In this document: positions 1-52,864 of the stretch, in pieces
Layout: every line of letters begins with the position of its first letter
Position numbering within the stretch: position 1 is the stretch's first letter
Assembly (NCBI GenBank): GCA_024277205.1
Contig: JAJRVP010000011.1
Span: 1 to 52,864, forward strand
Length of the DNA: 52,864 nt
Direction of reading: 5' to 3'
DNA from: an archaeon
GTDB taxonomy: Archaea > Nanobdellota > Nanobdellia > CSSed11-243R1
Program-made: the position numbers and the translations under genes
Notes under the pieces: model-generated
Told to the model about the DNA's origin: nothing
The model's database searches: none
What the model saw: the letters and a program-made list of their open reading frames with translations, nothing else

Positions 1-2
1 AA

Positions 3-560
3 TCTGGACATGATTGGTGGCATGTTTATCATGGTTGGAAACTTGCGAGAAAAATTGCAAAGGAAGAAAAAGCAGATACATTCGTGGTTGAACTTGCAGC
101 ACTTCTTCACGACTTAGAAGACCATAAGTTTGTAAAAAAGAAACAAAATCTTGCAGAAAAGTTTTTGAAAAGTTTAGGTGTTGATGAAGAAATAATTTCT
201 CAAGTTTCTTACATTGTTGATAACATTTCATTCAGCAAAAATGTTTTGAAAAAATTAAAAACAAAAGAGGCAAAAGTTGTTCAAGATGCTGACATAATTG
301 ATGCTCTTGGCGCAATAGGAATTGCAAGATGTTTTGCAACTAGTGCAAAACTTGGACATCCAATTTATGACCCAAACATAAAACCAAAAAGTAATTTAAA
401 AAATTATATGGGCTCACAAACAAGTATTAATCATTTTTATGAAAAGCTTTTGCAACTTGAAAAATTAATGAACACAAAAACTGGAAAAAGAATTGCCAAA
501 GAAAGAACGAAATTTATGAAGCAATTCCTAAAAGAATTTTTCAAGGAGTGGAGCGCTTAA
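3..560 (+). CDS. HD-domain phosphohydrolase (5' truncated by window edge)
   Basis: The frame of ORF 84..560 is open back to position 3 (SGHDWWHVYHGWKLAR...ELAALLHDLEDHK); H...HD motif pattern. Confidence 0.8.
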   Translation, partial: SGHDWWHVYHGWKLARKIAKEEKADTFVVELAALLHDLEDHKFVKKKQNLAEKFLKSLGVDEEIISQVSYIVDNISFSKNVLKKLKTKEAKVVQDADIIDALGAIGIARCFATSAKLGHPIYDPNIKPKSNLKNYMGSQTSINHFYEKLLQLEKLMNTKTGKRIAKERTKFMKQFLKEFFKEWSA

Positions 561-1302
561 ATGCGAAATTGCTATTCTTGTAAAATGTCACGCTTTTATT
601 TTTTGTATTATATATAACATAGTATCCATTGTGTAACGCACCAACTGTTATTGTTGCCATGTGAGCATCCGAGATATCTATTGGGGTATTTAATTCAATG
701 TCTTTAGTTATAAGCACTCTTTTTTCGTTGCCCACAATTAATGCTTTTGCAAGTTCAGGATTGTGATCATGTCCCCTAAACATAATATCATATCCTTTTC
801 TTTCCATTACTTTAAAGTTTTTCTCGTAATCTTCATGAGTTTCCAATCTATTCCATAGATCGTCCGGCTCACCACAATATTCACCATAATAAGCCCCATG
901 CATCATTATCAAATTTTCATCAGGTAATGGGATACTTATTCTTCTTGCCGCAGTTCCTTTGTAATCTGGATATTTTTCATTATATGTATTATCAAATGTT
1001 GATGCAATCAAATCACTTAATTCTTTGTTTGCTTTCCACTCTCCCCACATCATGGGAGAATCAATGTCTTGTTTATTCATAGTTCTTGAATAAATATATT
1101 GTCTATTAATGTGTGCGTAATCGTGGTTGCCAGGCACAAAAAATACACCTCTATCTTTTTCAAGTATGTCTGCTAATTCTTCTACAACATATATTCTATC
1201 CAAATCCCCCAATATGCAGAATAGATCTACTTCTTCACGTATTGTATCATATATTTGTTTAAGGGATGCACCATGAACATCACCAATAAACATCGTTTTC
1301 AT
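541..1302 (-). CDS. calcineurin-like metallophosphoesterase
   Basis: GDVHG...GDLD...GNHDY...GHDH motifs. Confidence 0.85.
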   Translation of the reverse strand: MKTMFIGDVHGASLKQIYDTIREEVDLFCILGDLDRIYVVEELADILEKDRGVFFVPGNHDYAHINRQYIYSRTMNKQDIDSPMMWGEWKANKELSDLIASTFDNTYNEKYPDYKGTAARRISIPLPDENLIMMHGAYYGEYCGEPDDLWNRLETHEDYEKNFKVMERKGYDIMFRGHDHNPELAKALIVGNEKRVLITKDIELNTPIDISDAHMATITVGALHNGYYVIYNTKNKSVTFYKNSNFAFKRSTP

Positions 1303-1361
1303 ATTTACTACTAAAAAGTAGTTATTTATAAATATTATTAATTTGGGTGCAGAACAAATAA

Positions 1362-1886
1362 TTAAAACACAACAATCAAAATTGTAATCGCTCCAAGAAT
1401 TGCAGTTCCAATCGCAAACTTCTTTATGTCAATTTTGTATTTCATCAAAAGAGGACCACTGATTAGATAGAAGAAAATTATTTCTCTTAACAAGAATCTA
1501 ATTTTTAGTGGTAATCCTAAAAGCTGCAATGGTGTTGCACCAATTATTATAAATGAAATTACACTTATAAAATCAAAAGCTACATCAGCAATCCAAGCAT
1601 ACGTTAAAAACCTCAACTTTTTGAATTTGAACCAAAAAGTAATGTATGCTAAACCAATTAAAATCTCTTCAAAAATTCCTGCAATTGGAAAACTTGCAGA
1701 ATACATTACACGAGTTTCAAAGCTTGCGATGAATCCAATTGAATTTGTTTTTAATTGAGCAAAGTAATATGCAAGATGCCGCATTATCTCTGGAATAAGA
1801 ACAATTACAAATAGAATTGAAAAATCTTTCAAATTGATTTTTTCTTTCACATATCCGAGCTTGCCTAAGATTTTTTTGAATTGCAT
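1362..1886 (-). CDS. hypothetical integral membrane protein
   Basis: Long ORF with multiple hydrophobic segments. Confidence 0.55.
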   Translation of the reverse strand: MQFKKILGKLGYVKEKINLKDFSILFVIVLIPEIMRHLAYYFAQLKTNSIGFIASFETRVMYSASFPIAGIFEEILIGLAYITFWFKFKKLRFLTYAWIADVAFDFISVISFIIIGATPLQLLGLPLKIRFLLREIIFFYLISGPLLMKYKIDIKKFAIGTAILGAITILIVVF

Positions 1887-1964
1887 TACTATTTTTATTT
1901 ATAACAAATATTTAAAGATTTTTGTATCGAAATATTTTTATATAAGTTATTACTTAATAGTGAT

Positions 1965-2390
1965 ATGGAATTACTTAGAAAGGATAAGTATTATTCAATT
2001 GGAAAAGAGGAGGAGCTTATTAAATTTGTTAAAAAAGTTGCTAAGGGAAAAATCCCATATGGTTCTGAAGTGCATGTTTCTCAGAAGATTATTGATTACT
2101 TAGAAGATGAATCTAAATTGACCGAACTTCTTTCAAGTGGTTCACTATTATTTGCAGAAGTAGGGACGTTATTAATATCCCCATTGGCAATGTATTCTGG
2201 GATATATGCAAGGGCGCATGGATACAATCCAACAGCCAGCTCTTTTTTAGCTATTGGGATATTATCTATTCCTACGCTTGTTGATGCTATCTATTCTATG
2301 TATACCGTGGAGGAAAGACTAAGCAATGCTAGGGGTACCGTAAAAGAGTATCTGAGTAATCTAGATAAATATGTTATCAATATTAAATAA
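1965..2390 (+). CDS. hypothetical protein
   Basis: 141-aa ORF; no family recognised. Confidence 0.5.
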   Translation: MELLRKDKYYSIGKEEELIKFVKKVAKGKIPYGSEVHVSQKIIDYLEDESKLTELLSSGSLLFAEVGTLLISPLAMYSGIYARAHGYNPTASSFLAIGILSIPTLVDAIYSMYTVEERLSNARGTVKEYLSNLDKYVINIK

Positions 2391-2592
2391 ATAAGGAGTC
2401 AAAATCTTTTTCTATAGTGCATTATCTCTTTTCTAAAGAACTCTTTCTTCTGGGTTTCTTTTCATCAACTTTTCTTAACACCCTTTCACAAGCGAAAGCG
2501 CGCCAGGAAAAGAAAAAGCTTCTTTCTTTAGCGCAGGTTTCTTAGCATTTTCTCTTTAGAAAAGAGAACATGCATTAAGAGAAATTTTTCTG

Positions 2593-2655
2593 TTCTTTTG
2601 GTAAAGCTTTTCTTTTTAAGAAAACTTTCTTGGTCAAGCTTCTTTTTTAAAGAAG
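2593..2655 (-). repeat. two tandem copies of the intron-core element (intergenic, downstream of 16S)
   Basis: Minus strand: AACCTTCTTTAAAAAAGAAGCTTGACCAAGAAAGTTTTCTTAAAAAGAAAAGCTTTACCAAAAGAA; same (N)ACC-TTTTCTT-n-AAGAAAAGCT-NNACC-AAAAGAA layout as the tRNA/rRNA introns. Confidence 0.7.
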
Positions 2656-2658
2656 GTT

Positions 2659-2690
2659 GTAGGAAGGCAACAACTAGTGTTTGGTTGCGC
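2659..2690 (-). promoter_or_regulatory. 3' half of pre-16S processing stem (BHB-like)
   Basis: GCGCAACC...TTGTTGCCTTCCTAC is complementary to 4337-4368 (GTAGGAAGGCAACAA...GGTTGTGC). Confidence 0.75.
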
Positions 2691-2729
2691 ACAAGGAATT
2701 AACCTTGCAACTTCACCTTTTATATAATA

Positions 2730-2772
<43 letters not shown>

Positions 2773-3162
2773 GACGACTTTACCCCTCTCGCTGAGCAAA
2801 GATTCGAGTCCCACTAACCGAAGTTAGAGGGAGTCTCATCTCCACCCAACTCGAATGGTATGACGGGCGGTGAGTGCAAGGAGCAGGGACATATTCACCG
2901 CGCCATGTTGAAACGCGGTTACTAGGGATTCCGTCTTCACGAGGATGAGTCCCAATCCTCGATCCGAACTGAGCCTCAGTTTAGGAGATTGGCTTCACCT
3001 TTCGGTGTTGCAGCTCATTGACTGAGGCATTGCAGCCCGCGTGTAGCCCAGGGCATTCGGGGCATACTGACCTGACGTCGCCCTCACCTTCCTCCTGCTT
3101 ACGCAGGCAGTCCCACTAGTGTGCTTTCCGACCCGAAGGTGGGAAATAGCAACTAGTAGCGA

Positions 3163-3271
<109 letters not shown>

Positions 3272-3402
3272 ACCTCTCAGCGCTTCAGGTAAGCCCGTTA
3301 GACTGACCTTCATCATGCTGTCGGCCCTGGTGAGATTCCCGGCGTCGAATCCAATTGAACCGCAGGCTTCACCCCTTGTTGTGCTCCCCCGCCTATTCCT
3401 TA

Positions 3403-3436
<34 letters not shown>

Positions 3437-3524
3437 CTGTTTAATGCCTTCGCTTCGGCACTGCACACTGTCGAACAATGTGCAACACCTAACAGGCAGC
3501 GTTTACAGCTGGGACTACCGGGGT

Positions 3525-3571
3525 CTTTAGCACCGTCTTTCCGCACACGCTTTCTTGGAAAGAAAGGGTGT
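3525..3571 (-). other. 47-nt BHB intron in the 790 loop of 16S rRNA
   Basis: TTAG[AT|A]CACC...GGTG-CTAA[AG|A]CCCC; central helix TTAG/CTAA; spliced product GGATTAGATACCCCGGTAGTCC matches the universal 16S sequence. Confidence 0.93.
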
Positions 3572-4336
3572 ATCTAATCCCGTTCGCTCCCCCAGCTTTC
3601 GTCCCTCACCGTCGGACCCGTTCTAGCCAGGCGCCTTCGCCACCGGTGGTCCTCCTAGGATTACAGGATTTTACTCCTACCCCAGGAATACCCCTGGCTT
3701 CTCCCGGTCCCTAGCTTGGCAGTATCTCTGGCTCGCCCATACGTTGAGCGCATGGATTTCACCAAAGACTAACCAAACCGGCTACGGACGCTTTAGGCCC
3801 AATAATAATGATCACCACTTGGGGCGCCGGTATTACCGCGGCTGCTGCCACCGGTCTTGCCCACCCCTTATTCGCCAAGCTGTTTACACTTGGCAAAAGC
3901 CCATGCTTTGCATGAGCACTCGGAGTTGCTCTGTCACCCTTGCGGGCATTGCAGAAGTTTCGCACCTGCTGCACCCCGTAGGGCTAGGACCCTTGTCTCA
4001 GTGTCCTTCTTGGGGCCCTCTCTCTCAAGACCCCTACTGGTTTTAGGTTTGGTGAGCCGTTACCTCACCAACAGCCTGATCAGCCGCAGACCTATCCTCA
4101 GGCGGAACTTAGGAGAAAGCCTAAGCCCTTTTTGGTGTTGGAACATCCCAGTATCCAACACCTATGTGGAATTAGCTCCAGTTTCCCGGAGTTATTCCCC
4201 TCCTGAGGGTAAGTTGTCTACGTGTTACTAAGCCGTTCGCCGCCAGCAGCACCCTGCCAGCTGACTTGCATGGTTTAGCCCAACTCCGAAAGCAGTGATC
4301 TCCAGCAGGATCAACTGGAGTTATGGTCGCTTTCGA

Positions 4337-4368
4337 GCACAACCAATTTCACTTGTTGCCTTCCTACA
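4337..4368 (-). promoter_or_regulatory. 5' half of pre-16S processing stem (BHB-like)
   Basis: GTAGGAAGGCAACAA (4354-4368) and GGTTGTGC (4337-4344) are complementary to 2659-2690. Confidence 0.75.
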
Positions 4369-4443
4369 TCATAAATGACCATTAGCCATTTACTCATCAC
4401 CCTCTTTGTGCCAGCGCGCAATGCACCGGCGAGGGCATTGTGA

Positions 4444-4528
4444 CTCCTTTTCCGTCAACGCTTCGACGAGACTTTGTCTCGACGCCCAGCGACAGAGTCG
4501 CTAGGTGCGCGAAGAGGAAAGGGTTGTC
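4444..4528 (-). repeat. class II-like element in the 16S leader with an expanded apical region
   Basis: Minus strand: CAACCCTTTCCTCTTCG...CGAAGCGTTGACGGAAAAGGAGTC; shows C-GTTG-ACGG-AAAAGG with GTTG = revcomp of 5' CAAC. Confidence 0.55.
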
Positions 4529-4600
4529 AGGAATGGAAAAGACTCTTCACTCTTAACCTTAATAGGTAATGTCAGAGTCTTGGCCAGGGATTCCTGACAA
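4524..4600 (-). other. 16S leader inverted repeat (stem-loop)
   Basis: TTGTCAGGAAT (minus 4600-4590) complementary to ATTCCTGACAA (minus 4534-4524), with inner AAGACTC/GAGTCTT. Confidence 0.6.
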
Positions 4601-4666
4601 AGACTAGGAGATTATAAATACATCTCTCCCGTTGTCGTCACCACGCTTTTATAGAAATTTTTTTAT

Positions 4667-5686
4667 TTATAAAGATATCGATGATTTTGTATTGGCATTT
4701 TTATATAATTCAATGTATTTTCTTATTACTTTTTTAGAATTATATTTGCTTGCAAGCCTATCTGAAAGTTTTGCATATTTTCTGTAATATTTTTTGTTAT
4801 CCTTTAAATGTTTAATCTCTTTATCAAAGTTTTTAGTCATTATTGCAAAATTTTTGAAAAGAGATTTAAATTCTTTTATGTTTCTTAGGACAATGGGTTT
4901 TTTGAAAGAGGCAGCTTCTAAAATTGCAAATGGGAAATTATCTTGGTGTGTTGGCATAAAGAAAACATCACACGCAGAGTAAGCACCTATGATGCTATCA
5001 ACATACCCAGTGAATATAACATTTTTTGGAGCATTTTTAATTAATTTGTTTAATTTGAAATAACCTGCTGTTAACATACCAAATGGTCTTGTTCCAACCC
5101 ATACAAATTTTATGTTTGGTAATTTTTTAGCTGTTTCAATAAAATCCTCAACACCTTTTCTAGGTTGAATCTGTCCAACACAAAGAACTACAAAATCATC
5201 TTTGGATATATTAAACTTTTTTCTAAATTGTCTTGCTTTAATTGAAGAATTTTTAAATTTGTTCCTATCAACAAAATTTGGAATAACAATTATTTTATCT
5301 TTATTAACACCAATTTCTATTAATCTTTTTTTGATATAGTCTGAGATAGCAACAACACAATCAAATGAATTATATATCATTCGCAGATAAAGTTCAGTAA
5401 ATTTTAAAAAATATTTATCAAATGCTAAACTATTCAATACAGATTCAGGTATAACATGTGCAGTTATAATAGAAAATTTCGATTTTTTTGCAAGCAACAA
5501 TGAAAGAGGACCAATTGTTTGTGAGTGAGAAACGTCAAATTTTTTAGTAAATGAAAATTTGTTTATGTTCAGTTCAATACTTTTGTCGTTCTTTAATATC
5601 CTTTTAATTTCTTTAAAAAAAGTATCAACACCATTTGCTTTAATACCAAATGTTGTTTCTGAGATTAAATTCAATTTTATTGGCAT
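4667..5686 (-). CDS. glycosyltransferase, GT4-like (GT-B fold)
   Basis: VLCVGQIQPRKGVEDFIETAK, FMPTHQDNFPFAILEAASFKKPIV motifs. Confidence 0.8.
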   Translation of the reverse strand: MPIKLNLISETTFGIKANGVDTFFKEIKRILKNDKSIELNINKFSFTKKFDVSHSQTIGPLSLLLAKKSKFSIITAHVIPESVLNSLAFDKYFLKFTELYLRMIYNSFDCVVAISDYIKKRLIEIGVNKDKIIVIPNFVDRNKFKNSSIKARQFRKKFNISKDDFVVLCVGQIQPRKGVEDFIETAKKLPNIKFVWVGTRPFGMLTAGYFKLNKLIKNAPKNVIFTGYVDSIIGAYSACDVFFMPTHQDNFPFAILEAASFKKPIVLRNIKEFKSLFKNFAIMTKNFDKEIKHLKDNKKYYRKYAKLSDRLASKYNSKKVIRKYIELYKNANTKSSISL

Positions 5687-5716
5687 TCTTTCACCATGAT
5701 AATGCGGGGGGAGGGA

Positions 5717-5777
5717 CTTTCAAGCACCCACCAAATCATTTCTTTTGGTGCAGCTTTTCTTTTTAAGAAAAGGTGCT
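5717..5777 (-). other. tRNA-Leu intron 4 (59/60, T loop), 61 nt, class I core
   Basis: TTCA[AA|A]GCACC...GGTGC-t-TGAA[AG|T]CCC; restores TTCAAAT T loop. Confidence 0.88.
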
Positions 5778-5796
5778 TTTGAACCCTCGCGGGCAT

Positions 5797-5827
5797 TGCT
5801 CACCAAAGCACCAAAGGGTACATTAGC
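5797..5827 (-). other. tRNA-Leu intron 3 (variable arm), 31 nt
   Basis: CTTA[GA|G]CTAAtGTACCctttGGTGCtTTGG-TGAG[CA|A]TGCC. Confidence 0.75.
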
Positions 5828-5842
5828 TCTAAGCCACAGGAT

Positions 5843-5891
5843 ATCCACGACCCCTTCTTTTGGTCGAGCTTTTCTTCCAAAGAAAAGGTCG
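5843..5891 (-). other. tRNA-Leu intron 2 (37/38, anticodon loop), 49 nt, class I core
   Basis: CTTAAG|CGACCTTTTCTTTGGAAGAAAAGCTCGACCAAAAGAAGGGGTCGTGGAT|ATCCTG; inner helix CGACC/GGTCG; central helix weak. Confidence 0.8.
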
Positions 5892-5916
5892 CTTAAGTCC
5901 TGCCCCTTGGACCAGA

Positions 5917-5956
5917 TTCCCACACCCACCTTCTTTTTAAAGAAGGCAACGGGTTT
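5917..5956 (-). other. tRNA-Leu intron 1 (15/16, D loop), 40 nt
   Basis: CCCA[AG|A]ACCC...GGGT-g-TGGG[AA|T]; central helix CCCA/TGGG. Confidence 0.85.
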
Positions 5957-6008
5957 CTTGGGTACCCCCGCATTAATAAAAATGTAGTAGAATATGTTAT
6001 TTAAATAT

Positions 6009-6125
6009 TTATGCTGCCCTTTTTCTTTCCTGCTTTCGCTTTTTCTTTCTTTCTTTAATTCTTTTTTTTCTAGTTCTCCATCTACATTGTCTTCTTTTTT
6101 TCCAAACTCTTGAACTTCTTTTCAT
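6009..6125 (-). CDS. 38-aa Arg/Lys-rich small protein (possibly an eL41/eL39-type ribosomal peptide)
   Basis: ATG...TAA reading MKRSSRVWKKRRQCRWRTRKKRIKERKKKRKQERKRAA; below the ORF-track size cutoff. Confidence 0.45.
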   Translation of the reverse strand: MKRSSRVWKKRRQCRWRTRKKRIKERKKKRKQERKRAA

Positions 6126-6227
6126 TTTTTAATCACTTTTTCCAATAAAGGTTGCCTTTAAAATATTTTTGATTAATGCTCCGTCCGGGATTTGAACCCG
6201 GGTCATCGGCTCGAAAGGCCGACATCC

Positions 6228-6261
6228 ATAGCCAACTTGGACATCAGAGATGTCGTCAGCT
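6228..6261 (-). other. tRNA-Glu intron 2 (D loop, about 21/22), 34 nt
   Basis: Removal joins GGTCAA to GGATG and restores D stem/loop; contains GACATC-tct-GATGTC hairpin; BHB relaxed, boundaries approximate. Confidence 0.6.
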
Positions 6262-6270
6262 TTGACCGGA

Positions 6271-6319
6271 ATGTCTCACCTTTTCTTTTGGTGCAACTTT
6301 TCTTTGCAAGAAAAGGTGT
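6271..6319 (-). other. tRNA-Glu intron 1 (15/16, D loop), 49 nt, class I core
   Basis: GTCT[AG|A]CACCTTTTCTT...AAGAAAAGGTG-AGAC[AT|T]CCGG; central helix GTCT/AGAC. Confidence 0.92.
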
Positions 6320-6339
6320 CTAGACTAACGGAGCTTAAA

Positions 6340-7557
6340 CTAAACAAAATTTAAAGCGTTTTTAAACCTTTTGTTAATTCTATCAAGCAACCTTTCATTT
6401 GGTTTGTACTTTATATTTTTATAAATTTTGATTAATTTTTTCACGATTCTAGTAATTGAATATTCTTTTGCAGATTTTTTAGCATTTTTGCTCAATTTTT
6501 TGTAAAGTTTAGTATTGTTCATTACTGCTTCTATTTTATTTTTTAAATCAACAGAATCATTTGGTCTAAATTTAATCCCATTTTTGTAATTTTTAATTAC
6601 TTCTTTGACACCATATTTATCTGCACCAATTACTGGTTTTCCAAAATACATAGCTTCAATAAAAGTAAGCCCTTGTGTTTCTGTATCAGATGGACTTACA
6701 AATATGTCGCAACCAGAATAATAGCTTGGAAGTTTTTTATCTTCAACATATCCAACAAAAATCACATTTTTAATTTTATTTTGTTTAACATATTTTTTGT
6801 ATTCCTTTTCAAAAGGACCTTTGCCAACAATTAATAGATAGTAATTTTTATCTAACATTTTAAATGCATCAAACAAAATTTTTAGTCTTTTTTCAAAACC
6901 CAGCCTACCAACATATAAAATTATTTTTTTAGAATTTGGAATTTTATGTCTGCGTCGTATATTGATTTTTCTTTGCCTAGACATAAATGAGAAATCTATC
7001 GGACTTGGAATCACAGCTACATTTTTGAAACCTTTCTTTTTAAGCAATTTTGCAGTCTCTTTTGTGGGGGCTATTGTTTTTTTGCAATTATTAAAAAAGA
7101 ACCTTACATAGTTCCAATTTATTGTGCTAAGCACTTCTTTTTCAATTTTTGTGATATGTCCATTGCGTAAATAACCAATATATTCTTCGAGATTAGTGTG
7201 GAATGTTCCCACAATGGGCTTTTTGAATTTCAAGCTATATATCATACCAGCAATACCAAGAGAAAAGGGTGAATGAACATGATAAATATCTGGCTCTTCT
7301 ACTTCTAAAAATGCAAGTAATCTCAAAAGAAATTTATCTGGTAAAACGATTTTATAACCAGGATATTTTTTGAATTCTAACCCCTTTATGTAATAAACTT
7401 TTGCACCAAAGATTTCTTCAAGTTTTGTTTTATCTCCAGGAGCAAAAACAACAACATCAATCCCGTATTTTTTTAATCCCTTTATTTGATTTAAGATTGA
7501 AGTTACTACACCATCTTTGTTTGGTAAAAAGGTATCTGTGAATATAGCAACTTTCAT
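6340..7557 (-). CDS. glycosyltransferase, GT4-like (GT-B fold)
   Basis: MKVAIFTDTFLPNKDGVVTSI..., ILYVGRLGFEKRLKILFDAF, SPSDTETQGLTFIEAMYFGKPVIG; ORF extension to 7680 overlaps tRNA-Ile and is rejected. Confidence 0.88.
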   Translation of the reverse strand: MKVAIFTDTFLPNKDGVVTSILNQIKGLKKYGIDVVVFAPGDKTKLEEIFGAKVYYIKGLEFKKYPGYKIVLPDKFLLRLLAFLEVEEPDIYHVHSPFSLGIAGMIYSLKFKKPIVGTFHTNLEEYIGYLRNGHITKIEKEVLSTINWNYVRFFFNNCKKTIAPTKETAKLLKKKGFKNVAVIPSPIDFSFMSRQRKINIRRRHKIPNSKKIILYVGRLGFEKRLKILFDAFKMLDKNYYLLIVGKGPFEKEYKKYVKQNKIKNVIFVGYVEDKKLPSYYSGCDIFVSPSDTETQGLTFIEAMYFGKPVIGADKYGVKEVIKNYKNGIKFRPNDSVDLKNKIEAVMNNTKLYKKLSKNAKKSAKEYSITRIVKKLIKIYKNIKYKPNERLLDRINKRFKNALNFV

Positions 7558-7599
7558 TTTAATCCCATTAAACAAATAATGGCCCGGCGGAGATTTGAA

Positions 7600-7651
7600 T
7601 TCCGGCAACCCTTTCTTTTGGTACAGCTTTTCTTTCAAAAAGAAAAGGCGT
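7600..7651 (-). other. tRNA-Ile intron 4 (53/54, T arm), 52 nt, class I core
   Basis: CCGG[AG|A]CGCC...GGGTTG-CCGG[AA|T]TCAAAT; restores CGGAG-TTCAAAT-CTCCG. Confidence 0.87.
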
Positions 7652-7667
7652 CTCCGGACCTCTGGTT

Positions 7668-7698
7668 TTCCGAGACTCATGGTAACCCATGAGTGTCA
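7668..7698 (-). other. tRNA-Ile intron 3 (37/38, anticodon loop), 31 nt
   Basis: CTTATA|TGACACTCATGGGTTACCATGAGTCTCGGAA|AACCAG; strong ACTCATGG/CCATGAGT hairpin; central helix weak. Confidence 0.72.
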
Positions 7699-7706
7699 TA
7701 TAAGAC

Positions 7707-7749
7707 TTACGCAACTTTTTGGTCAAGCTTTTTGCTTGCAAAAAGATTG
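7707..7749 (-). other. tRNA-Ile intron 2 (29/30, anticodon stem), 43 nt, class I core
   Basis: GCGC[TG|C]AAtCTTTTT...AAAAAG-TT-GCGT[AA|G]TCTTATA; restores AC stem CTGGT/ACCAG. Confidence 0.82.
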
Positions 7750-7762
7750 CAGCGCTCCAACC

Positions 7763-7815
7763 AGGCTTCGCCCCCAACACCCTTTTCCGTGCACGCTTTT
7801 TTAAAAGGGTGCTTG
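7763..7815 (-). other. tRNA-Ile intron 1 (D loop), 53 nt, class II core
   Basis: GCTT[AA|C]aagCACCCTTTT...AAAAGGGTG...AAGC[CT|G]GTTG; central helix GCTT/AAGC. Confidence 0.82.
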
Positions 7816-7865
7816 TTAAGCTACCGGGCCATACCATAAAAAAGAAGTATAATTCTTTTAAAAGT

Positions 7866-8087
7866 TTACGTCTGCGAACCCCAAAGGATTAATCCAATTC
7901 CAATCATGATTACAACTAAAAAATATATTGTTTGAAACTTTTCAAGTCCTTGTCTAAAATCATATCTGTCTTGGGGAGATTCTATAAAAACATTTAGCAT
8001 ATCACTAAACAAAGAAAACCAAATAACCATCCCTATTACAATGATTGCAACACCAAAAAATATTTTTCCCATGCCCACATGATTCAC
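7866..8087 (-). CDS. small membrane protein
   Basis: 73 aa, two hydrophobic helices. Confidence 0.55.
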   Translation of the reverse strand: MNHVGMGKIFFGVAIIVIGMVIWFSLFSDMLNVFIESPQDRYDFRQGLEKFQTIYFLVVIMIGIGLILWGSQT

Positions 8088-8300
8088 CTATTCAAACTTA
8101 CCCATTGCAATTAAACCCGCAATTATAACTGCGATACCAACAGCAGGTCCCCAAAATCCCCACTGCTCTTGTATTGCATTGTAGGTTTTAATGTCAATTC
8201 CAATTGAAAATAAAAAGTCTGGAGAAACAAATGTATATATAACAAATATACCTAAGAACATAATTAAAGCTCCAATTATAATTCCACGTGTGCTTACCAT
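8088..8300 (-). CDS. small membrane protein
   Basis: Starts at MVSTRGIIIGALIM; upstream extension runs into tRNA-Asn. Confidence 0.55.
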   Translation of the reverse strand: MVSTRGIIIGALIMFLGIFVIYTFVSPDFLFSIGIDIKTYNAIQEQWGFWGPAVGIAVIIAGLIAMGKFE

Positions 8301-8355
8301 AATAATTCTGAAAAATTTATTATTAATAAAGTTAATTAAAGCGCCCGCGGCAGGA

Positions 8356-8421
8356 CTTTCAAGCACCCACGAAAGTTTTCTCTTTCGTGCACGTTTCTCT
8401 TTTTCAAAAGAGAAAGGTGCG
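8356..8421 (-). other. tRNA-Asn intron 3 (59/60, T loop), 66 nt, class II core
   Basis: TTCG[AA|C]GCACC...GGTGC-t-TGAA[AG|T]CCTGC; restores TTCGAAT T loop. Confidence 0.88.
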
Positions 8422-8443
8422 TTCGAACCTGCGACCTACAGCT

Positions 8444-8501
8444 TACAGCCAACCCTTTCTGTTGTTCTTTCCGTGAACGCTTTCTTTGTAAGAAAGGGTT
8501 C
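8444..8501 (-). other. tRNA-Asn intron 2 (37/38), 58 nt, class II core
   Basis: CTGTTA|GAACCCTTTC...GAAAGGGTTGGCTGTA|AGCTGT; inner helix AACCCTTTC/GAAAGGGTT; central helix weak. Confidence 0.78.
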
Positions 8502-8521
8502 TAACAGGCTGCCGCTCTACC

Positions 8522-8576
8522 GCCTCGCCACACACCCTTACTCTTTTCCGTGCAAGCTTTTTCTAAAAGGGTGCGT
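8522..8576 (-). other. tRNA-Asn intron 1 (D loop), 55 nt, class II core
   Basis: gCTC[AA|A]CGCACCC...GGGTGTG...GAG[GC|G]GTA; inner helix CGCACCC/GGGTGTG. Confidence 0.78.
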
Positions 8577-8632
8577 TTGAGCTACGCGGGCACAAAAAGA
8601 AAGAAGTTTTAATTCATTTAAAAGGTTTTCTT

Positions 8633-8788
8633 TCAGTCATATCCATCTCCAGTACAATGGATACATCTGTAGTTAATTTTTTCAAAACATTCTTCACAGT
8701 AGGGCATTCCGCAAAAAGGACAAAAGTTGTTTGTCTCCTTGCCACACAAATAACATTCATCAGATTCTTCAGAATAATATTTTTTCAC
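8633..8788 (-). CDS. 51-aa double zinc-ribbon-like protein (GTG start)
   Basis: VKKYYSEESDECYLCGKETNNFCPFCGMPYCEECFEKINYRCIHCTGDGYD; CxxC repeats; absent from the ORF track because of size. Confidence 0.6.
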   Translation of the reverse strand: MKKYYSEESDECYLCGKETNNFCPFCGMPYCEECFEKINYRCIHCTGDGYD

Positions 8789-8823
8789 TTTATGTTATAT
8801 TCATTTTAGAAATATATATGTTA

Positions 8824-9057
8824 CTAGTCAAACATTCCTGGTGGAATCACAACATCATCTTCATCTTTTTTCTCTTCTTGATCAAAATAAGTTTTTATTT
8901 TTGGTTTCCATGTTGTTTGGGTTTCTTCTTTTTTTGGAGTATGATGATCTCCAAGCATTATATACCCTTCTTGCCAATGCTTTTTCTTTTTTCTTAGAAT
9001 TATGAATATAATTAAACCAGTTACAATGCTTGCTATTAATGCAATTATCGTGTACAT
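8824..9057 (-). CDS. small single-pass membrane protein
   Basis: N-terminal TM then charged tail. Confidence 0.5.
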   Translation of the reverse strand: MYTIIALIASIVTGLIIFIILRKKKKHWQEGYIMLGDHHTPKKEETQTTWKPKIKTYFDQEEKKDEDDVVIPPGMFD

Positions 9058-9110
9058 ACCAGTTTTTAATCACAATATAGATATAATATTTTCTTTTTTT
9101 AAAAAAAGAA

Positions 9111-10196
9111 TTAGTCAATCCAGTCCTTATTTTTTATTTTCTCTGGCAAGTATTTTTCAGAAACAAAACTAATTCCTCTTGTAATAAGAGCATCAAGTTC
9201 TACTTTTCCTTTCATTTCCTTCATAAGTTTGAATTGCCTTTGCCATCTTTTATCTTCTTTAAACCAGTCATATTCTTTTATTTGAGATAATCTTTTCAAG
9301 TCAACTTCTTTGAATTTAATTTTTTGTTTTTCAAGTTTGTATTTTTTAATGTCTTCTGCAGTTAAACCTAAGAATTTTGCTTCTGGTATTGCAAGTTTTC
9401 TTGAAATGTGTGCTAAAGCAATTGAACCAAATTTAAGAACTGAATAGATATACCATCCATATGGGTCAAAATCAGTTAAAACATAAACTGGAAGTCCATG
9501 TTCATCATTCAATCTTCTTAAAAGTCTTCTAATTCCTCTTGTTGCTTGTCCTTGAGAAGCAATTATTACACACTTGAGCTTTTCCCATACTCTATCCTCA
9601 TGCAATCTTTCCCACATTGCTGCCTTTTCCATGTAAATTACAAATTTTGCATCAACTTTTTGGAATTCTATTCCTTCTGTATTGGATGGAATAGCCCAAC
9701 CACCACTTCCTAATTTTGACCAATCAATTATATCTCCTTTGTCTTTGATTATGATTTTTCCTGCTGCAGCCCCATTTTTGTTTGCATTAATATGCAATTC
9801 TTCTCTTGAAGCACCAGTAATTAATTCTAAGTCTTCTACAGCTTGATTACTTTCTGTTTGTTCATCAACAATATCTATTTTTGTTCCTGGAAGTGTTTTA
9901 CGCATTGCGTAGAAAACCTGTCTTAAGCTTAAGTGCTTATCAACATTAAGAAGTTCTTTTGCAAGTGCTGCAACCTCAAGAGTTTGAACAAATTTTCTTA
10001 TATGTGCGACATTAAAGAAATATCTTTTTGAAGTTGCATCTCCTAATTCAATGAGTTTTGTCTTTGGATTAAAATGAACATTTGACAATGACCTAATTGG
10101 TACATCAAGATATGGATTTTTTCCTTCTTTAATTTCTTTATAGAGAAGTTTACCTAATTCTTCAAGTTTTTTATCAATATCTTTTCTACTTTTCAT
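9111..10196 (-). CDS. top6A: DNA topoisomerase VI subunit A
   Basis: LRQVFYAMRK, YVLTDFDPYGWYIYSVLKFGS (Toprim DxD). Confidence 0.95.
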   Translation of the reverse strand: MKSRKDIDKKLEELGKLLYKEIKEGKNPYLDVPIRSLSNVHFNPKTKLIELGDATSKRYFFNVAHIRKFVQTLEVAALAKELLNVDKHLSLRQVFYAMRKTLPGTKIDIVDEQTESNQAVEDLELITGASREELHINANKNGAAAGKIIIKDKGDIIDWSKLGSGGWAIPSNTEGIEFQKVDAKFVIYMEKAAMWERLHEDRVWEKLKCVIIASQGQATRGIRRLLRRLNDEHGLPVYVLTDFDPYGWYIYSVLKFGSIALAHISRKLAIPEAKFLGLTAEDIKKYKLEKQKIKFKEVDLKRLSQIKEYDWFKEDKRWQRQFKLMKEMKGKVELDALITRGISFVSEKYLPEKIKNKDWID

Positions 10197-12141
10197 TTTT
10201 TTCTCCTTCTTTTGATTTTACACTACTGATCTTATCTAAAACATTTAGCAAACTCTTTTTGATTTCTTCTTCTTTTACATTTGTTAATTTTGATAATGCT
10301 GTTGCGAGTTCTGGCATGTATGCTTCAAATAAACCAACTCTTTGTGCTTTTATTCTTTCTCTTATATTTGCGCTTAAGTATGATTTGAGTTTTCTTGCAC
10401 AATCTTGTAATGCTAGTTTCATTTCTTTTATTATATCTGGATAACTTGCAATTGCACTTTTTCCTTCTGAAGTATATGGAACCCAAACACTTGCAAGATG
10501 AATTAATATAACATATGGTCCCATTGGAACTCCATTTTGTGCAACACTTTGAACTTTGTATTGTTTCCAATTCATTTCTTGTATTGCTTTTGTTGTTGCA
10601 CATCCAGATGCATCATAAAGTAATGGAATCTTATTTGCATATCTTAATCTTTGAGCCATTCCCTCACTTTTGATTTCTCCACCATAAGCAATTGCAGCTT
10701 CAACTAAAAATGGAATGCCTTTGTAAACCGTTGGTTTTCTTGAAATAACAGCAACAAATTCTGCTTTTGTGTCAGCAAGAATACTTTTCCTAAGAGCGTC
10801 TTTCCCAATTGGGCTTAAGCAGTCAGTTGGTGGTCTTTGCAAAGGAGCTTTGTGCAATGCCCTTAATAGTTTTTCTATTTCTTGCCTTGTTAAATCATTT
10901 GGTTTTTTATTTGAGTCAATATCTAGCTTCTTAAGTATGCTTTCAGCCATATTTGAGCTGACCCTTGATAAATCATGAACTAAGAAAGATTTGATTGTTT
11001 TTGCTTTTGTTGCAAGTAACAAATCTTTCAATTGTCCAAATTCTAAGCCGTGTGGGTGCGGTTTTATTTCTGTTGGTTCTCTTGGCAATTTATTTGATGT
11101 TCTCTTAAAAACATGTTTCTTTTTGTTTGGCTCAATTAAAATAAAACTTGCATGTGGGTTTACAATTGAGGTTCTTCTTATGAATTCGAAAACAGATTTT
11201 TCACCACTTTCCCTATAATCTGCCTCAATAACCAATTCAATTTTTGTTCCATGTTCATAGTCAAATTCATCTGTATATTCTTTTGAGTGGACTATGGGCT
11301 CATTATTGTCTGCTATTGAAAGAGTTATAGTAACTGCCTTTTTCTTACTTCTAATTTTAGAAGTTATCTTAGCAGGGATACCTGTTGTTTGCTGAGCATA
11401 TAAAACAGCAGATGAAATGCCAATCCCCTGTTGTCCACGAGATTGTCTTAATCTATGGAATTTAGAACCATAAAGGAGCTTACCAAAAACTTTTGGTATG
11501 TTTTCTTCTACAATACCAGGACCATTATCAGTTATACTAACTTTATATTTTAGTGTTCTCTCTGCAACTTTTGCCCTTTCATTATCAACATAAACTTGTG
11601 GCTTTTTTGCACCTGTAAAAATAAGTTTGATCTGTCTCCCTTCAACATTGTATAGCTTTGTATTTCCTTCAACTTTTGAAGCTCTTAGTTTTTTTCCAAG
11701 AAGCATAACATCCCAATTCCTTTTTCCTGTTTTTATTAAGTCTGCAATTGGTACATCACTACCAGGAGGAATAATTACAAGCCCATGTTCTTCTTTGCTT
11801 ATTTGAATTTTTATCTCTGGAAATTCAATCTCTCTCTTTTTCTTTTCACATTCATGAGCATATTCTTCTGTTGCATCAAGAGAATTATCAACTGCTTCCT
11901 TAACAACCATGAGCATTGATTTAAGAGGATTGTCAAAACCAAGGAGGTGCTTGTTTTTTTTAAAAAATTCAGCTACAGAAACAGCCTTCATTTGGCTTCC
12001 AAGTTCTTCAGCAATGTCAACATATTTTTTAATAACCAAATTTTCACCAACCCAAAAGTTCTTGTTTTTTCCACTTTTTTCTTTCGTTTTCAAGCATTGT
12101 GAAAACAGTTGAATGTTTACTTCCTGAAAGCAACATTTCAA
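10186..12141 (-). CDS. top6B: DNA topoisomerase VI subunit B
   Basis: GHKL ATPase motifs EAVDNSLDA, DNGPGI, GQQGIGISSAVLYAQ; true start probably downstream of 12141 (overlaps the KH gene). Confidence 0.95.
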   Translation of the reverse strand: MKCCFQEVNIQLFSQCLKTKEKSGKNKNFWVGENLVIKKYVDIAEELGSQMKAVSVAEFFKKNKHLLGFDNPLKSMLMVVKEAVDNSLDATEEYAHECEKKKREIEFPEIKIQISKEEHGLVIIPPGSDVPIADLIKTGKRNWDVMLLGKKLRASKVEGNTKLYNVEGRQIKLIFTGAKKPQVYVDNERAKVAERTLKYKVSITDNGPGIVEENIPKVFGKLLYGSKFHRLRQSRGQQGIGISSAVLYAQQTTGIPAKITSKIRSKKKAVTITLSIADNNEPIVHSKEYTDEFDYEHGTKIELVIEADYRESGEKSVFEFIRRTSIVNPHASFILIEPNKKKHVFKRTSNKLPREPTEIKPHPHGLEFGQLKDLLLATKAKTIKSFLVHDLSRVSSNMAESILKKLDIDSNKKPNDLTRQEIEKLLRALHKAPLQRPPTDCLSPIGKDALRKSILADTKAEFVAVISRKPTVYKGIPFLVEAAIAYGGEIKSEGMAQRLRYANKIPLLYDASGCATTKAIQEMNWKQYKVQSVAQNGVPMGPYVILIHLASVWVPYTSEGKSAIASYPDIIKEMKLALQDCARKLKSYLSANIRERIKAQRVGLFEAYMPELATALSKLTNVKEEEIKKSLLNVLDKISSVKSKEGEKNEK

Positions 12142-12580
12142 TTGCTTTTTTGGCAGTTAATACTTTTTTAGTTTCACCAATTATACAAATTGTTTTTCCA
12201 TAAACCGATATATAACTTTCTGTTAATCTCTCAATTGTATCCTTTGCCTTACCTTTTTCTCCTATTACTCTCCCTTTTAGTCTTTTCATTGCATTTTCTG
12301 TTCTTGCCCAGTTTCTTAGCTCAATCATTTCAAAACCATAATCTTCCTTTAAAAGCAAAAGTGCTTTTTGAGGTGAGAAACCACGACCAATTGCTTTGAT
12401 AATTTGTTTAGTTATCCATGTATCAAAAGAGCTTCCTTGAATTGTTACCTCACCCTCTTTTGTTATGATAAGTTTTGTATTTGTTTTTTCTTCAATTTCC
12501 TTTTTTGTTTTACCATTAGTGCCTATGAGTACAGCAATTCTCTCTTTTGGTATTTTTAATACCTGTTCAAACTTTTCCAT
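12044..12580 (-). CDS. KH-domain protein (Pno1/Krr1-like)
   Basis: Two KH-like repeats, RLKGRVIGEKGKAKDTIE; neighbours RIO kinase as commonly in archaea. Confidence 0.85.
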   Translation of the reverse strand: MEKFEQVLKIPKERIAVLIGTNGKTKKEIEEKTNTKLIITKEGEVTIQGSSFDTWITKQIIKAIGRGFSPQKALLLLKEDYGFEMIELRNWARTENAMKRLKGRVIGEKGKAKDTIERLTESYISVYGKTICIIGETKKVLTAKKAIEMLLSGSKHSTVFTMLENERKKWKKQELLGW

Positions 12581-13304
12581 TCTTCCTATACTCTTGCCCT
12601 AATATTTCTTTATAAACTTTTTTGAATTCTGGAATTTTTACACCTAATTTTTTAAACCATTTTAAAATATTGTTAATATCATTTTCTAACAATTCTATTG
12701 CTATGGGGTGGTCTTTTAAAACACCCTGACCTATGTCTATTATATATGGTTCTTCTTTGTAGTTTAATATATTATATTCGCTCAAATCTCCGTGAATTAA
12801 GCCTGCTTTTTGATATAAATCCTTTATACTATTTAAAATTTTCGATAGCCACGATTTTGGCTTTTTTGGTGTAAAAAATTTAGCAATTGGAGCCGAAATT
12901 CCATTTTCTCCGATAAATTCCATTATTAAGACATTATTCCTAGAAATTATTGGTTTTGGCACATTTATGCCAATTTTTGAGGCCAATTCTAAGTTTTTTA
13001 ATTCTTTTTTTGCCCAAGCAAATACAATGTCCCTTTTTCTTTTTTTGACTTTTTCAAATCTTTTATCTCCATGAATATATTTCCACATGTTTTTGAAATT
13101 GCTTGTTTCAATTCTATAGATTTTTATTGCAATATCTTCATCATCAAAATTTTTACCTAGAAATACATTTGCTTCTTTACCAGTCGAAACTGGCCCAATT
13201 ACATAGTCAATATATCCATCACTAGAAAGCTTGTAAATAGTTCTCATTGTGGATTCATCAAAAACTTCTTTGAATATTTTGAACTTTTCTTTTTCCTTTC
13301 GCAT
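12567..13304 (-). CDS. rio1: RIO1-type serine/threonine kinase
   Basis: STGKEANVF, LIHGDLSEYNIL, YIIDIGQG. Confidence 0.92.
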   Translation of the reverse strand: MRKEKEKFKIFKEVFDESTMRTIYKLSSDGYIDYVIGPVSTGKEANVFLGKNFDDEDIAIKIYRIETSNFKNMWKYIHGDKRFEKVKKRKRDIVFAWAKKELKNLELASKIGINVPKPIISRNNVLIMEFIGENGISAPIAKFFTPKKPKSWLSKILNSIKDLYQKAGLIHGDLSEYNILNYKEEPYIIDIGQGVLKDHPIAIELLENDINNILKWFKKLGVKIPEFKKVYKEILGQEYRKNGKV

Positions 13305-13387
13305 ATAAAGAAAAAGCAAGATGGAGTTTATAATGTTATTCAAAAAATAATTAAATAGAAAGTTTCTTGGTTTCATTGGTGAGGTGT

Positions 13388-15049
13388 ATGAATACAATTA
13401 CAATTGGTGGAAAAGCAGGTGATGGAATAAAAGCAGCAGGAAAACTTTTTGCAAACATTTTGAGTGAATTAGGATATTATGTTTTTGTACTTGATGATTA
13501 TCCTTCTTTAATAACTGGGGGGCACAATTTCAACAAGATTTCTTTTGATAAAAAACCAATTTTCAGCCATTACAAAGAAACAGATGTATTAGTTGCTTTA
13601 GATAAAAAAGCAATAGATAGGCACAAAAAAGAATTGAAAAAAAATGGGATAATAATTTATGATTCTAACTCAATTAATCTTTATGGAAAAAATACAATTG
13701 GTGTTCCTGCTCAAGACTTTGTTAAAGAAATAAGTGGAATAAAAATAATGAGAAATGTTGCGCTTCTCGGTGTTCTTTCATATGTCGTTGGTATTGATTT
13801 TGATGTTGTAAAAAAGGTTTTGAAAAAAATCTATCCTAAAGCAGCAGATAAAAATATTGCAATAGCTGAAAAAGGATACAATTTTGCAAAAGGGAAAGTT
13901 AAGCAAATCCTAAAACTAAAGAGAGTAGGAAAGCCAAAAGAATTAATGACAGGAAATACTGCAATCGCATATGGCGCTGTAAAATCTGGATTAGATAATT
14001 ATATTGCATATCCAATGACACCAGCAACATCAATTCTTCATTATTTAGCAAAAAATGCAGATAAGTTTGGGATAAAAGTAATACATCCTGAAAATGAAAT
14101 CTCTGTGATAAATATGGCATTAGGAAGCGCTTATGCAGGAGCAAAAACAATGATTGGGACATCTGGCGGTGGATTTGCTTTAATGAATGAAGCATTAAGT
14201 TTAGCAGGAATGTCTGAGACACCAATTGTTATAGCAGAAATTCAAAGGCCTGGACCAAGCACAGGGGTTCCAACCTACACTTCACAAGCTGATTTAAATT
14301 TTGTATTAAATGCAGGGCATGGAGAATTTCCAAAAATAGTTGTTGCTCCAGGTACAAATGAACAAGCATTTTACAAATCAGCAGAAGCATTGTACCTTGC
14401 TTGGAAATATCAAGTGCCTGTTATAATTTTGGGAGATAAGCACTTAAGTGAAAGCTTGAGGACAATTGAAATTAATGACAAAAGAGCAAAAAAGGCAAAA
14501 GGAAAATTCTCAAAAGGGGGATTAAATTACAAAAGATACACACTTACAAAAGATGGCATTTCTCCAATTGCTTTTCCAGGAATGAAAAATACAGTTGTAA
14601 AATCTTCAAGTTATGAACACGATGAATTCGGGATTACAACAGAGGAGCCAAAGCAAATTAAAGCAATGCAAGAAAAGAGAATGAGAAAAATCAAATTAAT
14701 GGAAAAAGAAATAGAAAAATTAGAATCTGTGAAAGTTTATGGAAAAGGCAAAAAAGTTATTGTGACTTGGGGCTCTTCAATTGGAGCAGTTCTTGAAACT
14801 GCAAAATATTTGAAAAATGTAAAAATTGTCCAAATTCTTTACATGCTCCCATTTCCTAAGAAATCTGTTGAAAAGCATTTGAAAGGTGCAAAAAAAATTG
14901 TTTGTGTTGAAGCAAATGCAACTGGGCAGCTTGCCAATTTAATAAAATTACATACAGGCATTGGAATTAAAAATAAAATTTTGAAGTATGATTCGCGAGA
15001 ATTTGAACCAATAGAATTATTAAAAGAATTAAAAAGGTGGTTAAAGTGA
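13388..15049 (+). CDS. korA: 2-oxoacid:ferredoxin oxidoreductase, fused gamma-alpha subunit
   Basis: GGKAGDGIKAAGKLFA N-terminal gamma domain; YPMTPATSILHYLA; SGGGFALMNEALSLAGMSETP. Confidence 0.9.
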   Translation: MNTITIGGKAGDGIKAAGKLFANILSELGYYVFVLDDYPSLITGGHNFNKISFDKKPIFSHYKETDVLVALDKKAIDRHKKELKKNGIIIYDSNSINLYGKNTIGVPAQDFVKEISGIKIMRNVALLGVLSYVVGIDFDVVKKVLKKIYPKAADKNIAIAEKGYNFAKGKVKQILKLKRVGKPKELMTGNTAIAYGAVKSGLDNYIAYPMTPATSILHYLAKNADKFGIKVIHPENEISVINMALGSAYAGAKTMIGTSGGGFALMNEALSLAGMSETPIVIAEIQRPGPSTGVPTYTSQADLNFVLNAGHGEFPKIVVAPGTNEQAFYKSAEALYLAWKYQVPVIILGDKHLSESLRTIEINDKRAKKAKGKFSKGGLNYKRYTLTKDGISPIAFPGMKNTVVKSSSYEHDEFGITTEEPKQIKAMQEKRMRKIKLMEKEIEKLESVKVYGKGKKVIVTWGSSIGAVLETAKYLKNVKIVQILYMLPFPKKSVEKHLKGAKKIVCVEANATGQLANLIKLHTGIGIKNKILKYDSREFEPIELLKELKRWLK

Positions 15050-15816
15050 GATTAGGAACTTATGCTGAAAATACATGGTGTCCTGGATGCGGCAATTTTG
15101 GAATTCTTACCGCAATTAAGAATGCAATAAATGATTTAGTTTTAGAAGGAATTCCAAAAGAAAAATTTGTAATAGCAAGTGGGATTGGTTGTCATGCAAA
15201 AATTGTTGATTATGTTAATGTAAATTCTTTTTATTCAATTCATGGAAGAGTACCACCAACATTAACAGGAATGAAATTAGCAAACAAAGATTTGATCACA
15301 ATTGGCTTTGCAGGAGACGGAGACATCTATGATGAAGGAATTTCTCATCTTATTCATGCTGCAAAAAGAAACACAGATATAACTATGATAATTCATGATA
15401 ATAGTGTTTTTGCATTAACAACAGGACAGTTTACAGCAACATCACCAAAAGGATTTAAAGGAAAATCAACACCATTTGGAAGCATAGAGAGCCCAATTAA
15501 TCCAATGAAACTAATGCTTGTTTCTGGAGCAACTTTTGTTGCAAGAGGTTATGCAGGAAAACCAGAACATCTTAAAGAATTAATTAAAAAAGCTGTAAAG
15601 CATAGGGGATTTTCTTTTGTTGAAGTTTTACAGCCATGTGTTGTATTTAACAATACTTATGAAATATACAACAAGAAAGTTTATGATTTAAATGCAGAGG
15701 GACATGACATATCAAACTTTGAAGCAGCAATGAAAAAAGCAGACGAATGGAAACAAAGAATCCCAATTGGTACATTTTATGAAACACAAGCTCAGGTTTT
15801 TGAGGATCATTACTAA
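15037..15816 (+). CDS. korB: 2-oxoacid:ferredoxin oxidoreductase beta subunit
   Basis: WCPGCGNFGIL; GDGDIYDEG; TPP-binding motif. Confidence 0.93.
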   Translation: MVKVRLGTYAENTWCPGCGNFGILTAIKNAINDLVLEGIPKEKFVIASGIGCHAKIVDYVNVNSFYSIHGRVPPTLTGMKLANKDLITIGFAGDGDIYDEGISHLIHAAKRNTDITMIIHDNSVFALTTGQFTATSPKGFKGKSTPFGSIESPINPMKLMLVSGATFVARGYAGKPEHLKELIKKAVKHRGFSFVEVLQPCVVFNNTYEIYNKKVYDLNAEGHDISNFEAAMKKADEWKQRIPIGTFYETQAQVFEDHY

Positions 15817-15843
15817 CAATGTGATAAGAGAAATAAAAAAGAG

Positions 15844-16728
15844 TTACATCTCTCTTAGAATTTTTATTCTCTTTTCGATTGGTGGATGTGTTGAAAATAG
15901 TTCTCTTAATTTGCTTGTTCTCTTTGGGTTTGATATGAACAAAGGAGCAACAGCATCACTTACTTTCAGTCTACCCTGATTGTATTTTGCAATTTTCTCA
16001 AGAGCACTTGCTAAACCTTCTGGATACCTTGTTAGTTGTGCGCTTGATGCATCTGCTAAATATTCTCTTTTCCTTGAAATTGCAAGTTGTATTAACTTTA
16101 CTGCTATTGGTGCAATAATGGCAAGAACTATCCCAATAATTAATAAAATTCCACCTTCCCTGCTTCTTTTTCTACCAAACCAAAGTGAGCGAAGGAAGAC
16201 ATTACTCAAAATTACAACAAGCCCAATTATTACAGATACAAGAGTCATGAATCTGATGTCTAAATTTTTAATATGTGAGAGTTCATGCCCAATCACACCC
16301 TCAAGTTCTGTTCTGTTTAATTTTTCAAGTAATCCAGTTGTAATTGCAATTGAAGCGTGCTTTGGGTCTCTTCCTGTTGCAAATGCATTTAAGTCTGGAT
16401 TTTCAATCACATATACTTTTGGTGTGGGAATTCCAGCTGCAATGCTTAATCCTTCAACCACATTTATCAGGTGAGTGTACTTCGGTTTTGTTGCTGGTTT
16501 TGCATTGGTTATTTTAAGAATAACTTTATCCCCATAGTAGTAGCCGACAAAAATCTGAATAATTGCTATTAACGATGCAATTGTTATGAAGAAAAATGTC
16601 AGTTCTGGATTGTATATCTGCCCAATAACATAAGCTAATAAAATAAAAACAGGAACAACTAAACAAAACAATATAATTGATTTTATCCTGTTCTTTCTAG
16701 CTTGGTCAAAAAAACTGACTTTTGCCAT
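15844..16728 (-). CDS. htpX: HtpX-like membrane metalloprotease
   Basis: GVIGHELSHIKNLDIR; FSTHPPIEKRI. Confidence 0.93.
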   Translation of the reverse strand: MAKVSFFDQARKNRIKSIILFCLVVPVFILLAYVIGQIYNPELTFFFITIASLIAIIQIFVGYYYGDKVILKITNAKPATKPKYTHLINVVEGLSIAAGIPTPKVYVIENPDLNAFATGRDPKHASIAITTGLLEKLNRTELEGVIGHELSHIKNLDIRFMTLVSVIIGLVVILSNVFLRSLWFGRKRSREGGILLIIGIVLAIIAPIAVKLIQLAISRKREYLADASSAQLTRYPEGLASALEKIAKYNQGRLKVSDAVAPLFISNPKRTSKLRELFSTHPPIEKRIKILREM

Positions 16729-17279
16729 TAGAATTTCACTTTAACCTGCTTTCTTTCCACATCTTTAATTTTGAACATTGGTTTTTCTTTTTTACCCATA
16801 AACTTTGCAAACCAAACGCCCGGAATTGTTTCAATTAAATTATTGTATTGTAGAATAGCATCGTTGTAAAATTGTCTGGCATAAGCAATCTTACTTTCTA
16901 TTCCCGCTAGCTCTTCTTGTAACATTAAGAAATTTTCACTTGCCCTAAGTTTTGGATAATTTTCTGCAACAGCAAAAATTGTTTTTAATGCATCTGCAAG
17001 TTGGTTTCCAGCTTTTATTTTTTGCTGGGGTGTTCTAGCTTTTAGCACTTCAGTCCTTGCTTTTGTTACTTCATTGAAAACTTTTCTTTCATGCTTTGCA
17101 TAACCTTTTACTGTTTCAACAAGATTTGGAACTAAATCCGCCCTTTTCTTTAATTGAACGTCTATTTGTGCCCATGCATTGCTGATTACATTTTCTAAGA
17201 CAATTATTCTGTTAAAGTAATATACAAAAAATGCAACAATTGCGAGTGCAACAATTAACAAAATCCACATATTTATCAC
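16728..17279 (-). CDS. lemA: LemA family protein
   Basis: NAWAQIDVQLKKRADLVPNLVETVKGYAKHE. Confidence 0.93.
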   Translation of the reverse strand: MINMWILLIVALAIVAFFVYYFNRIIVLENVISNAWAQIDVQLKKRADLVPNLVETVKGYAKHERKVFNEVTKARTEVLKARTPQQKIKAGNQLADALKTIFAVAENYPKLRASENFLMLQEELAGIESKIAYARQFYNDAILQYNNLIETIPGVWFAKFMGKKEKPMFKIKDVERKQVKVKF

Positions 17280-17591
17280 CTAGAGTTCCTCTTCAAGCCC
17301 TTTAAGAAGCCCTTTCTTTTTTAAGATTTCTACTTGGTTTTTTCTGTATTTATATATTACATCCCCTTTTGTATCGGGCTGAAATTCCCATGGTTTTATT
17401 AGAACAATATCTCTTTCTCTGAGCCAAAGATGCCTTGTTAATCTTCCAGGAACGCGGCACACTCTTATTTTTCCATCCACACCCTTAACTTTCATTTTTG
17501 CATAACCAAGGAGTTGTTCTATAATGCCAAGCATTTCTCCTTCTCTTGGCAACCTCACTCTTACTGGAGTTCCTGTATTTTGGTAGTTCAT
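17280..17591 (-). CDS. translation initiation factor aIF1A
   Basis: VRLPREGEMLGIIEQLLGYAKMKV...CRVPGRLTRHLWLREGDIV-like. Confidence 0.92.
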   Translation of the reverse strand: MNYQNTGTPVRVRLPREGEMLGIIEQLLGYAKMKVKGVDGKIRVCRVPGRLTRHLWLRERDIVLIKPWEFQPDTKGDVIYKYRKNQVEILKKKGLLKGLEEEL

Positions 17592-17630
17592 ACAAATTAA
17601 AAAAGAAGTTGATTTTATAAACCTTTACAA

Positions 17631-17930
17631 TTATATTGTAAATATTTGTGCATGGGGAATTCCATTAATCTCTTTAATTTCTTCTTTTTTAACAATCCCT
17701 TCTTCAATAGCTTTTGTTACAATATCTCTTCCAACTAAATTTGCAATGGTTGCATTTTCTAAGGATTTTATTGCAGTTTCTATTTCTACAAGTTCGCCTT
17801 TAAAGAAATGCTCAGATATTTTGAAATTTCCAAATTTTTTCCCTAAAAGTTCTTCATCACAAATAGCTACAACAATCTCTTCTTTAGCACCCTGAGTTAC
17901 TCTTTGAATTTTTATCCAGACTTTCATCAT
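17631..17930 (-). CDS. DUF424-like protein
   Basis: MMKVWIKIQR...EEIVVAICDEELLGKKF...GIPHAQIF. Confidence 0.75.
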   Translation of the reverse strand: MMKVWIKIQRVTQGAKEEIVVAICDEELLGKKFGNFKISEHFFKGELVEIETAIKSLENATIANLVGRDIVTKAIEEGIVKKEEIKEINGIPHAQIFTI

Positions 17931-19111
17931 TTCCTTAAGAGTTTATATCTTTTTAAAAAATGTGGTATGCCAAGCACAAGAGTGACGATCCCTAATAAGA
18001 ATATTGTGGTATTCATACTAAATGTGTCTGTGATGTAACCTCCAGATATAACAAAAATTGCTGCAAATAAGTCAATAGTGAATTGACTTATTGATAATAC
18101 TGTTGCTCTATTTTTTGGAGTTATATGGTGGTTCATATAAGCATCCAAAATCTTTTCTTTATAATCTCTGGAGATGTACAGCATTATTACTGCTATTGCT
18201 GCGATTGGTGCATTAATGATCGACATGATTACAAATGCAAAACATTGAATCAATATTATGCTAAGAAGTGATACCTTTTCTTTTATTTTTCCTTCTATTT
18301 TATCTGCAAATGATGCAATAATCCCTGATGTTCCATGAATAATTGCAAATAATCCCCCAATGCTTAGGATGCTAAACCCAATTTTAACTAAATATGGTTG
18401 GCTAAGTAGATTTACAAAAATACCCATTGGAATTGTAAGGATTACTCCAAATATAATAAACCAACTTACGTGTTTGTTTTTCATTGAAAATCTAAGAGAA
18501 TCTATAAAATGTTCATAATGTTTCTTTAGAGAAGTTGTTTTCTTTTTAACATATGGTTCAGCTATTGAAAGAACAATTAGCGATGAAATAAAAATGAGAA
18601 TTGCGTTGATTATAAAAGGCAATCGAATATTAATATTGAACAGAATGGGTCCTATTAATGCACCAGTAACCACAGTGATTGTTATTACTTTTCTTATCTT
18701 ACTTCTTATTTTCAAGTAATCTTTTTGTCTTTTTAGTTTTCTTAGAGATTCGTACAATAATGCAGATTGAGAACCAGAGCGGAATGCATCTGCAATACCT
18801 AAAAGAGAATATCCTAATAGAAATGCGTAAAATCCATTACCAAGTCCAATAACAAAATTACCGATACTCCAAACTAATGTAGCTATGAAAACAGTTATTC
18901 TATGACCAAACAAATCAGCAAAAACACCAGATGGAATCTCAAGAAGTAAAATTATAATCAAGGAAGCAGCTTCAAGAATTCCAATTTGAGTGTAAGTTAT
19001 GTTAAATGCCCTTATGAATAAAATCCAAATAGCAATAGTAAACCAAAAACTTGAAAGGATTCTGAAGGCAAAAAATTTTTTGATGTTGGCCTCAATGTTC
19101 TTTTGCCACAA
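17927..19111 (-). CDS. MFS transporter
   Basis: 12-TM pattern, GVFADLFGHRITVFIA. Confidence 0.8.
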   Translation of the reverse strand: MWQKNIEANIKKFFAFRILSSFWFTIAIWILFIRAFNITYTQIGILEAASLIIILLLEIPSGVFADLFGHRITVFIATLVWSIGNFVIGLGNGFYAFLLGYSLLGIADAFRSGSQSALLYESLRKLKRQKDYLKIRSKIRKVITITVVTGALIGPILFNINIRLPFIINAILIFISSLIVLSIAEPYVKKKTTSLKKHYEHFIDSLRFSMKNKHVSWFIIFGVILTIPMGIFVNLLSQPYLVKIGFSILSIGGLFAIIHGTSGIIASFADKIEGKIKEKVSLLSIILIQCFAFVIMSIINAPIAAIAVIMLYISRDYKEKILDAYMNHHITPKNRATVLSISQFTIDLFAAIFVISGGYITDTFSMNTTIFLLGIVTLVLGIPHFLKRYKLLRK

Positions 19112-19519
19112 CTACCTCACCTTTGGGACTGGACGCCTTGCTTGGCATGCCATGCAATGTAACATTAGAATTCTATCTTCTTTTTCAAATTTAGTGTCTG
19201 GACTCCCACATTCTTTGCATTTTACATATTCTTTGATATATTGCTGCATCTTTTCATTTACTAATCTATTCTTAAATTTCCCAATAAATATTACTCTATT
19301 TCCATCAATTGTTCCAGAAGTTGCAAGTTCTTTTGACAAATATTTTATGATGTGATTTATGTCTCGATTTAAATAATTTGCAATCGCATTCAGGTTTTTA
19401 ACAATTGTCCTATTCCCTTCAATAAAAGAATCAACAGGAGGTGGATTAAATCTTTCACCCCTATCAGATTGTTTTGGTATTTTCTCATACGCTTTTTTCA
19501 ATAGTTTTTCATAATCCAT
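19112..19519 (-). CDS. translation initiation factor aIF2 beta
   Basis: C-terminal Zn ribbon CKECGSPDTKFEKEDRILMLHCMAC. Confidence 0.93.
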   Translation of the reverse strand: MDYEKLLKKAYEKIPKQSDRGERFNPPPVDSFIEGNRTIVKNLNAIANYLNRDINHIIKYLSKELATSGTIDGNRVIFIGKFKNRLVNEKMQQYIKEYVKCKECGSPDTKFEKEDRILMLHCMACQARRPVPKVR

Positions 19520-19553
19520 ATACTACCAACTTTTTTACGCATTAATAAATGTT

Positions 19554-20741
19554 TCAGTCAATTAATATCTTTTCTTCTATTCTTGAAAAAAGAGTGAAGA
19601 TTATTGCCGAGACACCAAGAATGATTAATGTGATATTAAGAGACCATTCAACTGCCTTACCAATTATTGGATTTAATACAATTAATACAAACGTACTAAA
19701 CATTGAAATAGATGAAATAATGGTTGCTCTTTCTTTTGAGGGGATATATTTATTCATATAACTGTTAAATGCCGGCTTCCTTCCAAGCCCAAAACCCGCT
19801 GCCAAAATGATTGAGATTAACACGATAGGAATATAATTAGTTAAGCCTGCAACAATGAAACCAATTCCCAAGATTAATGCACTTATGGCTAAAAAACTAC
19901 TTTTTGAACCAACCAACCTTTCAACTTTTGAGTAGTTGTTGATGATTATTATTTGCGACAAAACTAAAAGCGCATGAACAATACCAAAATATGCAACATT
20001 TATTCCAATCCTTTGTAGCACTAATTGGTAGGTCCATATCAGAAAGTATGAAATCGAAGCAACAAATATATAATCTAATGCCAAAATTTTTAGCTCTTTA
20101 TGCTTTACAAAAAATTTAAACCCCTTTACAAGAACGTCTACATATCTTCGTGATTCAATCTTTTTTCTTGTTTTGGGTTCTTTTATTGTTAATACAATTA
20201 GTGCTGCAATTCCTGTAGGAATGGATGTTAATAGCATTGGCCATTGTAATCCAAGATTAACTGCAATTACGCTTCCGATAATAGGCCCGACAAATATTCC
20301 TGCAAGATGAAAACTTTGCCATCTTCCAAATATTTTTTTGGATTGTTTTTCTAATTTTACTTTTTTTAATGAATCATATAAAATTGCCTGGTCTGCTCCA
20401 GAAATTAATGCTACGCCCAGAGCAAACAATAATTCTCCTAATAGGAATACATAAAAATTTGGAAAACTAGCATATATAATTGTGGCAACAGCATTTATTC
20501 CTGCTCCTAAGAAAATAGATACCTTTCTACCAAGATAATCTGCAACCGCACCTGTAGGAACTTCAAATAAAAATATGAATAGCATAAAAAAGGACTGCAG
20601 TATAAGAATCTGGGAAAATTCTAATTTACCCCATGTCATAAAAAACGGAATTAAAACAGCCCCTATAAAATGGATTCCACTAAAGAATTTTATTAGGTAC
20701 ATTTTCCAGATATTATTCTTATAATCTTCTGAAATACTCAT
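19554..20741 (-). CDS. MFS transporter
   Basis: GAVADYLGRKVSIFLGA; 12-TM pattern. Confidence 0.8.
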   Translation of the reverse strand: MSISEDYKNNIWKMYLIKFFSGIHFIGAVLIPFFMTWGKLEFSQILILQSFFMLFIFLFEVPTGAVADYLGRKVSIFLGAGINAVATIIYASFPNFYVFLLGELLFALGVALISGADQAILYDSLKKVKLEKQSKKIFGRWQSFHLAGIFVGPIIGSVIAVNLGLQWPMLLTSIPTGIAALIVLTIKEPKTRKKIESRRYVDVLVKGFKFFVKHKELKILALDYIFVASISYFLIWTYQLVLQRIGINVAYFGIVHALLVLSQIIIINNYSKVERLVGSKSSFLAISALILGIGFIVAGLTNYIPIVLISIILAAGFGLGRKPAFNSYMNKYIPSKERATIISSISMFSTFVLIVLNPIIGKAVEWSLNITLIILGVSAIIFTLFSRIEEKILID

Positions 20742-20775
20742 AAAATCTAAAATTGAGAAAAAATTATAAGTTTAA

Positions 20776-21456
20776 TTATTCAAGAAGTTTTACTTTTCCT
20801 GGGCGAGGTTCAAATAGTTCGCCTTCATTCATTAAATCTGTTAAAACACTTTCAACTACTTTTTCATCTCCAATCTTTTCAATTATTTTTGAAACCTCAG
20901 CACCTTCACCCTTGTCAAGTTCTTTTATTAAATTAACAACTTTTTGGCGCGGGCTTTCAAAAAGTGTTGTTTGCCCTTCTGGAAGCTTTTCTTCTACAAC
21001 TTCTTCTTCAATAACTTCTTCAACAACTTCATCTTCTTTTTTAGTTTCAACTTTACTTTCTGTTTTTGGCATTTCCTTTTTTTGTTTTATTAATTCAAGT
21101 TTTCTTAAAATCTCCCAATTTGGATTGTCTATTATAACAACAATTTCTGGTATAACATAGATCTCATCTTCATATTTTCTTATTCTGCCAATCACATCAA
21201 CAATGTTGCCAATTTTTACTTTCTCAACTAAATCAAGTTGGTCTTCGAATGAGCGCACCCTAATTGTTTCTGTGCCATCATCAATTATGAAGAATCCATA
21301 TTTTTTGCTGTCAGAAATAAATTTTGAAACAACAGTTCCTAAAATTCTAACTCTATTTACTTGCAAAGTTCCAAACTGCACAAATCCATCTTCTGTAAAA
21401 TTCCCATTAACAATGTCAGTAATAGCCATCTTATACGCAGTCCATCTTTTAGCCAT
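20776..21456 (-). CDS. RPA-like OB-fold single-stranded DNA-binding protein
   Basis: VRILGTVVSKFISDSKKYGFFIIDDGTETIRVRSF OB fold. Confidence 0.78.
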   Translation of the reverse strand: MAKRWTAYKMAITDIVNGNFTEDGFVQFGTLQVNRVRILGTVVSKFISDSKKYGFFIIDDGTETIRVRSFEDQLDLVEKVKIGNIVDVIGRIRKYEDEIYVIPEIVVIIDNPNWEILRKLELIKQKKEMPKTESKVETKKEDEVVEEVIEEEVVEEKLPEGQTTLFESPRQKVVNLIKELDKGEGAEVSKIIEKIGDEKVVESVLTDLMNEGELFEPRPGKVKLLE

Positions 21457-21494
21457 AGTAAAAAGATAGATAAAGAAGTATTATAAAATTATTG

Positions 21495-22070
21495 CTATAA
21501 AACGCCAATAACTAAAGGTGCAAATCTATAGAAAAGGAATGCATTGAATAAGACATTAAGAGCAAAGTATGGCAAATATTTCGCCGGAAATCTGTGGAGA
21601 ACAGTTTGGAACATAATAAAAGCAAAATGTGAAAAAATTGTCAATCCTAACCCAAGCAAAAATATGTTAATTCCAGAATATAAGCTGGCCAAGGCACCAA
21701 TTAGGCCAAATGTTGGCATTACAATTATCCAATACGGATTTATTCTTCTTGTAAGAATGTTATGGATAGCAATCAATATCATACCAATTAAAGCCCCTGG
21801 AAGAGCACCAAAAGAAATTCCAGTTATAATTGTAGTGAATGTTGCAAGTTCTAATCCAAATTTTTTAAGTTTTGTTTTTTGTCCAAAGTAACTAACAGCA
21901 ATTGTTAGTGCAATTAGTGAGATTATTATCATAAATGACTTAAATATGAAAGTGGGAATTGCAATAATAGGAATAATTGCTAAAAGTTTTGGATTAAATT
22001 TAATTTTTTGAGCCCAGTCTTCATTATGTTCGCTTCCTAATCGTGGAAGAATGAATTTTTTGAAACCCAT
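21495..22070 (-). CDS. integral membrane protein
   Basis: Hydrophobic multi-TM ORF. Confidence 0.6.
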   Translation of the reverse strand: MGFKKFILPRLGSEHNEDWAQKIKFNPKLLAIIPIIAIPTFIFKSFMIIISLIALTIAVSYFGQKTKLKKFGLELATFTTIITGISFGALPGALIGMILIAIHNILTRRINPYWIIVMPTFGLIGALASLYSGINIFLLGLGLTIFSHFAFIMFQTVLHRFPAKYLPYFALNVLFNAFLFYRFAPLVIGVL

Positions 22071-22106
22071 AACTTTTTATTTAGTTTCAATCTTTTAAAT
22101 TTTGGG

Positions 22107-23678
22107 GTGACAATTTTGGAATATACAGAAGAAGAAAAAATTGTTTTAAATCACTTTTTCACAAATTTAGATAAACCTGTTTTCTTTGTTAAAAATATGC
22201 ATCCAGAAGTTTGGGCATTAATGCAGGCAATGTATTCCCGCTCAAAAAAAGGATTGCGCCAAAATTTTCTTGAATTATTAAAACAAGATGAATCCAACTT
22301 TAAGGATATGGTTGAGATTCTAAAGAACAAAGAAGCCCAGATTAAAATGGATAATGCAATTAATAAAGCAATCAAATTTATGGATAAGTGGGTTCTTGGG
22401 TTTGGACATGCATCTGTTGCAGAGGGTGCAGTTATTGGAATCGGATTGGAAGGAGTTAGTATTTTAGCAACAAAAGTAATTGAAGATAACCGCCTTTCAT
22501 CTTTCATAGAAAAATCAACTCGATATGTCCATTTTGATAGAAATTCTTTTTACACAGATGAGAAGCTAAAAAATTCTGAATTTGGCGAAGAAGTTGAGAA
22601 TTTAATTAATGAACTTTTTGATTTTTATGAAAAACTCCAAGAACCTGTTTTAGAATATGTTAAAAAGATAGCGCCAATAAAACAAGGGCAATCTGAAAAA
22701 GCATGGGAAAGGGCTTGTGCTGCAAGAAGATTTGATGCAGTTAGATATATTTTGCCAGCTTGCACAATGACAAGTTTAGGTTGGACAGTTAATGCAAGAG
22801 AATTAGCGCATGGAATTAAAAAACTTCTTTCTCATCCAATAAATGAGATGCAAGTAATTGGGCAGATGTTAAAAGAAGAAGGAAAAAAAGTTTTGCCATC
22901 TTTGTTAAAATATGCAGATAAAAATGAATATATCTCTGAGACAGACAAGGAAATGTTTGAGCTTGTTAAGAATTACAAATTTGAACAAGGAGAGAATGTT
23001 CCTGTTAAATTGATTGCATATTCTTCCGATATCGACGACTTAGTTGTGGCTGCAATCATCTACAAATACTCAAATGCCTCCATGGAAGAAATACTTGAAA
23101 AAGTCAAAAAAATGGCAAAGGAAGAAAAAGAGAAAGTATTTGACAAATATTTGGAAAAGATGGGGCCTCACGATTGGCCAATGAGAGAACTTGAACATGT
23201 TTACTTCACTTGGGACATCTTAATGGATTTTGGTGCTTTTAGAGACTTGCAAAGGCATAGAATTTGCACTCAAACACCGCAATTAACAACAACATTCCAT
23301 GGGTATTCCATACCAAAAGATATAATTGATGCTGGATTTAAAGAAGAATTTGATGAGATAATGCAAAAAGCAGACAAACTATTTAGGAAAATTTATGAGA
23401 AATATCCTTATGAGGCGCAGTACATTGTGCCTCTTGCTTTTAAAAAGAGATATTTGATGACTGCAAATTTGAGGGAGATGTATCACTTGATTAAATTAAG
23501 AACAACACCACAGGCACACGAGTCATATAGAAACATTGCACGCCAGATGTTTATAATCTTGAAGGAAAAGTTCCCACTTTTGACAAAATACATGGTTTGC
23601 AACATGAGTGACGAAGAACTCGGCAGGTTAAAAGCAGAATTGCGTTTGGAAGAGAAGATTAAGAAGGGGTTGATTTAA
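22107..23678 (+). CDS. ThyX-like two-domain protein
   Basis: FGHASVAEGAVIGIGLEGVS...STRYVHF and FRDLQRHRICTQTPQL...LRTTPQAHESYRNIARQMF. Confidence 0.8.
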   Translation: MTILEYTEEEKIVLNHFFTNLDKPVFFVKNMHPEVWALMQAMYSRSKKGLRQNFLELLKQDESNFKDMVEILKNKEAQIKMDNAINKAIKFMDKWVLGFGHASVAEGAVIGIGLEGVSILATKVIEDNRLSSFIEKSTRYVHFDRNSFYTDEKLKNSEFGEEVENLINELFDFYEKLQEPVLEYVKKIAPIKQGQSEKAWERACAARRFDAVRYILPACTMTSLGWTVNARELAHGIKKLLSHPINEMQVIGQMLKEEGKKVLPSLLKYADKNEYISETDKEMFELVKNYKFEQGENVPVKLIAYSSDIDDLVVAAIIYKYSNASMEEILEKVKKMAKEEKEKVFDKYLEKMGPHDWPMRELEHVYFTWDILMDFGAFRDLQRHRICTQTPQLTTTFHGYSIPKDIIDAGFKEEFDEIMQKADKLFRKIYEKYPYEAQYIVPLAFKKRYLMTANLREMYHLIKLRTTPQAHESYRNIARQMFIILKEKFPLLTKYMVCNMSDEELGRLKAELRLEEKIKKGLI

Positions 23679-24298
23679 CCAATAACTACAATGTCTGAAT
23701 CAGGAGAATGAAATGCTCTTTTAAATTTTTCAAAATTAATTTTTAGATTTTTACCTAATAACGCATCATTGCAAATAAATCCTTCGTCATCATATCCTTT
23801 GATTAAAATAAAATGTCCTTTGTAACCTGCTTTTCCTGTGAGAACATTTCTGTTTACTGTGGCTATCACAAGTTTGTTTTTATTCAATTGCTCTTTAATG
23901 AATTCAACATCAACCTCTTTCTTTTCAAAAAGATTATTGGATAAGACATATTCAACAGCGCTGTCGTAATTGTCAACATCATATTCATCCCTTTCTTCTT
24001 CATTGTTTAAATCCATATTGGCAATTTTTTTGAAATATTCTGCATCATTGCCTATTTTTCTTATTGGAACATTGCTATAATACTTTACAGGTATTTTAAG
24101 TTGGTGAAAAAATCGAGTGATATAAACTTCAAAAAACCACGTTTTTGGTTTATATCTTAGCATAGAATATAATTCTGAAAATGAAATTGGCTTGTCAGGT
24201 TTAAAATACTTATAGACCATCATAACAGTAGGTGGTCCTTGACACGAAGCGTATCTTTCTTCTTTATCTTCAACAAAAGGAACATTTTTGATTATCAT
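23675..24298 (-). CDS. peptidase C39-like family protein
   Basis: ASCQGPPTVMMVYKYF...KGHFILIKGYDDEGFICNDALLG. Confidence 0.7.
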   Translation of the reverse strand: MIIKNVPFVEDKEERYASCQGPPTVMMVYKYFKPDKPISFSELYSMLRYKPKTWFFEVYITRFFHQLKIPVKYYSNVPIRKIGNDAEYFKKIANMDLNNEEERDEYDVDNYDSAVEYVLSNNLFEKKEVDVEFIKEQLNKNKLVIATVNRNVLTGKAGYKGHFILIKGYDDEGFICNDALLGKNLKINFEKFKRAFHSPDSDIVVIG

Positions 24299-24300
24299 TT

Positions 24301-25611
24301 TTAGTAAAACTTAAACTTTTCACACAATTCTTTAACTTCTTGTTTGATTTTCTTTTGAAGCTCTTCGTTTTCATAATCATTGATTATTTGAGAAATCCAT
24401 TCGCCAATTATTTTCATTTCTTCTTCTTTCATTCCGCGAGTTGTTAAAACAGGAGTTCCAATTCTTAATCCAGATGGCTTAAATGGTGTTGAAGGATCAT
24501 AAGGAATTGTATTCATATTTGTAACTATTCCTGCATTTTCAAGAGCAACTGCAACTTGTTTTCCAATCCCAATTTCAATTGGTGTCAAATCAATTAAAAT
24601 CAAATGATTGTCTGTGCCACCTGTCACAAGTTTTATCCCATTATCCATCAACGTTTCAGCAAGTACCTTAGCATTTTTTACAATTTGATGAGCATATTCT
24701 TTAAACTCTGGTTTCATTGCTTCTGAAAATGCAATTGCTTTTGCTGCAATTACATGCTGGTGTGGTCCACCTTGTAATCCTGGAAAAACAGCCCTATCGA
24801 TTTTCAACGCAAGATTTTTTTCTCGCTTTGCTTGTTTTTCATCTAAACCTTCTACATTAGCAAGTCTATCCTCTTTTTTACAAAGAATTAAAGCACCCCT
24901 CGGCCCTCTTAATGTTTTGTGAGTAGTAGTCATAACAACATCTGTAAATGGAAGTGGAGAAGGATGAGCACCGCCGACAATTAAACCAGCAATGTGAGAA
25001 ATATCTGCCATTGAATACGCACCAACTTCTAAAGCAATTTCATGAAATTCTTTAAATGGAATTGTTCTTGGATAAGCAGTATATCCACTGATAATTAATT
25101 TTGGTTTTTCTTTTATTGCAAGTTTTCTTATTTCATCCATATTAAGCATCCCAGTTTCTTTGTCAACAACATAAGGATATGATTTGTAAAACTTTGCAGA
25201 GAAATTTACAGTGTGTCCATGAGTTAAATGCCCACCCATGTCAAGTCGCATACCCATTATTTTATCTCCTGGTTTTAAAAGAGCATAATAGATTGCTGCG
25301 TTTGCAGGACTTCCAGAATAAGGTTGAACATTTGCATGCTCTGCTCCAAAAAGTTTTTTTGCTCTTTCAATTGCAATTGTTTCGATTTCATCAACATTTG
25401 CCATACCTTGATAATATCTTTTTCTTGGATAACCTTCTGCATATTTATTTGTTAAAAGACTGCCTGTTGCTTCAAGAATAGCTTTTGAAACATAGTTTTC
25501 AGAAGGAATCATATTAAGAACAGATTTTTGCCTTTCAACTTCTGATTGAATGAGTTGATATATTTCAGAATCGCATTTGGCTATGCTCTCGTAGGTTATA
25601 TTTTCACTCAT
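24301..25611 (-). CDS. glyA: serine hydroxymethyltransferase
   Basis: IPSENYVSKAILEATGS; MTTTHKTLRGPRGA. Confidence 0.97.
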   Translation of the reverse strand: MSENITYESIAKCDSEIYQLIQSEVERQKSVLNMIPSENYVSKAILEATGSLLTNKYAEGYPRKRYYQGMANVDEIETIAIERAKKLFGAEHANVQPYSGSPANAAIYYALLKPGDKIMGMRLDMGGHLTHGHTVNFSAKFYKSYPYVVDKETGMLNMDEIRKLAIKEKPKLIISGYTAYPRTIPFKEFHEIALEVGAYSMADISHIAGLIVGGAHPSPLPFTDVVMTTTHKTLRGPRGALILCKKEDRLANVEGLDEKQAKREKNLALKIDRAVFPGLQGGPHQHVIAAKAIAFSEAMKPEFKEYAHQIVKNAKVLAETLMDNGIKLVTGGTDNHLILIDLTPIEIGIGKQVAVALENAGIVTNMNTIPYDPSTPFKPSGLRIGTPVLTTRGMKEEEMKIIGEWISQIINDYENEELQKKIKQEVKELCEKFKFY

Positions 25612-27650
25612 CTTGGCATTCTCCTTAACACACCATGCTTTGGCTCAAATAATTCACCTTCTCTTTTCATCTTTTCAATTATTTCTTCAATTTTAGATTC
25701 TTCAAGCCCTTTTTCTTTTGCAGCATCAATTACATCAGCAAGAGGGACATTTGCCCCATATTTTGCTTCAAGTTCTCTAATGATTTCGCGCATCATAATT
25801 ATTCTGCTTCTTTGGGATGTAGTAATGCCTGTAACAATTCTATCAATGTCTAGCTCACCAGTTTCAGTATCCATCCCAACTTTTTGAAGGCAGTATCTCA
25901 TAATTCTTATTGCTCTTCTTGCATCTTTTCCCTCAACAACATTACTAAGTCTAATCCGTGCAGAAGCCTGAGCAAGTCTTACCATTGCTTCTAATTGTCT
26001 TGCAGAAATTGGAATTGGTCTAATTCCTTCTTCTTCACCCTTTTTCCTTTGCGAACGTAAATTAACAAAAAATGATTTTATCTCCAACATGGCATCCGAA
26101 GATAATTTTGGTTTGCAATATCTTTTTGCATAGGCAATATATTTTCTCATTATTTCTGGTGCAATTTCTGGAACTAATTCTTCAGGCTTGCTGAATGAAG
26201 ACAGAATGTGGTCTGCTAATTTTTCATCTTTTTCCTTATTAGGAATATCTCTAATTGGAAATATTAAATCAAACCTTGAAATTAATGTTGGTGGCATATC
26301 TATCTGATCTGCTATTGCTATGTATGGATCAAACCTTCCAAGTTTTGGATTTGCAGCAGCAAGTATTGTTGTTTCTGCTTTTAGAGTAGAATGAATATTT
26401 GCTTTTGCAATTGTAATTGTCTGCTGCTCCATAGCTTCGTGCATTGCAACTCTATCTTCTTTTTCCATTTTATCTATCTCATCTACACAACAAATCCCTT
26501 TATTTGCAAGTACAATTGCACCAGCTTCAAGAGACCACCCTCTTAGAAATTCGTCTTTAACAACAGAAGCAGTAAGCCCCGCCCCACTTGCTCCTTTTCC
26601 AGAGACATAACGTGCTTTTGGAGCAATTGATGCAACATATTTTAGCATTTGGGATTTTGCTACACCTGGGTCTCCGACAAGAAGGATATGGATATCTCCC
26701 CTAACTTTTGTTTTGTCAGGCCTTTCTGTTTTAACCCCACCAAACAATTGTAATACAATTGCTTCTTTAATGGATTCATATCCAAAAATGCTTGGTGCAA
26801 TAGAATTAATAAGTTTTTTATCAATCAAAGGATCTTGAGACATTTCTTTAATTATTTTTTTATCTTCAGGTGTTAGTTCTAAATCTTCAAATTCTTTTTC
26901 AGAAGGTTCAATATTATTTGCTTGCATTATTAAATCAAACCTTGTGCTTTTAGAACCCCTATCTACTATTGGAATTTCTTTAATAATACCAGTAACAACA
27001 ACGCGAGTTCCTGGTGAAGTTTTCTTTTCAATTTTTGGTTCAACTAAATCTTCTGTTAAAAATATACTAAGTCTTCTTGGTTGGGCTTCTGTTAAAAGTT
27101 GTTCAGGCGATTCTTCAACTACAATTCTTTGAGTATCAACAAGCTTTTTATCAACTAGTTTAAATCTTCCTTTTCTACCACAAGAACACATTGTTGGCTC
27201 TTTAACAGTATTTTCTGTTTGTTTCATATCAATTTGGGTTCCACAAACAGGACATTCAAATGTTATAACTGTTGAAACAGGCCTAACATCTGAAGCTTGC
27301 CTTATCAAACCTTCAATCGAGATTAGTTTGTTTATATGTTTGCTTCGGATATCCCTTATCAAGATTCTAAGATTTTCTGGAAGATTGCAAAACCTTATGT
27401 TTAACTGCACCTCAGAAGCCATCTCAATTCTTCTTAATGCAGTTTGAAAAAGTTTAATTGCATCTTCTGGACTTTCCAAAAGAAAATCAGTTAATTCTGG
27501 ATCAAATTTATCTAATTCTCTAAAATCAATTACAAGAGAATGTCTGCCCTCATTTATTACTCTACTTAACTCTACTAAGTATTGTTTAGAAATAAATTCT
27601 TCAAACTTTTCAATTATTCCTTCTTCAAAACTAATAGCTTTACTATCCAT
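25608..27650 (-). CDS. mcm: MCM replicative helicase
   Basis: GDPGVAKSQMLKY; CCVDEIDKM; LISRFDLIF. Confidence 0.97.
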   Translation of the reverse strand: MDSKAISFEEGIIEKFEEFISKQYLVELSRVINEGRHSLVIDFRELDKFDPELTDFLLESPEDAIKLFQTALRRIEMASEVQLNIRFCNLPENLRILIRDIRSKHINKLISIEGLIRQASDVRPVSTVITFECPVCGTQIDMKQTENTVKEPTMCSCGRKGRFKLVDKKLVDTQRIVVEESPEQLLTEAQPRRLSIFLTEDLVEPKIEKKTSPGTRVVVTGIIKEIPIVDRGSKSTRFDLIMQANNIEPSEKEFEDLELTPEDKKIIKEMSQDPLIDKKLINSIAPSIFGYESIKEAIVLQLFGGVKTERPDKTKVRGDIHILLVGDPGVAKSQMLKYVASIAPKARYVSGKGASGAGLTASVVKDEFLRGWSLEAGAIVLANKGICCVDEIDKMEKEDRVAMHEAMEQQTITIAKANIHSTLKAETTILAAANPKLGRFDPYIAIADQIDMPPTLISRFDLIFPIRDIPNKEKDEKLADHILSSFSKPEELVPEIAPEIMRKYIAYAKRYCKPKLSSDAMLEIKSFFVNLRSQRKKGEEEGIRPIPISARQLEAMVRLAQASARIRLSNVVEGKDARRAIRIMRYCLQKVGMDTETGELDIDRIVTGITTSQRSRIIMMREIIRELEAKYGANVPLADVIDAAKEKGLEESKIEEIIEKMKREGELFEPKHGVLRRMPR

Positions 27651-27698
27651 AGTATAACCCTTACCTTAATTCAGACAATTTGTCTTCTGGTAAGAAAA

Positions 27699-28340
27699 TT
27701 ACTTATTTAATTTTTTAAGAGTTTTAACTAATTTAGTAACTGCATCTTTTATTTCTTTTTCGTTTTTGGCACCAGTACAAACAATTTTACCAGTTCCAAA
27801 TAACAAGAATGTTATATGGGAATTTGGAACTTTATATACAAGCCCTGGAAATTGTTCTGGCTCATACTCTGCATTTTCTAGTTTAAATGCGAGTCTATCC
27901 AGATTTAGTTTCATGTTTACGTCTCCAGAAGCAACCATGTTTTGTATTGTAATGTCTGGTTTTTTGCGGATATTAATCTTAACTTTTTTCAATTCTTTAA
28001 TAATCATTTTTACCGTTTCACCCACTTCTGCTTCTGATTTGGCACCAGTACAAACAATTTTACCAGAAGAGAATATAAGTGCTGTTTTTCCTTTTGCAAG
28101 TCTTAAAACTAATCCTGGAAATTGTTCAGGATTATATTCTGTATTTGGTAGTGTTATTGTAACCTTTTCTAAGGGTATATCGTGGTGCAGACTTGCAGAA
28201 GCAACAACATTTTGGATTTCAACATTGTATTGAGAAGATATTCTTTTTGAAGTTTTTTTAGGGGTGCTTTTTTTCACACCTTTTTTAGTTTTTTTAGAAG
28301 GTTCTTTTGTAGATTTTTTACGTTTTACTTTTTTAGCCAT
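27699..28340 (-). CDS. tbp: TATA-box binding protein with Lys-rich N-terminal tail
   Basis: Two direct repeats IQNVVAS.../IQNMVASGDVNM...PGLVYKVPNS...FGTGKIVCTGAK; start at MAKKVKRKK. Confidence 0.95.
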   Translation of the reverse strand: MAKKVKRKKSTKEPSKKTKKGVKKSTPKKTSKRISSQYNVEIQNVVASASLHHDIPLEKVTITLPNTEYNPEQFPGLVLRLAKGKTALIFSSGKIVCTGAKSEAEVGETVKMIIKELKKVKINIRKKPDITIQNMVASGDVNMKLNLDRLAFKLENAEYEPEQFPGLVYKVPNSHITFLLFGTGKIVCTGAKNEKEIKDAVTKLVKTLKKLNK

Positions 28341-28401
28341 TTTATCACCAGAAAATTTGCTGTTGTATAAAGTAGAGCAAACTTTATAAAACTTTTTTAA
28401 A

Positions 28402-28436
28402 GATTCTTGGTGCAGCTTCTTTCTAAGAAGGTGCTT
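28402..28436 (-). repeat. class I intron-core element after the ileS stop codon
   Basis: Minus strand AAGCACCTTCTTAGAAAGAAGCTGCACCAAGAATC; direct repeat GCACC around hairpin. Confidence 0.65.
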
Positions 28437-28437
28437 A

Positions 28438-31400
28438 TTATGCGGGGTTAAGTCCAATTGCTATTTCATTTCCCTTAACACTTACTTTTATATTTGCTTT
28501 TTCAGATGTTTCTTTGCCAATTTTTAACATTATAACTGTTCCAGTTCTTTGTTCAATTTCATCAACATATTGTTCAATCATTTCTTTCAATTCCTTATCT
28601 AATGCAACCACGGCTTTTGCTTTATCTGTTTTTTGAAGTTTTAGTTCTTTTCTTAAGTCCTGAATTCTTCTTATTATTTCACGAGCAAAGCCTTCTGCTA
28701 AAAGTTCTTTTGTTTGCTTTAAATCCAAATATAAATTCCCATAGTCAAAATTAGAACCACCCCATTTTTGTGGCAATTCTTCTTCAATGTATATCTCTTC
28801 TGGTGTTACCTCGTATTTTTCTTCGTCAACTTCAATAACTACTTTTCCATCATTATCCAATTTTGACTTTACTGCTTCGGGGCTCATTTGTATTAATGTA
28901 CCAACAATTTTGGGCACCTTTTCTTTGAATTTTTTAGCAAGTTTGTTATGATGGACTTTGATTTGTAATTTTACCCATTCTGGTTTTCTGTCTATAATTT
29001 CTATTTCTTTGACATTGCATTGCTTTAGAATTATTTCTTTTGCAAGTTCAATAGCATAAGCTTTGTCTTTTGTATAGATTAATACTTTGCTTAAAGGCCA
29101 TCTTACTCCAATTCCTTTTTTATCTCTTATAGAAAGAATTGCAGTTATTACATCATTGGCAATTTCAATGCTTTCTTCTATTTCTTCATTTATCATCTCT
29201 TCATTTACACTTGGCCAATCAAAAAGTTGAATAGATTCTTCTTTAAGTTTGAAAATAGATTTTAAATTTTGATACATTTTTTCAGATATGAATGGCGCAA
29301 CTGTTCCAAACATTTTTAGTGTGGTAAGCAAACTTTCAAAAAGAGTAAAGGCAATTACTTCTTTTTCTTGTTTTGAACCAATTACAGATTTATCTCTCAC
29401 AGATTTGATATAAAACCTACTTATGTCAAGGAATAATTTTTCAATTTCTCCAGGAACATCATTTAATTTGTAAGAATCATAATATTCACTAACTTTTTTC
29501 AAAGTATTATTCGTTCTTGATAGGATGTATTTTTCTTCAAGTCCAAGCCCAGGATTTTTAGGAATCTTAAGTCTATTTGTTTTAACAAAATCAATTAAAA
29601 AATTACATATATTCCAGAGAATTGTTAAATTTCTAAATTTAACTTTGATGTCTTTGAAATTGTAATTCATATCAACTCCAGGTTGGGCAGAACCCATCAT
29701 ATAATATCTTACAGTATCAGTGCCATATTTATCCACAACTTCATAAGGATCAATTATATTTCCTAAACTTTTTGACATTTTTCTGCCAGCAGCATCATTA
29801 ACCCAACCCGTCATATAACAATTTTTAAATGGAAGCCCCAATCTAGTAACTCCTGCAGTATCAAATAAAAGATTAAACCACCCTCTAATTTGTTCTTTTG
29901 CTTCAAGAATAAAATCAGCTGGCCAATACTTTTCAAATAAATCTCTTCTTTGTGGAAAATAAAGAGATATCCAAGAAGTACATCCTGCATCAAGCCAGAC
30001 ATCAGCAATGTCAGGGATTCTCTTCATTGTTCCTTTGCATTTTTCGCATTTGAATGTGATTTCATCTATCCACGGTTTATGCATATTTTTTGGTTTTTTA
30101 CCAGAAAGTTTTTTCAACTCATCAAGAGAACCAACCACAATAAAATGTCCGCAAGAATCACATTTCCAGATTGGAATTGGGGTTCCCCAATATCTTTGTC
30201 TAGTTATTCCAATATCTTTTAGATTTGCGAGCCAATTGTCAAATGTCTTTTCACCAGCCCATTTTGGAATCCAATTCACCTGTTTATTCCATTCCCTTAA
30301 CTTGTCTTTTATTTTTTCAACTGCAAAAAACCATTGTTTTGTTGTTCTAAATATAACCGGTGCTTTTGAACGCTCATGAAACGGATATTCATGTTTATAT
30401 TTTACTCTTGCAACAAGAGCACCAATTTTCTTAAAATGTTCAATGAATTTTTTGTCATCAAATCTTGCTCTTAATCCTTTAAATTCACCCATTTTGTCAG
30501 AGAAGTAACCTTTTGAATCAACTTCATTAAAAGCAGGAAGCCCATACTTTTTTCCAACTTCTTGGTCTTCAGGTCCACAACCAGGTGCACAATGAACTAA
30601 TCCTGTTCCAGATTCTGTATCAACATATTCTTCAGAAAGCAAAACTTTGAATGCCCACTTATATTTCTTTTTCAATTCTTTTAAAACAGGCACTTCTTTT
30701 TCAAGCAAAGGTTCATATTCTAAACCTTCAAGTTCTTTTCCTTTAACTTCTTTTATTGGTTTTAATTCTATTTTTGAAACTTTTGAGATTTCATTTAATA
30801 AATCTTTTGCTACGATCCATGTTTCTCCATCTGCTTTTGCATAAACATAAGTTATATTTGGATTTGCCATTACAGCAAGATTGTGAGGAATTGTCCATGG
30901 AGTGGTTGTCCAAATTATTAAGTATGTGTCTTTTTCACTCTTAACTTTGAATTTAAGGTAAACCGAGTCATCAGTTACTTCTTTGTATTCAAGCTCGTGT
31001 TTTGCAGCAACAGTTTCGCTTTCAGGACACCAAGCCATTACTTTTTCTCCTTCATAAAGGAATCCATTTTCCCACGCTTTTTTAATACCCCACCAAACAC
31101 CTTCCATGAATTCTGATTTAATAGGTTGATAAGCATTTTTGTGGTCAAACCACACACCCCATCTGACGTAATCTTCTGTCATTTTTTCCATTGTTTCTTT
31201 TGAGAATTTTTCACACTCTTTTACAAATTTATCAACACCATAAGCTTCTATATCATCCTTTGTTTTTAGCCCAAGCTTTGCCATGACTTTTCTGGAAGTT
31301 GGAAGTCCATGCATATCCCAACCCCCACGGTCCCAAACATCAAAGCCTTTCATTCGTTTATACCTAAACAAAGGGTCTTTAAGAGAAGCATAATTCCAGA

Positions 31401-31560
31401 AATGCCCTACATGGAATTTTCCAGAGGTATATGGAGGTCCACATAACCAATAAAATTTTGGACCTTTCTTTCCTTTAGCTTTTTGCTTTTCATATATTCT
31501 TTTTTTTAGCCAAAAATTGAGTACTTCTTCTTCAACTTTTGTTGGGGCATACGGTTCCAT
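28438..31560 (-). CDS. ileS: isoleucyl-tRNA synthetase
   Basis: PPYTSGKFHVGHFWN; GRKMSKSLGN. Confidence 0.97.
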   Translation of the reverse strand: MEPYAPTKVEEEVLNFWLKKRIYEKQKAKGKKGPKFYWLCGPPYTSGKFHVGHFWNYASLKDPLFRYKRMKGFDVWDRGGWDMHGLPTSRKVMAKLGLKTKDDIEAYGVDKFVKECEKFSKETMEKMTEDYVRWGVWFDHKNAYQPIKSEFMEGVWWGIKKAWENGFLYEGEKVMAWCPESETVAAKHELEYKEVTDDSVYLKFKVKSEKDTYLIIWTTTPWTIPHNLAVMANPNITYVYAKADGETWIVAKDLLNEISKVSKIELKPIKEVKGKELEGLEYEPLLEKEVPVLKELKKKYKWAFKVLLSEEYVDTESGTGLVHCAPGCGPEDQEVGKKYGLPAFNEVDSKGYFSDKMGEFKGLRARFDDKKFIEHFKKIGALVARVKYKHEYPFHERSKAPVIFRTTKQWFFAVEKIKDKLREWNKQVNWIPKWAGEKTFDNWLANLKDIGITRQRYWGTPIPIWKCDSCGHFIVVGSLDELKKLSGKKPKNMHKPWIDEITFKCEKCKGTMKRIPDIADVWLDAGCTSWISLYFPQRRDLFEKYWPADFILEAKEQIRGWFNLLFDTAGVTRLGLPFKNCYMTGWVNDAAGRKMSKSLGNIIDPYEVVDKYGTDTVRYYMMGSAQPGVDMNYNFKDIKVKFRNLTILWNICNFLIDFVKTNRLKIPKNPGLGLEEKYILSRTNNTLKKVSEYYDSYKLNDVPGEIEKLFLDISRFYIKSVRDKSVIGSKQEKEVIAFTLFESLLTTLKMFGTVAPFISEKMYQNLKSIFKLKEESIQLFDWPSVNEEMINEEIEESIEIANDVITAILSIRDKKGIGVRWPLSKVLIYTKDKAYAIELAKEIILKQCNVKEIEIIDRKPEWVKLQIKVHHNKLAKKFKEKVPKIVGTLIQMSPEAVKSKLDNDGKVVIEVDEEKYEVTPEEIYIEEELPQKWGGSNFDYGNLYLDLKQTKELLAEGFAREIIRRIQDLRKELKLQKTDKAKAVVALDKELKEMIEQYVDEIEQRTGTVIMLKIGKETSEKANIKVSVKGNEIAIGLNPA

Positions 31561-31654
31561 ACAATCACCAAAATACTTAAATTCTATAAAGATTTCCATT
31601 CATTTATAATGCTTGCGTAAAAGTTTTAATTAATTGAATTTTTCATTAATTATC

Positions 31655-32608
31655 ATGTCTGAACTTGAAATATGGACTGAAAAATATCGTCCAAAGAAAT
31701 TAGATGAAGTAATTGGCCAGAAAGAGATAGTGGAAAAACTTAAGGCTTTTGTTAAAAAAAGAAATATGCCACACCTTCTTTTTGCAGGCCCAGCAGGAAC
31801 TGGTAAAACAACATGCGCTATGGCAATTGCAAGCGAACTCTTTGGTGAGAATTGGAAAGCAAATTTCTTAGAGATGAACGCAAGCGATGAAAGAGGAATA
31901 GATACAATAAGGACAAAAGTAAAAGATTTTGCAAGAACAAAGCCAATTGGGGATGTACCATTTAAAATAATCCTTTTGGATGAAGCAGATGCCTTAACAA
32001 GCGAAGCTCAGCATGCTCTTAGGAGGATGATGGAAAATTACACCACTACTTGTAGATTTATTCTTGATTGTAATTATTCGTCTAAAGTCATACTTCCAAT
32101 CCAATCAAGGTGTGCAATCTTTAGGTATAAACCTTTGTCAGAAGAAGATGTTAAAAAATATGTTAAAAGAATTGCTGAAAATGAAAGTTTGAAGTTAGAT
32201 GATAAAGTTATTGATGCAATTTTTAATTCAAGTGAAGGAGATTTAAGAAAAGTTACAAATATTCTTCAAAGTTGTGCTGCATTGGATAAAAATATAACAG
32301 AATCCATGGTTTATTCTGTTGCAGGCATTGCAAAGCCCAAAGAAATAAAAGAAATTCTTGAATTAGCAATTAATGGCGAGATAATAAAAGCAAAAGAGAA
32401 AATGTTTGATGTTATGCTTAAATATGGTTTAAGTGGGCTTGATATTATAAAACTCATAAATAAAAATATTTGGGAAATAGAAATTGATGACAAGAAAAAA
32501 ATAAAATTGATTGACAAAATTGGAGAATATGAATTTAGAATAGTTGAAGGTGCAGACGAGTACTTACAGATAGAAGCCCTTTTAGCCCAATTTGCTGCGG
32601 TTGATTAA
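31655..32608 (+). CDS. rfcS: replication factor C small subunit
   Basis: FAGPAGTGKTTCAMA; LDEADALT; CNYSSKVILPIQSRC. Confidence 0.97.
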   Translation: MSELEIWTEKYRPKKLDEVIGQKEIVEKLKAFVKKRNMPHLLFAGPAGTGKTTCAMAIASELFGENWKANFLEMNASDERGIDTIRTKVKDFARTKPIGDVPFKIILLDEADALTSEAQHALRRMMENYTTTCRFILDCNYSSKVILPIQSRCAIFRYKPLSEEDVKKYVKRIAENESLKLDDKVIDAIFNSSEGDLRKVTNILQSCAALDKNITESMVYSVAGIAKPKEIKEILELAINGEIIKAKEKMFDVMLKYGLSGLDIIKLINKNIWEIEIDDKKKIKLIDKIGEYEFRIVEGADEYLQIEALLAQFAAVD

Positions 32609-33188
32609 AATGTTTGTGGATAAACAAAAACTAGAAAGAATATGTTTGGATGAAATAACAAAAATAGGAAATCTTTTTGATACTTTGAAAATTAACTATT
32701 GCGTTTTTGGGGAATATGCACTTTTAGCGCATGGTATAAAAACCAGACATTTTCCAGTAGGTGTAATTTTTGCAGACGTTTCTGCTAAAGAGAAAATATT
32801 AGAAATGTTATTCAAAATGAACTACACCATTTATTTCCTTGAGCCAGAGTTAATTAAGGCAAAAAAGGCATCTTCAAGCGGGGATATCAAAATTGAAATT
32901 ATTCTGGGAAAATTAGAAAATAAATCATTTGTTATAAATTACAAAGGAAAGCAGATGGTTTTTTCAAAAAATATTTTCAATTTGGATACAAAAGAAGTAT
33001 GGGGTTATTTTGGAAGGGGAAAAAGTGGAAAAGGGTATTTTCGCGTGGCACCATTAGAAGAAATTTACTTTTCAAAAATGAATAGTGATAATGAAGTAGA
33101 CATAAATGATTTGGAAATAATTAAAGGTTCTGGGAAAGTGGATATTGAAAGATTAATTAAAATATTTAAGAAAAATGGATTGATATAA
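32592..33188 (+). CDS. hypothetical protein, possibly nucleotidyltransferase-like
   Basis: NYCVFGEYALLAHGIKTRHF...VIFADVSAKEKI; weak NTase-like pattern. Confidence 0.45.
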   Translation: MLRLIKMFVDKQKLERICLDEITKIGNLFDTLKINYCVFGEYALLAHGIKTRHFPVGVIFADVSAKEKILEMLFKMNYTIYFLEPELIKAKKASSSGDIKIEIILGKLENKSFVINYKGKQMVFSKNIFNLDTKEVWGYFGRGKSGKGYFRVAPLEEIYFSKMNSDNEVDINDLEIIKGSGKVDIERLIKIFKKNGLI

Positions 33189-34381
33189 TGTGTTCTTTTG
33201 TATGCAAATATGCACCCAAAAAAGTAGAAGATATTGTCGGACAAAAATTAGCTATTTCCAAAATTATTGAATTTTTGAATACCTTTTCCAAAAAAAAGAA
33301 AAATGCTCTTTTAATTTATGGCCCACCAGGTATTGGAAAAACAAGCGCGATTTATGCAATTGCAAATGAATACAACTATGAAATTGTAGAAATGAATTCT
33401 GATGAAATAAGAGACAAAGAAAAAATAAACTACAAATTGGGTAATACAATAAATACTGGAAGTTTATTCGGAAAGAAAAAATTTGTATTAATTGATGAAC
33501 TTGAATCTATTGATGCCGGAAGTCTAACGAGAATTATTGAATTAATTAAAAAATCAAAGATTCCAGTTTTGTTAATTGCAATAGACATGTGGGAACAAAA
33601 ATTTAAATTTTTAAGAAGTTATTGCGAAAAAATTGAATTCAAAAAATTAAGTAAGAGGGATATTTCAAAAGAATTGATTCGCATTTTAAATTCTGAAGGA
33701 ATAAAATTTGAGCAGGAAGTTATTGAATCAATTGTAAAAAATGCAGAAGGCGACTTAAGAGCAGCAATCAATGATTTGGAAACCGTTTGCGCTGGTAAAA
33801 AAGAAATAAAAAAAGAAGATGTGACCCTTGAGCAAAGAGATTTAAGAAAAAATGTCTTCGAAGCTCTTCAAAAAATTTTTAAATCAGATTTTTCGCCAGA
33901 ACTTTTAGATGTTTTCAGAGTTTCTAATATTGATTTAAATACCGGGATTATGTGGCTTTCAGAGAATATTTGTAGCGAGTATCGAATCCCAAAGGAGATT
34001 GCACAAGCATTTGATTATCTTTCTAGAAGCGATGTATTTTTAGCAAGAATAAGAAAGAGGCAATATTGGAGATTTTATACCTATGCAAATATTCTTTCAA
34101 CAGCAGGCATAAATATTTCTAAAGAAAAAACAAATTTAAGATTTACAAGATATGCTTTTCCTTCAAAATTGCTTAAATTATCAAAAAGCAAAGATATGCG
34201 AAAGTTAATGAAATCTATCTCCTCAAAAATTGCACCAAAGTTACATGTTTCATCAGACATTTTTCTTAAGGAATATATCCCAATGTTGAAGATAATGCTA
34301 AAGACAAATTCAAATCTAAAAAAAGAATTTGTAGAATTTGCTAATTTGACAAATGGAGAACTAAATGTTCTGGTTGAGTAA
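33188..34381 (+). CDS. rfcL: replication factor C large subunit
   Basis: YGPPGIGKTSAIYAIANEYNYEIVEMNSDEIRD. Confidence 0.95.
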   Translation: MCSFVCKYAPKKVEDIVGQKLAISKIIEFLNTFSKKKKNALLIYGPPGIGKTSAIYAIANEYNYEIVEMNSDEIRDKEKINYKLGNTINTGSLFGKKKFVLIDELESIDAGSLTRIIELIKKSKIPVLLIAIDMWEQKFKFLRSYCEKIEFKKLSKRDISKELIRILNSEGIKFEQEVIESIVKNAEGDLRAAINDLETVCAGKKEIKKEDVTLEQRDLRKNVFEALQKIFKSDFSPELLDVFRVSNIDLNTGIMWLSENICSEYRIPKEIAQAFDYLSRSDVFLARIRKRQYWRFYTYANILSTAGINISKEKTNLRFTRYAFPSKLLKLSKSKDMRKLMKSISSKIAPKLHVSSDIFLKEYIPMLKIMLKTNSNLKKEFVEFANLTNGELNVLVE

Positions 34382-35623
34382 TCTACTTCCATTAAATATT
34401 ATTTTTTTTGTTCTTTTGTCCAAAAAGAAGACAGGACTAACTTTTATTTTCTTAGATTTAAAATCATAAGTGTATAATTCATATATCTCCTCTATTTTCG
34501 GCCATCCATCTCCCCGTTCTCTTATTATGATTATAATGTCAATAAAGGCAATTGCCGGAGTTGGCAGGATTCTACCTAACTTATTCATGGCTTCATCAAA
34601 TGTTTGGGCATCTAATGTTACAAATGTTTGGCATTCATTTTTTATATTCTTCACAATTGGTGCCAATTCATCTATATCGTCTGCAATAACAAAATCAGGA
34701 TTTTTGCGAAGATAATCATCTATAATCTTTTTATGTTTCTTTTTGTAAGGAGTTAAAACTTTGTAAAAAACATTGCGTTGCGGAACTATAATTTTTGGAT
34801 AATTTTCAAACACTATTGTTTTTGAATCCTTTTTAACAAGTAATGCAAGGGAATTTAATAATTCTGTTCTTTGGAAGTCATTTCCACCAATGATTAAGAC
34901 CGATGCCCTATCTTTTATCATTTTATTGAGATAATTCATCATAGCAGGCATTGCAATTCCAAGTTTTATTAAGTCCTTTGGTGCAATTGGAAGTCTTGAA
35001 ATTGTTTTTATGCTCATTTCATTGAATATATCTGAGATTTCGATTAATTTATTATCAAGAATCCCAAGGAATTCTGGAGAATCCCTAATCATTTTGCTTT
35101 TTAATTTTAGATTTATTAATGCATTTTTAAATTCATACATACTCCTAAATTTCAAATTTGTTTTTAAGAAACCATACCTTGGATTTTTATGATAAACATA
35201 TATTGGAAAACCAACCTTTTCACAAAATATGAAATTTATGTTTTTATCATGCCAAATTGATTCGATTTCACCAAACCCACAATAATTTTTGTAAAGGTGA
35301 TAACTAATTTTTATTTTTTCATAATCTGACAATTCTTGATTTACCTCTTTAGCCAAAGAAATAATTTCTTTTGAAGCAAATGAAAAAAAAGTTTGCATAT
35401 CTTCCTTTTTAAGATTGCCTTCAGCATCCTTGTCTTTTATTCTTTTAAGAACTTTGTAATAGAATCTTTTTTCATCTTTTTCTAATTCAATTTCTTTTAT
35501 GGAATAAATTATCTCTTCAGAACTTTGAAGTATCTGCGCTTTAGATAAGACATATTCTTTTCCTTCTTTTTTGAATAAGAGCAATGGATATGATTCTAAC
35601 TCTATAAAGTTTTTAGCTACCAT
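34361..35623 (-). CDS. type II/IV secretion ATPase-like protein with degenerate Walker A
   Basis: GFGEIESIWHDKNINFIFCEKVGFPIYVYHK; LIIGGNDFQRTELLNSLA at the P-loop position. Confidence 0.7.
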   Translation of the reverse strand: MVAKNFIELESYPLLLFKKEGKEYVLSKAQILQSSEEIIYSIKEIELEKDEKRFYYKVLKRIKDKDAEGNLKKEDMQTFFSFASKEIISLAKEVNQELSDYEKIKISYHLYKNYCGFGEIESIWHDKNINFIFCEKVGFPIYVYHKNPRYGFLKTNLKFRSMYEFKNALINLKLKSKMIRDSPEFLGILDNKLIEISDIFNEMSIKTISRLPIAPKDLIKLGIAMPAMMNYLNKMIKDRASVLIIGGNDFQRTELLNSLALLVKKDSKTIVFENYPKIIVPQRNVFYKVLTPYKKKHKKIIDDYLRKNPDFVIADDIDELAPIVKNIKNECQTFVTLDAQTFDEAMNKLGRILPTPAIAFIDIIIIIRERGDGWPKIEEIYELYTYDFKSKKIKVSPVFFLDKRTKKIIFNGSRLLNQNI

Positions 35624-35624
35624 T

Positions 35625-35726
35625 TTAACTTAGCACTTTAATCCATATGAATCCGATGAGTAAGATGATAATGCCTAAAGAGATAAGCAAAAGAATTGCC
35701 ATGTGGGGTGTGAGTCCTTTTTTCAT
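35625..35726 (-). CDS. 33-aa single-TM small protein
   Basis: MKKGLTPHMAILLLISLGIIILLIGFIWIKVLS. Confidence 0.45.
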   Translation of the reverse strand: MKKGLTPHMAILLLISLGIIILLIGFIWIKVLS

Positions 35727-36175
35727 TTTAATGCTTTCACCTTCTCAAGTGCTTTCCTGATTGCCTCTTTTGTTTCACCTTTTTTTAATTGTTCTTCTAA
35801 AGACCTCAAGGTTTGTGTTAACTCCCGATTTTGCTCTGCCAGTAATCTTAATTGTTCAGATATATCTTTCTTTTGTGGCTTTTGTAATTCTTCTTCAGGT
35901 GGCATTTGTTGTATTGGAACCATGCCCAAACCCATGAATTCTGTCATTTTTTGCATATTTTCAACAAGTTCTGTAATATGAAGCATTAATTCAGTAACTT
36001 TTTCTTGCAAGTCAATATTTGTTTTAATAGAAAGCTCAACTTTTTCTGTAAGTTTTTCAACAGATTTTTCTAATTTGTTAAGAACAAGCCTTTGCCCACC
36101 AATCTCTTCAATATCTTTTCTTATTTTCCTTAATGTTGAAGCTGGAACAACTTCATGTTTTTTTCTTTTTTCCAT
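35723..36175 (-). CDS. coiled-coil hypothetical protein
   Basis: Heptad-like charged ORF. Confidence 0.55.
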   Translation of the reverse strand: MEKRKKHEVVPASTLRKIRKDIEEIGGQRLVLNKLEKSVEKLTEKVELSIKTNIDLQEKVTELMLHITELVENMQKMTEFMGLGMVPIQQMPPEEELQKPQKKDISEQLRLLAEQNRELTQTLRSLEEQLKKGETKEAIRKALEKVKALK

Positions 36176-36232
36176 AACCTCACCTAGATATTAAACAAAT
36201 AAAGAATATAAAAAATTATCGAAGAAAAAGGA

Positions 36233-37858
36233 TTACATCATTCCTGGCATTCCACCTTGTGGTGAGCCAGATTCTTTGCTAAGCTTTCCTGCTGCAATAA
36301 CATCATCTATGCGCAAAATCATTATTGCTACCTCACTTGCTGATTTAATTGCTTGTATCTTCACTTGTAGTGGTTCAATTACATCATTTTCAAGCATGTT
36401 GACAATTTTTCCATTTGCTACATCTATTCCAGCCCACAATTTTCCTTCTTCATGCGCTGCTTTAAGATTTACTAACATATCAATTGGATCAAGTCCTGCG
36501 TTTTCAGAAAGGGTTCTTGGGATAGATTCCATAGCATCTGCAAATGCATGAGCAGCAAGCTGTTCTCTGCCACCAAGAGATGATGCAAATTTTCTAATTT
36601 CTCTTGCAACTTCTATTTCTGGAGCTCCCCCACCTGCAACAATTTTACTGTTTTCAAGAACTGCTGCTAAGTCACCAATTGCATCTTGTATTGCTCTTTC
36701 TACTTCATCAACAACATGCTCTGTTCCGCCACGAATTAATATCGTAACTGCTTTTGGGTTTTTGCAATTTCTTACAAATGTCATTGCTTCTCCAGAGATT
36801 TTCTTTTCTTCAACAAGTCCAGCAAACCCAACATCTTTTTCTGTTAAATCTTCAATATTAGAAACTATTTTTGCACCAGTTGCTTTTGCAAGTTTTTCAA
36901 TGTCAGAACGCTTTACTCTTCTACATGCATAAATTCCTTCTTTTGCAAGAAAGTGTTGAGCTACATCATCAATTCCTTTTTGGCAGAATACAACATTTGC
37001 ACCTGTTGCTTTAATCTTTTCTACCATTTCTTTAAGTTGTCTCTCTTCTTCTTCAATAAATGCCTTAAGTTGTTCTGGTGTATTTATCCTTATTTGTGTA
37101 TCTGATTCTGTTTCTTTTACTTCAATTGGTGCTTCAAGAACAAGTATCTTTGCATCTTTTACAGATTTGGGCATTTCAGAATGAACTCTTTCTTTATCTA
37201 TTGTTATTCCTTGGATAAGTTCTGTATCTCCAACACCACCACCAGTTTTTTTCTCAAGTTTAATGTTGTCAATATCAATGATTATTTTATCTCCAACTTT
37301 TTCACCAACTTCTTTTACTGCTTTAACAATCATTTTGTTTAGTGTTTCTCTAATTGCAACAGAACCTTTTCCTGTCATGGCTGTTTTAACTATTTTTTTA
37401 AGCATTTCTGTATCTTTGGGGTCAACTTTTATTGCAATTTTATCTAGGACTTCTCCTGCTTTTTCTGCTGCTAATTCAAAACCATGAGCAATTATTGTTG
37501 GATGGATTTCTTGGTCAAGCAAATCTTCTGCTTTTTTTAATAGTTCTCCAGCAAGAATAACTGCTGTTGTTGTTCCATCACCAACTTCTTCTTCTTGAGT
37601 TTCCGCAATTTCCACCATCATTTTAGCAGCTGGATGTTCTATCTCCATTTCTTTTAGAATTGTCACACCATCATTTGTTATAACAACATCACCAAGAGTG
37701 TCAACAAGCATTTTGTCCATTCCTTTTGGACCCAATGTTGTTCTAATCGTTTCAGCAACTATTTTAGCTGCCATTATATTAGTTCTTTGAGCTTCTTTAC
37801 CAATTTGTCTTTTATATCCTTCTGGCAAAATAAAAATTGGTTGTTGTCCTTCTGCCAT
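36233..37858 (-). CDS. thsA: thermosome (group II chaperonin) subunit
   Basis: [31 protein letters not shown]-terminal GGMPGMM. Confidence 0.97.
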
Positions 37859-37939
37859 ATTTAATCACCCCTATACCTCATATCTAATGAGAATACATTT
37901 TATTAACATTTTATATTGTTTTTAAATTTTTCGAATAAG

Positions 37940-38710
37940 TTACTCCCCTTCTATTTCAAAAAAGAATTGGCCATAAAATTTACCTTCTGGCCTTGCTTCT
38001 GTATATGAAACTTTATATAATGAAGGTTCTATTGGCTCTGCAAATTTAGCTTTAAGTCTTAAGTAATTTGAGGTTTCAATACCGTAATCTACTAATTCCA
38101 CAGGTTTTTGATTTCCAATGTCATAAACACTTATCTCGCTTCCATCAGAGATTACTACATTAAAAGTTATCCAAATTTGATCTAATGACTCTAATTTTTT
38201 ATTATGCATTGGTATTGAACCAACAAAATGAGGAGTCATAATCTGAATAGTTTTATTTTCCCAATCACCCACAACCACAATTCCTTGCATTTGGGTGTGT
38301 TTTGGAGAGTAAAATGGATACTCTCCAGGTTCAGTGAATGTGTAATTCCAACTTTCGCCATATGATATTTCTCCACTATCAAAAAGCTCATCAGAAATGC
38401 CCTTATGGTTTTCAACATATCCACTCACAATTTGATGTAAGACATTTTCATCTTGGTTTTCCCACACAATAGTTGTTCCTGGAGAAACTTTAATTATATT
38501 TGGTTGATATGCAAAATATTTAATGATTATTTTTTCTGTCTTTGCTTGAGTAGTAGGAATCTGCTCAACAACACCTTCAACCTTTTCACTAACAACCTTT
38601 GTTTTATTTTCAATAATTGGAACTTCCTTTGCACCTATGCACCCAAATATGAATACTGCAATGAGAAGAGTTATAAAAATAATTTTTTTGTCCATTTCCT
38701 CACCAAACAT
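37940..38710 (-). CDS. cupredoxin-domain lipoprotein
   Basis: Lipobox-like FIFGC; ISPGTTIVWENQDE-type, FTEPGEYPFYSPKHTQMQGIVVV. Confidence 0.78.
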   Translation of the reverse strand: MFGEEMDKKIIFITLLIAVFIFGCIGAKEVPIIENKTKVVSEKVEGVVEQIPTTQAKTEKIIIKYFAYQPNIIKVSPGTTIVWENQDENVLHQIVSGYVENHKGISDELFDSGEISYGESWNYTFTEPGEYPFYSPKHTQMQGIVVVGDWENKTIQIMTPHFVGSIPMHNKKLESLDQIWITFNVVISDGSEISVYDIGNQKPVELVDYGIETSNYLRLKAKFAEPIEPSLYKVSYTEARPEGKFYGQFFFEIEGE

Positions 38711-38716
38711 TTAAGC

Positions 38717-39781
38717 TCATACTTCATATTTAAGCTTTACACTTATATTGACATCCTCGTTTCTTGCATAAAGAAATAATCCACTTCCTTTTTTAATGTC
38801 TAATGTAGTTTGATAAAAGTTTACATTGTCATCTCCATGTAAGTACTTTTTGGGTTTACATGGAGAGTAGTCATCTTTATCCGCAAGTATATATACATCA
38901 ATTTTTCCTGTAGAATTAACAATTATTTCTGTATTCACAGAATCTATTGGAAGGTTATCCCAGCGTATTGATGAGAAAGCGCAGAAATCTTCATCTAACT
39001 CTCTACTAAATGAATATTCTGTTTGTGCAAAATCTACAACTAAAAAACATTCCCGTTTTTTGCAATAGACAGCTGAACCAGCAACATCAAAATATTTATT
39101 TAAAATAATATTTTTCATAGATGTTGTTAGAGGTATGTTGTTAATGTTAATTGAATTAATATCCATCTCAGGACTAATTTCTCCAGTATAGTAATATATG
39201 TACCCATTTGAAAGAGAAAAGACATCATTTTCAATAAATCTATCTGCAACATCATGTTCATAACCCACACCCATTCTTGCTAATTCTTCTGCATATTTTT
39301 TTGCAGTTTCAGCAAGTTTTGGTTCCCATTTTAATTTTTTGATGCCGACTTCTTCCCTTTTGATATTTATGCCATTAAAAATTCTTCTAGCTATGGCATC
39401 TGTATTGATACCACTTAAATCCATTGTAAGGGCATCAATATCCCTTTTAGTGATGTAGAATCTCACGATATTATTATTCATTAGGGCGTCTTTTTTTAGA
39501 ATAAATTCAAAATTAAAATTTGTGCCATTATATGTACCATTTAAGTATATCGTTCCAGGGTATATTTCTTCTTTTGAGATAATTAATTCTCCATCAATTG
39601 TATTGCCTAAAAATTCTTCATTAAGATAAACAGCCCCATTTAATTTTTCTTCAGTTTCATTGACATAGAATACTAATCTAAATTCATTTTTATCGATATT
39701 TTGATTATTTGGGATAGTAGTGCATCCAAAAATAAAAGCCAGAGAAATTAATAAATAAATCAATAACCATTTCTTATTCAT
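38717..39781 (-). CDS. lipoprotein with CAP/SCP-like domain
   Basis: LAFIFGC lipobox; REEVGIKKLKWEPKLAETAKKYAEELARMGVGYEHDV. Confidence 0.65.
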   Translation of the reverse strand: MNKKWLLIYLLISLAFIFGCTTIPNNQNIDKNEFRLVFYVNETEEKLNGAVYLNEEFLGNTIDGELIISKEEIYPGTIYLNGTYNGTNFNFEFILKKDALMNNNIVRFYITKRDIDALTMDLSGINTDAIARRIFNGINIKREEVGIKKLKWEPKLAETAKKYAEELARMGVGYEHDVADRFIENDVFSLSNGYIYYYTGEISPEMDINSININNIPLTTSMKNIILNKYFDVAGSAVYCKKRECFLVVDFAQTEYSFSRELDEDFCAFSSIRWDNLPIDSVNTEIIVNSTGKIDVYILADKDDYSPCKPKKYLHGDDNVNFYQTTLDIKKGSGLFLYARNEDVNISVKLKYEV

Positions 39782-39814
39782 AAGACCACCATATACTAAA
39801 ACAAAGATTATTAT

Positions 39815-40486
39815 TTAACTTTTTTGACTCAATAAGAAAACAATATGGTCCATTTCGTAGGGTTCAAGTCTTTTCTTATCAACTATTATAAAATGTTTTT
39901 CAAGTTCTTTTTCAATATTTTTGAAAATTTCACTTGGCTTTGCTGAAACATCAATACTTCTTGATTTAATTGCAATCATGGCATATCCACCTTTTTTAAG
40001 GAATTTTTTATTTTTAGTTAAAACATCAACTTGTTCTTTAACAGCAACATCTTGGAAAATAAAATCAACTTCTCCAACAAATTCATATTCACTTGGATTT
40101 GTAGCATCTGCAAGAATTGGTATCATATTATTTTTCTTTTCAGCAACAAAAATTAATTCTCTCATTACCCGTGGAGATATCTCAACACAAAAAACTTTTC
40201 CTCTATCACCAACAATGTCAGAAATATAAGAAGCGCTTTGCCCTGATGCAGCACCAAGATAAAGAACTTTATTTCCTTTTTTCAGAGGAAATTCTTTTAT
40301 TCCTTTCATTATAGCGGCTGCCCACTTTGAGCGGTGAGGTTCCCAAATTCTGTATTCTACATTTTTATGTTTAATCAATTGTTCACCAAAAGGAGCATAG
40401 CCTGGAACCAAGTTAATTGTAGCAATTTTCTTTTTTTCATTTTCAATCCAAAAAATCCCTTCAAACTTAGATTTAGTAATTTTCAT
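39815..40486 (-). CDS. flpA: fibrillarin-like rRNA/tRNA 2'-O-methyltransferase
   Basis: VLYLGAASGQSASYISDIVG; PYEMDHIVF. Confidence 0.95.
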   Translation of the reverse strand: MKITKSKFEGIFWIENEKKKIATINLVPGYAPFGEQLIKHKNVEYRIWEPHRSKWAAAIMKGIKEFPLKKGNKVLYLGAASGQSASYISDIVGDRGKVFCVEISPRVMRELIFVAEKKNNMIPILADATNPSEYEFVGEVDFIFQDVAVKEQVDVLTKNKKFLKKGGYAMIAIKSRSIDVSAKPSEIFKNIEKELEKHFIIVDKKRLEPYEMDHIVFLLSQKS

Positions 40487-40523
40487 TAATTAAAAAAGAA
40501 AAAAAGAGATTTTAACTCTTTCG

Positions 40524-41801
40524 TTAAGCAATTTTTCGTATTCTTAATGGAACTATCTCTCCAGATGAATTAATTTCACTTATTGAGAAATCGTGATGGA
40601 TTTTTGCTTCATTTTGTCCACCCATATGTGTATTTTCACCAATGGCAACATGAAGTGGAAAAACTTTTTCATCAATTAAAGTATCCCCAGTTGGTTTTCC
40701 AATTTCCTGTAAGAAAGAAAGTTTTTCATTTTGTCCTCCACGACCGATTTCTGCAATAACTCTTGTACTTTTTTCATCAAACGTTTTTTCAAAAAGTTCA
40801 TTGTTAGATGTATCAATGGAAACTGCAATACCATCTTCAAATTTGAAATATGTTCTCGTTAAAACTCCAGCAGGCAGTTCAGAGGGTACATTTGTACCTA
40901 ATTGTCCATTCACACTAGATTCAATTGGTGCTACAAAAAATTCACCGCAAGGATTATTTGTTATTATATCTGGCATTCCATTTTTAAGATATGTATCTGT
41001 TCCAACCCTTCCAACATCTCTAAATATTTGTCTTCCAGCTACTTGGAACTCAAATTTTGTATCTCCAATTTCTAATTCAAAGATGCCATCTTTTCCAACA
41101 AGTTGGGTTTCTGATTTTTGAAACGCATATGTAGCTAGTGCCTCTTGTGTTTCTTTTCTTAGGATTTCATCAGTTTTAACCCTCATCGCTTCTAATATTT
41201 TTGATTCATATTCTGAAAAAACCATACCAATCTTATTTGCAGAATAAGGTTGTGGTGCATAGATCATATTCCAAGACATTAAGCTACCATCCTCAATTTT
41301 ACGATTTAGCAATTTACTTGCTTGAGGAGAAAGTATCTGGTTGTATATAGGATAATTCTTCTTTGCATTTTCTGAGAGAGAATATCCCTTTGCACCATAT
41401 GTAATTGTCCAATGACTTGCTTGTTGAATAGCAGCTAAATAATTTTTTGCAAATACTTCTATTTTTTCTTTAGTTGCATCTGTTAAAATCGCTTCAAGTG
41501 CTTCATCCATTGGGAATAAAAATAATATGGAATTTCCCCCGATTTGATTAACCCAATGATTAACTGCCACACCCATTTCAATAGAATTTGTACTAGGATA
41601 GACACGAATTATATTTAATCCATTTTCTAAAACACCAATATTTTGGACAACAACCTTGGCAGTTTCTAAATAATCCTCTCTTGGTGTGAAATCCGGATTA
41701 ATTGCTGCCAATTTTGGCGCATCTTTACTGTATTCTTCTAAAGCAGGAGTTAAATCCCTTTTTAGTTCTTTTGCTGAATAAGGTTTAGATAAAAAATCCA
41801 T
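40524..41801 (-). CDS. M29-like aminopeptidase family protein
   Basis: NPCGEFFVAPIESSVNGQLG...IGRGGQNEKL. Confidence 0.6.
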   Translation of the reverse strand: MDFLSKPYSAKELKRDLTPALEEYSKDAPKLAAINPDFTPREDYLETAKVVVQNIGVLENGLNIIRVYPSTNSIEMGVAVNHWVNQIGGNSILFLFPMDEALEAILTDATKEKIEVFAKNYLAAIQQASHWTITYGAKGYSLSENAKKNYPIYNQILSPQASKLLNRKIEDGSLMSWNMIYAPQPYSANKIGMVFSEYESKILEAMRVKTDEILRKETQEALATYAFQKSETQLVGKDGIFELEIGDTKFEFQVAGRQIFRDVGRVGTDTYLKNGMPDIITNNPCGEFFVAPIESSVNGQLGTNVPSELPAGVLTRTYFKFEDGIAVSIDTSNNELFEKTFDEKSTRVIAEIGRGGQNEKLSFLQEIGKPTGDTLIDEKVFPLHVAIGENTHMGGQNEAKIHHDFSISEINSSGEIVPLRIRKIA

Positions 41802-41831
41802 TATTTATCACCCAAGAATTACAAAATTAGA

Positions 41832-42671
41832 TTAAATATAAACCTTTTCATTTTCAAGATATTTTTCTATATTTTTCCTTACATATGGATTAAGTTTTAA
41901 TTTAAGCGCTTCTTTAGGTTTTATCCATGCAAATTCAATTGCTTCTCTCCCATCAAGTTTCACATTTTCATTTTTTGCTCTGCAAACAAAGTCAAGGAAG
42001 ATGTAATGCCTTTTCCTCCAGAAGTCTTTTGGAAAAATTGCTTGTTGAATATTTAATAATTTTATAACTTCAATATCAAGCCCAACCTCTTCTTTTACTT
42101 CTCTTTTTAATGCAGTTTCCCAATCTTCTCCTATCTCAATATGTCCACCAGGAAATGTCCAAAGATTTCCATTTCTCCATTTTGGGGATTTCATTAAAAA
42201 GATTTTTCCTTCGCTATTTAGAATTAAAGCGCCGACAGTTGGTTCAGGAAACCGTTGAGTAACCCTCTCCCCGATTTTTATTTTACTTAAATCCCCATTA
42301 ATCACAATTGGATGCATTGCAAGAATTTCTTCTTTATAATCAATTTCAGGAATGGGATTCCAGAGAAATATCGTAATTCCTTCATCAAATGCTTTTCCCA
42401 TTTCAAGAAAAGTATTTCCACCTATTTTTCCTTTTACCCCATCTTTATCAAAGTTGAGAACTAAAATTGCATCAGACCTCTCTATTCTTTTAAAATGTTC
42501 TTTTATCAAGTTAAAATGGATTTTTGCAAAGTGGTCTTCTCCATGAGAATCTTTAATATGCTTGAAATAACCTTTTGGAACAAAGACTTCAAATCCTAAT
42601 TCTTCTAATTTTTTCTTTATTTCAGGAATTTTATCAAAAAATTTTGCACTGCAGCATAAAGCAATTCTCAT
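41832..42671 (-). CDS. two-domain protein with C-terminal NUDIX hydrolase
   Basis: GGHIEIGEDWETALKREVKEEVGL NUDIX box; N-terminal nucleoside 2-deoxyribosyltransferase-like Rossmann domain. Confidence 0.8.
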   Translation of the reverse strand: MRIALCCSAKFFDKIPEIKKKLEELGFEVFVPKGYFKHIKDSHGEDHFAKIHFNLIKEHFKRIERSDAILVLNFDKDGVKGKIGGNTFLEMGKAFDEGITIFLWNPIPEIDYKEEILAMHPIVINGDLSKIKIGERVTQRFPEPTVGALILNSEGKIFLMKSPKWRNGNLWTFPGGHIEIGEDWETALKREVKEEVGLDIEVIKLLNIQQAIFPKDFWRKRHYIFLDFVCRAKNENVKLDGREAIEFAWIKPKEALKLKLNPYVRKNIEKYLENEKVYI

Positions 42672-43654
42672 TTTAATTCACTTACTTTTTCTTCTAAATC
42701 TTTTAATAATTCTTCCCATTTTTTTTCTTTTCCTTGAGAATAATAATCAATTTTTGCAGCAATTGAGATCTTTGATGCCAAAAGTCTTGCAAGTTTTCCC
42801 CTATTTGTCTGTTTAACTTTGTGCATTAATTCATGGGAAAGTAAAATACCATATTTTGGGGGTTTTGTTCCTTTTCTTATATGCCTGAAAAGTGCTTTTT
42901 CAGCTCCGAGAACCTGTATTGTTGAAGATGGCATTTCAGCAAGTTTTTTTAAGCTCCCAGCAACAGAAATTAACTTAGCACCTACTAATGGGCCAGCAAT
43001 TTTAGAAGTATTTGGTGCAATTTCACTCATAAGTTTTTCAATATAGTTTGATACTTTTTCTTTAAAGGAGATTAGTGATTTTAGTTCTTCTCCAGCAATC
43101 CCAATCATTTTCAAATCTTTCTCTTCTAAATCAAAACCCATGCTTTGTTCAGTTCTTTTTTTGCCAACAATTTTTGAGAATTCTTCAACAGAATTTACTC
43201 TTTCAACAATCTCTGGCCAATAAAATCCATACCATTCACTTAATCTTTCATAGAACATATTTATCATTTTATTTGTTTCATCAAGCATATTTGATGCTTG
43301 TATAACAAGTTTATCTTTTGAGAACCCAAATTTAATTTTTAGCTTTGTTAAATCAATCATAAACTTTTGGAAGTTAAATTTTATTCCAAATTTTTTAGCA
43401 AATTTTTCAGATTCAGGACCAAAAATAATATTTTTTTCATATTTTGCCTTAATTGCAATTTTGGATTTAAATTTTTTAATTAATTCTTCACGCTTAAAAT
43501 AATTTTGAGCACACTCTTTTGGTTTCCAAATTTCTTTTTTTACAAGCTTTCCTTTGTGAAATGCAAATAATCCAAATGGTGCTATTGTAATCTTAACTGG
43601 CTCCTTTTCAAACTTTTGTTTCTTTGGCCTTTTTCTTCGCTTAGAACGCTTCAT
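42668..43654 (-). CDS. nop5: Nop5/Nop56-related C/D RNP core protein
   Basis: WYGFYWPEIVE; IAGPLVGAKLISVAGSLKKLAEMPSSTIQVLGAEKALFRHI. Confidence 0.95.
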   Translation of the reverse strand: MKRSKRRKRPKKQKFEKEPVKITIAPFGLFAFHKGKLVKKEIWKPKECAQNYFKREELIKKFKSKIAIKAKYEKNIIFGPESEKFAKKFGIKFNFQKFMIDLTKLKIKFGFSKDKLVIQASNMLDETNKMINMFYERLSEWYGFYWPEIVERVNSVEEFSKIVGKKRTEQSMGFDLEEKDLKMIGIAGEELKSLISFKEKVSNYIEKLMSEIAPNTSKIAGPLVGAKLISVAGSLKKLAEMPSSTIQVLGAEKALFRHIRKGTKPPKYGILLSHELMHKVKQTNRGKLARLLASKISIAAKIDYYSQGKEKKWEELLKDLEEKVSELK

Positions 43655-43724
43655 AAATCTAAAATATTTTTAAACATTTAAATAGTTAGTGATAGAAAAC
43701 TTTTAAAATACCAAAAGATGAGGT

Positions 43725-44003
43725 TTGAATATGGTTGAAATTGAAATATTAGAAGAAGAAAAGAATAAATTAAAAATAAAGATTAAGGGAGAAACTCATA
43801 CTGTTTTAAATCTAATAAGAAATGAGTTGTTTAATGAGGATTCTGTTGAATTTGTAGGATATAGAATAGAACACCCAATGGTAAAAGATGCAATTTTCAC
43901 AGTTGCAACCACGAAAGGAAACCCCAAAACCATTATTAAAAAAGCAATTGAAAGAATTCAAAAAAAGCTTTCTAAATTAGAATCTGAAATTAAAAAATTA
44001 TAA
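43725..44003 (+). CDS. rpoL: RNA polymerase subunit L
   Basis: GETHTVLNLIRNELFNEDSVEFVGYRIEHPM. Confidence 0.93.
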   Translation: MNMVEIEILEEEKNKLKIKIKGETHTVLNLIRNELFNEDSVEFVGYRIEHPMVKDAIFTVATTKGNPKTIIKKAIERIQKKLSKLESEIKKL

Positions 44004-44005
44004 TC

Positions 44006-44596
44006 ATGGTTCTCAAGGTTGTAAAACCAGAAATAAGAATAATTGGCATAGATGATTCTCCATTCAAAAAAGGAACCAAAACCAAAGTTCTTGTGATTGG
44101 CGCAATTTTTAGAGCAGGAAAATGGCTTGAAGGTGTTGTTTCTACAAAAGTTAATACTGATGGAAAAGATGCCACAAAAAAACTAATTGAGATGATAAAA
44201 AAATCAAAACATTATGGACAACTACAAGTTATCATGCTAAATGGGATTGCTGTTGCAGGTTTTAATGTAATAAATATTGAAGAATTGAGCAAAAAAACAA
44301 AAATTCCAGTGATTGTTATTATGAGAAAAAAGCCTAGATTGAATGAAATTAAAAAAGCACTTAAACATTTTAAAGATGGAACAAAAAGATTAAAGATAAT
44401 AGAAAAAGCAGGAAATATTCTTTCTTGTAAAATTAAAAATAAAAGGATTTATTTTCAGATATATGGTTTAGAAAAACCCATAGCAGAAAAAGTTATAAAG
44501 CTCAGTTCAACTCATTCATTAGTACCAGAACCTATAAGAGTGGCACATATGATAGGTTCAGGAATCGTACTTGGTGAAACAAGAGGGAGAGTATAA
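44006..44596 (+). CDS. DUF99 family protein
   Basis: IRIIGIDDSPF...VLVIGAIFRAGKWLEGV. Confidence 0.85.
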   Translation: MVLKVVKPEIRIIGIDDSPFKKGTKTKVLVIGAIFRAGKWLEGVVSTKVNTDGKDATKKLIEMIKKSKHYGQLQVIMLNGIAVAGFNVINIEELSKKTKIPVIVIMRKKPRLNEIKKALKHFKDGTKRLKIIEKAGNILSCKIKNKRIYFQIYGLEKPIAEKVIKLSSTHSLVPEPIRVAHMIGSGIVLGETRGRV

Positions 44597-45204
44597 TGGA
44601 AGAAAAACAAGAAAATGGAGAAAAAATCCATGACCCGAAAAAAGAATCCTCTATTAAAAAAACTCTTAAAAAAATATGGCATTTCTTATGGGAAGAAGAA
44701 AGTTTAGCAAGCTATGTTGTATTCATCCTTATCGCGTTTGTTGGATTGAGATTCATATTCTTTCCAGGATTTTTATTAGTTACAGGATATTCAGATATTG
44801 CAGCAGTTGTATCTGGTTCAATGGAACACAATAGTTTAACAGAGCATACCTTCTACAACTGGCTTGAGTTTAATGGATTTAATATGAGTGAAGTTGAAAA
44901 ATGGCCTTACTTGGATGGGTTAGATGTTGGTGATGTGATTGCTGTTAAAAAAGTGCCGCCAGAAGATATTCATGTTGGAGATATCATACTGTTTTATTCG
45001 GATAAAGGGCAAATAATTCACAGAGTTGTCTATATTGAAAAACAAGGAAATAACTACTTTTATACAACAAAAGGAGATGCAAATCCAACAATCACTAACT
45101 TAGAAAAAAATATTCCTTATGAGGAAGTTAAAGGAAAACTTGTAGCGAAAGTTCCATATCTTGGTTGGCCAAAAGTAATTTTTTCTAAAATAATTCCGAT
45201 TTAG
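44596..45204 (+). CDS. signal peptidase I
   Basis: VVSGSMEHNS; DVIAVKKVPPEDIHVGDIILF; IIHRVV. Confidence 0.9.
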   Translation: MEEKQENGEKIHDPKKESSIKKTLKKIWHFLWEEESLASYVVFILIAFVGLRFIFFPGFLLVTGYSDIAAVVSGSMEHNSLTEHTFYNWLEFNGFNMSEVEKWPYLDGLDVGDVIAVKKVPPEDIHVGDIILFYSDKGQIIHRVVYIEKQGNNYFYTTKGDANPTITNLEKNIPYEEVKGKLVAKVPYLGWPKVIFSKIIPI

Positions 45205-45239
45205 AAAAGTTTTTAATGGTATTATAATTTCTTTAGTTT

Positions 45240-45539
45240 ATGTTTTGTCCTAAATGCGGTAGTATACTTGTTAATAAAAAAGGAAAACTCGTTTGTAGCA
45301 GTTGCGGAGAATCCGCCAAGCAAGGAAAAATAAAAGAAAGTGGTAAAAAAACCACTAAAAAATCAGTAGCTGTTATGAAAGAAGAACCAGAAGTGCATCC
45401 AAAAACAAGAGCAGAATGTTCAAAATGTGGGAATAAAGAAGCATTTTTTTGGACAGTACAAACAAGGTCAGCAGATGAACCACCAACCAGATTCTATAAA
45501 TGTACCAAATGTGGACACATATGGAGGGAATATAGCTGA
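45240..45539 (+). CDS. tfs: transcription factor S
   Basis: FCPKCGSIL; CSKCGNKEAFFWTVQTRSADEPPTRFYKCTKCGHIWREY. Confidence 0.96.
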   Translation: MFCPKCGSILVNKKGKLVCSSCGESAKQGKIKESGKKTTKKSVAVMKEEPEVHPKTRAECSKCGNKEAFFWTVQTRSADEPPTRFYKCTKCGHIWREYS

Positions 45540-45877
45540 TGGAATCTGAAGAAAGAAAAAAAAGAAATGTTGCAATTGAGAAAAAAATTTCTGAATTATC
45601 TAAGGAAGATATTCGTGTAAAAATAGTTGGAACAGTTATAGAAAAAGATGAATCCAACAACTCTATTGTAATTGATGATGGGGAATCCAAACTTAGAGTA
45701 TTGCTTGATATTGAAAAATTTAATAATGTTGATATTGGAAAGCTAGTAAGAGTAATTGGCATTGTTGTTCCTGCTCTTGAAGGAGAAACAGTTGAGCTAA
45801 AAGGAGAGATTATTCAAGATTTTTCAGAGTTAGAACCAGAACTATATGAAAAATATTTAAAGCTCAGAGCATCTTAA
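45539..45877 (+). CDS. OB-fold protein
   Basis: IRVKIVGTVIEKDESNNSIVIDDGESKLRVLLD. Confidence 0.7.
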   Translation: MESEERKKRNVAIEKKISELSKEDIRVKIVGTVIEKDESNNSIVIDDGESKLRVLLDIEKFNNVDIGKLVRVIGIVVPALEGETVELKGEIIQDFSELEPELYEKYLKLRAS

Positions 45878-45899
45878 TAATATGCAATGAGGTGAAAAA

Positions 45900-46115
45900 A
45901 TGAAAGCACAAATGATGGGCGCGAAAGCATATTTAATCATTTTTGGAATCATTCTATTAGCACTAGGGGGTGCAGGAATTGCATCAAGTATGGGAATGAT
46001 TGACTTGCCAATTGCATTGCCAGGATCCTTATTTGGATTCCCAGCATTGTATGTATTCGGAGGATTATTGGGTTTGGGAGTAATTTTGCTAATAGCTTCC
46101 TCAAGAATGATGTAA
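45900..46115 (+). CDS. small membrane protein
   Basis: 71 aa, two hydrophobic helices. Confidence 0.5.
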   Translation: MKAQMMGAKAYLIIFGIILLALGGAGIASSMGMIDLPIALPGSLFGFPALYVFGGLLGLGVILLIASSRMM

Positions 46116-46147
46116 TTTTTTATTTTTAATCTTAAAGGGGTGTGAAA

Positions 46148-46894
46148 ATGTTTAAGGCAGTAATACAAGATGTTTCAATTTTGAGAGATAGTTTAGATTC
46201 AATCTCTTCTTTAATCACAGAAGGGTGCTTTAAAATAACAAAAGATGGAATGGAACTTATTGCTATGGATCCTGCTTCTGTTGCAATGGTTATATTTAAA
46301 TTGCTTCCAAGCGCATTTTTGGAATACAATTCTGAAAAAGAGGAGATTATGACAATTAATCTTTCTAATTTTGTTTCAATTTTAAAAAGAGCAAGAGCAA
46401 ATGATAGGTTGACATTTGAACTAACAGAAAGTAAATTAAAAATTGGAATGGTTGGAGATTTTAAAAGAAATTTTTCAATTCCTCTTATTGATACACCCCA
46501 CGGTTCTCAAAAAGTACCAGATCTTTCATTTAAATGCAAATTAGAAATATTTGCTGGTGTATTAAAAGATGGAATAAAAGATGCATCAATGGTTTCAGAT
46601 TGCGTTGTTTTTGAAGCAAACCCAGATGTTTTTATAATAAAATCTTTTGGCGAGCTCTCTGAAACACAATTAGAACTTACAAAGGATTCTCCAAGCCTTT
46701 TGTCTATTGAATCTTCTAAAAATGTTAAAGCAAAATATTCTATTGATTATTTGGAAAGAATGCTTAAAGGTTTAAAAACTTCTGACAAAGTTAAAATAAA
46801 TTTTTCAACAGATTATCCTGTTAGAATTGACTGCAATAAAGTTGATAAATACCAATTAAGCTTTATTCTCGCACCAAGAGTTGATACTGACTAA
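46148..46894 (+). CDS. pcn: PCNA sliding clamp
   Basis: MFKAVIQDVSILRDSLDSISSLITEGCFKITKDGMELIAMDPASVAMV; LAPRVDTD. Confidence 0.96.
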   Translation: MFKAVIQDVSILRDSLDSISSLITEGCFKITKDGMELIAMDPASVAMVIFKLLPSAFLEYNSEKEEIMTINLSNFVSILKRARANDRLTFELTESKLKIGMVGDFKRNFSIPLIDTPHGSQKVPDLSFKCKLEIFAGVLKDGIKDASMVSDCVVFEANPDVFIIKSFGELSETQLELTKDSPSLLSIESSKNVKAKYSIDYLERMLKGLKTSDKVKINFSTDYPVRIDCNKVDKYQLSFILAPRVDTD

Positions 46895-46895
46895 G

Positions 46896-47663
46896 TTAAA
46901 CCTTTAAGAATCCATTGGTCTTTTCTTTAAGCTCTTTAGTAACTCTATTCTTAACCTCTCTAAATTTTTGCACATATTTTTCTCTATAAACACCAAACAA
47001 TTTTAATAAATTTCTAACAAATGGATGATCTAATAATTCGTCTAGTTTGTGTAATTTTTCCATTACAGCCAATAAGCCAAGAGTAAATAGTCCATAAACA
47101 AAAGGAATAGATAAATCGAATCCATTTTTATAACTGTAGCTTCCACTACCAATTATGATTGTTTCGGATATCCAATCAGCACCAGCAGCTAAAAGTGCTA
47201 AGATTAAGGCACCTTCTTTATTTCTATTTGAAATATTTGAGATTCCCCATAATCCAATTAAGATTGCTAATGGCAGTATACTGGCTTTTGACTCTTGGTA
47301 GATTTCCCTAGTATAAATTAAAAAGGTTAATAAGATTAAAATGTAAAATATTGCATTAGCTTTTATTGGGATTTTGATTTTATTCATATTCAAAAATATG
47401 AATCTAGCAATAATTCCTGCTGAGAAAAATAAAAAGACCAATTCAATTGGTATGAAATTAAATATAAAATAAATCGATTCATGATATGTCCAATGTCCTG
47501 TAGTAGTACCTAAAAATTCGATGATGATATCAATAAATGCTACAAATAATCCCATTAAACAATATTTTAAGATTTCTCTTAAATTCCTTTTTCTAAAAAG
47601 TAAGATCATAATTGCTACTGTAAATGTTATTGCAAACCCAGACATTATTGTTAAATACATCAT
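46896..47663 (-). CDS. integral membrane protein
   Basis: Multi-TM ORF. Confidence 0.55.
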   Translation of the reverse strand: MMYLTIMSGFAITFTVAIMILLFRKRNLREILKYCLMGLFVAFIDIIIEFLGTTTGHWTYHESIYFIFNFIPIELVFLFFSAGIIARFIFLNMNKIKIPIKANAIFYILILLTFLIYTREIYQESKASILPLAILIGLWGISNISNRNKEGALILALLAAGADWISETIIIGSGSYSYKNGFDLSIPFVYGLFTLGLLAVMEKLHKLDELLDHPFVRNLLKLFGVYREKYVQKFREVKNRVTKELKEKTNGFLKV

Positions 47664-47971
47664 TTATCGCCATTGCTTGGATGTTTTATTTCATTCACAT
47701 ACATGAACAATAAAGAAGTTCCAGCCATTAGCATTAAGAGAAACCCAATATATCCGTGATGGATATGTACTCCACCGATTTCATATGTTTTTACAACACC
47801 AATTGTGGGAACCATTCCTGTTATATCTCCTAGACCACCAATGTTGTCCCAAAGTAAATCATCTATAAGTAAAAATACACCAAAAGCCAAGAGAAAAACT
47901 CTTGATAGTATTCTAAGGAGCAAAAATAGCTTCTTTTGCGAAAAGTTTGAAAGTTTATTACTGAAATTCAT
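47660..47971 (-). CDS. membrane protein
   Basis: Multi-TM ORF overlapping the preceding gene by 4 nt. Confidence 0.5.
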   Translation of the reverse strand: MNFSNKLSNFSQKKLFLLLRILSRVFLLAFGVFLLIDDLLWDNIGGLGDITGMVPTIGVVKTYEIGGVHIHHGYIGFLLMLMAGTSLLFMYVNEIKHPSNGDK

Positions 47972-48003
47972 GCAAGAAATTAAATTTTAAACATTTTTAA
48001 AGG

Positions 48004-48612
48004 TTAGTATGGGATGTTAAACACAATGTTTTTTATCTTAGAAAGAGCATTTTTCGCAGTTTCTATGTTTAAAACTTCAATTGGTGATTTAGCATTGTTT
48101 TCTTGAGTGAGAGTGGGTTCTTTTGATTCAATTTCTTTAACAACAAAACCCGTGATTGAACTTGTAGAAGAACTTGAATGTTCCTCAACCTTTGGAGCAA
48201 CAACTTCAATTTTATTAGAAATGTAATCAAAACCACTTGGACACATCCAAAGTGTTATGAATTCGTACTTCCCAATATTTTTAGCATCAACTGTATACTC
48301 AATAACAATTTCATCTGAAACAGAATTAAATTTCCAATGATTCATATTGTGCTCTTCTCCTAAAAATTCTTGGGCTGATGTTTCAAAATCAACGCCCAAT
48401 TTTGGAGTTATATCCCAATCAACAATTTCCCAATCTTCTGGTATGAATACAGCAATGTCAAACTTATCTTCGGAATCTGTATCAATTGTTAGAATGACTT
48501 TGAAAGAGGTTCCTTTTTCAACTTCTCTTGGCATATCTATTGAAATAGAAGGATCTGCCAAAGCTAGTGGAATGATGAAGATGATTAAAACCAATAGCAA
48601 TAATTTTTTCAT
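48004..48612 (-). CDS. secreted/surface protein
   Basis: N-terminal signal sequence MKKLLLLVLIIFIIPLALA. Confidence 0.6.
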   Translation of the reverse strand: MKKLLLLVLIIFIIPLALADPSISIDMPREVEKGTSFKVILTIDTDSEDKFDIAVFIPEDWEIVDWDITPKLGVDFETSAQEFLGEEHNMNHWKFNSVSDEIVIEYTVDAKNIGKYEFITLWMCPSGFDYISNKIEVVAPKVEEHSSSSTSSITGFVVKEIESKEPTLTQENNAKSPIEVLNIETAKNALSKIKNIVFNIPY

Positions 48613-48670
48613 ATTAACACCTTACCCCCTCACCCTTAACTACTTAAGAGTTACACATTTATAAATGTTG

Positions 48671-49585
48671 CTAAAGAGAGTACATCAATATCCAAAATGC
48701 TATATATCCCATTATGAGAATGATTCCTGTTTTAGTAGAAATTGATTTTCTTAATCTTGTTATCATAGCAAAGGATAAACAGATTATATTGAGAAAAATC
48801 AATGGCATTAACCCTATTTTATAACTCACATCATAAGGAATAGGATTAATTAAAGCAACAATTCCTGGCACAAGCGTTAGTGTAACAATGACATTCCCAA
48901 GAAGATTATCAAATGTTAATCTTGAACTTTTAAACACACTTTTAATTATATCAAACAATGGAATTATAAGTAAAAACCCAAAAATTGTTAAAGAAAATAT
49001 GGCTACAGAAAATAAGTAATTATTACTCATCATAGATACTGTAGCAATTGTTGCAAAAGTGCTTATTACAATAGCAATTAAAGCAGGAATGAACAAAATT
49101 TTATGAGTTGGCTTTGTTTTGAAATAGACATATTCTTTTGATTTTCCAGTTCTATAATATATGTATGCACAATAAAATGCAAATAGGATTAAAAGAAAAA
49201 CTGCATCTGCCCTATCAATTAATTTATCAACTGCTACAATCAAGAATAAAAGGGCAGCAGCCCACATAAAAGTTGAATTTCTATACCTTTCATATTCAAC
49301 AGGAACTTCATTTTTTAATAAAAATACTCCCATTACAATAGATACAATTGCAAGTGAAAATCCAATTACAGTAGTAATTCCCAAAGTCGGAACATTAAAT
49401 ATATTTGAGAATAGCAATATCAAAAAAACTGGTAAGGATATAACAAAAGAAAGAATGATTGTGCTTGCTAGATATTCTGGAATACCTAAAGAATGTGTGA
49501 AATTGGATACTGATTTCGATATAAAATCTAAGGATGAGATTACAGCCGCAATGCTTATTGCAAAAATTAAAATTTCGACTACCAT
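48671..49585 (-). CDS. cation (Na+/Ca2+) exchanger-like membrane protein
   Basis: SLGIPEYLASTIILSFVISLP...LLGNVIVTLTLVPGIVAL. Confidence 0.6.
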   Translation of the reverse strand: MVVEILIFAISIAAVISSLDFISKSVSNFTHSLGIPEYLASTIILSFVISLPVFLILLFSNIFNVPTLGITTVIGFSLAIVSIVMGVFLLKNEVPVEYERYRNSTFMWAAALLFLIVAVDKLIDRADAVFLLILFAFYCAYIYYRTGKSKEYVYFKTKPTHKILFIPALIAIVISTFATIATVSMMSNNYLFSVAIFSLTIFGFLLIIPLFDIIKSVFKSSRLTFDNLLGNVIVTLTLVPGIVALINPIPYDVSYKIGLMPLIFLNIICLSFAMITRLRKSISTKTGIILIMGYIAFWILMYSL

Positions 49586-49623
49586 TTTATCAATTCATAA
49601 AGTAGTAAAACTTATTAAAAGTT

Positions 49624-49694
49624 TGCCCAAAGCTTTTCTTAAAAAGAAACGTTGACAAAGAAAGATTTACCAAAAGAAACTTTTTAAAAAGGTT
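49624..49694. repeat. degenerate intron-core element copies in divergent intergenic region
   Basis: Minus CGTTTCTTTTTAAGAAAAGCTTTGGGC plus strand GATTTACCAAAAGAAACTTTTTAAAAAGGTT. Confidence 0.5.
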
Positions 49695-50991
49695 GCATAT
49701 TATATTCTTTAGCATGCATCTATCAGATATAATCCGGTTTTATTCAAACGATAAAGTAAAATCCCAGCTTCTTTCTCTTGCAAGAAGCAGAGAAGTAGTT
49801 GTAAGATACAATGATAGGGTTGGAAAAAGGCCGGATTCATTAATTTATGAAAATGACATAGTCGAACTTGCTAGAAATGGTGCTACTTCATTTCATGCAT
49901 CTATGGAACGTTGGAAAAACCCACTTTTGTTAAGACAGGATTTAAAAAAGAAAGAATTAGAGGATTTAAGAATTGGGTGGGATTTAATTCTTGATATTGA
50001 TTGTCCACATTTGGAATATGCAAAAATTTGCGCCAATCTGATTTGCGAAGCACTCGAATTTCATGGCATAAAACATTATTCATTAAAGTTTTCTGGAGGT
50101 ACAGGTTTCCATGTAGGTGTGCCTTTTGAGTCATTTCCAAAAGAGATTAATGGGCAAGAAACAAGACTTTTTTTCCCAGAAGGTGCGAGAATTATTGCAC
50201 TTTATTTAAGCGAAATGATTAAAAAACAATTAGCAGACGAAATTCTCAATTTTGAAGACATCAAACAAATCACAAAACGCACTGGAAAGAAATTTAATGA
50301 ATTGGTAAAAGATGGAGAGTTGGACCCATATAAGATAATAACAATAGATACTGTTGCTATTTCATCTAGGCACCTTTTTAGAATGCCATATACTTTTAAT
50401 GAGAAAACATGGTTGGTTTCTATTCCTCTAAAAAAGAAAGACATATTTTCTTTTAAAACAAAAGATGCAGAATATAAAAATGTAGAAGTTAATCTTGGAT
50501 TTCTTGAGGAATTTAGAAAAGATGAAGCAAAACAATTGTTTATACAAGCATTTGATTGGAATATGTCTCAAGAAGTTCAAAAAGAAATAAGAGAGTTAAG
50601 TGAGAAATACAACATACCTAAAAAAGCAATAGATAAAGCATTTTTCCCTCCATGTATTCAAAATATTTACAAAGGGCTTGAAGATGGACGAAAAAGAGCA
50701 TTGTTTATTTTAATTAATTTTCTTAAAAGCGTTGGTTGGGACAACGAATCTATTAAAAAAGAGGTTTTTGAATGGAACAAAAAGAACCCAGAGCCCTTGC
50801 GGGAAAGTTATATAAATTCTCAGCTTAATTGGCATAAGAGAATAAAGGGTGCTTATCTTCCACCTGGTTGCAAAAATTCAAACTATTATGTTGATATTGG
50901 TATATGCAAACCAGATAGTATTTGTGCAGGCATAAAAAATCCTGTTGTTTATCCATTTAAGAAGATGAAAAGGGTGAAAAAGAGTGGCTGA
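49693..50991 (+). CDS. priS: DNA primase small subunit
   Basis: DLILDIDCPHLEYAK; KFSGGTGFHVGVPFESFP; TIDTVAISSRHLFRMPYTFNEKT. Confidence 0.95.
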   Translation: MHIIFFSMHLSDIIRFYSNDKVKSQLLSLARSREVVVRYNDRVGKRPDSLIYENDIVELARNGATSFHASMERWKNPLLLRQDLKKKELEDLRIGWDLILDIDCPHLEYAKICANLICEALEFHGIKHYSLKFSGGTGFHVGVPFESFPKEINGQETRLFFPEGARIIALYLSEMIKKQLADEILNFEDIKQITKRTGKKFNELVKDGELDPYKIITIDTVAISSRHLFRMPYTFNEKTWLVSIPLKKKDIFSFKTKDAEYKNVEVNLGFLEEFRKDEAKQLFIQAFDWNMSQEVQKEIRELSEKYNIPKKAIDKAFFPPCIQNIYKGLEDGRKRALFILINFLKSVGWDNESIKKEVFEWNKKNPEPLRESYINSQLNWHKRIKGAYLPPGCKNSNYYVDIGICKPDSICAGIKNPVVYPFKKMKRVKKSG

Positions 50992-51595
50992 TGTAATTTC
51001 TTATGAAGAACTCAGACGTATTCAAACATTAGAAAGAGAAAATAAAGTACTTCAGGATTTAGAGCCATCTTTTTTTAAAAAAGTTCAAGAGTATATCAAA
51101 ACCAAAGAAAAAATTATTGAAGAGAATAAAAATAGCGATAATGTATTCTCAAAGCAAATTGTAGAGAAAAATGAAAATGAACTAAAAAATATTAAAAAAA
51201 TAATAGAGGATATATGTGGTAGAAGAAGAAGGAAAATAATTCTTCAAGCTTTGAACAATATATCTGCAAGAGTGCACAATACTGAACATATGTTGCCTGA
51301 AGAAGAAGAATTATATAACCGCACAATTGAAATTATTAGAACATATACTGATTCCTTTATCTCAAAATTTGAAAAAGCATTGGAATCCCCAAAACCAGAA
51401 ATTGAAGAGAAGTCAAAACAAGAAGAAAACAAAGATTTTAAAAAGCTTAAACTTACTGATTCCATTCCAGAATTTTTGTGGAAAGACAATCAAAAGTATG
51501 GACCTTATGAAAAAGAACAAGAAGTTGAGCTTCCAAAAGAAGTAGGGGAAATATTAATAAAGGAAGGAAAAGCTATTGAAATTAATGAAAAGTGA
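50984..51595 (+). CDS. GINS complex protein (Gins51-like)
   Basis: Follows priS; C-terminal IPEFLWKDNQKYGPYEKEQEVELPKEVGEILIKEGKAIEI. Confidence 0.75.
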   Translation: MADVISYEELRRIQTLERENKVLQDLEPSFFKKVQEYIKTKEKIIEENKNSDNVFSKQIVEKNENELKNIKKIIEDICGRRRRKIILQALNNISARVHNTEHMLPEEEELYNRTIEIIRTYTDSFISKFEKALESPKPEIEEKSKQEENKDFKKLKLTDSIPEFLWKDNQKYGPYEKEQEVELPKEVGEILIKEGKAIEINEK

Positions 51596-51909
51596 TTAAA
51601 ATGAAGATGCCAAAAGAAGTTAATAGATATTGCCCAAAATGTAAGAAAAAAACAAAACAAAAAGTGATACAGGTTAAATCGCACAAGACTCGTGCAACAC
51701 TTAAAAAAGGGCAGAGAAGACATGAAAGGCGCTCTGGTATTAGTGGTTATGGTGGTTATCCAAGACCAAAACCTGAGAAATCAAAGAAATGGGGTGTAAA
51801 ATTAACAAAAAAACTTGATTTAAGATATAAATGCTCAGAATGTGGGAAGATGACAATTAGGAAACAAGGTTTTAGAGTTAAAAAATTGGAAATGGTAGGT
51901 GCTAAATAA
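51592..51909 (+). CDS. rpl44e: ribosomal protein L44e
   Basis: MKMPKEVNRYCPKCKKKTKQKV...RRHERRSGISGYGG. Confidence 0.96.
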   Translation: MIKMKMPKEVNRYCPKCKKKTKQKVIQVKSHKTRATLKKGQRRHERRSGISGYGGYPRPKPEKSKKWGVKLTKKLDLRYKCSECGKMTIRKQGFRVKKLEMVGAK

Positions 51910-52094
51910 TGGAACTTATTCCAACTCCAAAAAGCAAATTTATAAAAGTAAGATGCAAAAAATGCAAAAATGAACAAATAATTTTTGGTAAGGCTGCTTC
52001 TGAAATAAAATGCCTTGTTTGCGAAAGTGTTTTAGCATCACCAACTGGCGGAAAAACAAGGATAAAAGCCAAAGTTTTGGAAGTTCTCGAATAA
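51909..52094 (+). CDS. rps27e: ribosomal protein S27e
   Basis: FIKVRCKKCKNEQIIFGKAASEIKCLVCESVLASPTGGKTRIKAKVLEVLE. Confidence 0.96.
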   Translation: MELIPTPKSKFIKVRCKKCKNEQIIFGKAASEIKCLVCESVLASPTGGKTRIKAKVLEVLE

Positions 52095-52102
52095 CCTTTC
52101 TT

Positions 52103-52190
52103 AAAACCTTTTTCTTAGGAAGAAAAAGCTTTATCAAAAAGAAGATTTTTTCTTTCAGTGCAGGTTTTCTTTCTAAAAGAAAAAGTGCTG
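52103..52190. repeat. inverted pair of intron-core elements between rps27e and aIF2 alpha
   Basis: Plus: AACCTTTTTCTTAGGAAGAAAAAGCTTTATCAAAAAGAAG; minus: GCAGCACTTTTTCTTTTAGAAAGAAAACCTGCACTGAAAGAAA. Confidence 0.65.
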
Positions 52191-52216
52191 CAAAAGTTTT
52201 AGAAGTTTTCGAATGA
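52190..52216 (+). pseudogene. 27-nt diverged duplicate of the rps27e 3' coding end (AKVLEVFE*)
   Basis: gcaaaagttttagaagttttcgaatga vs 52068-52094 gccaaagttttggaagttctcgaataa, 23/27 identical. Confidence 0.8.
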
Positions 52217-52261
52217 ATGTTTATGGAAATCTTTATAATCTGCTTTTAAATTGATTATTCT

Positions 52262-52864
52262 ATGTTCTTTAAAAAAGAAGGCGTACCTGAAAGAGGGGAA
52301 TTAGTAATCTGTACTGTAAAGAAGATTTTGCCACACGCAGCATTTGTAATTTTAGATGAATACGAAAATTTAGAAGCTATGCTTCATGTTTCGGAAATAT
52401 CTTCAAAATGGGTTAAAAATATAAAAGAACACATTAGTGAGGGTAAGAGAATTGTCTGTAAAGTATTAGATGTTAAACCAAATGGACATATAGATGTTTC
52501 TTTAAAAAGAGTTACAAATTCTGAAACGAAAAGAAAACTTAATGAGCTAAAAGCAGAACAAAGAATGGAAAAGCTTATAGAAGCAATTGCAAGAAAATTA
52601 AAAGAAGAACCAAAAAAAGGACTTGAAAAAATAGGCACCATAATCATAGAAGAGTATGGCTCACTTGCAGAATTTTCTTCAGCAGTTAAACAGGAAGGTG
52701 CAGAAATAATCAAAGAGTTAGACATCCCAGAAAAATGGAAAAAGGAACTTTATACTCAAATTTCAGAACAGTTAAAATCCCAATTTGTTAAAATGTGTAG
52801 AGAGATTGAGGTTAAATCATTTGAAGGGGATGGAGTTAAAAGATTAAAAAAATTCTTTGAAAAA
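52262..52864 (+). CDS. translation initiation factor aIF2 alpha (3' truncated by window edge)
   Basis: GELVICTVKKILPHAAFVILDEYENLEAMLHVSEISSKWVKNI S1 domain. Confidence 0.95.
   Translation, partial: MFFKKEGVPERGELVICTVKKILPHAAFVILDEYENLEAMLHVSEISSKWVKNIKEHISEGKRIVCKVLDVKPNGHIDVSLKRVTNSETKRKLNELKAEQRMEKLIEAIARKLKEEPKKGLEKIGTIIIEEYGSLAEFSSAVKQEGAEIIKELDIPEKWKKELYTQISEQLKSQFVKMCREIEVKSFEGDGVKRLKKFFEK

Follow-up and report, generated by a model that had tools for sequence, protein, structure and literature searches.

BHB introns at non-canonical positions of archaeal tRNA genes were described by Marck and Grosjean (2003) and have since been reviewed (PMC4090602; PMC6379350). In the Thermoproteales, tRNA genes carry multiple and transposed introns, with a maximum of three and an average of 0.84 per gene, and P. 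calidifontis has 71 introns in 46 tRNA genes (PMC8450103; PMC4033280). According to the authors of tRNAscan-SE, some introns lie so close together that one must be removed first (PMC8450103). Among the Asgard archaea, Atabeyarchaeia and Freyarchaeia have 92-95% of their tRNA genes interrupted, more than half of them with multiple introns (PMC11291895). BHB introns also occur in archaeal 16S and 23S rRNA (PMC4496867; PMC6125680). The way in which archaeal tRNA genes acquire introns has yet to be explained, and no vehicle is known for the transposition seen in the Thermoproteales.

The tRNA-Glu(UUC) gene considered here belongs to a tiny, symbiont-like archaeon of the Nanoarchaeia (genome G000, 684 kb, 91.6% complete) and lies in a stretch of 52,864 nucleotides, here called the window. 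Judged from its sequence and that of its relatives, it is very probably a functional gene whose transcript would undergo two separate excisions, the first intron being a copy of a dispersed and putatively mobile repeat and the second a separate intron. Its parts are as follows.

6177-6334, minus strand: tRNA-Glu(UUC) gene with two D-loop introns, from the sequence and a splice solver
6320-6334, minus strand: exon 1, GCTCCGTTAGTCTAG, read from 6334 as GCTCCGT, TA, GTCT and AG (acceptor 5' strand, positions 8-9, D-stem 5' strand, A14 G15); unchanged in intronless relatives
6322-6325, minus strand: GTCT, exon strand of the 4-bp central helix of intron 1, pairing with AGAC at 6273-6276
6271-6319, minus strand: intron 1, 49 nt, beginning ACACCTTTTCTT and ending AAGAAAAGGTGAGACAT, a member of the dispersed hairpin family
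6277-6318, minus strand: inner helix and loop of intron 1, CACCTTTTCTT (6318-6308) with AAGAAAAGGTG (6287-6277), 11 bp
6273-6276, minus strand: AGAC, intron strand of the central helix of intron 1, from folding
6262-6270, minus strand: internal exon TCCGGTCAA, 9 nt, holding G18 and G19
6228-6261, minus strand: intron 2, AGCTGACGACATCTCTGATGTCCAAGTTGGCTAT, 34 nt, outside the repeat family, with a homologue at the same site in a tRNA-Gln of genome G005
6228-6261, minus strand: helices of intron 2, namely hairpin GACATC/GATGTC, central GGUC(A)/(U)GGCU and outer UCC/GGA
6177-6227, minus strand: exon 3, GGATGTCGGCCTTTCGAGCCGATGACCCGGGTTCAAATCCCGGACGGAGCA, beginning GGATGTCGGCC, from the D-stem 3' strand through discriminator A

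At this locus ARAGORN and Rfam report only a mis-framed gene at 6177-6250, which is the last 74 nt with the wrong acceptor. The splice solver, which was written for this analysis, enumerates the BHB introns that a stretch could contain and rates each spliced product for its fit to a tRNA. Run unguided, it ranked the two-intron solution first (82.9 vs 75.1 for the runner-up), and 54 reversed stretches of the genome yielded no solution of 66 or more. Excising both introns restores a standard cloverleaf of 75 nt with fully paired stems (acceptor 7/7, D 4/4, anticodon 5/5, T 5/5) and a D loop identical to that of intronless relatives. An earlier note, made from the sequence alone, had proposed a tRNA-Glu(UUC) at 6177-6334 with two introns in the same D loop, and the solver, its reversed controls and the relatives all agree with it. 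The intron 1 that it drew at 6271-6319, with a perfect GTCT/AGAC helix and an 11-bp inner helix, is present in every detail on the minus strand, as is the differently folding intron 2 that it placed 9 exon nucleotides downstream. Group I and group II introns were considered and rejected, as Rfam models run over the window match tRNA and 16S alone, with no group I or II core, and lengths of 34-49 nt are too short for such a core.

The earlier note overlooked that intron 1 belongs to a repeat family. A search with the tRNA region found many sites in the genome that match strongly, but over intron 1 only; most of them are other interrupted tRNAs, and the intron matches many other tRNA loci at 82-100%. 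The repeat takes the form of a hairpin (NNACC, pyrimidine tract, loop, purine tract, GCTNN) followed by ACC and then an A/G-rich strand, and in its core NN and N'N' co-vary, with 16 doubly changed cells. A covariance model of the core gave 72 full-length matches at E<0.1 in the 684-kb genome. Inside tRNA genes, which cover 1.1% of the genome, there are 43 of these 72 where 0.8 would be expected, 41 of them on the tRNA strand, counts that carry some bias toward tRNA from a model built mainly on tRNA copies. Of the other matches, one is in 16S, two are at or in 23S, one is antisense within RNase P RNA, and the remaining 25 are elsewhere. Across the class, 20 of 188 genomes have matches, among them all six of the family. 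Copies within rRNA and RNase P RNA genes include the following.

3208-3241 of the window, minus strand: covariance model match inside the 16S rRNA gene (2732-4321), a likely 16S intron
locus L137: copy in 23S rRNA, a probable rRNA intron
G000 C16:17676-17715 (L150): copy antisense within the RNase P RNA gene

Two further placements were observed. One copy (G000 C10:129078-129114, L149) lies at the start of a probable threonyl-tRNA synthetase gene, flanked on each side by CTTCAATGGCAC, and could be an mRNA intron or a duplicated start. In a genome of another family (G006, L199-L209), the repeat adjoins tRNA 3' ends, between partial duplications of those ends.

The repeat hairpin pairs a pyrimidine arm with a purine arm and includes a C-C mismatch, and the A/G-rich strand that follows it obeys a rule of its own. 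In class-1 copies (n=108, from several genomes) this strand, after the hairpin and ACC, is the parallel complement of the left arm at 714 of 729 positions, compared with 555 matches to the antiparallel complement, and permutations never attain the observed parallel value. Class-2 copies give 185 of 191 in the parallel sense and 73 in the antiparallel sense. Where the arms are asymmetric, the parallel complement is perfect in 12 of 18 and 8 of 13 cases, and the antiparallel complement in none. The third strand is thus the mirror image of the purine arm of the hairpin, and remains so across differing arm sequences. A mirror repeat cannot arise through copying, and therefore a three-stranded structure may be under selection; the mirror strand is a triplex-like signature, pointing to a putative triplex.

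From the dispersal of the repeat we infer that it has moved. A tentative proposal, held with somewhat less than even confidence, is that a short non-coding mobile element of the Nanoarchaeia inserts both between genes and into genes for structured RNAs, survives in tRNA and rRNA genes as an EndA-spliced intron, as an archaeal counterpart of introners, and has in this way interrupted nearly the whole tRNA set of a lineage with a simple alpha4-type endonuclease. Mobilisation of the REP/RAYT type by a Y1 transposase was rejected on the ground that PF01797 was not found in any of the six family genomes (a control matched in 10 of 14). A target-site duplication had been suspected from the flanking direct repeats AGACA and CGGGA, a pattern that the palindromic exon sequence yields as well, and no pair of empty and filled sites with a clean duplication was proven. 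The lack of this transposase would also suit an alternative that appears unlikely but carries real weight, in which the hairpin family is non-mobile and represents a conserved cellular RNA signal, for example a hairpin for 3' ends or for processing, which originated several times or was passed between tRNA genes by gene conversion. Several copies lie directly at stop codons or at the 3' ends of RNA genes, as expected of such a signal, and the mirror rule, which goes beyond copying, likewise suggests a selected structure. However, near-identical copies stand at the D loop, 37/38, 53/54 and 59/60 of unrelated tRNAs and in 16S and 23S, and gene conversion between orthologous positions cannot explain this. 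The repeat occurs both as an intron and outside genes of the same genomes, and the lineage has closely related intron-poor and intronless genes, which makes insertion sites directly comparable.

Interruption of the tRNA set is extensive, and copies of the hairpin repeat are often what interrupts a gene. Only nine tRNAs of this genome reach the Rfam cut-off, and at E 1e-5 Rfam finds 7-11 tRNA matches in the five genomes of the two intron-loaded genera, 29 in genome G003 and 23-43 in 16 other class members. The solver, which must allow asymmetric inner helices for correct splices of long-arm tRNAs, automatically recovered 29 tRNA genes with 56 introns. Of these genes 27 are interrupted, 18 of them at least twice, and four introns each are found in tRNA-Leu(UAA) and tRNA-Ser(GCU). 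Three tRNAs assembled by eye also pass the scorer, namely Thr(CGU) with three introns, Tyr(GUA) with two and Leu(UAG) with four, for a resolved total of at least 65 introns in 32 tRNA genes, of which 30 are interrupted by up to four introns per gene. With seven further interrupted genes that are partially resolved, 37 of the 39 tRNA genes seen (~95%) are interrupted. This list is a lower bound, the genome having been covered by searches and selected stretches, and the counts leave out tRNA-Arg(UCG), a Leu tRNA, a CAU tRNA, tRNA-Trp and two contig-end Ser copies. By-eye splices of the Arg(UCG), Leu and CAU genes fail the tRNA scorer and were discarded. Three neighbours of tRNA-Glu(UUC) in the window illustrate the pattern.

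5703-5971, minus strand: tRNA-Leu(UAA) with four introns of 40, 49, 33 and 61 nt, the third in the variable arm and two of the four family copies; found by the solver, missed by standard tools
7580-7830, minus strand: probable CAU-anticodon tRNA with about four introns, the middle part not placed; overlaps listed ORFs
8342-8591, minus strand: tRNA-Asn(GUU) with three introns (54, 58 and 66 nt); found by the solver

The shortest arrangements are compact. In tRNA-Thr(CGU) (G000 C6, L064) an 11-nt anticodon-stem intron (CGGC AG^A AGTT GCCG AA^T) has a central helix, CGGC/GCCG, that a short loop caps immediately. Elsewhere, tRNA-Trp(CCA) (G000 C1, L158) has a C/D-box-like anticodon intron and insertions in the D and T arms, and a Leu tRNA (G000 C10, L156) has the anticodon AAG in place of the usual archaeal GAG, with a 9-nt direct repeat, GTGCCGGAG, flanking its D-loop insertion. 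About three quarters of the tRNAs in these genomes escape standard searches, and claims of missing tRNAs in such reduced archaea therefore need care.

For tRNA-Glu(UUC) itself, the junctions are fixed by comparison with the intronless orthologue of a relative (G003), the CUC paralogue and two congeners that have an intron at the first site but none at the second. GTCTAG-TCCGGTCAA-GGAT runs uninterrupted both in tRNA-Glu(CUC) of the same genome, which reads GTCTAGTCCGGTCAAGGATG, and in the intronless tRNA-Glu(UUC) of G003, which reads GTCTAGTCCGGTCAAGGATC. In G001 and G002, of the same genus, tRNA-Glu(UUC) has introns at the intron-1 site and at 37/38, and the intron-2 site is uninterrupted (TCCGGTCAAGGATG). 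In G005, from another genus of the family, tRNA-Gln(UUG) contains two D-loop introns of 47 and 33 nt around ATGGTCAA; its intron 2, AGCAGACGACGCGTAAGCGTCCATGTCGGCTAT, is homologous to intron 2 of tRNA-Glu, with one of ten pairs fully (doubly) compensated. In combination, these comparisons support two independent D-loop introns as the right reading.

The same evidence bears on the remaining alternatives. Decay of the locus into a pseudogene, with tRNA-Glu(UUC) supplied by another gene, is highly improbable: a second gene could be absent from an assembly that is 91.6% complete, but this is the sole Glu(UUC) gene found, every stem pairs perfectly, both splice motifs are intact, and another genus has the two-intron layout in its tRNA-Gln, where a change in intron 2 is compensated. 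Nor is there much to commend the removal of a single intron of about 92 nt, from AG to GGATG, with the 9-nt segment intronic, an outcome that the earlier note had named as its refutation. The spacing of the outer cut sites would allow it, but the D loop would lose G18-G19, and the segment is exonic in the intronless orthologue and the CUC paralogue and kept in congeners interrupted at the first site only, which contradicts it. Mis-joining of repeats into tRNA loci, conceivable in a metagenome assembly with two contig ends inside near-identical tRNA-Ser copies, can hardly be credited when separately assembled genomes of the same genus are organised alike at the same sites and excision leaves perfect cloverleaves.

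The motifs of the two introns differ in strength. Intron 1 has a 4-bp central helix and two 3-nt bulges, with predicted cuts inside the bulges at AG^A and AT^T; on folding, GTCT/AGAC has a probability of 0.93-0.96 and 10 of 11 inner pairs exceed 0.98, whatever the context. In intron 2 the central helix GGUC/GGCU includes two G-U pairs, the bulges are AA(A) and AU and the inner helix is weak; the motif is no more stable than a rival helix, AGCUGAC/GUUGGCU, which reaches about 0.6 in the whole precursor and masks the 5' site. In the whole precursor three pairs of the central helix of intron 2 have a probability of about 0.34; once intron 1 is removed, this helix reaches about 0.50, and the outer helix UCC/GGA improves from about 0.49 to 0.78. 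If the intron-2 motif is imposed on the full precursor, the penalty is 0.1 kcal/mol and the intron-1 motif is preserved. A single base belongs to both motifs, as the third bulge base of motif 1 and the first paired base of motif 2. Because the motifs share this nucleotide, simultaneous docking is unlikely, and endonucleases probably act one at a time; in these models both motifs can fold together, and cleavage is probably sequential. An order of splicing imposed by folding was rejected, as neither the change from 0.34 to 0.50 nor the 0.1 kcal/mol supports it. The earlier note's suggestion of ordered or independent splicing in a very small space is thus informative only in part: cuts at motifs that share a base are probably sequential, and folding does not fix their order. 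The 9-nt exon that it considered very tight is real, but it is not extreme in a genome where tRNA-Pro(GGG) and tRNA-Ser(GCU) have 6-nt internal exons (TTCAAA, TTCGAA).

The enzymes for these reactions are encoded in the genome. One EndA gene of 176 aa with both domains is present in G000 (C6:16881-17366), G001 and G003, and neither Pfam domain revealed a second subunit. The nearest full-length match is M. jannaschii EndA (1a79), matched over its full length, and the loop insert of the N. equitans catalytic subunit and of broad-specificity enzymes is lacking, such that by sequence this single EndA looks alpha4-like; G005 has two alpha-like EndA genes. RtcB is also present (E=1.2e-176). Efficient removal of relaxed motifs is reported to need heterotetrameric or epsilon2 enzymes with an extra loop, and the type of EndA seen here to prefer strict motifs (PMC6379350). 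Either an EndA subunit is missing from several genomes that are 89-92% complete, or the alpha4-type enzyme copes, perhaps as most motifs are strict. The system also puts to the test the rule by which many non-canonical introns require an endonuclease with an extra loop or subunit.

Maturation of the transcript would involve two separate rounds of cutting and joining, both in the D loop. Around intron 1, with its textbook central helix, EndA would cut at AG^A and AT^T; around intron 2 it would cut at AA^A and AT^G, where the motif is looser and the 9-nt exon would form one strand of the central and outer helices. Plausibly, the strong intron 1 would leave first. RtcB would join the exons at AG-TCC and CAA-GGA; joined reads would contain AGTCCGGTCAAGGA, and both excisions would produce AGTCCGGTCAAGGATG. 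Intron 1 is one copy of the short repeat that would have spread through tRNA, rRNA and intergenic sites of the lineage, and intron 2 is a different, non-dispersed and probably older intron.

Compared with the non-canonical BHB introns known from archaeal tRNAs, tRNA-Glu(UUC) is alike in its central 4-bp helix, 3-nt bulges, D-loop position and the EndA and RtcB of its genome, and differs in having two introns in one D loop, a 9-nt exon between them and a relaxed intron 2. The Thermoproteales share near-identical introns at different positions of different tRNAs and several introns per gene, but the genome described here belongs to another phylum, reaches four introns per gene against the stated three, has about two per gene compared with 71 in 46 genes in P. 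calidifontis, and has intergenic copies of its repeat. In contrast to the heterotetrameric EndA with a crenarchaeal loop in the Thermoproteales, it has, in an assembly 91.6% complete, one alpha-type, alpha4-like gene without the loop insert. Atabeyarchaeia and Freyarchaeia resemble it in near-complete tRNA interruption but are an unrelated lineage, and a repeat family is not mentioned in the available part of that report (PMC11291895). As with archaeal rRNA BHB introns, copies lie inside the 16S and 23S genes, but this repeat also serves as tRNA introns, and 40-90 nt is too short for a homing endonuclease. In the literature searched, no report was found of interrupted multi-intron tRNAs of this kind in Nanoarchaeia. 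Multi-intron tRNAs with transposed introns were already known, and tRNA-Glu(UUC) by itself belongs to that kind; what is new is the lineage, the intron density of up to four per gene, a repeat common to tRNA, rRNA and intergenic sites, the simple EndA and the mirror-strand rule.
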